Translations under genes and position numbers: made by a program
From: Bacteroidia bacterium
Lineage (GTDB): Bacteria; Bacteroidota; Bacteroidia; Bacteroidales; VadinHA17
Assembly: GCA_026391595.1 (NCBI GenBank)
Contig: JAPLDY010000071.1
Coordinates: 1-39,056 of the forward strand
Direction of reading: 5' to 3'
Length of the DNA stretch: 39,056 nt
Part shown: in pieces, positions 1 through 39,056 of the stretch
How positions within the stretch are numbered: position 1 is the first letter of the stretch
How the letters are laid out: each line of letters starts with the position of its first letter
Notes under the pieces: generated by a model
The model's database searches: none
Seen by the model: the letters and a program-made list of their open reading frames with translations, nothing else
Told to the model about the DNA's origin: nothing

Positions 1-527
1 TCACAAAGGAACTTCCACTTATCGGCATTGAACCGTCAGCAATACTTGGATTCAGGGATGAGTATCCGGAGCTTGCAGGAGCTGATCTGAATGAAGCGGC
101 AGAAAGTATTGCTTCAAATAGCTGGCTGATAGATGAATTCATTGTAAAAGAATACCACACCGGAAATATTGAACGTAGTCTGTTCGCAAGTTCAGAAGCT
201 GAAATACTTTTACATGCACACTGCCAGCAAAAGGCGATTGCCTCTTCATTGAGCACAATAGAAATGCTCTCCATACCACCCAATTTCAAAGTAAGGGAGA
301 TACCATCAGGGTGTTGTGGCATGGCAGGTTCATTCGGCTACGAGAAGGAACATTTTGAGCTTTCAAACAAGATCGGCGAGATGATCTTATTCCCGGAAAT
401 ACGGCAATCGGGAGTTGATGTAATTATTGCAGCACCGGGAACGAGCTGCAGGCATCATATAAAGGATGGGACCGGAAGAACAGCTTTGCATCCGGTCGAG
501 ATATTGTATAAAGCCCTTAAGAAATAG
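1..527 (+). CDS. FAD-binding/Fe-S oxidoreductase, C-terminal part (5' truncated by window)
   Basis: The frame is open from base 3 to the TAG at 525-527, so only the last ~174 residues of a larger protein are visible. They contain a cysteine-rich CCG domain: HAHCQQKA, then about 40 residues later PSGCCGMAGSFGYE, then GTSCRHHI and the tail GRTALHPVEILYKAL. This is the C-terminal electron-transfer domain of GlcF/GlpC-type iron-sulfur subunits. The closing GTSCRH...HPVE pattern is typical of large fused proteins that carry a GlcD-like FAD domain ahead of the ferredoxin and CCG domains (D-lactate or 2-hydroxyacid dehydrogenase type). The FAD domain is off the window, so the fusion and the substrate are inferences. 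The internal ATG at 264 is not the real start, because homology continues upstream to the edge. Confidence 0.8.
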   Translation, partial: TKELPLIGIEPSAILGFRDEYPELAGADLNEAAESIASNSWLIDEFIVKEYHTGNIERSLFASSEAEILLHAHCQQKAIASSLSTIEMLSIPPNFKVREIPSGCCGMAGSFGYEKEHFELSNKIGEMILFPEIRQSGVDVIIAAPGTSCRHHIKDGTGRTALHPVEILYKALKK

Positions 528-530
528 GTG

Positions 531-621
531 CAGCGGCACAATGGCACAGCGGCACAAAGACAAGAAATCCCCTCCCAGGAGGGGTCGGGGGTGGGTTGCT
601 AGGTACCCGGTGCTCGGTGCT
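531..621. repeat. Spacer with 8-mer array, GC-rich palindrome and 7-mer array
   Basis: Three elements fill this spacer. At 533-556 there are three 8-mers, GCGGCACA, ATGGCACA and GCGGCACA. At 569-584 there is a palindrome CCCCTC-CCAG-GAGGGG followed by G-rich sequence. At 608-621 there are two exact copies of CGGTGCT, and the second reaches into the stop codon of the minus-strand gene that ends at 620. The palindrome has no T-run, so it is not a classic terminator. Its resemblance to dispersed intergenic palindromes of other Bacteroidota genomes is from memory. Confidence 0.6.
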
Positions 622-1384
622 AGTTGATTGTAAAATCATCTGCGTCCAGATATGCGGGGAATTTTTTACGGAATGCCTTTAATTCATCAAGTGAAAGATC
701 TGAGGAGATTACAGATTCTTTATTCTTCCCTGCAGCGGCCATCACCTCTCCTTTAGGGCTGATTATCAGTGAATCGCCACTATACCTGATACCGGCACCA
801 TCGGTTCCGATGCGGTTAGCTCCGGCCACAAAACTAAGATTTTCCAGTGCCCTGGCTTTGAGAAGGGTAAGCCAGACATCGCGCCGGCTCTGAGGCCAGT
901 TGGCTGAATTTATCAGCAGGTCGTAATCATTTCTGTTCCTGCTCCATATCGGGAACCTGAGATCGTAACAGATGTTAGGGCATATCCTGAAACCCCTGAA
1001 TTTTAAAACCACCCTCTTCCCGCCTGAAGTAAAATTGCTTTCAACATTATTCATTCTGAAAAGGTGGCGCTTGTCGTAATTCCATGATTTCTTGTCAGGA
1101 GAAACGAATACCCACCTGTTGAAATAATTATTCCCCACCTTTATAATATAGCTTCCGCAGATGCCCGAGTTCGTCTTCTCAGATATATGGATCATCCAGT
1201 CGAATGTTTCACTGCACGGAGGCTCGCTCTGGCTATCCGAGTTGGCAGTGAAACCGGTAGAGAACATTTCCGGCAGGATAATGATATCGGAATTGACATG
1301 TTGTAATAAAATCTGCTCATATTTCCGAAAGTTGAGGGACTTGTTTTCCCACCTGACATCACATTGTACGATTGATACTTTCAT
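620..1384 (-). CDS. yafV: Omega-amidase, nitrilase superfamily (YafV/Nit2 type)
   Basis: Hydrolyses the amide of alpha-ketoglutaramate or alpha-ketosuccinamate to the 2-oxoacid and ammonia; cytoplasmic metabolite clean-up after glutamine transamination. The nitrilase triad is visible, counting from the chosen start: E39 in LPEMFSTGF, K105 in YDKRHLF and C139 in NICYDLRFPIWSRN. The stretch NICYDLRFPIWSRN, the later NWPQSR and the ending KFPAYLDADDF closely follow Escherichia coli YafV. Length is 254 aa, normal for the family. I start at 1384 (MKVSIVQCDV) because the family begins with this beta strand; the ATG 27 bases upstream adds an unmatched MPCLQKSLT. It reads away from a strong hairpin at 1420-1458 and is probably its own transcription unit. 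Confidence 0.9.
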   Translation of the reverse strand: MKVSIVQCDVRWENKSLNFRKYEQILLQHVNSDIIILPEMFSTGFTANSDSQSEPPCSETFDWMIHISEKTNSGICGSYIIKVGNNYFNRWVFVSPDKKSWNYDKRHLFRMNNVESNFTSGGKRVVLKFRGFRICPNICYDLRFPIWSRNRNDYDLLINSANWPQSRRDVWLTLLKARALENLSFVAGANRIGTDGAGIRYSGDSLIISPKGEVMAAAGKNKESVISSDLSLDELKAFRKKFPAYLDADDFTIN

Positions 1385-1419
1385 AGTCAACGATTTTTGT
1401 AAACAGGGCATATACTGAT

Positions 1420-1458
1420 AAAGAAAGTACAGGTAATCTTCTTACCTGTACTTTCTTT
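1420..1458 (-). terminator. 17-bp hairpin, terminator of the gene at 1482-2639
   Basis: A perfect 17-bp stem joins 1420-1436 (AAAGAAAGTACAGGTAA) to 1442-1458, with the 5-base loop TCTTC. The arms end in A- and T-rich tracts on both sides, so it could work in either direction. It lies just downstream of the stop codon of the minus-strand gene ending at 1482 and upstream of yafV, which fits termination of the former. Confidence 0.75.
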
Positions 1459-1481
1459 TAATCCGGAATATCTGTAAAAGT

Positions 1482-2639
1482 TTATTTTTTTGCTTCAGTA
1501 GCAGTATAGTAGTCGCCGAATACTCCCTCTATAAGAGGTTTATAATAAAGCCAGAAGAATCTTCTTGTATCATCCTGCTTTTTTGAATAGAGAAAACCTT
1601 TCAATTTATCCACTCCCATGAACCGGCTTGTCCAGTAGGGAATATTTAAATGGCAAAAATCGCCAGAGAAGTAGTAGGTTCTTTGAGCAGCCGGATCCAT
1701 GATCACTGCAGGGAACTCATTTGTCAGCCCGTATGCTGCAAGCATTGTATCTGCTTCTGGAGTAGTTGCAATCCTGAATTTTGAGATGACCGTATTTTGC
1801 ATAGGGTCGATAATATCGAACCATTGGTCGAAAGTGACTGATTCTGCAATCCCCCATTTTGCACAATATGCTGAGTCGGTGACAATTACAGGAAGAGCTT
1901 TAGTAAGAAAGGATCCTTCCTCCATAACCATTATAGCCTTATCCTTGAGAAAAACTACTCCGGGTTTTGTAAAGATCCATGGTTTCTTATATTGTTTCCT
2001 GTACATTGCTGTCATCCAAATAGGGAAATCCTTTTTGGTTGTATCGAGTGTGGTGAAGTATTTACCTGTCCATCCTGACCAGGTGATACCCAGCCTTTTT
2101 TGTATTGTAAAAGATTCATATTCACCGGTAGGCCAGTCAAATGTATTGTATTCAAGGACCACGAGCTTATTCCGGTCTTTCATTTCCTTGATAAGGTTAT
2201 TATCCATACCATTAAGAGCGCCTTCCAGCTTCCTTGAACGTCTGGGAGGATTTAATGCAGGGAACAGGTCGCTGAAGAGTACTCCGTAAGTGTCGGTAAC
2301 ATAAATTGCATCTTTTGATTCTGGTAGTTCCCGGAGGGCTTCCGTCATGTTATAACGGATATTATTATATTGTTTTAGTTTAAGGGGTTTTGTAAGGTGG
2401 ATCCCATAATAATCCTTAAGGGAAAAACTGCTTTTCTTCTCTTTACTTACATATCTGTTATTCGTCATAATCCAGTAAAAAGACTTGTGCTTTTCGCGTT
2501 CAAGATTTGGGACAGTCTTGTCGACTACAACTATTCCAATAGGCTTTTTGGCCTGGAAAGTCCAGCGCAGGAGGTTGATTACCGGCAGGGCAATCAATAC
2601 CGCCAGAATAATTACTACAATTAGCAGAGCTTTTTTCAT
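1482..2639 (-). CDS. Membrane-anchored protein of unknown function
   Basis: I do not recognise this 385-aa protein. Residues 1-27 form one hydrophobic N-terminal segment after MKK, either an uncleaved signal anchor or a signal peptide without a lipobox. The remaining ~355 residues are soluble and rich in aromatic residues (for example SFYWIMTN, YYFSGDFCHLN, RRFFWLYYKP), consistent with a periplasmic domain. A stretch near residues 108-165 (KDAIYVTDTYGV ... NKLVVLEYNTF) has the alternating pattern of an alpha/beta fold, perhaps of the class I glutamine-amidotransferase-like type, but I see no catalytic Cys-His pair, so this is only a guess. It is followed by a strong terminator and separated from ggt by 153 AT-rich bases, so it is probably transcribed alone. 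Confidence 0.75.
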   Translation of the reverse strand: MKKALLIVVIILAVLIALPVINLLRWTFQAKKPIGIVVVDKTVPNLEREKHKSFYWIMTNNRYVSKEKKSSFSLKDYYGIHLTKPLKLKQYNNIRYNMTEALRELPESKDAIYVTDTYGVLFSDLFPALNPPRRSRKLEGALNGMDNNLIKEMKDRNKLVVLEYNTFDWPTGEYESFTIQKRLGITWSGWTGKYFTTLDTTKKDFPIWMTAMYRKQYKKPWIFTKPGVVFLKDKAIMVMEEGSFLTKALPVIVTDSAYCAKWGIAESVTFDQWFDIIDPMQNTVISKFRIATTPEADTMLAAYGLTNEFPAVIMDPAAQRTYYFSGDFCHLNIPYWTSRFMGVDKLKGFLYSKKQDDTRRFFWLYYKPLIEGVFGDYYTATEAKK

Positions 2640-2792
2640 AACTGAATTAATATCTGGAACTATTCAAATACAATAAACTACTTTAAAAATTACCTTATTT
2701 ACTCAAATTTAATTGTTAAAAGTATTAATTTATTTTTTGTAATGAAAATAAAATCGAAGCAATTTAGTAAAAATATTCAACATAAAAAACTC

Positions 2793-4499
2793 TCAGTATC
2801 CACATGCTGAGTTATTACCTCTCCTGTCTGCTACACCAGCTATGCTGCCGCCGTCAATAATCATTATTGCATTTACCCTTCCTATATCACCGTACTGAAC
2901 GAGCTTATGACCCATCTGAATCAACTTATCAACAGTTAATGAATCAAGTGCAGAAGGTTCGAAGCAGAGCAAGTCAGGAAGCCATTGATGGTGAAACCTG
3001 CCAGTGTCGACAGCCTGACGCAGATCCATATCAAAATCCAAAACATTGATAATTACCTGCAGTACAGCGGTTGGAATCATACCTGAGCCTGGTGATCCGA
3101 CTGTCATGAAAAGTTTTCCATCTTTTTCAACAATGGTTGGAGTCATTGAGCTCAGCATTCTCTTTCCCGGCTGAATGACATTAGCTTCGCTGGCAACAAG
3201 GCCTGACATATTCGGTGTGCCCGGTTTTACAGAGAAATCATCCATTTCGTTATTCAGTACAAATCCTGCGCCATCTACGACTATCTTGCTTCCGAACCAT
3301 CCGTTGAGTGTGGTAGTCGCTGAAACTGCATTTCCATCCTTATCGACCACAGAATAATGGGTCGTTTCGCTGCTCTCATTTCCGAAAGGATTTCCAGCAC
3401 CTGTTTCAGATGACAATGATGCTCTGTTTTCATTGAAATCAGAGAACCTTTGTTTCAGATACTGCCGGTCGATTAGACTTTTAACATCAACTTTGATAAA
3501 ATCCTGATCGGCTGAATATTCAGACCTGTCGGCAAATGCTCTTCTCTCCGCCTCAACCATCAGATGGACGCTCCTGACAGTGTGAAATCCAAATTCCCGG
3601 ACAGGATATGGCTCAACCATTCCAAGTACCTGGGAGACGATTATTCCACCACCGGAAGGCGGGGGAGCAGTAATGATCCTGAAGCCCCTGTAATCGGTAC
3701 AAACAGGGGTGCGAAACTGCGCCCGGTAATCCCTAAGGTCCTGCTCTGAGATTATGCCATTTCCCCTCTTCATTTCAGCGAGCATTAATTCTGCAGTCTT
3801 TCCTGTATAAAAACCGTCACGTCCATAGTCCCTGATCCGCTCGAGAGTCTTGGCAAGATCAGTCTGAATAAGGGTATCACCCTCATTCCATTCAGTATCT
3901 TTAACGAAAGCAGGCTTGTTTTTATTTTTCCTAATGAATCTATCCTTGTAAATGTTGAGTGATTTTGCCTGATCTTTTTTGACAGGAAAGCCATTCCTGG
4001 CAAGGTCGACGGCAGGTTGAATAACCTGTCCGAATTTCAGTTTTCCATATTTTGAATGAACTCTTATCATCCCGTCCACAGTTCCCGGAACGCCGGATGC
4101 CAATTGAGTTTCAGTGCTCATTCCTTCTATCACATTGCCTGCTGAGTCCAGAAACATATCCCTGCTGGCACTCAGTGGTGCTTTTTCGCGGTAATCAATA
4201 AAATCAAATTTTCCGCCAGAGGTTCTAATCAGCATAAATCCACCACCGCCTATATTTCCAGCTTCGGGATGGCAGACAGCAAGGGCAAATTCTGTTGCGA
4301 CAGCTGCATCAATGGCGTTTCCGCCTATTTTCAATATCTCCACACCGATCCTGGAGCTCTCAGGATGGAAAGAAACAACTACTCCATGGTCAGCAAGAAT
4401 GCTATATCCCTTGACAACCGGCAGATCTTTCGATCCTGGCCGGTCTGAGCAACCGAAGATAACCGCCGCAAAAGCTAGAATAATAAAGACCCTTTTCAT
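2793..4499 (-). CDS. ggt: Gamma-glutamyltransferase, lipoprotein form
   Basis: Transfers or hydrolyses gamma-glutamyl groups of glutathione and related peptides at the cell envelope, in an Ntn-hydrolase that cleaves itself into large and small subunits. The autoprocessing site and nucleophile are clear: T379 in SSETTHYSVVDKDGNAVS, followed by LNGWFG and NNEMDDFSVKPG. R104 in IDYREKAP matches the glutamate-binding arginine, and VGSPGSGMIPT is the oxyanion region. The N-terminus is a lipoprotein signal, MKRVFIILAFAAVIFGC, with the lipobox cysteine at 17. E. coli GGT is a soluble periplasmic enzyme, so this form is expected to be tethered to a membrane. Length 568 aa is normal. A minus-strand TAAATTTG at 4526-4533 may be its promoter. 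Confidence 0.93.
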   Translation of the reverse strand: MKRVFIILAFAAVIFGCSDRPGSKDLPVVKGYSILADHGVVVSFHPESSRIGVEILKIGGNAIDAAVATEFALAVCHPEAGNIGGGGFMLIRTSGGKFDFIDYREKAPLSASRDMFLDSAGNVIEGMSTETQLASGVPGTVDGMIRVHSKYGKLKFGQVIQPAVDLARNGFPVKKDQAKSLNIYKDRFIRKNKNKPAFVKDTEWNEGDTLIQTDLAKTLERIRDYGRDGFYTGKTAELMLAEMKRGNGIISEQDLRDYRAQFRTPVCTDYRGFRIITAPPPSGGGIIVSQVLGMVEPYPVREFGFHTVRSVHLMVEAERRAFADRSEYSADQDFIKVDVKSLIDRQYLKQRFSDFNENRASLSSETGAGNPFGNESSETTHYSVVDKDGNAVSATTTLNGWFGSKIVVDGAGFVLNNEMDDFSVKPGTPNMSGLVASEANVIQPGKRMLSSMTPTIVEKDGKLFMTVGSPGSGMIPTAVLQVIINVLDFDMDLRQAVDTGRFHHQWLPDLLCFEPSALDSLTVDKLIQMGHKLVQYGDIGRVNAIMIIDGGSIAGVADRRGNNSACGY

Positions 4500-4525
4500 T
4501 TACAGATTTTCTATGATTATGACTT

Positions 4526-4533
4526 CAAATTTA
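4526..4533 (-). promoter_or_regulatory. Candidate -7 element for ggt
   Basis: The minus strand reads TAAATTTG, a full match to the Bacteroidota -7 consensus TAnnTTTG, 26 bases upstream of the ggt start codon. No convincing -33 TTG lies at the right distance, so the call rests on the -7 match and its position. Confidence 0.45.
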
Positions 4534-4642
4534 TAAAAATTGGTGCATACTATCCCGTTTTAATTCTTATTATACAATGGTGCCTGTATATAAATCTGAA
4601 AGAGAAAGGTAATTTTAATTACTTTTACGTAAACAATAAATT

Positions 4643-5935
4643 ATGCTGGCAAATCAACCGCTTGCTGACAGATTAAGGCCAAAAAGCCTTGATGATTTTT
4701 GCGGACAGGAGCATCTTGTAGGCAAGGATGCTGTATTAAGAAGGGTTATTGAATCCGGCAATATTCCTTCATTTATTTTATGGGGACCTCCGGGTGTCGG
4801 AAAGACGACCCTGGCATGGATCATTTCCAATACTCTCAAGCGTCCATTCTTTCATCTCAGTGCGGTCCATTCCGGGGTTAAAGATGTGAGGGAAACCATT
4901 GAAAAGGCAAAGAAACTGCAATTCTTCAATCAGCCCAGCCCTGTTCTTTTCATTGATGAGATACACCGCTTCAACAAATCGCAGCAGGATTCACTTCTTA
5001 GCGCAGTCGAACAGGGGACTATAACCCTCATAGGTGCAACTACCGAAAACCCGTCATTTGAAGTCATATCTCCGCTCCTCTCCCGCTGTCAGGTCTATAC
5101 AATGAATCCGCTGAATGAGGAACAGCTTCTTGAATTGCTGACCAAGGCTTTAAAAAAAGATACTTACCTGGCTGCCTATAACATTGAAATTGAAGAACAT
5201 GAGGCTCTTATACGCATTTCAGGCGGAGATGCCAGAAAGTTATATAATGCACTTGAGCTTGTAGTCGCATCTGAAGCCGATGTGGCTGCGGACGATAAAA
5301 TAATAATAAACAACGAGAAAGTCCTGACTATAGTCCAGAAAAACCTGGCATTATACGACAAGAATGGAGAGCAGCATTATGACATAATCTCAGCATTTAT
5401 AAAGTCACTCCGGGGCAGTGATCCAAATGCTGCAGTTTACTGGCTGGCAAGGATGGTTGAAGGAGGAGAAGATCCAAAATTTATAGCAAGAAGGATGGTT
5501 ATACTTGCTGCAGAGGATATAGGGCTGGCCAATCCGAATGCGATACTGATGGCGCAAACCTGTTTTGAGGCTGTGAATGTGATCGGATGGCCAGAGTCGA
5601 GGATAATACTCTCTGAAGCAGCCGTTTACCTGGCGACTTCGCCAAAGAGCAATGCATCCTATATGGCAATTGAAAATGCCCTTGGTACAGTAGGTGAAAA
5701 GGGAGATCTTCCGGTTCCTCTTCATCTGAGGAATGCTCCCACAAAACTTATGAAGGATCTCGGCTATCATAAGGATTACAAATACGCACACAGCTTTGAA
5801 GGGAATTTTGTTGTTGAGAATTACTTACCGGAAGAAATAAAAGGAACACTGTTTTACGAACCGGGTAACAGTCCGAAGGAAGAGGAGATCAGAAAAAGAC
5901 TGAAAGGTCTGTGGAAAGACATTTATGATTATTAA
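4643..5935 (+). CDS. rarA: Replication-associated recombination protein A, AAA+ ATPase
   Basis: RarA (MgsA) is a clamp-loader-like AAA+ ATPase that acts at stalled replication forks. The protein begins with the family signature [20 protein letters not shown]. Walker A is [10 protein letters not shown] (47-56), Walker [10 protein letters not shown] (103-111), and sensor 1 lies in the [18 protein letters not shown] stretch, where SR supplies the arginine finger. The C-terminal part (AEDIGLANP, then [12 protein letters not shown]) is the MgsA tetramerisation domain. Length is 430 aa, as usual. The gene is divergent from ggt and probably monocistronic, with a hairpin and repeat array downstream. 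A weak TACTTTTA lies about 15 bases before the ATG. Confidence 0.95.
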
Positions 5936-5977
5936 TAAATGATTTTCTCTCTATAGCTCTGGGCTTCTCCTGATTTC

Positions 5978-6048
5978 CTCTGTGTAAGTTTTTCTTATCA
6001 AGAACTTACACAGAGTTACACAGAGGACCACAGAGTTGCACAGAGTTA
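5978..6048. repeat. 13-bp hairpin running into a 10-mer tandem array
   Basis: CTCTGTGTAAGTT at 5978-5990 pairs perfectly with 6003-6015 across a 12-base loop. The right arm is also the first unit of four tandem decamers starting CACAGAG at 6009, 6019, 6029 and 6039, an exact 10-base period. The hairpin could stop transcription from rarA, but there is no T-run directly after it. The array ends about 60 bases before kdsA. Confidence 0.7.
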
Positions 6049-6108
6049 ATTTTTACTATGGTCCGATATTTGACTAAAAAGAAAATATTTATTTAACTTT
6101 ACATTTGA

Positions 6109-6942
6109 ATGAACCGAAATCTGAAAGATATCCCCGGAATAAAGTATGGAGAGACTGATAATTTTCTTCTGATCGCAGGACCCTGCGTTGTGGAAGGTGA
6201 GGAAATTGTCTTTCAGATTGCCGAACATCTTTTAAAACTTTCGGAGAAATACAGACTGCCCTACGTTTTCAAAGCGTCATACAGAAAAGCTAACAGGTCG
6301 AAAATTGATTCTTTTGCAGGGATCGGAGATGAAAAAGCGCTCAGGATTCTTGCAGAGGTGAAGAAGAGATTTTCCATTCCTGTTATAACCGATATTCATA
6401 ATCCTGACGAAGCAGCTGTTGCTGCACAATATGTTGATATTCTGCAGATACCAGCATTTCTGTGCAGGCAGACCGACCTTCTGGTTGCTGCTGCAAAAAC
6501 CGGAAAATGGATAAATATAAAGAAGGGCCAGTTCCTGTCGGGAGCATCTATGAAGTATGCAATTGACAAGGTAAGGGATTCTGGCAATGAAAAAATAATG
6601 GTTACAGACCGGGGAAATATGTTTGGCTACCAGGATATAGTTGTTGATTTCAGAAACATACCGGCAATGCAGAAATCTGATGTCCCGGTAATAATGGATA
6701 TAACCCATTCCCTTCAGCAGCCAAACCAGGAAGCAGGTGTTTCTGGAGGCAATCCGGAGATGATCGAAACTATAGGCAAAGCTGCCATAAGCGTTGGTGC
6801 CGATGGTATTTTCATTGAGACTCATCCCGATCCGGCAAATGCAAAATCAGATGGTGCCAACATGCTGAACCTATCAGGGATGGACGCTCTTTTAAACAAG
6901 CTCGTTGCAATAAGAAAAACGATAAATTCATTTAACAATTAA
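6109..6942 (+). CDS. kdsA: 3-deoxy-8-phosphooctulonate (KDO-8-P) synthase, metal-dependent class
   Basis: Condenses phosphoenolpyruvate with arabinose 5-phosphate to KDO 8-phosphate, for the inner core of lipopolysaccharide. Signatures seen: IAGPCVVEGEE (22-32), FKASYRKANRSK, IPAFLCRQTDLL, KKGQFLSGASMKYA and DITHSLQQPN. C26 in AGPC, the histidine in DITHS, the glutamate in IETHPDP and the aspartate in AKSDGAN reproduce the Cys-His-Glu-Asp metal site of Aquifex aeolicus KdsA. The metal-independent E. coli type has Asn instead of that Cys. Length 277 aa is usual. The ATG at 6109 is the only in-frame start before the first motif. The next gene starts 15 bases downstream, so co-transcription is possible. 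Confidence 0.95.
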   Translation: MNRNLKDIPGIKYGETDNFLLIAGPCVVEGEEIVFQIAEHLLKLSEKYRLPYVFKASYRKANRSKIDSFAGIGDEKALRILAEVKKRFSIPVITDIHNPDEAAVAAQYVDILQIPAFLCRQTDLLVAAAKTGKWINIKKGQFLSGASMKYAIDKVRDSGNEKIMVTDRGNMFGYQDIVVDFRNIPAMQKSDVPVIMDITHSLQQPNQEAGVSGGNPEMIETIGKAAISVGADGIFIETHPDPANAKSDGANMLNLSGMDALLNKLVAIRKTINSFNN

Positions 6943-6957
6943 ATCTTAAAAAAAATT

Positions 6958-7659
6958 ATGAAAAAGTTAATCTTCATTTTAACCGGACTAATTGCAGTAT
7001 CAGTTATTAACGCGCAATCGCTCGAAGAAATCGTAAAAAAACATTCAATAGCGATGAAGACTGATCAACTGGCTAATGTAAAGACTATAAAAGTCACCGC
7101 TAAAATTTCGGCTATGGGAATGGATATGCCTATGACGATATATATGAAAAATCCCAATAAAGTTAAGACTGTTACAAATATCAACGGACAGGAAATGGTT
7201 TCAGTTTTTGATGGGGAGAAAGGCTATATGCTGAGCCCTATGACTGGAACAGAACCGGTCGAGCTTACCGGTGCACAGCTGAAACAGGTCCAGGAAAACA
7301 ATGCTTTCCAAAATAGTTTACTGGAAAATTTCAAGAATGGCAAGCTGACTCTTGAGGGTGATGACAATGTCAACGGGAAACCGGCATTTAAACTGAAAGC
7401 AGATATTGAAGGAGGCACTCCTGTATATATGAGTATCGATAAGGATTCCTACCTACTTGTTAAGACTTCCATGAAAGTTGACCAGATGGGGCAAATAATG
7501 GATGTTGATTATATCATTAGTGATTATATTGATAATCAGGGTGTAGTTATGGCAAAGAAAACTACTATAAGCAGCGGCGGTATGGAGATGGCTGTTATGA
7601 CAAACGATAACATAGAGGTAAACCTGCCTATGGAGGATAGTGTGTTTAAGTTGAAATAA
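6958..7659 (+). CDS. Secreted protein with LolA/LolB-like fold
   Basis: This 233-aa protein has a classic signal peptide, MKKLIFILTGLIAVSVINAQ, with cleavage likely near A19 or Q20. The mature part resembles the outer-membrane-lipoprotein-sorting (LolA-like) superfamily: KTIKVTAKISAMGMDMPMT, NKVKTVTNINGQEMVSVFDG, GYMLSPMTG and a later DSYLLVKTSMKVDQMGQIMDVDY, a string of beta strands forming an open barrel. Such proteins hold lipids or lipoproteins in the periplasm; the real ligand cannot be read from the sequence. The many Met-Gly-Met runs are notable. It lies 15 bases after kdsA, so a lipid or envelope role would fit, but no partner such as LolCDE is nearby. Confidence 0.75.
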   Translation: MKKLIFILTGLIAVSVINAQSLEEIVKKHSIAMKTDQLANVKTIKVTAKISAMGMDMPMTIYMKNPNKVKTVTNINGQEMVSVFDGEKGYMLSPMTGTEPVELTGAQLKQVQENNAFQNSLLENFKNGKLTLEGDDNVNGKPAFKLKADIEGGTPVYMSIDKDSYLLVKTSMKVDQMGQIMDVDYIISDYIDNQGVVMAKKTTISSGGMEMAVMTNDNIEVNLPMEDSVFKLK

Positions 7660-7790
7660 TCCCAATATGAAACACCCCCGGCTCTCACTGACGGTCCAGT
7701 GGCTCTTACACTTCTGTCAGGATCTTTGATTCGGTCAGTGCAGGCCATAAGGGGGGTTAAACCCCAGTAAGAAAGGGAATTGTAAATAAC
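7660..7790. other. Spacer between the LolA-like gene and the rnpB terminator
   Basis: No gene is apparent. CACTGAC at 7686-7692 and GTCAGTG at 7734-7740 form a 7-bp inverted repeat, and CACTG/CAGTG at 7686-7702 make a smaller nested one. A run GGGGTTAAACCCC lies near 7755-7767. The region is richer in G and C than its flanks and may be a decayed dispersed repeat. I cannot identify it. Confidence 0.35.
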
Positions 7791-7792
7791 AA

Positions 7793-7818
7793 CAGGGACG
7801 CAATGATTTGCGTCCCTG
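7793..7818 (-). terminator. Terminator hairpin downstream of rnpB
   Basis: CAGGGACGCAA at 7793-7803 pairs perfectly with TTGCGTCCCTG at 7808-7818 around a 4-base loop. AT-rich flanks (AATAAC on one side, GTTATTT on the other) extend the pairing. Read on the minus strand it follows the 3' end of RNase P RNA by less than 15 bases. It could also stop plus-strand transcription from kdsA and its neighbour. Confidence 0.75.
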
Positions 7819-7825
7819 TGTTATT

Positions 7826-8185
7826 TGCAGCCTGCCTGTAAGCCGGGTTCTGTCGGATTCCATCATTTATCTTGTCACGCCATTGCTGGCGTGATCATAC
7901 GACCTACCCCCCGGCATCGGACGAGCAGCCCTAAAAGCCGGTATACATGGTCTTTCAACCCATCAGGCGTACGGCTTCCGGTGTCGCCGCCGGAACCGGT
8001 GAGCTCTTACCTCACCTTTTCACCCTTACCCCCTGACCGAAGCTGAAGGGGCGGTAATTCTCTGTTACACTGCTATATCCTCGCGGATATCTTCCAGTTA
8101 GGAAGCATGGCGCTCTCTGTTGCCCGGACTTTCCTTCCCCCTCTTCGACTATGCTCAGAGGGAGACGATGGAACAGCCTGCTGCA
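7826..8185 (-). ncRNA. rnpB: RNase P RNA (catalytic RNA of tRNA 5' processing)
   Basis: Read on the minus strand, the segment has the universal bacterial RNase P core. Near the 5' end, AAGGAAAGTCCGGGCAACAG (around 8110-8130) is conserved region I and the 5' half of helix P4. In the middle, GGGTGAAAAGGTGAGGTAAG followed by AGCTCACCG matches the P8/P9 region. At the 3' end, CGACAGAACCCGGCTTAC (around 7835-7852) is conserved region V and the other half of P4. The ~360-base length fits type A RNase P RNA. The ends are estimated: the 5' end from the TACCTTTG element at 8189-8196, the 3' end from the terminator hairpin. Open reading frames crossing it are spurious. Confidence 0.95.
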
Positions 8186-8188
8186 CGG

Positions 8189-8196
8189 CAAAGGTA
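8189..8196 (-). promoter_or_regulatory. -7 promoter element of rnpB
   Basis: The minus strand reads TACCTTTG, a perfect TAnnTTTG. It lies a few bases upstream of the expected 5' end of RNase P RNA, which is the right distance for a start about 7 bases downstream. Because the RNA end is constrained by structure, this is one of the better supported promoters in the window. Confidence 0.65.
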
Positions 8197-8235
8197 TGAA
8201 ATTTCAATAAAAAGAAGGTTAGTGGTTTAATTTGA

Positions 8236-8243
8236 TATTTTTG
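8236..8243 (+). promoter_or_regulatory. Candidate -7 promoter element of queA
   Basis: TATTTTTG matches TAnnTTTG and lies 98 bases before the queA ATG, divergent from the rnpB promoter 40 bases away. If used, transcription would start near 8250, at the left edge of the 7-mer array. The -33 region is weak. Confidence 0.5.
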
Positions 8244-8251
8244 CATAAATA

Positions 8252-8328
8252 AGGCGTCAAGCATCAGGCGTCAGGCATCAGGCTTGAGGCGTGAGGCGTC
8301 AGGCGTCAGGATTGAGGCGTTAGGCGGC
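8252..8328 (+). repeat. Eleven-copy 7-mer tandem array, consensus AGGCGTC
   Basis: 77 bases divide exactly into eleven heptamers with no slip of register: AGGCGTC, AAGCATC, AGGCGTC, AGGCATC, AGGCTTG, AGGCGTG, AGGCGTC, AGGCGTC, AGGATTG, AGGCGTT, AGGCGGC. Four copies are identical to the consensus. It lies between a good -7 element and the queA start codon, so it is probably transcribed as the queA 5' leader. It does not encode protein in frame with queA. Confidence 0.85.
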
Positions 8329-8341
8329 AGATAAAAGGAAG

Positions 8342-9556
8342 ATGACAAGATTACCAAAGATAGATATTAAGGATTATAATTATGATCTGCCTGAGGAAAG
8401 GATAGCACAATATCCTGTTCAGGAGAGGGACAGATCAAAGCTGCTTCTGTATAATAAAGGCAGCATCTCAGCAGATACCTTCACGAACATTGCAAATCAT
8501 CTTCCGTCAGACTCGCTGCTGGTATTCAATAATACGAAAGTCATAAGAGCAAGGCTGCTTTTCAAAAAATTGACAGGAGCTGCTATTGAGATATTATGCC
8601 TCGAACCACTTCTCCCTGCTGATTATGAACAGTCATTCAGCTCAGTAAATCCGGTTGAATGGAAATGCATAATAGGAAACCTGAAAAAATGGAAGAGTGG
8701 TTCGCTTACATCCGGATTTTTATTCAACGGGAAATTGCATGAACTAAAAGCCGAAAAAGTAAAGTCTGAAGGTGAAGCATGGAGGATAAGGTTTTCGTGG
8801 GAGAATGAAGGGATAGCCTTCAGTGAAGTTACCGAGGCGGCAGGCCATATTCCTCTCCCACCATATGTAAAAAGAGAAGATGAAGCAGGTGACAATATAA
8901 GATATCAGACTGTATACTCCAGGATCAGAGGATCAGTTGCCGCTCCCACTGCCGGACTGCATTTTACCAATGATGTTCTTACATCTATTAATAATAAAGG
9001 TATCAAAACCGTCGAACTTACACTCCATATAGGGGCAGGTACCTTCAAACCGGTTAAGACGAATGATATCTCAAAGCACGAAATGCACTGCGAGCACTTC
9101 TTCGTGACAAGTGAGCTGGTTGAAACATTATTGTCGTTCAGGGGAAGAACTATTGCTATTGGCACTACAAGCGTCAGAACACTCGAAAGTCTATATTGGC
9201 TGGGAGTCAGGCTAATTAATAATCCTGACGGATGTTCAGAGCTTAATGTGGGACAGTGGGATCCGTACTACGAGAAAAATGATATCCCTCTTCAGGATTC
9301 TTTTGAAGCATTATTGAAATGCACAAAAAAAAGAGGAACCGGATTTATTCATGGTTCAACTACTCTCATGATCGTTCCCGGCTACAGGTTCAGGGTCATC
9401 AGCGGAATGGTTACCAACTTTCATCAGCCCGGAAGCTCTCTCCTGCTAATGGTTTCTGCCTTTACCGGCGATGACTGGAAAAAGATCTACTGCCATGCTC
9501 TGACTAACGGGTTCAGGTTCCTCAGCTTTGGTGACACTTCCCTTCTTATAAGATAG
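8342..9556 (+). CDS. queA: tRNA preQ1(34) S-adenosylmethionine ribosyltransferase-isomerase
   Basis: Transfers and isomerises the ribosyl group of S-adenosylmethionine onto preQ1 at tRNA position 34, giving epoxyqueuosine. Signatures: YDLPEERIAQYPVQERDRSKLL split over the N-terminus (residues 14-35), FNNTKVIRARL, GHIPLPPYVKREDE, SVAAPTAGLHFT, LHIGAGTFKPV, GTTSVRTLES and the closing TNFHQPGSSLLLMVSAF. E. coli QueA has 356 aa; this one has 404, longer than the enterobacterial enzyme, with extra residues before the GHIPLPPY motif and around residues 290-330. The ATG at 8342 directly precedes the conserved N-terminus. No other queuosine gene is in the window. The neighbour rnpB also acts on tRNA, but it is divergently transcribed. 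Confidence 0.95.
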   Translation: MTRLPKIDIKDYNYDLPEERIAQYPVQERDRSKLLLYNKGSISADTFTNIANHLPSDSLLVFNNTKVIRARLLFKKLTGAAIEILCLEPLLPADYEQSFSSVNPVEWKCIIGNLKKWKSGSLTSGFLFNGKLHELKAEKVKSEGEAWRIRFSWENEGIAFSEVTEAAGHIPLPPYVKREDEAGDNIRYQTVYSRIRGSVAAPTAGLHFTNDVLTSINNKGIKTVELTLHIGAGTFKPVKTNDISKHEMHCEHFFVTSELVETLLSFRGRTIAIGTTSVRTLESLYWLGVRLINNPDGCSELNVGQWDPYYEKNDIPLQDSFEALLKCTKKRGTGFIHGSTTLMIVPGYRFRVISGMVTNFHQPGSSLLLMVSAFTGDDWKKIYCHALTNGFRFLSFGDTSLLIR

Positions 9557-9604
9557 CTTTCAACAGATAATTGTTCCTCTGTTCAATTAAGTCGTATACT
9601 ACTT

Positions 9605-9635
9605 TTTGAAATTAGTGTGATTTTTACTTTATTTG
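9605..9635 (+). promoter_or_regulatory. Candidate promoter of the small-membrane-protein/PstS-like/TPR unit
   Basis: TTTG at 9605-9608 is followed after 19 bases by TTTATTTG at 9628-9635, seven of eight matches to TAnnTTTG. The spacing is as expected for the Bacteroidota primary sigma factor. The next ATG is 20 bases downstream. Confidence 0.5.
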
Positions 9636-9654
9636 TCACCAAACTTTTCATGCA

Positions 9655-9891
9655 ATGAACAGCCAGAAATTATTACAGCAATTCCATGCCATGTTCGGGG
9701 TTTTTATGGTAATGTTTTTCCTGGGCTTCGGTACTTTTTTCCTTTTTTTTGCTGACAGGTGGTTCGCTATTGACAAGGCTATGCGCGTAATAATGGGATC
9801 AACTTTTCTGTTTTATGGGGTTTACAGGGCATTTGTTGCCTATAAACAGATTCGTGAAGCTTTTTTTACCAGGGACGATGATGAAGAATAG
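9655..9891 (+). CDS. Small two-helix membrane protein of unknown function
   Basis: 78 aa with two hydrophobic segments, about residues 13-31 (MFGVFMVMFFLGFGTFFLFF) and 45-62 (IMGSTFLFYGVYRAFVAY), joined by a short loop ADRWFAIDKAMR, and a charged acidic end TRDDDEE. I know of no function. It is the first gene of the cluster that continues with a PstS-like lipoprotein, a TPR protein and exbB-exbD-exbD-tonB. From memory, small membrane proteins accompany this cluster in other Bacteroidota, which would suggest an accessory role in the TonB complex. It has a candidate promoter directly upstream, and its codon use resembles its neighbours. Confidence 0.75.
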   Translation: MNSQKLLQQFHAMFGVFMVMFFLGFGTFFLFFADRWFAIDKAMRVIMGSTFLFYGVYRAFVAYKQIREAFFTRDDDEE

Positions 9892-10004
9892 TACAATTCC
9901 GGTTTTGTACCTTTCTTAATAAATAAACAGCATCAGCGGATGCCTTGGCATGCACTTTGCAGTGATAATTATTGAAATAAATTCAATAATAAAAACTTAA
10001 AACT

Positions 10005-11039
10005 ATGAATATAGTTATATTTACCAAAAAATTGATTATTATTGCATTCCGTAATATTAATTCCGCCTTCACAGGTAAAGTGATCAGAACAATAAATTGT
10101 CGCACCAGATCAGGATTGCATTTATTAGCAATTGCAATGGTTGTCTTTTTTGGTTCTTGCCAAAGTAAGCCGAAGCTCCCTGCCGAATCACCGACCAGGG
10201 GGGATATAAGAATAATTTCTGATGAATCTTTTCAGCCGGTTATAGACTCAGAGATCAATACATTTATTCAGCTATATACGAATGCAAAAGTCAAAGCATC
10301 CTATAAACCTGAGGTTGATGTGATAAATGATTTCATGAATGACTCAGTGAAGGTGATCGTGACAAGCAGGAAACTCACTGAGGATCAGATACAGTATCTC
10401 AGGGACACACAGATCATTGCCAGGACAACTACTTATGCATATGATGCGCTGGCTTTAATTACAAGCAAGCAGAATAAGGACACCATTCTTAAATATAAAG
10501 CTGTCAGGGATATTTTCCTTGGGCAGGCTTCCACCTGGCATGATATAAATCCCAAATCAAAGCTCGGGGAAATTAAAGTCGTCTTCGATAACAATAAGTC
10601 AGGCAATATCAGGTATTTCAAAGAGCTCTTTGAAATTAAAACCGGATTACCATATAATTTTTATTCTGTCAACAGTAATGCTGAAGTAGTTGATTTCGTC
10701 TCGAGGAATCCTGGAGCGCTTGGCATTATCAGTGTTAACTGGATCAGCGACAAGGATGATTCTCTGAGCATGAGTTTCCTGAAAAAGATAAATGTGGTGG
10801 GAGTATCACAACAGCTTATGGATGACGGATCTTACTACAGGCCGCAGCAGGGATTCATTTACACCAAAGAATATCCCTTTACTAGGGAAGTGTACCTTAT
10901 CTCGAGAGAGACATTCAAGGGACTTGGATCGGGTTTTATACAGTGGTGCACAGGTGAACAGGGACAGAGGATTGTAAAATTGTCGGGATTGGTTCCTGCG
11001 ACTATGCCGGTAAGAATAGTGCAGTTGAAAACGGAATAA
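10005..11039 (+). CDS. PstS-like phosphate-type substrate-binding lipoprotein
   Basis: Resembles the periplasmic phosphate-binding protein PstS: RGDIRIISDESFQPVIDSEI, VTSRKLTEDQIQYL, AYDALALITSK, VRDIFLGQASTWHDINP, FDNNKSGNIRYF and a closing GFIQWCTGEQGQRIVKLSGLVPAT are typical of the family. A lipobox (VVFFGSC) puts the acylated cysteine at residue 52, too far from the ATG for a normal signal. A GTG at 10080 would give a 26-residue signal (VIRTINCRTRSGLHLLAIAM...) and is perhaps the true start. No pstC, pstA, pstB or phoU is nearby. Next to exbB-exbD-tonB its job may be envelope binding or sensing rather than ABC import. The ligand is unknown. Confidence 0.8.
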   Translation: MNIVIFTKKLIIIAFRNINSAFTGKVIRTINCRTRSGLHLLAIAMVVFFGSCQSKPKLPAESPTRGDIRIISDESFQPVIDSEINTFIQLYTNAKVKASYKPEVDVINDFMNDSVKVIVTSRKLTEDQIQYLRDTQIIARTTTYAYDALALITSKQNKDTILKYKAVRDIFLGQASTWHDINPKSKLGEIKVVFDNNKSGNIRYFKELFEIKTGLPYNFYSVNSNAEVVDFVSRNPGALGIISVNWISDKDDSLSMSFLKKINVVGVSQQLMDDGSYYRPQQGFIYTKEYPFTREVYLISRETFKGLGSGFIQWCTGEQGQRIVKLSGLVPATMPVRIVQLKTE

Positions 11040-11128
11040 GATAAAAGATAATAAACAAAAGATCAAAGATAAAGTGCAGGACGAAAAGTAAAATTTAGTA
11101 ATATTGACACCAAAATAAAAGTTTAACT

Positions 11129-13372
11129 ATGAAACGTGTATTATTCAAAAAGGGGTTAATCCTAACAGCAGCAATTGCCGGGCTTATGAGCAGCAATATT
11201 TTCGGACAGGATATTGCCTCTGCTCTCCTTCTTACTAAGAGTGAACAGTATGACAAAGCTGGTGCAATGCTTAACCAGCTGATCCAGAAGGAACCAGCCA
11301 ATAGTAAAAATTATTTTTATCTGGGAGAGAATATGCTTCTTGATTATTATTCAGATACTATATCCAATTCGCTTCCTATTGCAACTAAAGCAGCCAGAGA
11401 AATTTTCCAGAAAGGTGTCAGTGCTAATGCCGGAGATCCGCTCAATTACGTCGGTCTTGCAAAAGTAGCCAATATGCTTGGTGATAATAAGACAGCAACG
11501 GAGATGAGGACAAAGGCAAGAAGCTTGCTTCTTCCTTACAAAAACATAAAGAAGATCGTTCCTCCTGCCAAAGATTATGCATTTGCACTTGCAAAAATTG
11601 CAGAGTCGTATATAAATAATGGCGAGGTTGACACAGCGGCTGCACTTCCATTAATAAGGCAGGCTGTAATAATTGATTCAAAGAACCCCGAGATCTACCT
11701 GATCGCAGGTGATATATACATCATGGCCATTGATGGTTCAAATGCAATAAAGAATTACAACCTCGCACAATACGCTGATCCCAAGTCACCTACTGCGAAT
11801 ATGAAGATCGGAAATATATATGTAAGAGGGAAAAATCTTCAGGTTGCAATTCCGTATTTTGAGGAAGCAATCGCTCTTGATGCCAACTATGCACCGGCAT
11901 ACCGCGAACTTGGACAGCTTTACTGGATGGCCCAGAGACTTGAACAATCAAAAACAAATTTTAAAAAATATCTCGAGCTGACAGCAGGCAACATTCCTGC
12001 AAAAACGAGATACGTGAACTCTCTGTTCTATGCAGGTGATTATGAAGAGGTTATCAAGAACGTGGAGGAGATACTTGCAGTAGACGATTCAAGGGCTTAT
12101 ATGAACCGTCTGGCAGGCTACTCCTACTGCGATAAGAAAAATCCGGATTACAAAAAGGCTCTGGAATATATGGACAAACTTTTTGAAAAGGTTCCGGAGG
12201 ACAGAATTCTTCCAAAAGACCACCATTATGTTGCAAGGATCATTATGAAGAAGAACCTGGACCTGCCCAAGATGACGGAGGAGCTTGGAAATCTTGAACA
12301 GCAGCTCCAGAAAAGCAAATCGAAATATAATTCGGCAACTGCAGCTGATAAGACCAAACTTAAACCTGCACTTGACGAGCTTACTTCAAAATACGATAAT
12401 CTCAAATCAAATGTCGCAGCTTCTGAGAAAGAGCTTGACAGAGGATTCCGTGAATATGCAAAAGTAATTGAACTTAAACCTCAGGACAATGCCCTAAGGA
12501 ATGAGCTTGCTCAAAACTATTACTCATTCAAGAAGTATGATGATGCAGCAAAGACCTGGGGAAAGATAATAGATCCTGCAAAAGATGATATTCCTGCATA
12601 CATGAAGGTTGGAAGAGCATATAACAATGGGAACAACCTGAAATCCGCAGATTCAGTATTCAATATAGTTATCAGGAAGAATCCTGAGTACCTCGATGCT
12701 TATGTGTGGAGTGCCCGTACATATTCAAAGATGGATCCTGATTACAAGACAGGTGTTGCAAAACCTAAGTTTGAAAAGGTCATTTCCGTAGCCGCTAAAG
12801 ACTCTTTAAAGAACAACTCTGAGATGATGGAAGCATTTGGGTACCTTGGCTGGTACTACTCCGAGAAGGGTAATTACAGCGCTTCAAGATCATATTACAA
12901 CAGGATGATAAACCTTGATCCGAGAAACAAGGATAACAAGATAAAGGGGTATAACGGGCTTGGGCAGCTGGAATCATATAAAGTTGTTCTTGAAGACAAG
13001 ACAATTGAAGGAAAGCTTGCCATCCTTGGAAGAGCCCTTGAGGCTTATGATAAGATCCTTGCTCTTGAACCCAATAACGCTCAGGCAAAAGCCAGCAGGA
13101 GTTGGGTGCAGGAATATATTGCAAAGGTTAAGACGGGCATAAATCCGAATGAGATCAAGGGAACTGTAAAAAATGCTGCCGGCCAGCCGATAGCTTTTGC
13201 CTCGGTAAAAATCAAGGATACTGCTGCAGAAACCTTCACTAATGCCAAGGGAGAGTACAAATTCGAAATCTCGCAGTCTTCTGAAATACTGGTAATCAGC
13301 GCAAAGGGATATGCTTCAAAGGAGATACCCGTTACGAAGTCGAGGATTTATAATGTAGTACTCGAAAAATAA
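11129..13372 (+). CDS. Secreted TPR protein with C-terminal CarboxypepD_reg-like domain
   Basis: 747 aa. Residues 1-27 (MKRVLFKKGLILTAAIAGLM ... FGQD) are a signal peptide. Residues ~30-660 consist of tetratricopeptide repeats, for example AGAMLNQLIQKEPANSKNYF, AIPYFEEAIALDANYAPAYR and AYDKILALEPNNAQAKAS, interrupted by a likely coiled coil around 385-435 (LGNLEQQLQKSKSKY ... VAASEKELDRG). The last ~75 residues (NEIKGTVKNAAGQPIAFASV to YNVVLEK) form a carboxypeptidase-regulatory-like beta domain, the type also found at the N-terminus of SusC-class TonB-dependent transporters. The protein therefore probably works as a periplasmic or outer-membrane scaffold next to the TonB machinery; this is inference. 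A 189-base gap with a new promoter separates it from exbB. Confidence 0.85.
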   Translation: MKRVLFKKGLILTAAIAGLMSSNIFGQDIASALLLTKSEQYDKAGAMLNQLIQKEPANSKNYFYLGENMLLDYYSDTISNSLPIATKAAREIFQKGVSANAGDPLNYVGLAKVANMLGDNKTATEMRTKARSLLLPYKNIKKIVPPAKDYAFALAKIAESYINNGEVDTAAALPLIRQAVIIDSKNPEIYLIAGDIYIMAIDGSNAIKNYNLAQYADPKSPTANMKIGNIYVRGKNLQVAIPYFEEAIALDANYAPAYRELGQLYWMAQRLEQSKTNFKKYLELTAGNIPAKTRYVNSLFYAGDYEEVIKNVEEILAVDDSRAYMNRLAGYSYCDKKNPDYKKALEYMDKLFEKVPEDRILPKDHHYVARIIMKKNLDLPKMTEELGNLEQQLQKSKSKYNSATAADKTKLKPALDELTSKYDNLKSNVAASEKELDRGFREYAKVIELKPQDNALRNELAQNYYSFKKYDDAAKTWGKIIDPAKDDIPAYMKVGRAYNNGNNLKSADSVFNIVIRKNPEYLDAYVWSARTYSKMDPDYKTGVAKPKFEKVISVAAKDSLKNNSEMMEAFGYLGWYYSEKGNYSASRSYYNRMINLDPRNKDNKIKGYNGLGQLESYKVVLEDKTIEGKLAILGRALEAYDKILALEPNNAQAKASRSWVQEYIAKVKTGINPNEIKGTVKNAAGQPIAFASVKIKDTAAETFTNAKGEYKFEISQSSEILVISAKGYASKEIPVTKSRIYNVVLEK

Positions 13373-13492
13373 TTGCATAAAATGCCAGCTGAATATTGAA
13401 TTTCAGGATAGGGGTTCCGATGTTATAAAGGTCTTTCATATTGAGGTTTTAAAACCGGAATGATTAAAAGATCAACAAAATTTTAACCAATG

Positions 13493-13523
13493 TTGGAAAA
13501 AAACATTTGAAACTATATATTTG
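13493..13523 (+). promoter_or_regulatory. Promoter of exbB-exbD-exbD-tonB
   Basis: TTG at 13493-13495 is followed after 20 bases by TATATTTG at 13516-13523, a perfect -7 element. The exbB ATG is 38 bases downstream. This is the best complete promoter in the window and suggests that exbB to tonB can be transcribed separately from the three upstream genes. Confidence 0.7.
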
Positions 13524-13561
13524 CGAATTGTAAAATCTTAAACCTAAACAAATCGATAAAA

Positions 13562-14380
13562 ATGAGTAAACAAGGAAGTTCGTTCAAAGATGCAATGTCA
13601 AACATATTTGCATTTGGTGCTATTTTAATAGCATTTGTGGTATCCAAATTATTGTTCGACAATATAATGGGTAATCCAATTCACTTCGAAGGAGGTAATA
13701 ATGAAGGACAAGCACTTCAGGGAGACTACCTGGGTATCATATACAGGGGTGGTTTCATTGTTCCAATTCTTATGACCTGCGTTCTTTCTCTTTTCGTTTT
13801 CATTATTGAAAGAGCTATTACTCTCACCAGGGCTAAAGGAAAAGGAAGGATCAATTCATTTGTTCACAAGCTTCAGGGTCTTCTCAATGAAGATAAAATT
13901 GAAGAAGCAATTGAGGCATGCGACAAGCAGAGAGGTTCACTCGCAAATGTTATGAGAGCTGGTCTGATAAGGTATCGCGACCTTCAGAAAGATAAAGAGC
14001 TTGAGAAAGACCAGAAGATCCTTTCTATCCAGAAATCATTCGAAGAAGCTACAGCTCTTGAGCTGCCGATGCTTTCAAAGAACATGGTTATTTTCTCAAC
14101 CCTTGCATCAATATCAGTGCTTATCGGTCTTATCGGAACAGTTCTTGGTATGATCCGTGCATTCGGTGCTCTTGCACAATCAGGCGCTCCTGACGCTCTT
14201 GCTCTTGCAGAAGGTATTTCAGAAGCTCTTGTTAATACAGCATTCGGTATAACTGGATCTACACTTTCAATTATAGCATTCAACTTTTTTTCATCAATGA
14301 TTGACTCATACACATTTAAGATTGATGAATCAGGGTTCAGCCTGACACAGAGTTTTGCTGCGTCGCTGAAGAAAGAATAA
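13562..14380 (+). CDS. exbB: ExbB/TolQ-family proton channel subunit
   Basis: Inner-membrane MotA/TolQ/ExbB channel protein that, with ExbD, couples proton flow to TonB movement. 272 aa with four hydrophobic segments: about 15-33, 61-83, 174-197 and 220-246. The last two carry the family core, IGLIGTVLGMIRAFGAL and ISEALVNTAFGITGST, whose polar Thr residues line the proton path. The first segment, and the linker GNPIHFEGGNNEGQ after it, come ahead of the standard three-helix topology of E. coli ExbB. The cytoplasmic loop (~90-170) is long and charged. It begins the exbB-exbD-exbD-tonB unit behind a good promoter. TolQ is the alternative name, but a TonB gene in the same operon favours ExbB. 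Confidence 0.92.
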   Translation: MSKQGSSFKDAMSNIFAFGAILIAFVVSKLLFDNIMGNPIHFEGGNNEGQALQGDYLGIIYRGGFIVPILMTCVLSLFVFIIERAITLTRAKGKGRINSFVHKLQGLLNEDKIEEAIEACDKQRGSLANVMRAGLIRYRDLQKDKELEKDQKILSIQKSFEEATALELPMLSKNMVIFSTLASISVLIGLIGTVLGMIRAFGALAQSGAPDALALAEGISEALVNTAFGITGSTLSIIAFNFFSSMIDSYTFKIDESGFSLTQSFAASLKKE

Positions 14381-14424
14381 TTTAAATTTATCTTTTGGTC
14401 TAATCATCTAACTGAAAAAAACTA

Positions 14425-15063
14425 ATGCCAAAGATTAAATTACCAACAAAGTCGCCAAGAATCGACATGACGCCGATGGTCGACACATTTTGCGTGATCC
14501 TGACATTCCTGATGCTGACCGCAACAATGAGACAGACCGAACCGGCCAATGTTGATACGCCTTTCTCAATATCAGAAAAACCTACTCCTGATTTTAATAC
14601 CATTACTTTTCTTGTTTCTGCTGACGAAAAGGTTTTCATTAATATGGATAATGGACCTGACACAGCATGGAAATTCAGACCCAAAATCCTTACTGAGATG
14701 GGGAAAAGGTACGGTATCGAGTTTACTGAAGCAGAATTGAGGGAATTTGAGAAATATCCGTCATCCATGGGTGTTCCCATTATGAAGATGAAGGAGTTTC
14801 TTGCAGGAAAGAATATTAAGGACAGAAATCCTTTCCAGGTTGGCATTCCAACGGATTCCCTTGATAATCAACTTGCAATGTGGATACTCTGCGCACGTCA
14901 GGTAAATCCGAACATAAATGCCTGTATAAAAGGTGATGCTAACGCCCCTTTCCCGGCAGTTAAGAAAGTACTGGATAATCTTCAGGATAAGAAAGTCAAC
15001 AAGTTTATGCTGATTACGAGCCTTGAAGCTATTAAGATTAACATAGACGAAATACAACAGTGA
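14425..15063 (+). CDS. exbD: ExbD-family biopolymer transport protein (first copy)
   Basis: 212 aa, one transmembrane segment near residues 18-36. The signature PRIDMTPMVDTFCVILTFLM includes D20, the aspartate protonated during ExbB/ExbD function. The periplasmic part is longer than that of E. coli ExbD (141 aa): it has an insert around 60-140 (VSADEKVFINMDNGPD ... IKDRNPFQVGIPTDS) before the usual closing fold PNINACIKGDANAPFPAVKKVLDNLQD. It is encoded 44 bases after exbB and ends 1 base before the second exbD, so the two are probably translationally coupled. Its sequence differs clearly from the second copy outside the transmembrane core. Confidence 0.92.
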   Translation: MPKIKLPTKSPRIDMTPMVDTFCVILTFLMLTATMRQTEPANVDTPFSISEKPTPDFNTITFLVSADEKVFINMDNGPDTAWKFRPKILTEMGKRYGIEFTEAELREFEKYPSSMGVPIMKMKEFLAGKNIKDRNPFQVGIPTDSLDNQLAMWILCARQVNPNINACIKGDANAPFPAVKKVLDNLQDKKVNKFMLITSLEAIKINIDEIQQ

Positions 15064-15064
15064 T

Positions 15065-15730
15065 ATGGCAGAGATAATTCAAGAGGAAAAGGCAAAAGGC
15101 GGGAAGAAGAAAGCTAAGAAACACGCACCGCATATCGATATGACACCGATGGTTGACCTTATGTGTCTGCTGATCACATTCTTTATGCTGACCACTGCTT
15201 TCGCTAAAGCCAAGGTTATGGAGATTGTTCTTCCTGAGAAGATCGATGATCCGAATCAACGGCAGCCTGCGGTCGCAAAAAGTCGTACTGTAAATATCAT
15301 CCTGGGTCCTGATGACAGAATTTTCTGGTATCCGGGCTCAGTTGAGCCAGCGGAATATAATAGTAACATCTTTCCTCCTCTAGCAGAGCTTGACTACAGC
15401 GACAAGGGCATTCGCCAGTTGTTGCTTGACAAAAACAGGACTCTTGCAAGGAAGATTGCCGATTTAAATGATAAGGTGATCAAAGGAGAGCTGGTTCTTA
15501 CGCAGGATTCTTTAGCAGGTTCGATCAGAAAACTGAAGACCGATGATGATACTGGTCCTATTGTGCTTATAAAAGCTTATAAAAAAGCTAGTTACGGTAA
15601 CTTTGTGGATATCATGGATGAAATGAATATCTGCGGAATAGCCCGTTATAATTTTGTTGACATAGCATGGTATGAAGATAAAATGGTGGAATTAGCCGTT
15701 GGCAATGCGCCTGCAACTTCGACCAATTAA
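15065..15730 (+). CDS. exbD: ExbD-family biopolymer transport protein (second copy)
   Basis: 221 aa with a basic N-terminus rich in lysine (KAKGGKKKAKKHAPH) and one transmembrane segment carrying the core HIDMTPMVDLMCLLITFFML; D31 is the functional aspartate. The periplasmic domain is long and includes a charged helical stretch (~115-160, IRQLLLDKNRTLARKIADLN) before the typical KAYKKASYGNFVDIMDEMNI. It starts 1 base after the stop of the first exbD. Two unlike ExbD proteins behind one ExbB suggest a mixed ExbD dimer in the pore, or two alternative complexes; the sequence alone cannot decide. Confidence 0.92.
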   Translation: MAEIIQEEKAKGGKKKAKKHAPHIDMTPMVDLMCLLITFFMLTTAFAKAKVMEIVLPEKIDDPNQRQPAVAKSRTVNIILGPDDRIFWYPGSVEPAEYNSNIFPPLAELDYSDKGIRQLLLDKNRTLARKIADLNDKVIKGELVLTQDSLAGSIRKLKTDDDTGPIVLIKAYKKASYGNFVDIMDEMNICGIARYNFVDIAWYEDKMVELAVGNAPATSTN

Positions 15731-15749
15731 CTATTAAACCCAAATTAAG

Positions 15750-16526
15750 ATGGCTAGTAAAGAAAAAGCTCCAACCTTTAACGACATTGTTTTCGAAATA
15801 AGGAACAAGGAGTACGGTGCATACAGTCTAAGAAAAAAATACAACCGCAATGTCCTGATTGGTATGCTTGTGGGAATTCTGCTTTTGGGTACTGCTGTAA
15901 TTACTCCACATCTCTATGCAAAAGCTATGGAGAGCAAGAAGAAACGTGAGGAGAGACAGCTTGAAATGGTGATGGAAAATCTGGAAACTCCTGCCGAACA
16001 GTTGGCTCCTCCCCCTCCACCTCCACCTCCGCCAGCTGAGACAGTTCAACAGAACCGATATGTAGCTCCGGTAGTCGTTGACTCAGTAAAACCTGAAGAC
16101 ATGGTTCAGCTTATGACAGCTGACCAGGCATCAACTGATGTAGTAAACGAAGAGTATGTCGAAGCAGTAGAGCAAGTTAAAGAAGAAGTTCAGGAGGTAG
16201 AAGCTGAACCCGAACCATTCGTGGTTGTTGAGGAGATGCCGATGTTCCCGGGCGGAGATGCTGCTCTTCTTACTTATATCGGTGAGCATACCAACTACCC
16301 TGAAGTTGCCAAGGAAAATAACATCCAGGGGAGGGTAATTGTAAGGTTCTGTGTGACATCCAAGGGTACTGTCAGTCAGATAAGCGTATTAAAAGGCGTT
16401 GATCCTGAACTTGATAAGGAAGCAATGAGAGTTGTTTCCACACTTCCTACATTTAAGCCTGGTAAACAGGGCGGCAAGCCGGTTCCTGTCTGGTACATGG
16501 TACCTATTACCTTCACGCTTAAGTAA
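15750..16526 (+). CDS. tonB: TonB energy transducer
   Basis: 258 aa. The cytoplasmic N-terminus FNDIVFEIRNKEYGAYSLRK is of the form usual in Bacteroidota TonB proteins, followed by a transmembrane helix near 34-55. A run of nine prolines (87-95) and an acidic, Val/Glu-rich stretch (~140-172) span the periplasm. The C-terminal TonB domain (~173-258) has MPMFPGGDAALLTYIGEHTN, YPEVAKENNIQGRVIVRF and LPTFKPGKQGGKPVPVWYMV, the part that binds the TonB box of outer-membrane transporters. It is the last gene of the operon and is followed by a strong terminator. No TonB-dependent transporter is in the window, so its clients are encoded elsewhere. Confidence 0.95.
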   Translation: MASKEKAPTFNDIVFEIRNKEYGAYSLRKKYNRNVLIGMLVGILLLGTAVITPHLYAKAMESKKKREERQLEMVMENLETPAEQLAPPPPPPPPPAETVQQNRYVAPVVVDSVKPEDMVQLMTADQASTDVVNEEYVEAVEQVKEEVQEVEAEPEPFVVVEEMPMFPGGDAALLTYIGEHTNYPEVAKENNIQGRVIVRFCVTSKGTVSQISVLKGVDPELDKEAMRVVSTLPTFKPGKQGGKPVPVWYMVPITFTLK

Positions 16527-16547
16527 CAATCATTTTATTGATTATAT

Positions 16548-16579
16548 AAAAAGGGCTCCGAAATTCGGAGCCCTTTTTT
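16548..16579 (+). terminator. Strong intrinsic terminator after tonB
   Basis: AAAAAGGGCTCCGAA at 16548-16562 pairs with TTCGGAGCCCTTTTT from 16564, with a very tight turn. The GC stem GGGCTCCG/CGGAGCCC is followed by six T. A-tract and T-tract on both sides make it likely to act in both directions, so it may also stop the gal operon that ends at 16701. Confidence 0.9.
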
Positions 16580-16596
16580 CTTTTCCTGCCCCCCAT

Positions 16597-16692
16597 CCCC
16601 CCTAAAGGGGGGCTAAATTCAGAACAAATTTTAAATTGGTTATTGATTTAAGCCCCCTTTAGGGGGCAGCCATCAGCCGTCTGGCTGATGGC
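16597..16692. repeat. Cluster of three palindromes between tonB and the gal operon
   Basis: CCCCCC-TAAA-GGGGGG lies at 16597-16612 and GCCCCC-TTTA-GGGGGC at 16652-16667. With their flanks they are also inverted copies of each other across ~30 AT-rich bases. A third palindrome, GCCATCAGCC-GTCT-GGCTGATGGC (16669-16692), follows at once. No gene fits here. This looks like a compact inserted repeat element. Confidence 0.7.
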
Positions 16693-16700
16693 AGGGGTTC

Positions 16701-17729
16701 TTAATTCAGTTCCTTTTTTAATAAGTCCACAAATTGTTGTATATCCTCCTCAGTCGTATCCCAGCTGGTCATGAGCCTGTATTCTGAGGTTATTTCATTC
16801 CATGGGTAAAAGAAATAATGCTTACTGACCTCCCCGGCAGCAGCTTTAGGAATAATAACAAATATTCCATTTGACTGAACAGGCTGTGTAATCCTTATCT
16901 GCTTTATTTCCTTTAACTTATTGGCAAGAACTGAAGCCATGGCATTTGAATGGGACGCACAGCTTTTCCATAGATCATTCCGGAAATAAGCAATATACTG
17001 AGCGGAGATAAACCTCATCTTTGAGGCAAGCTGCATCCCATGCTTCCTTATATATTTAAAATCTGCAGAGAGGCCGGGTTTAAGAAAGCAGACCGCCTCC
17101 CCCATCATCATTCCATTTTTCGTTCCACCGAAAGATAATACATCAACGCCAGCATCTGTTGTAAAAGATTTGAATGGCAAACCGAGTGAGACTGCCGCAT
17201 TTGCAGTCCTCGCTCCATCCATATGGAGATACATGTTCATAGAATGAGCCAGATCGGCCGGCTTCCTGATCTCAGGAACACTGTAGACAGTTCCCATCTC
17301 CGTGGACTGGGTAATAGAGATAACCTTAGGCTGGGCATGATGCTCAAAGTCGAATCCGTGCAAATGCTTTGCAATCATCCCGGGCGTGATCTTACCGTCA
17401 GGAGTAGCTACCGTCAGTACTTTACATCCTGTGAATTTTTCCGGAGCACCGCACTCATCCGTTTCAAGGTGTGCAGTATCGGCAGCAATCAGGGAATTAA
17501 ATGAACGCGTGATTGTGCTGATACCCAATACATTTGCTGCCGTACCGGTAAATACAAAGAATACCTCGGTATCAGGACCAAGCTGTTCTTTAAACAGCTG
17601 TCTTGCTTGTTCAGTATAAATATCTGAACCATACCCGATAACATGGCCGGTATTAACAGCAGCGAGTTCTTTCAGAATATCCGGATGCACACCGGAATTG
17701 TTATCACTCGCAAAACCTCGTTTTACCAT
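16701..17729 (-). CDS. ltaE: Low-specificity threonine aldolase family protein (PLP-dependent)
   Basis: Cleaves L-threonine or L-allo-threonine to glycine and acetaldehyde, or acts on related beta-hydroxy amino acids. Fold-type I PLP enzyme of 342 aa: SDNNSGVHPDIL at the N-terminus, GTAANVLGI near 62-70, the DTAHLETDECGAPE stretch, LHMDGARTANAAVSLG near 168-183 with the PLP-binding aspartate, and the Schiff-base lysine K204 in LSFGGTKNGMM. All essential positions are present. It begins 1 base after the stop of the MFS transporter and so is the last gene of the gal operon, although threonine cleavage has no obvious link to galactose. Specificity for L- or D-isomers and for the substrate is not readable. 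Confidence 0.88.
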   Translation of the reverse strand: MVKRGFASDNNSGVHPDILKELAAVNTGHVIGYGSDIYTEQARQLFKEQLGPDTEVFFVFTGTAANVLGISTITRSFNSLIAADTAHLETDECGAPEKFTGCKVLTVATPDGKITPGMIAKHLHGFDFEHHAQPKVISITQSTEMGTVYSVPEIRKPADLAHSMNMYLHMDGARTANAAVSLGLPFKSFTTDAGVDVLSFGGTKNGMMMGEAVCFLKPGLSADFKYIRKHGMQLASKMRFISAQYIAYFRNDLWKSCASHSNAMASVLANKLKEIKQIRITQPVQSNGIFVIIPKAAAGEVSKHYFFYPWNEITSEYRLMTSWDTTEEDIQQFVDLLKKELN

Positions 17730-17730
17730 A

Positions 17731-18939
17731 TTATCTTATCTTCGATCCTTTTACCGCGAAGAAGGTAATATATGCATAATATAGAAACAGACAGCAGATT
17801 GCAACGATCAGTCCAACACTTTTCTGAATCCCACCCATCATTATCGGAAGAATTGCTGCCCCGATAACTGAAGTAGCAATTACACCAGAGCCCACTTTTG
17901 AGTGAGGACCAAGATCCTCCAGGGCAAGATTGTAAATGCATGGCCACATGATTGAGTGCATAAGACCAGTGCCAAGGAATAATACCAGTGCAACTTTGTC
18001 CACTCCCATTTTGCCAAGAACGAGAGAAAGAAGAAGCATTACTGCCCCAAAGATGGCATTGAAGCTGAGTATTGTTCTGGCAGAATATTTGCGAAGGATA
18101 AAGATGCCTGCAATACGGCCTACCATCAATCCTAACCAGTAATATGCCAGAAGTTGTGTCCTCATTTCAGCATTGAAGCTGAACCCGAGTTTGCTTGAAT
18201 AATCGGCAAAGAAACTTGGGATGCCAATTTCAATACCCATATAAAAGAAGATTGCAAGTGAACCGAGCCACAAATGCATGTATTTGTATGCACTTGATTT
18301 ATAATGTTTTACAGGTCCTCCCTCTGAGACTTCTCCTTCCTTTATCTCAGGAAGTTTCAGGAAGAACATTACAGCGACAATAATCAGAGTGGCAACACCT
18401 ATACCTGCAAAAGGTCCCTGAACAGTTTTGGGATCTGAAGCTCCTCCAGTATTAGCTGATACTATCAGCATTGATACAAATAACGGGGCGATAACGGTCG
18501 CAAGTGAATTAAGAGCATTAGTCAGTGTCAGGCGGCTTGCAGCGGTTTCAGGAGTGCCTAAAGCGTTTACATAAGGATTAGCTGCTACCTGAAGCAATAC
18601 CACGCCTATGGCAAATACCGAAACGGCGCAAAGGAATGGCACATATCCCATTGCTACTGCAGGTATGCAAAGGAAGAATCCGATACTCACAAGTCCAAGT
18701 CCGGCAAGCACGCCATTTTTATAGCCGATGCGGTTTAACAGATATCCGACAGGGATTGACAGGATATATGCGCCATAAAAGAATGTGTTAGGCAACTGTT
18801 TTTCAACTTCGTTAAGATTGAAAGCACTCTTAAGGTAATCGATAAGAGAGTTGTTCATGGTTGTGATGAAGCCGAACAGGAAGAAGAGTGAAGCCATCAC
18901 GATCAGTGGGAACAGATAGTTGTTTTTATTGTTAGTCAT
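17731..18939 (-). CDS. Sugar:proton symporter of the FucP/GluP MFS family (copy 1)
   Basis: 402 aa, about 12 transmembrane helices. Family features: FLFGFITTMNNSLIDYLK at the first helix, LLNRIGYKNGVLAGLGLV, LQVAANPYVNALGTPETAAS at 116-135 and SIMWPCIYNLALEDLG near the end. These place it with the glucose/galactose (GluP) branch of the fucose permease family. A galK-galM neighbour favours galactose as substrate, but glucose, fucose or N-acetylated sugars remain possible. It follows galM by 38 bases, which contain three tandem copies of a 7-mer, and is followed 1 base later by the threonine aldolase gene. Confidence 0.88.
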   Translation of the reverse strand: MTNNKNNYLFPLIVMASLFFLFGFITTMNNSLIDYLKSAFNLNEVEKQLPNTFFYGAYILSIPVGYLLNRIGYKNGVLAGLGLVSIGFFLCIPAVAMGYVPFLCAVSVFAIGVVLLQVAANPYVNALGTPETAASRLTLTNALNSLATVIAPLFVSMLIVSANTGGASDPKTVQGPFAGIGVATLIIVAVMFFLKLPEIKEGEVSEGGPVKHYKSSAYKYMHLWLGSLAIFFYMGIEIGIPSFFADYSSKLGFSFNAEMRTQLLAYYWLGLMVGRIAGIFILRKYSARTILSFNAIFGAVMLLLSLVLGKMGVDKVALVLFLGTGLMHSIMWPCIYNLALEDLGPHSKVGSGVIATSVIGAAILPIMMGGIQKSVGLIVAICCLFLYYAYITFFAVKGSKIR

Positions 18940-18954
18940 AGTATCAGGTTTTAT

Positions 18955-18975
18955 GTGATTAGTGATTGGTGATTG
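18955..18975. repeat. Three-copy 7-mer array upstream of an MFS gene
   Basis: GTGATTA, GTGATTG and GTGATTG follow one another without gaps; on the coding strand the units read CAATCAC, CAATCAC and TAATCAC. The array fills most of the 38-base spacer between galM and the MFS start codon at 18939, so it is part of the operon mRNA. Confidence 0.7.
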
Positions 18976-18977
18976 TG

Positions 18978-20066
18978 TTATTTGACACTGAATTTATAAA
19001 CGCAGCTGTGTTTATACTCCTCGCCAGGATTTAGAATAGTGGTTGGGAAATGAGGTTTGTTGATCGCATCTGCAAAATGCTGTGTTTCAAGGCAGAAGGC
19101 CCATCGCCGCTGATATTTCTTCCCTTCTTTACCCGTCTCATTATCGATCCAGTTTGCAGTATAGAGCTGAACTCCCGGTTGAGTGGTAAATACTTCCATC
19201 ACTCGTCCGGATTTTGGATCTAGAGCCACTGCAGCAAGGCCAAGTGTACCAGTGCGGTGTCTCAGAACCCAGTTATGGTCATAGCCTGCACCATATTTCA
19301 GCTGGATATCCTCTTTGTCAATATCTGCTCCGAACTTCTTTGGAGAAGTAAAATCCATTGGCGTTCCCTTAACGCTGCATATCTCACCGGTAGGAATATT
19401 TGTTTCATCTGTAGGTGTAAAGAAATCACCGTTGATCATTAATTCCTGATCATAGATGCTTCCTGATCCTTCACCGGCAAGGTTGAAATAGGAATGAGAT
19501 GCAAGATTAAACACCGTTGATTTATCGGTAGCCGCATGGTAATCAATCTGAAGTTCGTTGTTATCGGTCAGAGTATATGTAACTGTAACTTTTACCTTTC
19601 CAGGGTACCCCTCCTCCATGTCTGCTGAAACATATTCCATTTTCACACCAGAAGATGATGTTTTCACAACATCCCAGACAACCTTGTTGAACCCGGTTAT
19701 ACCGCCGTGGAGATGATTGGGCCCGTTATTAACTGCCAGGGTAAACTCTTTATCATGCAAGATGAATTTTCCTTTAGCAATACGGTTTGCACAACGTCCG
19801 CAGACAGCGCCCATATAAGGACCGTTTCCGTCGATGTACTCTTTTATGGTATCATAGCCCTGAACGACATCTGCCATCTTTCCGCTCCTGTCCGGGACAA
19901 ATATGCTGACAATGATCGCGCCATAGTTTGTAACCTGTGCAACGAGCCCGTTTTTATTCTTCAACGTATGAAGGGAGGTCGCCTTACCCTTATGCACACT
20001 TTTAAATGATTCTTCCCGGATGATATTCATATCTGATCTTAAATTGGATAATACGTGATTATTCAT
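18978..20066 (-). CDS. galM: Galactose mutarotase (aldose 1-epimerase)
   Basis: Interconverts alpha- and beta-D-galactose so that galactokinase receives the alpha anomer. Catalytic residues are visible: H120 in GPNHLHGG and H191 in ASHSYFNL, with E327 in CLETQHF as base; GVQLYTANW and GAGYDHNW are further family motifs. There is no signal peptide, so it is cytoplasmic, unlike the secreted mutarotase lipoproteins common in this phylum. Length is 362 aa from the first ATG; an ATG at 20030 (MNIIREESF) would drop 12 unconserved residues and may be the true start. It begins 7 bases after galK, or 43 bases after with the later start. Confidence 0.94.
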   Translation of the reverse strand: MNNHVLSNLRSDMNIIREESFKSVHKGKATSLHTLKNKNGLVAQVTNYGAIIVSIFVPDRSGKMADVVQGYDTIKEYIDGNGPYMGAVCGRCANRIAKGKFILHDKEFTLAVNNGPNHLHGGITGFNKVVWDVVKTSSSGVKMEYVSADMEEGYPGKVKVTVTYTLTDNNELQIDYHAATDKSTVFNLASHSYFNLAGEGSGSIYDQELMINGDFFTPTDETNIPTGEICSVKGTPMDFTSPKKFGADIDKEDIQLKYGAGYDHNWVLRHRTGTLGLAAVALDPKSGRVMEVFTTQPGVQLYTANWIDNETGKEGKKYQRRWAFCLETQHFADAINKPHFPTTILNPGEEYKHSCVYKFSVK

Positions 20067-20073
20067 TATTTGA

Positions 20074-21357
20074 TTAAAGCTTTACTTTTCCTGCACCCTG
20101 ATGCCTTATGAATAGCGTCCTGCATGATCCTTTACCATAGACATGTTCAATTGTTGTAATATACTTTTTAAGCAATTTCTTAGGAACAAATGCCTGAATA
20201 GTACCTGCAAAACCGCCTCCGTGAACACGCCATGCACCATGTCCTTTTAGAACCAATTCGCTCAATGCCAGCGCAAGAGAAACACCCTGTTCCCTGATAT
20301 TATTCACAGGATAGATATTCTGATTATACATATAGGAACTGTATCCGGAATCAACGACCATTCCAAGGAAAGCTTTAAAGTTATTTTTTTCAAGAGCAGC
20401 CACCTCATCCACAACCCGCTGATTATCGCCCTGGAAGTGAATAGCACGCAGAATGGCGCGGTCGCCAACTTTCTTACGGATTTTAGGTATAATCTGCAGT
20501 ACCTGCTCAATGCTTACCTGGCGCAATACTTTGGCGCCAAGCTCTGCAGCCACTGCCTTCATATCGATAGGCAGAGAAGCATACTCGTCGTTCAGATCAG
20601 CATGGTTGCCTCCGGTATCTGTAATGACCAGGGAGAATCCTGTTGCAACAAAATCGAAATTAACCTTTTTCACTACAGGTTTTGAAGGATCCTTGAAATC
20701 AATGGTTATAAGTCCTCCCATAGCGCAAGCCGTCTGGTCCATAAGACCGCATGGCTTGCCAAAGTAGTTGTTCTCAGAGTACTGGCCGATTATTGCATTC
20801 CGGATAGGATCTACTTTTCCTTTATTAAAGAGCTGATCCAGTATTGCTCCGATGAGGACTTCAAAAGAAGCTGATGAGCTTAATCCTGATCCTTTTGGAA
20901 CACCGCCATCGATACATGCATCAAATCCGCCAATGGCATACCCAAGTTCCTTAAACCGCGAACAGATACCTCTTACAAGGGCAGCAGAGGAAAACCTTTC
21001 GCTTTTTACAGGTTTTAAGGAAGAAAGATCCACAATGAATTTAGGATAGCCCTCAGAAAAGATCCTGATGGTATTGGTATTATTCTTACCTGCAACGGCT
21101 ACATTATCGAGGTTTACGGCACCGGCAAGAACCCTTCCCCAGTTATGATCGGTATGGTTACCGCCTATCTCGGTACGTCCCGGCGAACTATAAAAATCGA
21201 CATCCTTTTTACCGAACTCTTTGTTAAACATCTTAAGAAGGCCGGCATATCTCTTTGCATTTCTTTTCAGTTCAGCCGGGTCGGTCCCATATAATTCGCG
21301 GAAAGCCTTGTTGTCGCCATTATTGATCTTTGCGATAAGAGTCTCTGTTGTTGCCAT
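20074..21357 (-). CDS. galK: Galactokinase
   Basis: Phosphorylates alpha-D-galactose at C1 with ATP, the first committed Leloir step. GHMP-kinase signatures are intact: the galactokinase motif SPGRTEIGGNHTDHNWG (58-74) with the catalytic arginine R61, the phosphate-binding loop GGVPKGSGLSSSASFE (151-166), the catalytic aspartate D207 in KPCGLMDQTACAMGG, and WRVHGGGFAGTIQAFVP near the C-terminus. At 427 aa it is somewhat longer than the E. coli enzyme (382 aa), mainly from an N-terminal extension of about 30 residues before the first motif. It follows an MFS gene across a 126-base spacer with a hairpin and precedes galM. Neither galT nor galE is in this operon. Confidence 0.95.
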   Translation of the reverse strand: MATTETLIAKINNGDNKAFRELYGTDPAELKRNAKRYAGLLKMFNKEFGKKDVDFYSSPGRTEIGGNHTDHNWGRVLAGAVNLDNVAVAGKNNTNTIRIFSEGYPKFIVDLSSLKPVKSERFSSAALVRGICSRFKELGYAIGGFDACIDGGVPKGSGLSSSASFEVLIGAILDQLFNKGKVDPIRNAIIGQYSENNYFGKPCGLMDQTACAMGGLITIDFKDPSKPVVKKVNFDFVATGFSLVITDTGGNHADLNDEYASLPIDMKAVAAELGAKVLRQVSIEQVLQIIPKIRKKVGDRAILRAIHFQGDNQRVVDEVAALEKNNFKAFLGMVVDSGYSSYMYNQNIYPVNNIREQGVSLALALSELVLKGHGAWRVHGGGFAGTIQAFVPKKLLKKYITTIEHVYGKGSCRTLFIRHQGAGKVKL

Positions 21358-21415
21358 TTTATAAAGTTTTTGAGTTGATGATTGTAAAAATAATAATTGT
21401 CGTGTAATTATGCAT

Positions 21416-21449
21416 AGAGGCTGTCTGATGAAATAATAAGACAGCCTCT
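21416..21449 (-). terminator. Hairpin between MFS copy 2 and galK, possible attenuator
   Basis: AGAGGCTGTCT at 21416-21426 pairs with AGACAGCCTCT at 21439-21449 around a 12-base loop, an 11-bp stem. Read in the gene direction no T-run follows, so it is not a strong terminator. It may set different mRNA levels for the transporter and the downstream gal genes. Confidence 0.45.
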
Positions 21450-21483
21450 CTTTAACAGTAAATCCCGATCCAATTTAGGTTAC

Positions 21484-22821
21484 CTATTTATGTTTGCTTC
21501 CTGCCAGTGCATAAAATACGATATACAGGTAGCAAATGATCGGAAGTATAAACGCAAATTTGACTCCTAGTCCGTCGGCAACAACACCCATAAGTACCGG
21601 GATGATCGCACCACCGACTATAAGAGTGTTGATGAGGCCTGAGGCCATGCTGAGTTCACCCTTGTCGAGTCCGTCAACACCAAGTGAAAAGATATTGGGG
21701 AACATTATGGAGTTGAAGAAACCGATGGAGAGGCCCACCCAGAGGATGACATTTCCTCCGGCTGCCATTACGACAACGAGAAGAAGTGCTGCAACCAGTC
21801 CGAATACTGCAAGCGACCTTGCCGTCTTGCCCTTGCCAAGCTGAATTGCCAGGTAGTTGATGACAGCGATACCTGCAAAGATAAGACCGTCAGTTATATT
21901 GTGCCTTACAAACCATCCAACAAACACGGCTAGCGCCACAACCAGGACCGCATACAGGTATTTTCTTGAATTAGAGGTATTTGAAAGCATAAATGATCCA
22001 TAGAACCTTCCAACCATGCTGCCTCCCCAGTAAAGTGCGATCATCTTGGCTGCATCCATCTGAACCATATGCAATGCTTCCTGGAAATATCTCTGGAGCA
22101 TGGCTGCTGTTCCTACTTCAGCACCAACATAACAGAAAATACCGACTGCACCAAGGATAACATGAGGGTATTTCCATACGCTTTTCTTTTCCACACCCTG
22201 AGTTGAGATCTCCGGAAGCTTAAGAAAATATATTGCTATTGCAATGACAAGTACTACAATCCCTATAATAAGAAAAGGTACAGGAACCTGATTGGCGGCC
22301 TCTGAGGGTGTAAGCAATTTTGCACCTGCTTTAAATACGAATGCACTTGCCACAAGAGGTGCAAGGTATGTTGCGATAGAGTTAAGAGCCTGTGTGAGGT
22401 TAAGCCTTCCGGAAGCTGTTTCAGATGCGCCCAGGGCTGTAACATACGGATTGGCAGCAACCTGGAGGAATACAACACCGCCTGCCATTATAAAGATGGC
22501 GAACAGGAAGAATGGAAATGACAAAGCCCTGGCAGCAGGGAAGAAGAGGAAGCTTCCAAGGGCAACAAGCACAAGACCAAGAATAACACCTGACTTATAA
22601 CCGATCTTTTTAATTATGCCTCCTGCAGTAAAGGATAATAGAAAATAGGTGAAGAAAAAAGCCCCGTTAACCAGCTGAGCCTGAAAGTTCGACAGTTCAA
22701 ATACTGCCTTGAATTTATCAGCGAGCGTAATGTTGAAGGTAGTAACGAAGCCGAACAGGAAGAATATCATTCCCATAAAGGCCATTCCGGCTGCCTGTGT
22801 ATTTTTTTGTTCCGTCATCAT
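21484..22821 (-). CDS. Sugar:proton symporter of the FucP/GluP MFS family (copy 2)
   Basis: 445 aa, about 12 transmembrane helices, first gene of the gal operon. Shared with copy 1 are FFLFGFVTTFNITLADKFK, IKKIGYKSGVILGLVLV, LQVAANPYVTALGASETASG with LNLTQALNS, and SIMFPNIFSLGVDGL. It is about 40 residues longer, mostly in an extra hydrophobic stretch around 310-350 (INYLAIQLGKGKTARSLAVF). The two paralogues are clearly diverged, so they probably differ in substrate or affinity. The start may be either of two adjacent ATGs (22821 or 22818). A perfect TATCTTTG at 22888-22895 on the minus strand is the likely operon promoter. Confidence 0.88.
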   Translation of the reverse strand: MMTEQKNTQAAGMAFMGMIFFLFGFVTTFNITLADKFKAVFELSNFQAQLVNGAFFFTYFLLSFTAGGIIKKIGYKSGVILGLVLVALGSFLFFPAARALSFPFFLFAIFIMAGGVVFLQVAANPYVTALGASETASGRLNLTQALNSIATYLAPLVASAFVFKAGAKLLTPSEAANQVPVPFLIIGIVVLVIAIAIYFLKLPEISTQGVEKKSVWKYPHVILGAVGIFCYVGAEVGTAAMLQRYFQEALHMVQMDAAKMIALYWGGSMVGRFYGSFMLSNTSNSRKYLYAVLVVALAVFVGWFVRHNITDGLIFAGIAVINYLAIQLGKGKTARSLAVFGLVAALLLVVVMAAGGNVILWVGLSIGFFNSIMFPNIFSLGVDGLDKGELSMASGLINTLIVGGAIIPVLMGVVADGLGVKFAFILPIICYLYIVFYALAGSKHK

Positions 22822-22887
22822 GTATGTTTCTGGTTTAACAAGTTGATTTTTATGGAAGAAGTAAAATTACATTTTAAGATCGATTTT

Positions 22888-22895
22888 CAAAGATA
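22888..22895 (-). promoter_or_regulatory. Promoter -7 element of the gal operon
   Basis: The minus strand reads TATCTTTG, a perfect TAnnTTTG, with TTG 17 bases further upstream (22913-22915 on this strand). The predicted leader to the first gene is about 60 bases. It overlaps the divergent truA promoter region, so a regulator bound here could affect both. Confidence 0.55.
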
Positions 22896-22919
22896 TCGGG
22901 CCGAATAATTATCAATAGC

Positions 22920-22927
22920 TATATTTG
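22920..22927 (+). promoter_or_regulatory. Candidate -7 element of truA
   Basis: TATATTTG matches TAnnTTTG and lies 13 bases before the GTG start of truA. Transcription would begin near 22934, leaving a very short leader, which is common in this phylum. No clear -33 element. Confidence 0.5.
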
Positions 22928-22940
22928 CATAAACATTCCC

Positions 22941-23699
22941 GTGAAAACGCGATACTTCATATTTATTTCCTATAAAGGGACCTCCTATCACGGCTGGCAG
23001 GTACAGCCTAATTCTGTGACTGTTCAAAAGATCCTCGATGAAGCTCTCACCACAATACTGAATGAAAAGATAGCTACCACCGGAGCAGGAAGAACAGATA
23101 CAGGAGTTCATGCAAAGGTTTTCTGTGCTCATTTTGATTCCGTATCACCAGACCTCATAAATAAGAAGAACCTGGCATACAGGCTGAACCGCTACCTTCC
23201 AAAAGATATTTCGGTCTCAAAGATCCTGAGAGTAATTCCTGAGGCACATGCCCGGTTCGACGCTATATCCAGAACATATCGCTATAACATCTCAAGGACC
23301 AAGGATCCGTTCTGGGATGAAGACTCATGGTTCATTCATGGCAAACTGGATATAAATGCAATGAATGAGGTCTGCGGACTGCTTTTGAACTACAATGATT
23401 TTACAAGTTTCAGCAGACTTCATTCGGATACCAAAACAAACTTATGCAGGATCTTCTTTGCAGTATGGGAAGAGGCCGACGACAGGCTGGTTTTTACCAT
23501 TAAGGCAGACAGGTTCCTGAGGAATATGGTAAGAGCGCTTGTGGGTACAATGGTGGAAATTGGCGCCGGTAAAATGACAGCAAAGCAGTTTGAAGAAATA
23601 ATCATGGCGAAAGATCGCTGCAAGGCCGGTAAATCGGCCCCGGCAAAAGGATTATTACTTGTCGGAATCGAGTATCCTGATTCGATATTTTCAATGTGA
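22941..23699 (+). CDS. truA: tRNA pseudouridine(38-40) synthase
   Basis: Converts uridines 38-40 in the tRNA anticodon stem to pseudouridine. The family core ATTGAGRTDTGVHAKVFCAH contains the catalytic aspartate D53. Other features: SYKGTSYHGWQVQPNSVTVQ near the N-terminus, YLPKDISV, ARFDAISRTYRYNI and the C-terminal RFLRNMVRALVGTMVEIG. Length 252 aa is normal. The start codon is GTG at 22941; this gives the expected N-terminus MKTRYFIFISYKGTSY and there is no nearby ATG. It is divergent from the gal operon and ends 89 bases before nuoA, which has its own promoter. Confidence 0.95.
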   Translation: MKTRYFIFISYKGTSYHGWQVQPNSVTVQKILDEALTTILNEKIATTGAGRTDTGVHAKVFCAHFDSVSPDLINKKNLAYRLNRYLPKDISVSKILRVIPEAHARFDAISRTYRYNISRTKDPFWDEDSWFIHGKLDINAMNEVCGLLLNYNDFTSFSRLHSDTKTNLCRIFFAVWEEADDRLVFTIKADRFLRNMVRALVGTMVEIGAGKMTAKQFEEIIMAKDRCKAGKSAPAKGLLLVGIEYPDSIFSM

Positions 23700-23752
23700 T
23701 AATTATCATAATAGTTTGATGTTAATTATTTCACAACAATTAAAAGAATTTC

Positions 23753-23760
23753 TATTTTTG
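23753..23760 (+). promoter_or_regulatory. Candidate -7 element of the nuo operon
   Basis: TATTTTTG matches TAnnTTTG, 28 bases before the nuoA ATG, in an AT-rich spacer after truA. The -33 region is weak. It is the only good candidate ahead of the ten-kilobase nuo operon. Confidence 0.55.
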
Positions 23761-23788
23761 TCCGGCCTGAAATCTAAAATCTGGTTCT

Positions 23789-24139
23789 ATGAAACAAGAA
23801 TGGCTGATACTTTTCTTCCTTGTCGGAGCACTCTTTGTGGGTGTGGTGTTAATCCTTTCCTGGATAATTGCTCCCCGATCATCGAATCCACAGAAATTTG
23901 AGCCCTATGAATGCGGCATTCCCACACAGGGAGTGACATGGCTTCAATTCAATGTAGGTTATTATCTGTTCGCAATACTATTCCTTGTTTTTGATGTAGA
24001 GACTGTTCTTGTCTTTCCATGGGCTGTAGTGATGAAGGAAATTGGGATGGCAGCATTTGTTGAGATAGTTATTTTCTTCTTTATACTTGGGCTGGGTCTT
24101 CTCTATGCCTGGAAAAAACATGCGCTTATATGGGAATAA
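23789..24139 (+). CDS. nuoA: Complex I subunit A (NuoA)
   Basis: Small three-helix membrane subunit of the proton-pumping quinone-reducing complex, placed at the junction of membrane arm and Q module. 116 aa; hydrophobic segments about 4-28, 53-80 and 86-108. The conserved loop FEPYECGIP (38-45) contains the YECG signature and is followed by [20 protein letters not shown] with the acidic residues expected near the quinone channel. First gene of the operon nuoABCDHIJKLMN, with a -7 element 28 bases upstream. It overlaps the annotated start of nuoB by 10 bases. Confidence 0.95.
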
Positions 24140-24690
24140 AAGGAATGAAATATGAAGAATTCAAGGACAATGAAAGCCTTGAACTTTTAAGGAAATCTGG
24201 AGCAAATGTTTTTCTGACAACAATAGACGATGTAATTAACTGGGGAAGAAAAAGTTCCTTGTGGCCACTCACATTTGCAACCAGCTGTTGCGGTATTGAG
24301 ATGATGGCTACGGGCGCTCCGCGGCATGATTTCGCCCGCTTCGGTATGGAAGTTTACAGGGCAAGTCCCAGACAGGCAGACGTGATAGTGGTTGCTGGTA
24401 CAATAGTAAAGAAGATGGCTCCTGTCCTCAAGCGCCTGTACGATCAGATGTCAGAGCCTAAATATATAGTCGCAATGGGAGCATGTGCCGTTTCGGGCGG
24501 ACCTTTCGCCGAACTATCATATAGCGTGGTTAATGGTGTTGATCTTATACTTCCTGTTGATGTTTACATCCCGGGCTGCCCTCCCCGCCCTGAAGCGCTA
24601 TTATATGGTATGCTCCAGCTTCAGAGGAAAATTGAAACTGAGAATATAAAATCAAGAAGAAAGCGCTCTGCCGAGCACACTACAAAATAA
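24130..24690 (+). CDS. nuoB: Complex I subunit B (NuoB), carries cluster N2
   Basis: Binds the terminal 4Fe-4S cluster N2, which hands electrons to quinone. The four ligands are visible, counting from 24130: C53 and C54 in [11 protein letters not shown]119 in MGACAVSGG and C150 in IPGCPPRPE. Also present: [17 protein letters not shown]. The C-terminus ends in a basic tail ([10 protein letters not shown]). 186 aa. The start at 24130 overlaps nuoA; an ATG at 24145 (MKYEEF) would begin 5 bases after the nuoA stop and removes only five residues, so it is equally likely. Confidence 0.95.
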
Positions 24691-24705
24691 ACAATATTTA
24701 AAAGA

Positions 24706-25161
24706 ATGAATAAAACGGAACTCGCAGAATATCTTAAGACTCTTGGATTTGAGTGCGAGATCAGAGAGGGCAGGCAATTTACCGAAGCTGCAATATCCCC
24801 TTCCGGGCTTCATGATCTTGCATTGAAACTTAAGGAGGATGAAAGATTATGCTTTGATTTCCTGGTATGCATCACGGGAATGGATTATATGACGGATTTC
24901 GGTGCCATATATCATCTTCGCTCAACAAAATATAGTCATGAAATAGTCATAAAAGTCCGTACATCTGACAGGCAAAATCCTGAATTTGATTCTGTTACGG
25001 ATATCTGGAAGTCAGCAGATTTTCTCGAAAGAGAAGTTTATGACCTTCTGGGAATCAGGTTTACCAATCATCCTGACCTCAGAAGGCTTTTTCTGAACGA
25101 TTCATGGGGATTTCCTCTGAGGAAGGACTATGTTGATGATTCTGAAATCGCTACTAGTTAA
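24706..25161 (+). CDS. nuoC: Complex I subunit C (NuoC, 30-kDa type)
   Basis: Structural subunit of the Q module next to NuoD. 151 aa, a short form of the family. The signature lies at the C-terminus: SADFLEREVYDLLGIRFTNH, then LRRLFLNDSWGFPLRKDY. The central part (FDFLVCITGMDY, YHLRSTKYSHEIVIKV) is also typical. It is a separate gene, whereas Bacteroides and E. coli carry a fused nuoCD; the stop is only 3 bases before the nuoD ATG, so translation may be coupled. Confidence 0.94.
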   Translation: MNKTELAEYLKTLGFECEIREGRQFTEAAISPSGLHDLALKLKEDERLCFDFLVCITGMDYMTDFGAIYHLRSTKYSHEIVIKVRTSDRQNPEFDSVTDIWKSADFLEREVYDLLGIRFTNHPDLRRLFLNDSWGFPLRKDYVDDSEIATS

Positions 25162-25164
25162 TTT

Positions 25165-26289
25165 ATGGAAGAACAGGTATTAAATACAGCCATCAACGAG
25201 GACGAACCGTATTTGATAAATATGGGTCCCCAGCACCCTTCAACACATGGAGTGCTTAGGCTTGTTGTCTCTCTTAAAGGTGAAACAGTCAAAAATGTTG
25301 TACCCCATATCGGTTATATTCACAGGGGTATAGAAAAGATGTGCGAAAGTCTAACATATCCTCAGATAATTCACCTTACCGACAGAATGGATTATCTCTC
25401 AGCACATATAAACAATGAAGCAGTATGCCTTAATGTTGAAAAGGCACTTGAAATTGAGATCCCGGAAAGAGTGAAGGTTATAAGAACAATCATGGCAGAG
25501 CTTACCCGAATCCAGTCGCATCAATTATTCTGGGCATCCTATGGCATGGATCTGGGAGGTCAGACTTGTTATTTCTACGGTCTTCGCGACAGGGAGAAGG
25601 TACTTGATATCTTTGAAGAAACAACCGGAGGCAGAATGATCGTCAGTTACAGTTGTCCCGGCGGATTGATGTATGATATCCATCCCAATTTTCAGAAAAG
25701 GGTAAATGATTTTATAAAATACTTCAGATCAATACTTTGGGAATATGACGCTATTCTTACCGGGAATGTGATTTTTCGTGAACGTACCATTGGAATCGGA
25801 AAACTTTCGCTGGAAGATGCTGTTTCCTATGGTGTTACAGGACCCTCGGGCAGAGCATCAGGATTTTCATGTGATATCAGGAAACATGATCCATACAGTG
25901 CCTACGACAGGGTAAAATTCAATGAGGTCCTGTTTACAGAGGGAGACACATATCACAGGTACCTCGCAAGGATCGAAGAGATGAAAGAGTCTATGAATAT
26001 TATTGAACAGCTTATTGATAATATTCCTGAAGGCCCCTACACTGTAAAAATGAAACCTGTTCTCAAATTACCTGAAGGAGAATATTTCCAGAAAGTTGAA
26101 ACTGCACGCGGAGAACTTGATGTATTCATCGTAAGCGATGGAAACAAGTATCCTTTCAGAATGAAATTCAGATCACCAAACTTTGTCAATCTGGGAGTTC
26201 TCAATCATATCTCAAAGGAATTTAAAATTGCGGATCTTGTAGCAATAGCAGGCTCGCTAGACTTCGTAATTCCGGATATTGACAGGTAG
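25165..26289 (+). CDS. nuoD: Complex I subunit D (NuoD, 49-kDa type)
   Basis: Forms most of the quinone-binding cavity. The N-terminal NMGPQHPSTHGVLRL (19-33) holds the conserved histidines H24 and H28 of the quinone loop; HRGIEK follows at 53-58, then TYPQIIHLTDRMDYLSA and QSHQLFWASYGMDLGGQT. The ending LGVLNHISKEFKIADLVAIA and GSLDFVIPDIDR is the family C-terminus; the hydrogenase-derived metal ligands are absent, as usual. 374 aa. It is followed by a 59-base spacer with a degenerate 9-mer array, after which nuoH begins; nuoE, nuoF and nuoG, which lie here in the classical 14-gene operon, are absent. Confidence 0.95.
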   Translation: MEEQVLNTAINEDEPYLINMGPQHPSTHGVLRLVVSLKGETVKNVVPHIGYIHRGIEKMCESLTYPQIIHLTDRMDYLSAHINNEAVCLNVEKALEIEIPERVKVIRTIMAELTRIQSHQLFWASYGMDLGGQTCYFYGLRDREKVLDIFEETTGGRMIVSYSCPGGLMYDIHPNFQKRVNDFIKYFRSILWEYDAILTGNVIFRERTIGIGKLSLEDAVSYGVTGPSGRASGFSCDIRKHDPYSAYDRVKFNEVLFTEGDTYHRYLARIEEMKESMNIIEQLIDNIPEGPYTVKMKPVLKLPEGEYFQKVETARGELDVFIVSDGNKYPFRMKFRSPNFVNLGVLNHISKEFKIADLVAIAGSLDFVIPDIDR

Positions 26290-26297
26290 GAGTTTGG

Positions 26298-26324
26298 AGT
26301 GCCTAGAGTACTTAGAGTTATTAT
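26298..26324. repeat. Degenerate 9-mer array in the nuoD-nuoH spacer
   Basis: AGTGCCTAG, AGTACTTAG and AGTTATTAT follow in exact 9-base register, preceded by a shorter AGTTTGG. It is the only repeat inside the nuo operon and lies where nuoE-F-G would be in the 14-gene arrangement. Confidence 0.55.
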
Positions 26325-26348
26325 TGGTAATTGAAATAATATATAGGA

Positions 26349-27473
26349 ATGGCTGTTCAAAATATATTAATGACTTCGGAGCCCTGGTGGAAAATCTTCT
26401 ATGATTTTACACCATTTACAAAGTCAATAGACGAAGGACTCAGAAGTTCGATGTCACCATTCTGGGCTGTGACAACCGAGATGGTGATAGTAGGCATTCT
26501 TTTCCTTCTCTTCTATGCAGTTGTCGGCCTTTTCCTGGTGTATTGGGAAAGAAAAGTATGTGCATTCATCCAGAACAGGCTTGGGCCAAACAGAATAGGA
26601 CCATACGGGATTTTTCAGACAGTTGCGGACCTGATAAAGCTCCTTTTCAAAGAACTCATTCCCATCAAGAATGCAGACAGCTTCCTGTTTAACCTGGCAC
26701 CATACATTGTAATCATAGTTAACTTTATGGTTCTTGGAGCTATTCCGTTTGGAAAAGGTTTGCACGCCATTGATTTCAACATCGGTATATTTTATGTGAT
26801 TGCAGTTTCGTCGATGAGTGTAATAGGTGTTCTGCTTGCCGGATGGTCAAGCAACAGCAAATATTCACTTATCGGAGCAATGAGAAGCGGTGCTATGATA
26901 GTGAGCTACGAATTGTCCCTGGGACTTGCACTCATCACAATGGTTATCCTTGCAGGATCAATGCAGCTTTCAGTCATCGTTGAAGCTCAGAGAACAGGAT
27001 GGTTCATATTCAAAGGACACATTCCGGCTTTCATAGCTTTTATAATATACATCATTTCAGGCACTGCCGAAACAAACCGCGGACCATTTGACCTTGCTGA
27101 AGCAGAATCAGAACTTACCGCAGGCTATCACACCGAGTACTCAGGGATGAAATTTGCATTCTTCTACCTTGCAGAATTCATTAACATGTTCATTGTTGCG
27201 TCTATCGCATCAACTATATTCCTCGGCGGGTGGATGCCACTTCATATTGGCAGCTGGGAAGGTTTCAACAAAATTATGGATATTATTCCGCCATTCATCT
27301 GGTACCTGGGTAAGACTTTCTTTATCATATACCTTATTATGTTGCTCAAATGGACATTTCCACGTCTCAGGATCGACCAGCTTCTGACACTGGAATGGAA
27401 ATATCTGCTTCCGATAAACCTTGTTAATGTACTGATTATGGCTTTTCTGGTTCTCATGGGATGGCATTTCTGA
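26349..27473 (+). CDS. nuoH: Complex I subunit H (NuoH)
   Basis: Membrane subunit that joins the Q module to the proton-pumping arm and forms part of the quinone entry channel. 374 aa with about eight hydrophobic helices. Signatures: [20 protein letters not shown] (65-84) followed by [18 protein letters not shown], and [20 protein letters not shown] (241-260) with the glutamates that lie between quinone site and antiporter-like subunits. Compared with the ~325-aa E. coli protein it has an N-terminal extension of ~40 residues. The start at 26349 is the first ATG; internal ATGs at 26370 and 26451 could shorten it. Confidence 0.95.
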
Positions 27474-27501
27474 TCCGTGAAACCGAAAAAAATACATTTT
27501 T

Positions 27502-27978
27502 ATGAATAGTGTAGTTCAATATTTTAAAGGAATAGCAGACGGCATCTGGTCGCTCCTGAAAGGAATGAGTGTCACCAACCGGTACTTTTTCAGCCCGGGA
27601 AAAATTGTCACTCAGAAATATCCCAATAACAGGAAGGACCTTGTAATGTTTGATAGGTTCAAGGGCGACCTGATTATGCCGCATGACGAAAAAAATGAGC
27701 ATAAATGCACTGGTTGCGGTATATGTCAGATTAATTGCCCCAACGGATCGATTGAAGTGATTAGCAAGACTATAACTACAGAAGACGGAAAAACCAGGAA
27801 AGCCATCGACAAGCATATTTACCATCTTGGAAAATGCACTTTCTGCGCTCTTTGTGTGAAATCATGTCCCTCAGATGCCCTGGCTTTTTCTCAGGAGTTT
27901 GAGCATGCCGTTTTTAACAAGGAATTATTGACAAAACAATTGAATAAACCGGGATCTCAGATAATGAAAGGAGTTTAA
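27502..27978 (+). CDS. nuoI: Complex I subunit I (NuoI), two 4Fe-4S clusters
   Basis: Ferredoxin-like subunit carrying clusters N6a and N6b, which pass electrons to N2 in NuoB. Two CxxCxxCxxxCP motifs are complete: C69-C72-C75-C79 in CTGCGICQINCP and C112-C115-C118-C122 in CTFCALCVKSCP. 158 aa; the N-terminal amphipathic part (IADGIWSLLKGMSVT) lies on the membrane. Because NuoEFG are absent, NuoI is the most likely entry point for electrons from ferredoxin or another donor; this is inference from 11-subunit complexes elsewhere. The stop overlaps no gene and nuoJ starts 1 base later. Confidence 0.95.
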   Translation: MNSVVQYFKGIADGIWSLLKGMSVTNRYFFSPGKIVTQKYPNNRKDLVMFDRFKGDLIMPHDEKNEHKCTGCGICQINCPNGSIEVISKTITTEDGKTRKAIDKHIYHLGKCTFCALCVKSCPSDALAFSQEFEHAVFNKELLTKQLNKPGSQIMKGV

Positions 27979-27979
27979 A

Positions 27980-28519
27980 ATGACAGCAAACCAGATCATG
28001 TTTATACTATTTTCTGTCATGATTGTCACGTTCTCAATCCTGACAGTCACCAGCCGTAAAATACTGCGGGCTGCCGTCTATCTCCTGTTCGTGCTTGTAT
28101 CCACTTCGGGTCTCTATTTTATGCTGAATTACCAGTTCCTTGCAGCTATTCAGCTGACGCTTTATGCCGGAGGAATTGTGGTGCTGATCATCTTTTCAAT
28201 TTTGCTGACAAGCCATATCAGTCAGAAATTCGAATCTATAGAATGGAAAAAATCTTTCTTTACCGCCCTTGCAGTTATTGGCGGAGCGATTGTAACAATT
28301 GTTACAATTCTGGACCACAGGTTTGCCGCTTCAAAGCAGGCTGCTGCTGAGGTGAACATGAGGTTTATTGGCAAGAGTCTTCTATGGACTGGCTTTGAAG
28401 GATATGCGTTGCCCTTCGAAGTAATCTCAGTTTTGCTTATAGCGGCCATGGTTGCGGCAATAGTGATCGCAAAAAAAAGTGGGCCGTCAGGCTCAGATTC
28501 ACAAACATTAAAAAAGTAA
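27980..28519 (+). CDS. nuoJ: Complex I subunit J (NuoJ)
   Basis: Five-helix membrane subunit next to NuoA, H and K; its third helix changes shape during turnover. 179 aa. The conserved part is LFVLVSTSGLYFMLNYQFLA followed by AIQLTLYAGGIVVLIIFSIL (helices 2 and 3, ~36-75), including the tyrosine and glycines typical of the family. The C-terminal stretch LPFEVISVLLIAAMVAAIVI is the last helix, with the conserved glutamate E149 in FEVISVLLIAA. The gene starts 1 base after nuoI. Confidence 0.93.
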   Translation: MTANQIMFILFSVMIVTFSILTVTSRKILRAAVYLLFVLVSTSGLYFMLNYQFLAAIQLTLYAGGIVVLIIFSILLTSHISQKFESIEWKKSFFTALAVIGGAIVTIVTILDHRFAASKQAAAEVNMRFIGKSLLWTGFEGYALPFEVISVLLIAAMVAAIVIAKKSGPSGSDSQTLKK

Positions 28520-28523
28520 CAAG

Positions 28524-28841
28524 ATGAATACAGGAATACCAATACAATATTTTCTTATCCTTGCGACGATAATGTTCTTTACTGGGATCTATGGTTTCCT
28601 CACGCGCAGGAACCTTATAACGATCCTTATGTCGACAGAGCTGATACTGAACTCTGTGAATATCAACTTTATGGCCTTCAACCGCTATCTGTTCCCGCAC
28701 AAGCTCGACGGTATGTTCTTCAGTCTGTTTATCATTGCTGTCGCAGCTGCGGAGGCTGCCGTCGCAATTTCAATAATCATAAATATCTACAGGCGGTTTA
28801 CGACAATAAATGTAGAGGATGTAGATGAAATGAAATACTGA
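28524..28841 (+). CDS. nuoK: Complex I subunit K (NuoK)
   Basis: Three-helix subunit homologous to MrpC. 105 aa. The two intramembrane glutamates needed for proton transfer are present: E39 in ILMSTELILNSVNINFMAF and E77 in AVAAAEAAVAISI. The N-terminus YFLILATIMFFTGIYGFLTR is typical. The gene begins 4 bases after nuoJ and precedes nuoL by 24 bases. Confidence 0.95.
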   Translation: MNTGIPIQYFLILATIMFFTGIYGFLTRRNLITILMSTELILNSVNINFMAFNRYLFPHKLDGMFFSLFIIAVAAAEAAVAISIIINIYRRFTTINVEDVDEMKY

Positions 28842-28865
28842 TCAAATTACACAGAAGATACTAGT

Positions 28866-30785
28866 ATGATAAACTTCTCATATTCAATCTGGTTACTGCT
28901 GATCCCGCTGATGATGTTCTTCATCCTTGGGCTGGCCGGACATAAACTTGGACCACGGCTTTCTGGTTTGCTTGGAACATCAGGACTGGCAATTATAACC
29001 ATGCTTTCATTTATCATTGCCTATTCCTATTTCTTTGGCACACCAAAGAACGGGGAAGGATTCAAAGCGATTATTGCCTATAATATAACCTGGCTGCAAC
29101 TCATTGATAACCTGCATATTGATATAGGAGTCCTGCTTGATCCGATATCCGTAATGATGCTGATAGTTGTCAGCACCGTTTCTTTCATGGTTCACATTTA
29201 CAGCCTCGGGTATATGAAAGGGGAAAGAGGATACGAGCGTTTTTTTGCTTTTCTCTCCCTATTCACTTTTTCGATGCTGGGACTTGTTGTTGCTCCGAAT
29301 ATATTTCAGATGTACATATTCTGGGAGCTCGTGGGAATATCATCGTACCTTCTGATCGGATTCTATTATCAGAAGCCTTCAGCTGTTGCGGCCTCGAAGA
29401 AAGCCTTTATAGTCACACGTTTTGCCGACCTCGGGTTCCTTATTGGCATCCTGATATTGTCATTCTATACCAAAACATTTGATTTTATCACCCTGACGGA
29501 TCCTTCAGGGCCCGCCATTGCCAAAACCGGAGGTGCAACCTTCATGGGTCTTTCCGTGATAACCTGGTCAATGATCTTTGTATATATGGGTGGTGTCGGA
29601 AAGTCGGCTATGTTCCCGTTCCATATATGGCTTCCCGATGCCATGGAAGGTCCGACGCCGGTTTCTGCACTCATCCATGCTGCTACTATGGTTGTTGCAG
29701 GTGTTTATCTTGTAGCGAGGCTTTTCCCGGTATATGTCATGGCCTCTCCTCAAGCGCTTCATATCATTGCCTATGTAGGTGCCTTCTCATCGCTGTTTGC
29801 AGCTGTAATTGCCTGTACCCAGACTGATATCAAGAGGGTCCTCGCCTACTCCACAATGTCGCAGATAGGCTATATGATGCTTGCCCTCGGCGTTTCGGGA
29901 TATGGCGGGCATAATGGACTTGGCTTCATGGCTTCAATGTTTCATCTGTTCACACATGCAATGTTCAAGGCGCTGCTGTTCCTCGGAGCCGGGGCAATTA
30001 TACATGCCGTTCACAGCAACTTCATGACTGATATGGGCGGCTTACGCAAGTATCTGCCAATCACTCATATAACGTTCCTGATAGCATGCCTTTCGATTGC
30101 AGGAGTGCCGCTATTTGCAGGCTTCTTCAGCAAGGATGAGATACTGGCAGCTGCATTCGAACATAACAAGTTCCTTTTTGCTGTTGAGTACGCTGTTGCA
30201 GGACTCACGGCATTCTATATGTTCAGACTATATTTCAGCATTTTCTGGGGAAAAGAAACACAATATCACCACACTCCCCATGAAGCCCCTCTGACAATGA
30301 CCATACCACTTATTATCCTGGCTCTTGGTGCTGCATTGACAGGTTTTATCCCTTTCAATAAACTTGTGACAAGCGACGGACTGCCATTCGAATCACATCT
30401 TGACTGGGGTGTAGCTGTTCCCTCAGTTATCATCGGACTGCTTGGCATAACAGTAGCATGGGCAATGTACAGCAAGAGCTCAAATCTTCCCGACAGGGTT
30501 GCATCAGCATTCAGGCTCGGCTATAAATGGGCTTACAATAAATTCTATATGGATGAACTATATCTTTTTATCACAAAGAAGATAATATTCAGGTATATCT
30601 CTGAGCCTGTTGCATGGTTTGACCGGCATATTGTTGATGGAACCATGAATGCCATAGCCACCGTAACACAGGTAACTTCATTCCGGATAAGGAAATTCCA
30701 GTCAGGACAAATTCAGCAATATGCCTTTGTATATATTTCCGGAGTCATATTTCTGGTAATACTATTAGTTTATATATGGCGCTGA
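28866..30785 (+). CDS. nuoL: Complex I subunit L (NuoL), antiporter-like
   Basis: Distal proton-pumping subunit with the long lateral helix. 639 aa. Conserved residues seen: E154 in FWELVGISSYLLIGFYY and K246 in GVGKSAMFPFHIWLPDAMEG, followed by PTPVSALIHAATMVVAGV. The C-terminal third has FRLYFSIFWGKE and then an amphipathic region (~540-615) that should be the lateral helix, before a last hydrophobic segment VYISGVIFLVILLVYIW. Length is as expected for full-length NuoL. Confidence 0.95.
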   Translation: MINFSYSIWLLLIPLMMFFILGLAGHKLGPRLSGLLGTSGLAIITMLSFIIAYSYFFGTPKNGEGFKAIIAYNITWLQLIDNLHIDIGVLLDPISVMMLIVVSTVSFMVHIYSLGYMKGERGYERFFAFLSLFTFSMLGLVVAPNIFQMYIFWELVGISSYLLIGFYYQKPSAVAASKKAFIVTRFADLGFLIGILILSFYTKTFDFITLTDPSGPAIAKTGGATFMGLSVITWSMIFVYMGGVGKSAMFPFHIWLPDAMEGPTPVSALIHAATMVVAGVYLVARLFPVYVMASPQALHIIAYVGAFSSLFAAVIACTQTDIKRVLAYSTMSQIGYMMLALGVSGYGGHNGLGFMASMFHLFTHAMFKALLFLGAGAIIHAVHSNFMTDMGGLRKYLPITHITFLIACLSIAGVPLFAGFFSKDEILAAAFEHNKFLFAVEYAVAGLTAFYMFRLYFSIFWGKETQYHHTPHEAPLTMTIPLIILALGAALTGFIPFNKLVTSDGLPFESHLDWGVAVPSVIIGLLGITVAWAMYSKSSNLPDRVASAFRLGYKWAYNKFYMDELYLFITKKIIFRYISEPVAWFDRHIVDGTMNAIATVTQVTSFRIRKFQSGQIQQYAFVYISGVIFLVILLVYIWR

Positions 30786-30810
30786 CATAAATTGAAATTA
30801 TAATCACACT

Positions 30811-32316
30811 ATGGATATTTTAAGCCTGTTTATAATAATACCTCTGCTGACAATTACCGGCATCATCCTGGTTAAAGATATCAGGAATGTAAAGAAGGTG
30901 GCGGCCATTGGTATGGGAATCCAGCTGATATTGGCAGCTGTTCTGATCTTCCTGTATGTTGCAGAGCGCAAGGGAGGCAATATCAGTGAGATGCTTTTTA
31001 TAAAGGATATTGTATGGTTTAAAAGTCTCAATATTCATTATGCGGTTGGAGTAGACGGAATCTCCGTGGCAATGATAGCCCTTACCTCGATAGTTGTATT
31101 TGCCGGGATATTTGCATCGTGGGAAGTCGAGTTGCTTACAAAGGAATTTTTTATCTCGTTAATTCTTCTGGCAACAGGAGTCTTCGGCTTCTTTATATCA
31201 ATAGATCTCTTTACCCTGTTTCTCTTTTATGAGCTGGCAGTGATACCCATGTATCTTCTTATAGGCATCTGGGGAAGCGGCCCTAAGGAATACTCTGCAA
31301 TGAAGCTGACACTCATGCTGATGGGAGCATCTGCACTTCTGCTGGTAGGTATTCTTGGAATCTATATGCACTCTGCCCCCAGCGGTAATCAGCTGACATT
31401 CAATATACTTGAGATAAAGCAATATGTAATACCGATCACTGCCCAGAGAACCTTCTTCCCGTTTACATTTGTCGGATTCGGAGTTCTTGGAGCACTTTTC
31501 CCCTTTCATACATGGTCACCTGACGGACATTCATCAGCACCGACAGCAGTGTCGATGCTGCACGCCGGAGTTTTAATGAAGCTCGGCGGATATGGTGCTT
31601 TCAGGGTGGCTATCTATCTTATGCCTGAGGCCGCAAAAGAATTATCATGGATCTTTCTTATCCTGACTTCTATAAGTGTTGTCTATGGGGCATTCGGAGC
31701 CATCGCCCAGAAAGACCTTAAATACATAAATGCGTATTCTTCAGTCAGCCATTGCGGTCTTGTTCTCTTTGCAATTCTGATGATGAACAAGACTGCCATG
31801 AATGGAGCAGTGATCCAGATGATATCACATGGACTCATGACAGCACTTTTCTTTGCCCTTATCGGGATGATTTATGGCCGCACACATACGAGGCTGATAA
31901 ATGAGATGGGTGGATTAATGAAAGTGATCCCGTTCCTTTCGGTTTGCTATGTAATTGCAGGCCTTGCTTCACTTGGACTACCGGGATTAAGCGGTTTTGT
32001 TGCTGAGATGACAATATTTGTCGGAGCCTTCCAGCATCCTGATCTCTTTCACAGGGTTGTGACGATTGTTGCAATAACTTCAATAGTTATAACAGCAGTT
32101 TACATCCTGAGGGTTATTGCAATCCTTCTTTTAGGACCGGTCACTAACCCAAAGTATGAAAATTTCAGAGATGCCAGGTGGTATGAAAAGACTTCAGTAA
32201 TTGCGCTTATACTTCCTGTTGCAGCTATTGGGATGGCACCATTTTGGCTTTCGTCGACCATCAGTTCGAGCATGCAACCGATAATTGACAAGATCATGGC
32301 GATCAATCTATTTTGA
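30811..32316 (+). CDS. nuoM: Complex I subunit M (NuoM), antiporter-like
   Basis: Middle proton-pumping subunit. 501 aa, about 14 helices. The key glutamate is E141 in LFLFYELAVIPMYLLIGIWG. The lysine-bearing helix and its loop appear as FGVLGALFPFHTWSPDGHSS followed by APTAVSMLHAGVLMKLGGYG. The sequence NDL-type core KDLKYINAYSSVSHCGLVLF with conserved lysine and serine follows. It lies 25 bases after nuoL and 28 before nuoN. Confidence 0.95.
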   Translation: MDILSLFIIIPLLTITGIILVKDIRNVKKVAAIGMGIQLILAAVLIFLYVAERKGGNISEMLFIKDIVWFKSLNIHYAVGVDGISVAMIALTSIVVFAGIFASWEVELLTKEFFISLILLATGVFGFFISIDLFTLFLFYELAVIPMYLLIGIWGSGPKEYSAMKLTLMLMGASALLLVGILGIYMHSAPSGNQLTFNILEIKQYVIPITAQRTFFPFTFVGFGVLGALFPFHTWSPDGHSSAPTAVSMLHAGVLMKLGGYGAFRVAIYLMPEAAKELSWIFLILTSISVVYGAFGAIAQKDLKYINAYSSVSHCGLVLFAILMMNKTAMNGAVIQMISHGLMTALFFALIGMIYGRTHTRLINEMGGLMKVIPFLSVCYVIAGLASLGLPGLSGFVAEMTIFVGAFQHPDLFHRVVTIVAITSIVITAVYILRVIAILLLGPVTNPKYENFRDARWYEKTSVIALILPVAAIGMAPFWLSSTISSSMQPIIDKIMAINLF

Positions 32317-32344
32317 TTTTAAGATATTGAGCTAATATAAATAT

Positions 32345-33766
32345 ATGAACCTACAAGATTTCTTATTGATGCGCCAGGAACTGCTGCTGACACTTGCGGC
32401 AATAATAGTCCTGGCTGCAGAAATATTCTGGAACCCTGCAAAAAAGAAGTCGGTAATATTTTTTGCCATAATCATATTTTCGTTAGTAACAGCTGCAGGC
32501 ATGATCCCATCTGAGGATGGTTATCTTTTCGGAGGGATGTATATATCAACCGGGCTGATGAGATTAATGAAGAACATTCTTGATATCGGAGTGCTGATTA
32601 TTCTGGTCCAGTCGTATACATGGCTGATGAAACCTGAAAACGAGGAGCGGATAAGCGAGTATTTTATTCTGATCTTCACTACTCTGGTTGGGATGGATTT
32701 TATGATCTCTTCCGGTCATTTCCTGATGTTCTATCTTGGTCTGGAGCTTGCCACGATCCCGGTAGCAGCACTTGCGGCATTTGAACGCTATAAGAACAAG
32801 TCGGCCGAGGCTGGTATAAAGCTTATACTGATTTCATCATTATCGTCAGGTGTCCTTTTATTTGGAATATCGATGATCTACGGGACTTCAGGGTTATTAT
32901 ATTTTTATGATCTTTCGAAGGTATTTGCAGGAGGCAGCCTTCAGATACTTGGCTTCATATTTTTCTTTGCAGGGATGGCTTTCAAGATCTCGATCGTACC
33001 TTTCCATCTCTGGACCGCCGATGTCTATGAAGGTGCACCTGTCAATATAACATCTTTTCTATCAGTCATTTCCAAAGGAGCTGCTCTTTTCATTTTCATT
33101 ATCGTCCTGTATACAGTATTTCCGGTTATCATCGAATCGTGGCAAAAAACGATTCTTGTTACTTCCATACTCACAATGACGATAGGTAACCTCTTTGCCA
33201 TCCGCCAGCAGAATATCAAGCGTTTTCTCGCCTTCTCTTCAATCTCACAGGCAGGTTATATACTGCTTGGCATAATCGGAGCAAACCAGGCTGGTATGAC
33301 ATCGGTGGTATATTACATGATAGTCTACATATTTTCAAATCTTGGAGCATTCGGAGTTATAACAGCCATTTCGAACGCAACAGGGAAAGAGAATATCGAT
33401 GATTACAACGGTTTGTATCAAACGAATCCCAAGCTGAGCCTGACAATGACTCTGGCGTTATTTTCTCTGGCAGGCATTCCGCCGGTAGCAGGTTTTTTCG
33501 GTAAGTTCTTCCTGTTCGCTGCGGCTGCCGAAAAGGGATTCTATTTCCTTGTTCTGATAGCTGTACTCAATACCATCATTTCCTTGTATTACTACCTGCT
33601 TGTAGTTAAGGCAATGTTCATTAACAAAAATGAGAACCCTGTCATGAAATTTAAAAGTGATATACCTACCCGTTTTGGACTAATGATCTGTGTTTTAGGT
33701 ATATTTCTTACAGGATTTGCAAGTATCATCTATGAGTACATCAAGAATTTAAGTTTTGGAATTTAA
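32345..33766 (+). CDS. nuoN: Complex I subunit N (NuoN), antiporter-like
   Basis: Third proton-pumping subunit and last gene of the operon. 473 aa, about 14 helices. The key glutamate is E134 in FYLGLELATIPVAALAAFER; the pumping lysines lie in GMAFKISIVPFHLWTADVYE and in the RQQNIKRFLAFSSISQAGYI stretch. NuoN is the most divergent of the three antiporter-like subunits, and this one keeps PVNITSFLSVISKGAALFIF and LALFSLAGIPPVAGFFGKFF. It converges with aroE across a 60-base gap, in which I see no clear terminator. Confidence 0.95.
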   Translation: MNLQDFLLMRQELLLTLAAIIVLAAEIFWNPAKKKSVIFFAIIIFSLVTAAGMIPSEDGYLFGGMYISTGLMRLMKNILDIGVLIILVQSYTWLMKPENEERISEYFILIFTTLVGMDFMISSGHFLMFYLGLELATIPVAALAAFERYKNKSAEAGIKLILISSLSSGVLLFGISMIYGTSGLLYFYDLSKVFAGGSLQILGFIFFFAGMAFKISIVPFHLWTADVYEGAPVNITSFLSVISKGAALFIFIIVLYTVFPVIIESWQKTILVTSILTMTIGNLFAIRQQNIKRFLAFSSISQAGYILLGIIGANQAGMTSVVYYMIVYIFSNLGAFGVITAISNATGKENIDDYNGLYQTNPKLSLTMTLALFSLAGIPPVAGFFGKFFLFAAAAEKGFYFLVLIAVLNTIISLYYYLLVVKAMFINKNENPVMKFKSDIPTRFGLMICVLGIFLTGFASIIYEYIKNLSFGI

Positions 33767-33826
33767 GATGCTAAGGTCATTCCAGGTAATCACTTAAAGC
33801 GCGTTGGGATGCACCGGAGAACAAAA

Positions 33827-34579
33827 TCATAATTCATTTTCATTCCAGATCTCCCAGGAACTATCAGCCTGGGAGCGGAACATCTTCATTCCGGTGATTA
33901 TTTTACACCCTCTCTCCTTCCCTATTTTAAGAAATGCCGTCATCTCTGGATTGTACACCAGGTCAAACAGAATATGTTTGCTGCTCAGAAGGGAATAGTC
34001 AAGATCAGGTTTTGAATCAAGATCCGGGAACATTCCCAGAGGTGTTGTATTTACTATCAGGGTAATGTTTGCCAGAATTTCGGGACCAATGTCCCTGTAG
34101 CTAAGAACTCCTTTCCTGGCTGTCCGGGATACCATGATTGCTTCGCATCCCATTTTTCTGATTGTCCAGATGACAGCCTTGCTACCTCCACCTGTTCCAA
34201 GGATAAGCGCTTTATAGCCTTTCCCCCGTGAGCATGGAACCAGTGAATCCTTTATTCCGTTTACATCGCTGTTATGTGCTGAGATATATGTTTTACCATT
34301 TTCCCTTTTGATCCTGAGCACATTAGCTGCACCGATCTCATCCACAACGTCTTCAGTGATATTGACATATTTAAGGATTTCTTCCTTGTAAGGGATAGTG
34401 ACGTTGAGTCCGCAGAGGTCAGGATTATTTCTTAGCAGGTCAGGGAATTCCTTAATTGACTTTATCGGAAAATTCTCGTAAGAGCAATCTGTAATTTTCT
34501 CACGGATAAATTTATCTGTAAAATATTTCTGTGAGAAAGAGTGCCCAAGAGGATAACCGATAAGACCGAATTTTTTCAT
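33827..34579 (-). CDS. aroE: Shikimate dehydrogenase
   Basis: NADPH-dependent reduction of 3-dehydroshikimate to shikimate in aromatic amino acid synthesis. The substrate site is intact: FGLIGYPLGHSFSQKYF (4-20) with the two serine contacts, catalytic K65 in LNVTIPYKEEI and D105 in SAHNSDVNGI. The cofactor loop GTGGGSKAV (128-136) and VSRT point to NADP. Later motifs are INTTPLGMFP-like (VNTTPLGMFPDL) and DLVYNPEMTAFL. The usual ending with a conserved Gln is present as FRSQADSSWEIW. 250 aa, slightly short for the family. It is last in a minus-strand series after the TPR protein and phosphosulfolactate synthase genes. Confidence 0.94.
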   Translation of the reverse strand: MKKFGLIGYPLGHSFSQKYFTDKFIREKITDCSYENFPIKSIKEFPDLLRNNPDLCGLNVTIPYKEEILKYVNITEDVVDEIGAANVLRIKRENGKTYISAHNSDVNGIKDSLVPCSRGKGYKALILGTGGGSKAVIWTIRKMGCEAIMVSRTARKGVLSYRDIGPEILANITLIVNTTPLGMFPDLDSKPDLDYSLLSSKHILFDLVYNPEMTAFLKIGKERGCKIITGMKMFRSQADSSWEIWNENEL

Positions 34580-34622
34580 AGCAGGAAGCTGGGTAACACA
34601 CCTCGAATACCTGCGGGAACAA

Positions 34623-35396
34623 TCACTTCTTCAGATCATCAGGAAGGAACTGGAAGAAAGTGTCACCGCGCAGGCCAAGGCGCAGAGACTCCAGCGGTAT
34701 GATCTCAGAAGGAGCAATATTTCCAAGGTTTACGTTTGCACCGAAATGCTTTATGAACCAGGCTTGCTGAGATTTCATAGGAGCTTCCCAGATGACATTT
34801 TCAAGTTTGACATGCTCAGAGATGGCGCTTATTATATTGTTATTTATTGAGCCATCTTCGTTATATATACCTGTTGTTCCTGATTCCCTGGCTTCGGCTA
34901 TAACCTTTACTGAGCCGGCATCCAGTTCTGATTTCATCATAGCAACCCACTGGTCAGGTGTATATATGACCTCTTTCTTCTTCGATCCCACTTCGGATAT
35001 TACAGTATGATGCCTGGCCAATTTATGTATATATTCAAGCTTTTTCTCAGGTTCAATATCATATGAGCCGTCTGATACCTCCACAAGATCGACCTTATAT
35101 TTATCAATGAATTTTACAAACTCCCTGAACATATTCCTTATAATGAATGCTTCAAACAACGTACCGCCGAAATACGGAATTACGCCTGCTTTCTTATAAA
35201 TGGATATTTTCTTGCTGAAGCCGGGAGTTATCAGTGAAGTACCGAATCCAAGCTTTACAAAATCGGTGTATTTGCTTCCGACAGACATGAAGTCTTCAGC
35301 TTCTCTGATGCTAAGACCTTTATCCATAACCATTGTAAGTCCTGAATTCCTGGGTTTTCCGGGACGTTTGGGCAAAAAAGGAAGTACTTTTTTCAT
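34623..35396 (-). CDS. comA: Phosphosulfolactate synthase (ComA family)
   Basis: Adds sulfite to phosphoenolpyruvate, giving (2R)-phospho-3-sulfolactate. 257 aa, a TIM barrel. Family motifs: TMVMDKGLSIREAEDFM near 21-37, YTDFVKLGFGTSLI, VIPYFGGTLFEAFI, VDLVEVSDGSYDI, VISEVGSKKKE, VKVIAEARESGTTGIY, ENVIWEAPMKSQQAWFI and NLGNIAPSEIIPLESLRLGL. These match the archaeal coenzyme M enzyme and its Bacillus homologue YitD closely enough for a firm family call. In Bacteroidota the end product is not settled: sulfolactate, or cysteate for sulfonolipids, are possible. ComB- and ComC-like partners are not in the window. Lies between a TPR gene and aroE. Confidence 0.9.
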   Translation of the reverse strand: MKKVLPFLPKRPGKPRNSGLTMVMDKGLSIREAEDFMSVGSKYTDFVKLGFGTSLITPGFSKKISIYKKAGVIPYFGGTLFEAFIIRNMFREFVKFIDKYKVDLVEVSDGSYDIEPEKKLEYIHKLARHHTVISEVGSKKKEVIYTPDQWVAMMKSELDAGSVKVIAEARESGTTGIYNEDGSINNNIISAISEHVKLENVIWEAPMKSQQAWFIKHFGANVNLGNIAPSEIIPLESLRLGLRGDTFFQFLPDDLKK

Positions 35397-35424
35397 AATA
35401 TTGTAAGGTATGAAGAATTTACTC

Positions 35425-36840
35425 TCAGATCAGGTTAATCTTTTTAAGAATCCTGATTATCTTTTTTGAAAGGACCTGATGCGGGAAGAACTCCCTGAAA
35501 TCATTGTACAGATCTTTATCCATTTCAATTGCTGCCGAGAAATGCTTGTAAGCCTTATCGGGATTACCTGACTGAAGATAGAATGAAGCCAGCAGATAGT
35601 TAATTCCCGGGACATCTCCCGCAACTTTGTAAGCATGCTCCAGATAAGGGATAGCTCTTGAAGTAAGATCTTCCTTACGGATTATCTTGCCGAGGTCGAG
35701 CCATACATCATCATAATAGGGATCAAGTTTCAGGGCTTCCCTGAAGCATGATAGTGAATTTTTGATCTCGTTTTTGACGTAATGGGCTTTGCCAAGGAGA
35801 TACCAGTATTCAGGATTCTCATCATCAAGCCTGACGGCTTTTCTGAAGAAAATAATGCTATCATCTGGATTGCCTGTATTGAGCTCAATTACTCCAAGTC
35901 CGAACCATGGATCGGCATACTCAGGAGCGAGTTCGATTGCATCCTGGTAATATTTTTTTGCAAGTGCAACATCACCGGTTCTCTCATAACATTCAGCCAG
36001 ATAATTCATTGCTTCGAAGCTGTCAGGCTCATTCTCAAGATATTCATGATAGACAGGAATTGCCTCTGCACTTCGATCCATATTACTCAGGATATTGCCT
36101 TTATTAAAGAGGGCGAATGTATTCTGTGAATTTACAGCAAGTGCATAGTCATAAGCTTCCAGTGCTTTTTCAGACAGATCCAGCTTATTGTAAATTATTC
36201 CGAGGTTATACCAGGCGCTGTCGGAAAAAGGATCCTCCTCAAGATATTTCATGTAGAATTCGATGCTGTTTTCAAAATCCTCGGCTTTTTCGTAAGCATA
36301 AGCGAGGTCGTACAGATGTGCCTTGAATTCGGGTTCCTTTACGATAAGTCTCAGCAGATATGGTATCAGGTGTTCATAATAATTCAGGTTCTGCAAAACT
36401 GAAACGATTGAAAAAAGTATATTAGCCGTTTCATCCGAATCGAGAGTCAGGGCAAAATCGAACATTTTTCTGGCGCCCTGAATATCGCCAAGCATTCCCA
36501 ATGCAGTTCCCTTGGCGATATAAATATCATGGTTTCCCGGTTCAATATTCTCCAGACTCTTTAATATTTTGAGTGCTTCAACTGCACGGCCTTTATCGAG
36601 CATTACCCTGGCCTTCCGCAACTGGATTGATACGGAATTGGGATGCTGTTTTGTTGCAAGCGCTGCAGCTTCATAAGCTTTAGCCGGATTATTGCTTTCA
36701 ATGTAAAAATCTATGATTGATTCAAATTCAATTACATCAAAGAAATAATTTTCATTATTTCTTTTCATCCTTTCGAATTTCTGAACGGCCTGCTTCACTT
36801 CCTCTTCCCAGGAGGATCCGTACTTTTCCTCTTCCATCAC
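35425..36840 (-). CDS. Cytoplasmic tetratricopeptide-repeat protein
   Basis: 471 aa without signal peptide or membrane segment, built almost wholly of TPR units; clear ones include SAWYNLGIIYNKLDLSEKAL, TFALFNKGNILSNMDRSAEA and DPWFGLGVIELNTGNPDDSI, each about 34 residues apart. The ends are acidic at the N-terminus (MMEEEKYGSSWEEE) and basic at the C-terminus (VLSKKIIRILKKINLI). TPR solenoids bind peptides or proteins; no partner can be named. It precedes comA by 28 bases and so is the first gene of a TPR-comA-aroE unit. From memory this neighbourhood recurs in other Bacteroidota. Start may be either of two adjacent ATGs. A TACTTTTG on the minus strand at 36856-36863 is a likely promoter. 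Confidence 0.85.
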   Translation of the reverse strand: MMEEEKYGSSWEEEVKQAVQKFERMKRNNENYFFDVIEFESIIDFYIESNNPAKAYEAAALATKQHPNSVSIQLRKARVMLDKGRAVEALKILKSLENIEPGNHDIYIAKGTALGMLGDIQGARKMFDFALTLDSDETANILFSIVSVLQNLNYYEHLIPYLLRLIVKEPEFKAHLYDLAYAYEKAEDFENSIEFYMKYLEEDPFSDSAWYNLGIIYNKLDLSEKALEAYDYALAVNSQNTFALFNKGNILSNMDRSAEAIPVYHEYLENEPDSFEAMNYLAECYERTGDVALAKKYYQDAIELAPEYADPWFGLGVIELNTGNPDDSIIFFRKAVRLDDENPEYWYLLGKAHYVKNEIKNSLSCFREALKLDPYYDDVWLDLGKIIRKEDLTSRAIPYLEHAYKVAGDVPGINYLLASFYLQSGNPDKAYKHFSAAIEMDKDLYNDFREFFPHQVLSKKIIRILKKINLI

Positions 36841-36855
36841 ATATTCGCTATTTCA

Positions 36856-36863
36856 CAAAAGTA
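36856..36863 (-). promoter_or_regulatory. Candidate -7 element of the TPR-comA-aroE unit
   Basis: The minus strand reads TACTTTTG, matching TAnnTTTG, 15 bases upstream of the TPR start codon. No -33 TTG at the usual distance. Confidence 0.45.
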
Positions 36864-37094
36864 ATACTAATTTTTACAAGGTTATTTGGGGGGTAATCCA
36901 ATTATCAACAATCAAGTAATTTTTTAAACATCTGTATTTCAAATTGATACATGTGCAAATCATTTTTTTCTGTTTTTTTTAATGCCCAAACGCAACCTCA
37001 CGGGCAAAATATCCATCTTCTCATTATAATAGCAGTTTTAATTACCCTATACCCAAATTTACCCTAGAATTAACCTAAATTCTACCTCAGAAAG

Positions 37095-37116
37095 ACCGGG
37101 CACCCACCCGGTTTTT
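37095..37116 (+). terminator. Terminator-like hairpin in a gene-free region
   Basis: ACCGGG at 37095-37100 pairs with CCCGGT at 37107-37112 around CACCCA, and a run of five T follows directly. It points along the plus strand although no annotated plus-strand gene lies upstream within 3 kb, so it may end a small RNA or act as an attenuator. Confidence 0.5.
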
Positions 37117-37135
37117 CATTTGATACTATTTTTAA

Positions 37136-37143
37136 TATCTTTG
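37136..37143 (+). promoter_or_regulatory. -7 element of the PD40 lipoprotein gene
   Basis: TATCTTTG is a perfect TAnnTTTG, 28 bases before the ATG at 37172. A weak TTTT at 37112-37115 lies 20 bases upstream. The terminator-like T-run overlaps this -33 position. Confidence 0.55.
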
Positions 37144-37171
37144 CGTTAATACCTTTTTTCAACTGCATACC

Positions 37172-38176
37172 ATGAAGAAATTATCTTTAAAAACAGGCAT
37201 TAATCTCATGTCCTGCATGTTAATTATTTCACTTTGTTTTACATCATGCAAAAAGGACGAGAATCCGATTAAATTCCCAAAAGGTACAGTACCGGATACA
37301 GCAGCTATTGCTCTTTCAGATCTTAATTCGGCTTATGATGATTATAATCTTAATCTATATGATAATATAGGTATTCTTTTTTCGAGCAACAGGGCCAGCT
37401 CCGGAGGGCAGTTTGACCTGGTTCCGGCTGTGATCTCCTTTATATGGGATCAAACCACCGGTGTACTCAGATTTCCTTCAGAAATTTCATCCGATGCATT
37501 CCTTAATGCGTTGGCAACAAAGGCTAATACTTCACGTAATGATTTCGGACCATACAGCTTTTTCAGCACTATTGACGGGTACGAATATCTTCTTCTATCA
37601 TCCCAGAATAGTGCAGGAGATCTGGATTTCTTTTATTTAAAGAATTATCCGAGAATCAGCTCTGATCTTCCGGTCATTACGGGTCCTTTCCCGGCAACTC
37701 TTCTTAATACAACAAGGGATGATGCATATATCAGCTTCGATACAAACCAGGATACTGCATATTACTCTTCTGACATCAGCGGAAATTTTGATATTTATCT
37801 GAAGCAGAGACCTGCAGAAACAGATATATCTGCCTGGCTGGGGGGAAGCTATTCCGCCGGCACACCGATTGACAGCCTCAACAGCTCGAGCAACGACAAA
37901 TGTCCATTCGCGTACAAAAAAATTATGGTCTTCGCATCCAACCGTCCAGGAGGTTTCGGCGGTTTTGATCTATATTACGCTATCAACAGGCACGGCAAAT
38001 GGAGCACTGCAGAAAATCTGGGCCCGGATATTAATACGGCTTATGATGAATACAGACCAATAATCGGGAATCTGCGCGATTATACCAACTCCCTGCTGAT
38101 GTTCTCATCAAACCGGCCGGGTGGTAAAGGAGGATTCGACCTATATTTCAGAGGAGTAACTATTTCTACAGAATAA
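37172..38176 (+). CDS. PD40 (WD40-like beta-propeller) repeat lipoprotein
   Basis: 334 aa. A lipoprotein signal with the acylated cysteine at 26 (IISLCFTSCKKDE) directs it to the envelope. Three typical PD40 motifs are visible: GILFSSNRASSGGQFDL near residues 67-83, MVFASNRPGGFGGFDLYYA near 251-269 and LMFSSNRPGGKGGFDLYFR close to the C-terminus; a fourth, degenerate one (AYYSSDISGNFDIYLK) lies near 195-210. Such propellers are common in TolB and in outer-membrane OmpA-type proteins of this phylum. No OmpA-like domain follows, so this is a stand-alone propeller of unknown role. It ends 8 bases from the convergent folD stop. Confidence 0.82.
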   Translation: MKKLSLKTGINLMSCMLIISLCFTSCKKDENPIKFPKGTVPDTAAIALSDLNSAYDDYNLNLYDNIGILFSSNRASSGGQFDLVPAVISFIWDQTTGVLRFPSEISSDAFLNALATKANTSRNDFGPYSFFSTIDGYEYLLLSSQNSAGDLDFFYLKNYPRISSDLPVITGPFPATLLNTTRDDAYISFDTNQDTAYYSSDISGNFDIYLKQRPAETDISAWLGGSYSAGTPIDSLNSSSNDKCPFAYKKIMVFASNRPGGFGGFDLYYAINRHGKWSTAENLGPDINTAYDEYRPIIGNLRDYTNSLLMFSSNRPGGKGGFDLYFRGVTISTE

Positions 38177-38184
38177 CTCTGAGA

Positions 38185-39056
38185 TCATCGCTTGCTTTTA
38201 GCAGCAATAAGCGTATTTCTAAGAAGTGAAACCCTTGTCATTGGGCCCACCCCGCCCGGTACGGGTGTTATGTATGAGCATTTCGGAGCCACATTTCCGA
38301 AATCGACATCTCCGGCAAGCTTAAATCCTGTTTTTGTTCCGGGAGCGCTTACGCGTGTGGTACCAACATCGATAACAACGGCGCCCTCTTTGACCATATC
38401 AGCCTTCACAAAGCCGGGAGATCCAATGGCGGCTATGATGATGTCTGCTTCTCTTACAATATTGCTGATATTTTTTGTACGGCTGTGAACCACCGTCACT
38501 GTAGCATCTGTTCCTTTCTGTGAGAGCAGGATGCTAACCGGCCTACCCACAATATTGCTCCTCCCGATCACAACACAGTTTTTTCCAGAAGTGGCAATCT
38601 CATATCTTTTAATAAGCTCCATTATTCCATAGGGAGTAGCCGGGAGGAACCCATTCAATCCGAGGATCATTTTCCCAAGGTTGACCGGGTGAAATCCATC
38701 GGCATCCTTTGAGGGGTCTATCGATTCTATGACTCTGTTTTCGGAGATATGATCCGGCAAAGGCAGCTGTACTATAAAGCCGTCGATATCTTCGTTATTA
38801 TTAAACTCAGAAATCTTATCTAAAAGAACCTTTTCAGGTATTTCTTTTTCAAATCTGACAAGTGTAGACCGGAAGCCGACTTCCGCGCAATCTTTGACTT
38901 TATTGGAGACATAAGTCTGACTTGAGGGATTATCCCCCACCAGAATAGCGGCCAGATGAGGAACCTTTAATCCCCTGCCAAGCATCTTTTTCACTTCATC
39001 AGCAATCTCATGCTTAATGTCGGATGCTGTCTTTTTACCGTCGATGATCGTGTACA
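38185..39056 (-). CDS. folD: Methylenetetrahydrofolate dehydrogenase/cyclohydrolase (5' end cut by window)
   Basis: Bifunctional enzyme interconverting 5,10-methylene-, 5,10-methenyl- and 10-formyl-tetrahydrofolate. The frame is open to the right edge and reads [20 protein letters not shown], the known N-terminus; the last two bases are TG on the coding strand, so the ATG probably lacks only its A, giving MYTIIDGKK. Motifs: [16 protein letters not shown] with the catalytic lysine, [30 protein letters not shown], the NADP loop [14 protein letters not shown] and [19 protein letters not shown] at the C-terminus. About 290 aa. Starting at the internal GTG (38994) would delete the conserved N-terminus. 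Confidence 0.95.

Follow-up and report, generated by a model that had tools for sequence, protein, structure and literature searches.

Two unlike ExbD proteins behind one ExbB in Bacteroidota: in-register co-evolution of their transmembrane helices points to a shared motor pore

Background

When two unlike ExbD genes follow a single ExbB gene, do their products share one motor pore, or does each pair with itself? The question is raised by the window, by which we mean the whole stretch of 39,056 nucleotides analysed here (contig JAPLDY010000071.1 of a Bacteroidia bacterium). ExbD of Escherichia coli is about 141 amino acids long, and to our knowledge the solved motors related to that of E. coli use identical axle subunits, as it does itself. 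A preliminary description of the window had pointed out two enlarged ExbD proteins and had taken a heterodimer as a natural reading, in which the two inserts might touch the PstS-like or TPR protein.

The answer matters in several ways. Models of how the E. coli motor grips TonB, as described in PMC12215075 and PMC10907165, lean on the two-fold axis of identical ExbDs. If the pore subunits were unlike, each proton site could be disabled separately, so that their alternating use could be tested directly, and a widespread motor of that kind would also bear on the heterodimer question for paired TolR-like proteins as posed for AglQ/AglS (PMC9389320). The organisms bearing the pair include the gut genera Bacteroides, Parabacteroides and Phocaeicola, which are described as reliant on TonB-driven glycan uptake (PMC11658791).

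Results and discussion

Genes of the window

Genes for ExbB, ExbD and TonB are found together in the window as judged by Pfam, in the order ExbB-D1-D2-TonB and all on the + strand, with a single ExbB ahead of both ExbD genes as had been described. Both ExbD reading frames (212 and 221 amino acids) were confirmed, with one base (15064) between the D1 stop and the D2 start, and so were the two channel aspartates, each within the matching motif IDMTPMVD. The features are the following.

10005..11039, + strand: PstS-like periplasmic binding protein (PF12849), flanking the motor genes
11129..13372, + strand: TPR protein with a C-terminal CarboxypepD_reg-like domain (open reading frame and Pfam)
13562..14380, + strand: ExbB, MotA/TolQ/ExbB family, 272 aa (PF01618), hydrophobic segments at residues 15-33, 64-82, 176-194 and 222-240
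14425..15063, + strand: ExbD-a (D1), 212 aa (PF02472), in a clade of its own (SH-aLRT 95)
14470..14520, + strand: predicted transmembrane helix of D1, residues 16-32 (AlphaFold2 model); residues 17, 19, 22, 23, 30 and 31 coupled to D2
14482..14484, + strand: channel Asp20 of D1, Asp in 379 of 379 aligned D1
14647..14868, + strand: insert region of D1, residues 75-148, four predicted helices between the strand 70-74 and the helix 149-160 (AlphaFold2 model; limits are our reading of the model)
15065..15730, + strand: ExbD-b (D2), 221 aa (PF02472), in a clade of its own (SH-aLRT 78)
15143..15202, + strand: predicted transmembrane helix of D2, residues 27-46 (AlphaFold2 model); residues 26, 33, 34 and 44 coupled to D1, residue 26 lying just N-terminal of the modelled helix
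15155..15157, + strand: channel Asp31 of D2, Asp in 379 of 379 aligned D2
15335..15502, + strand: insert region of D2, residues 91-146, predicted to form a short helix, then a short strand and two longer helices (AlphaFold2 model; limits are our reading of the model)
15750..16526, + strand: TonB, 258 aa (PF03544), hydrophobic segment at residues 35-53
16056..16088, + strand: TonB linker motif RYVAPVVVDSV, residues 103-113, candidate ExbD-binding strand (Pro107 in 364 of 369; direct coupling and co-substitution)

A further ExbD match in the genome (E 0.001) is a reading frame of 131 amino acids adjoining one of 230 amino acids, which looks ExbB-like by eye.

Both proteins exceed the PF02472 (ExbD) cut-off of 25.4 bits, with 64.5 bits for D1 and 78.7 bits for D2, and both have the ExbD/TolR layout of one N-terminal hydrophobic segment and a conserved Asp. 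Scores stay far below the curated NCBIfam equivalog cut-offs of TIGR02803, TIGR02801 and TIGR02804 (best 42.6 bits against 127.3). That the two are truly unlike was borne out: the BLASTP alignment between them is confined to the N-terminal part (30% identity over 69 columns), and the profile-profile match has a probability of 99.6 with 18% identity over 172 columns. We also built a tree of 128 ExbDs by a quick method on 155 columns, with 34 representatives each of D1 and D2. It places D1 on one side of a branch and D2 on one side of another, the support of the latter not being starred. Since D1 and D2 fall into separate clades, the split between them looks old.

AlphaFold2 models were built from 66 (D1) and 64 (D2) sequences and reached a pLDDT of 82.0 and 83.2, respectively, with a pTM of 0.65 each. 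The D1 model has a helix at 16-32, strands at 59-64 and 70-74, helices at 84-96, 102-110, 119-127, 131-137 and 149-160, and then a strand at 165-170, a helix at 176-188, a strand at 194-197 and a helix at 207-210. The D2 model has a helix at 27-46, strands at 75-80 and 86-90, a helix at 95-98, a strand at 107-109, helices at 116-123, 125-140 and 147-159, followed by a strand at 166-171, a helix at 177-190, a strand at 195-198 and a helix at 202-213. In both models, several additional helices thus follow the second strand and precede the strand at 165-171, with a different arrangement in each, which agrees with the differing periplasmic inserts first described; in our reading of the models, the extra stretch would be an insert relative to E. 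coli ExbD. A Foldseek search against the PDB gave the top probabilities to ExbD/TolR chains (8p9r 0.96 for D1; 8pek 0.98 and 5by4 0.96 for D2), that is, to the periplasmic domains of E. coli ExbD and TolR, with weak E-values, none below 0.001. Ranked by E-value, the first two D2 matches are unrelated chains of the trypanosome mitoribosome, with probabilities of 0.51 and 0.44.

Distribution of the pair

The paired D1-D2 arrangement recurs as a stable unit in much of the Bacteroidota and is no special feature of this genome. Searching with the D1 protein gave matches in 187 of 392 genomes of the phylum at E 1e-6. Among the D1 matches listed, those weaker than about E 1e-13 mostly cover the N-terminal 75-110 residues only, and the adjacent pair was present in all ten weak-match loci that were fetched (L193-L202). 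The genome searches for D1 and D2 used set thresholds, with no more than 7 or 8 candidates scored in any genome, so that a missing match in them does not mean a missing pair.

From 411 strong D1 reading frames (loci L033-L462), 382 distinct D1 genes were obtained, and D2 lies directly behind D1 in 379 of these, which puts the pairing beyond chance. Of the remaining three, L094 and L394 are cut off where their contigs end, and L171 is an additional orphan copy, whose genome (G386) also has the operon, with another D1 on contig C60 and D2 beside it. The orphan itself (L171:1595-2206) adjoins a reading frame that resembles, by eye, a protein of the NAD(P)H dehydrogenase (quinone) type. The channel site holds Asp in every one of the 379 D1 and the 379 D2 sequences; ExbB is adjacent to 378 of the pairs and TonB to 369. 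In the first batch (n=246 pairs) the median gap was 19 bases, and the median lengths were 205 aa for D1 and 209 aa for D2. The 80 loci kept from a profile scan of named contigs include Bacteroides, Parabacteroides, Phocaeicola, Hymenobacter, Pontibacter, Flavobacterium and a Chitinophaga MAG. Open frames of 439 aa (G051) and 451 aa (G035) were considered as natural D1-D2 fusions and rejected, as the loci show separate reading frames.

PstS and TPR genes are attached to the motor in 51 of the 52 loci with enough flank (L063-L142; the exception is L101), and PstS is present in about 70 loci (72 seeds). Among the 52, ExbB-D1-D2-TonB-PstS-TPR is the commonest order (29), followed by a version of it that has a second TonB (12). 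This second, different TonB sits between the first TonB and PstS, mostly in Hymenobacter and Pontibacter (L074, L076, L079, L081-L083, L091, L103, L115, L119, L121, L126). PstS and TPR stand ahead of the motor in five of the 52 loci and in the window, where they occupy 10005-13372. They are thus near-constant companions of the motor in two main gene orders, the PstS-like protein being of a phosphate-binding kind. For the contact of the inserts with these two proteins that was first suggested, the loci show linkage of the genes.

Direct coupling between the two helices

ExbB, D1, D2 and TonB are inherited together, and the D1 and D2 helices co-evolve in register. Mean-field direct coupling analysis (DCA) was carried out on D1, D2, ExbB and TonB jointly, using 367 of the 379 loci (the other 12 had no usable ExbB or TonB), 863 columns and an effective number of 227. 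Since D1 and D2 are separate genes, coupling between them is not confusable with contacts inside one chain. Six of the ten top inter-protein pairs among the four proteins join D1 to D2, and four of these six join the transmembrane helices: P17-M26, C23-M33, F22-M33 and V19-M26, at ranks 2, 3, 6 and 10 among all inter-protein pairs. Aligned on D20=D31 they become (17,15'), (23,22'), (22,22') and (19,15'), the pattern expected of two parallel helices in register. An earlier DCA with 240 loci ranked P53-K50 first and had C23-M33, P17-M26 and V19-M26 within its top 60. Pairwise residue tables for D1 22 and 23 against D2 33 and 34 combine A-F with G/A-F, T-V with N-M and F-S/A/T with M-C; these suggest reciprocal size swaps, the four-residue combinations being put together from two-way tables.

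We defined a register band as the 187 cells at most 4 residues from the register, which is 0.54% of all cells. In a DCA of D1 and D2 only, this band holds 9 of the top 20 and 15 of the top 50 out of 34,600 pairs. Eight full shuffles of the pairing left none of the top 20 and none of the top 50 in the band, and eight shuffles within 13 deep clades left none of the top 20 and a mean of 0.9 of the top 50. When D2 was shuffled only inside 38 or 94 tight clades the pattern stayed (9.6 and 10.5 of the top 20), which means that the signal lies in changes between clades and not in hundreds of independent events.

Counted as DCA cells above 3, the block of D1 by D2 helix has 32 of 529, with 11 of them above 5. 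The TonB helix, as a negative control, has 6 of 529 with D1, none above 5 and equal to the D1-TonB background, and 0 of 529 with D2. ExbB 167-202 has 15 of 828 with the D1 helix and 12 of 828 with the D2 helix; ExbB 212-245 has 12 of 782 and 7 of 782, respectively, the latter not above background; ExbB 14-35 has 2 of 506 and 3 of 506. The positive control, ExbB 14-35 by the TonB helix, is seen with 16 of 506. Apart from D2 with ExbB 212-245, this pattern resembles the solved Ton motor as described in PMC12215075, in which TonB meets TM1 of ExbB and ExbD is in the pore. For a swap between the strand following the transmembrane helix and the C-terminal strand of the periplasmic part, the share of cells above 3 was 0.046 within D1 and 0.020 within D2, and 0.021 and 0.036 between the two, with 0.012 for all D1-D2 cells.

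Tree-based co-substitution

Parsimony was used to assign substitutions to the branches of a tree built from ExbB plus TonB, and changes sharing a branch were counted. The register band (94 variable cells) has 202 coincidences against 73.6 expected, about 2.7 times, and 14 of the 94 cells (14.9%) score above 3. Helix cells outside the band are also raised (171.4 against 100.5 expected; 2 of 158, 1.3%, above 3). The remaining D1-D2 cells have 296,892 coincidences against 306,356 expected (0.97), with 0.18% of 30,528 above 3. When the D1 helix was scanned along D2, the share above 3 peaked at the true register (start 25, among 164 positions with enough cells) and exceeded 3.0% at no position more than 12 residues away, while the plain ratio had its maximum one residue off (2.92 at start 24 against 2.76 at 25). 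Across six subtrees the band ratio ranged from 1.4 to 2.7 against a background of 0.90 to 0.98, two of the subtrees having just 2 and 3 cells.

By blocks, the co-substitution ratio is 2.21 for the D1 and D2 helices. ExbB 167-202 gives 1.49 with D1 and 1.57 with D2, ExbB 212-245 gives 1.29 and 1.35, and ExbB 14-35 gives 1.05 and 1.11. The TonB helix, as negative control, shows no excess (1.01 with the D1 helix, 1.04 with the D2 helix). The positive control of ExbB 14-35 with the TonB helix fails in this test (0.97). The highest single score in the helix blocks belongs to D1 V19-ExbB G189 (5.9), and the best D1-D2 pairs reach 5.4.

Could such coupling be a statistical artefact, arising from shared ancestry or because D1 and D2 have adapted in parallel to a common ExbB pore? 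The co-inheritance of all the genes, the co-change of both helices with ExbB 167-202 and 212-245 and the persistence of the pattern under tight-clade shuffling would fit this. Ancestry, however, would not single out an in-register band, highest at one register of 164, and the D1-D2 block exceeds the D1-ExbB blocks with the TonB helix near 1. We therefore hold an artefact to be very improbable.

A second possibility is that two separate homodimeric motors, D1-D1 and D2-D2, share ExbB and do different jobs. The channel Asp is kept in both ExbDs, D2-type genes exist on their own (see below), and the needs for exbD1 and exbD2 are reported to differ in Xanthomonas (PMC3551730); uptake also rose in Sphingobium when tonB1-exbB1-exbD1 was supplied in additional copies that lacked exbD2, with exbD2 itself still on the chromosome (PMC8599685). 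Yet separate homodimers predict no direct coupling between the D1 and D2 helices, which is among the strongest inter-protein couplings even with ExbB in the model, and co-change between the two helices exceeds that of either with ExbB 167-202, although one D1-ExbB pair is the highest of all. Separate homodimers thus appear improbable to us, if less so than an artefact.

The reading we prefer, to which we give a probability of roughly three in four, is that of a widespread Bacteroidota Ton motor in which an ExbB pore would hold one D1 and one D2, and the two would grip a linker strand of TonB with D2 as the main partner. By analogy with E. coli the ExbB ring would have five subunits, and one D1 and one D2 helix would lie in its pore, each bringing a proton-carrying Asp, so that the axle would be a heterodimer. 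The heterodimer first proposed is in this respect favoured by statistics on sequences, through DCA, co-substitution and the register scan with their controls; a strict pairing of D1 and D2 is not, as the solo D2-type genes speak against it.

The TonB linker motif

The strongest inter-protein DCA pair overall is D2 S73-TonB D111. TonB 98-116 has 38 of 2394 DCA cells above 3 with the periplasmic part of D2 and 21 of 3116 with that of D1 (maxima 11.2 against 4.7). The co-substitution counts for the same stretch are 12 of 2356 with D2 and 8 of 3040 with D1, and the rest of the periplasmic part of TonB has about 0.1% with either. The preference of the motif for D2 is clear in DCA and modest in co-substitution. 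In E. coli one TonB D-box strand is described as held between two identical ExbDs (PMC10907165), and we propose that the linker motif may be the D-box counterpart, with D2 as its main partner. In the periplasm D1 and D2 might then jointly grip this conserved strand, a step we put forward more tentatively than the shared pore. Such a grip would hold TonB in one orientation, whereas the symmetric E. coli dimer allows either (PMC12215075).

Solo D2-type genes and another two-ExbD layout

A search with the D2 profile found further D2-type genes, with a second locus in 18 of 18 genomes queried; as these genomes were picked for their extra D2 hits, no frequency is derivable from the count. In the 17 second loci examined, neither D1 nor ExbB lies within about 1.5 kb of the gene; at one of them (L470) TonB follows directly. 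Such solo genes lie at L473, L474 and L495-L506, in Bacteroidota of several families. At L470:1501-2870 the solo ExbD keeps the Asp, the TonB gene follows directly and no ExbB or D1 lies upstream; this may be a D2-TonB cassette working with a borrowed motor. Ser stands at the channel Asp site of D2-type paralogues (VDLTAMVSVSFLLI) in three genomes, all of one genus: one copy at L469 (G260 C13), two at L472 (G303 C14) and four in tandem at L471/L476/L480 (G280 C18). No ExbB, D1 or TonB was found within about 1.5 kb of these Ser-type loci. The solo and Ser-bearing copies show that D2 can be encoded alone and that some copies are unable to carry a proton by that residue.

These genes bring in a third possibility, compatible with the heterodimer axle, in which D1 would be the constant and D2 the variable subunit, swapped with solo D2-type paralogues, some of them without the channel Asp, and the motor tuned in this way. 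The second loci in the preselected genomes, the lack of D1 near all 17 of them, the TonB behind L470, the Ser at L469, L471 and L472 and the single orphan D1 among 382 are in line with it. Against it, the preselection deprives the frequency of meaning, and there is no sign of solo copies entering the same motor, and self-pairing or inactivity is possible for some of them. An exchangeable axle is in our view unlikely.

We also offer a wider picture as a speculation, doubtful as it stands: outer-membrane uptake in much of the Bacteroidota might run on a heterodimer axle with two non-equivalent proton sites and a single polar TonB groove with D2 as partner, and the D2 slot might be exchangeable, taken in some genomes by solo paralogues, among them copies without the proton-carrying Asp that would throttle or gate the motor.

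In 14 order-level genomes without a D1 match, ExbB is followed by an ExbD of 190-214 aa and then by one of 153-160 aa, both with low scores against the D1 and D2 profiles (L233-L239, L241-L243, L245-L248; for example L243:1267-3551). Here too a single ExbB precedes two unlike ExbDs, which are only distant relatives of D1 and D2. At a fifteenth locus (L249) the two ExbDs measure 131 and 130 aa. Both of the 14-genome loci inspected (n=2) have a small reading frame between ExbB and the first ExbD, which in one of them gave no match in a Pfam search.

Comparison with known systems

The gene pair itself is ordinary for the phylum and already in print: tandem exbD genes are reported for Riemerella anatipestifer, Flavobacterium psychrophilum, Xanthomonas and Sphingobium (PMC4446302, PMC4229322, PMC3551730, PMC8599685). 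As described in PMC4446302, exbB2-exbD21-exbD22-tonB2 of R. anatipestifer is like the window in its order exbB-exbD-exbD-tonB, its enlarged ExbDs (21.1 and 20.4 kDa) and its PstS-like neighbour, which however is downstream there and upstream in the window. From gene order and size, the R. anatipestifer pair is probably orthologous to D1 and D2. As disruption of tonB2 is reported to reduce hemin uptake strongly (PMC4446302), the motor of the window may by analogy drive TonB-dependent outer-membrane uptake.

Xanthomonas campestris and Sphingobium SYK-6, both Proteobacteria, have tonB-exbB-exbD1-exbD2 with tandem exbD genes and one exbB (PMC3551730, PMC8599685), a likeness by description. In SYK-6, exbB1, exbD1 and exbD2 are reported to have resisted disruption (PMC8599685). 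On loss of either exbD without effect, which the preliminary description took as counting against its reading, the published answers conflict: the second exbD of Xanthomonas and F. psychrophilum is given as dispensable for iron uptake (PMC3551730), whereas an exbD2 mutant of F. psychrophilum is described as growing poorly under iron restriction (PMC9331221). An ExbD heterodimer in Bacteroidota was not met with in the literature searched, whose scope left out most subscription journals and all preprints. As far as that literature goes, the evidence that D1 and D2 may share one pore is new; it is fairly strong and statistical in kind.

The layout of one TolQ-like and two unlike TolR-like proteins is shared with the AglR-AglQ-AglS motor of Myxococcus, where the two TolR/ExbD proteins have 162 and 194 aa and an Asp is predicted in both (PMC3169522, PMC9389320). 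The likeness is one of layout only. The Agl motor drives gliding, and whether AglQ and AglS form hetero- or homodimers is stated as open in PMC9389320. Another known system has one motor protein, two unlike TolR-like proteins and a TPR gene nearby and is modelled as one complex; its transducer is a vWA protein and not TonB, and it occurs in other phyla.

The closest mechanical model is the E. coli Ton motor, ExbB5-ExbD2-TonB, with five ExbB to two ExbD, TonB on TM1 of ExbB and a linker strand gripped by the ExbD pair (PMC12215075, PMC10907165); these features would be shared by the motor of the window. E. coli differs in having two identical ExbDs and a D-box that can be bound in either direction (PMC12215075). 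Where one ExbD gene supplies both pore helices of an E. coli-type homodimeric axle, the window has two unlike ExbDs which, on statistical grounds, co-evolve.
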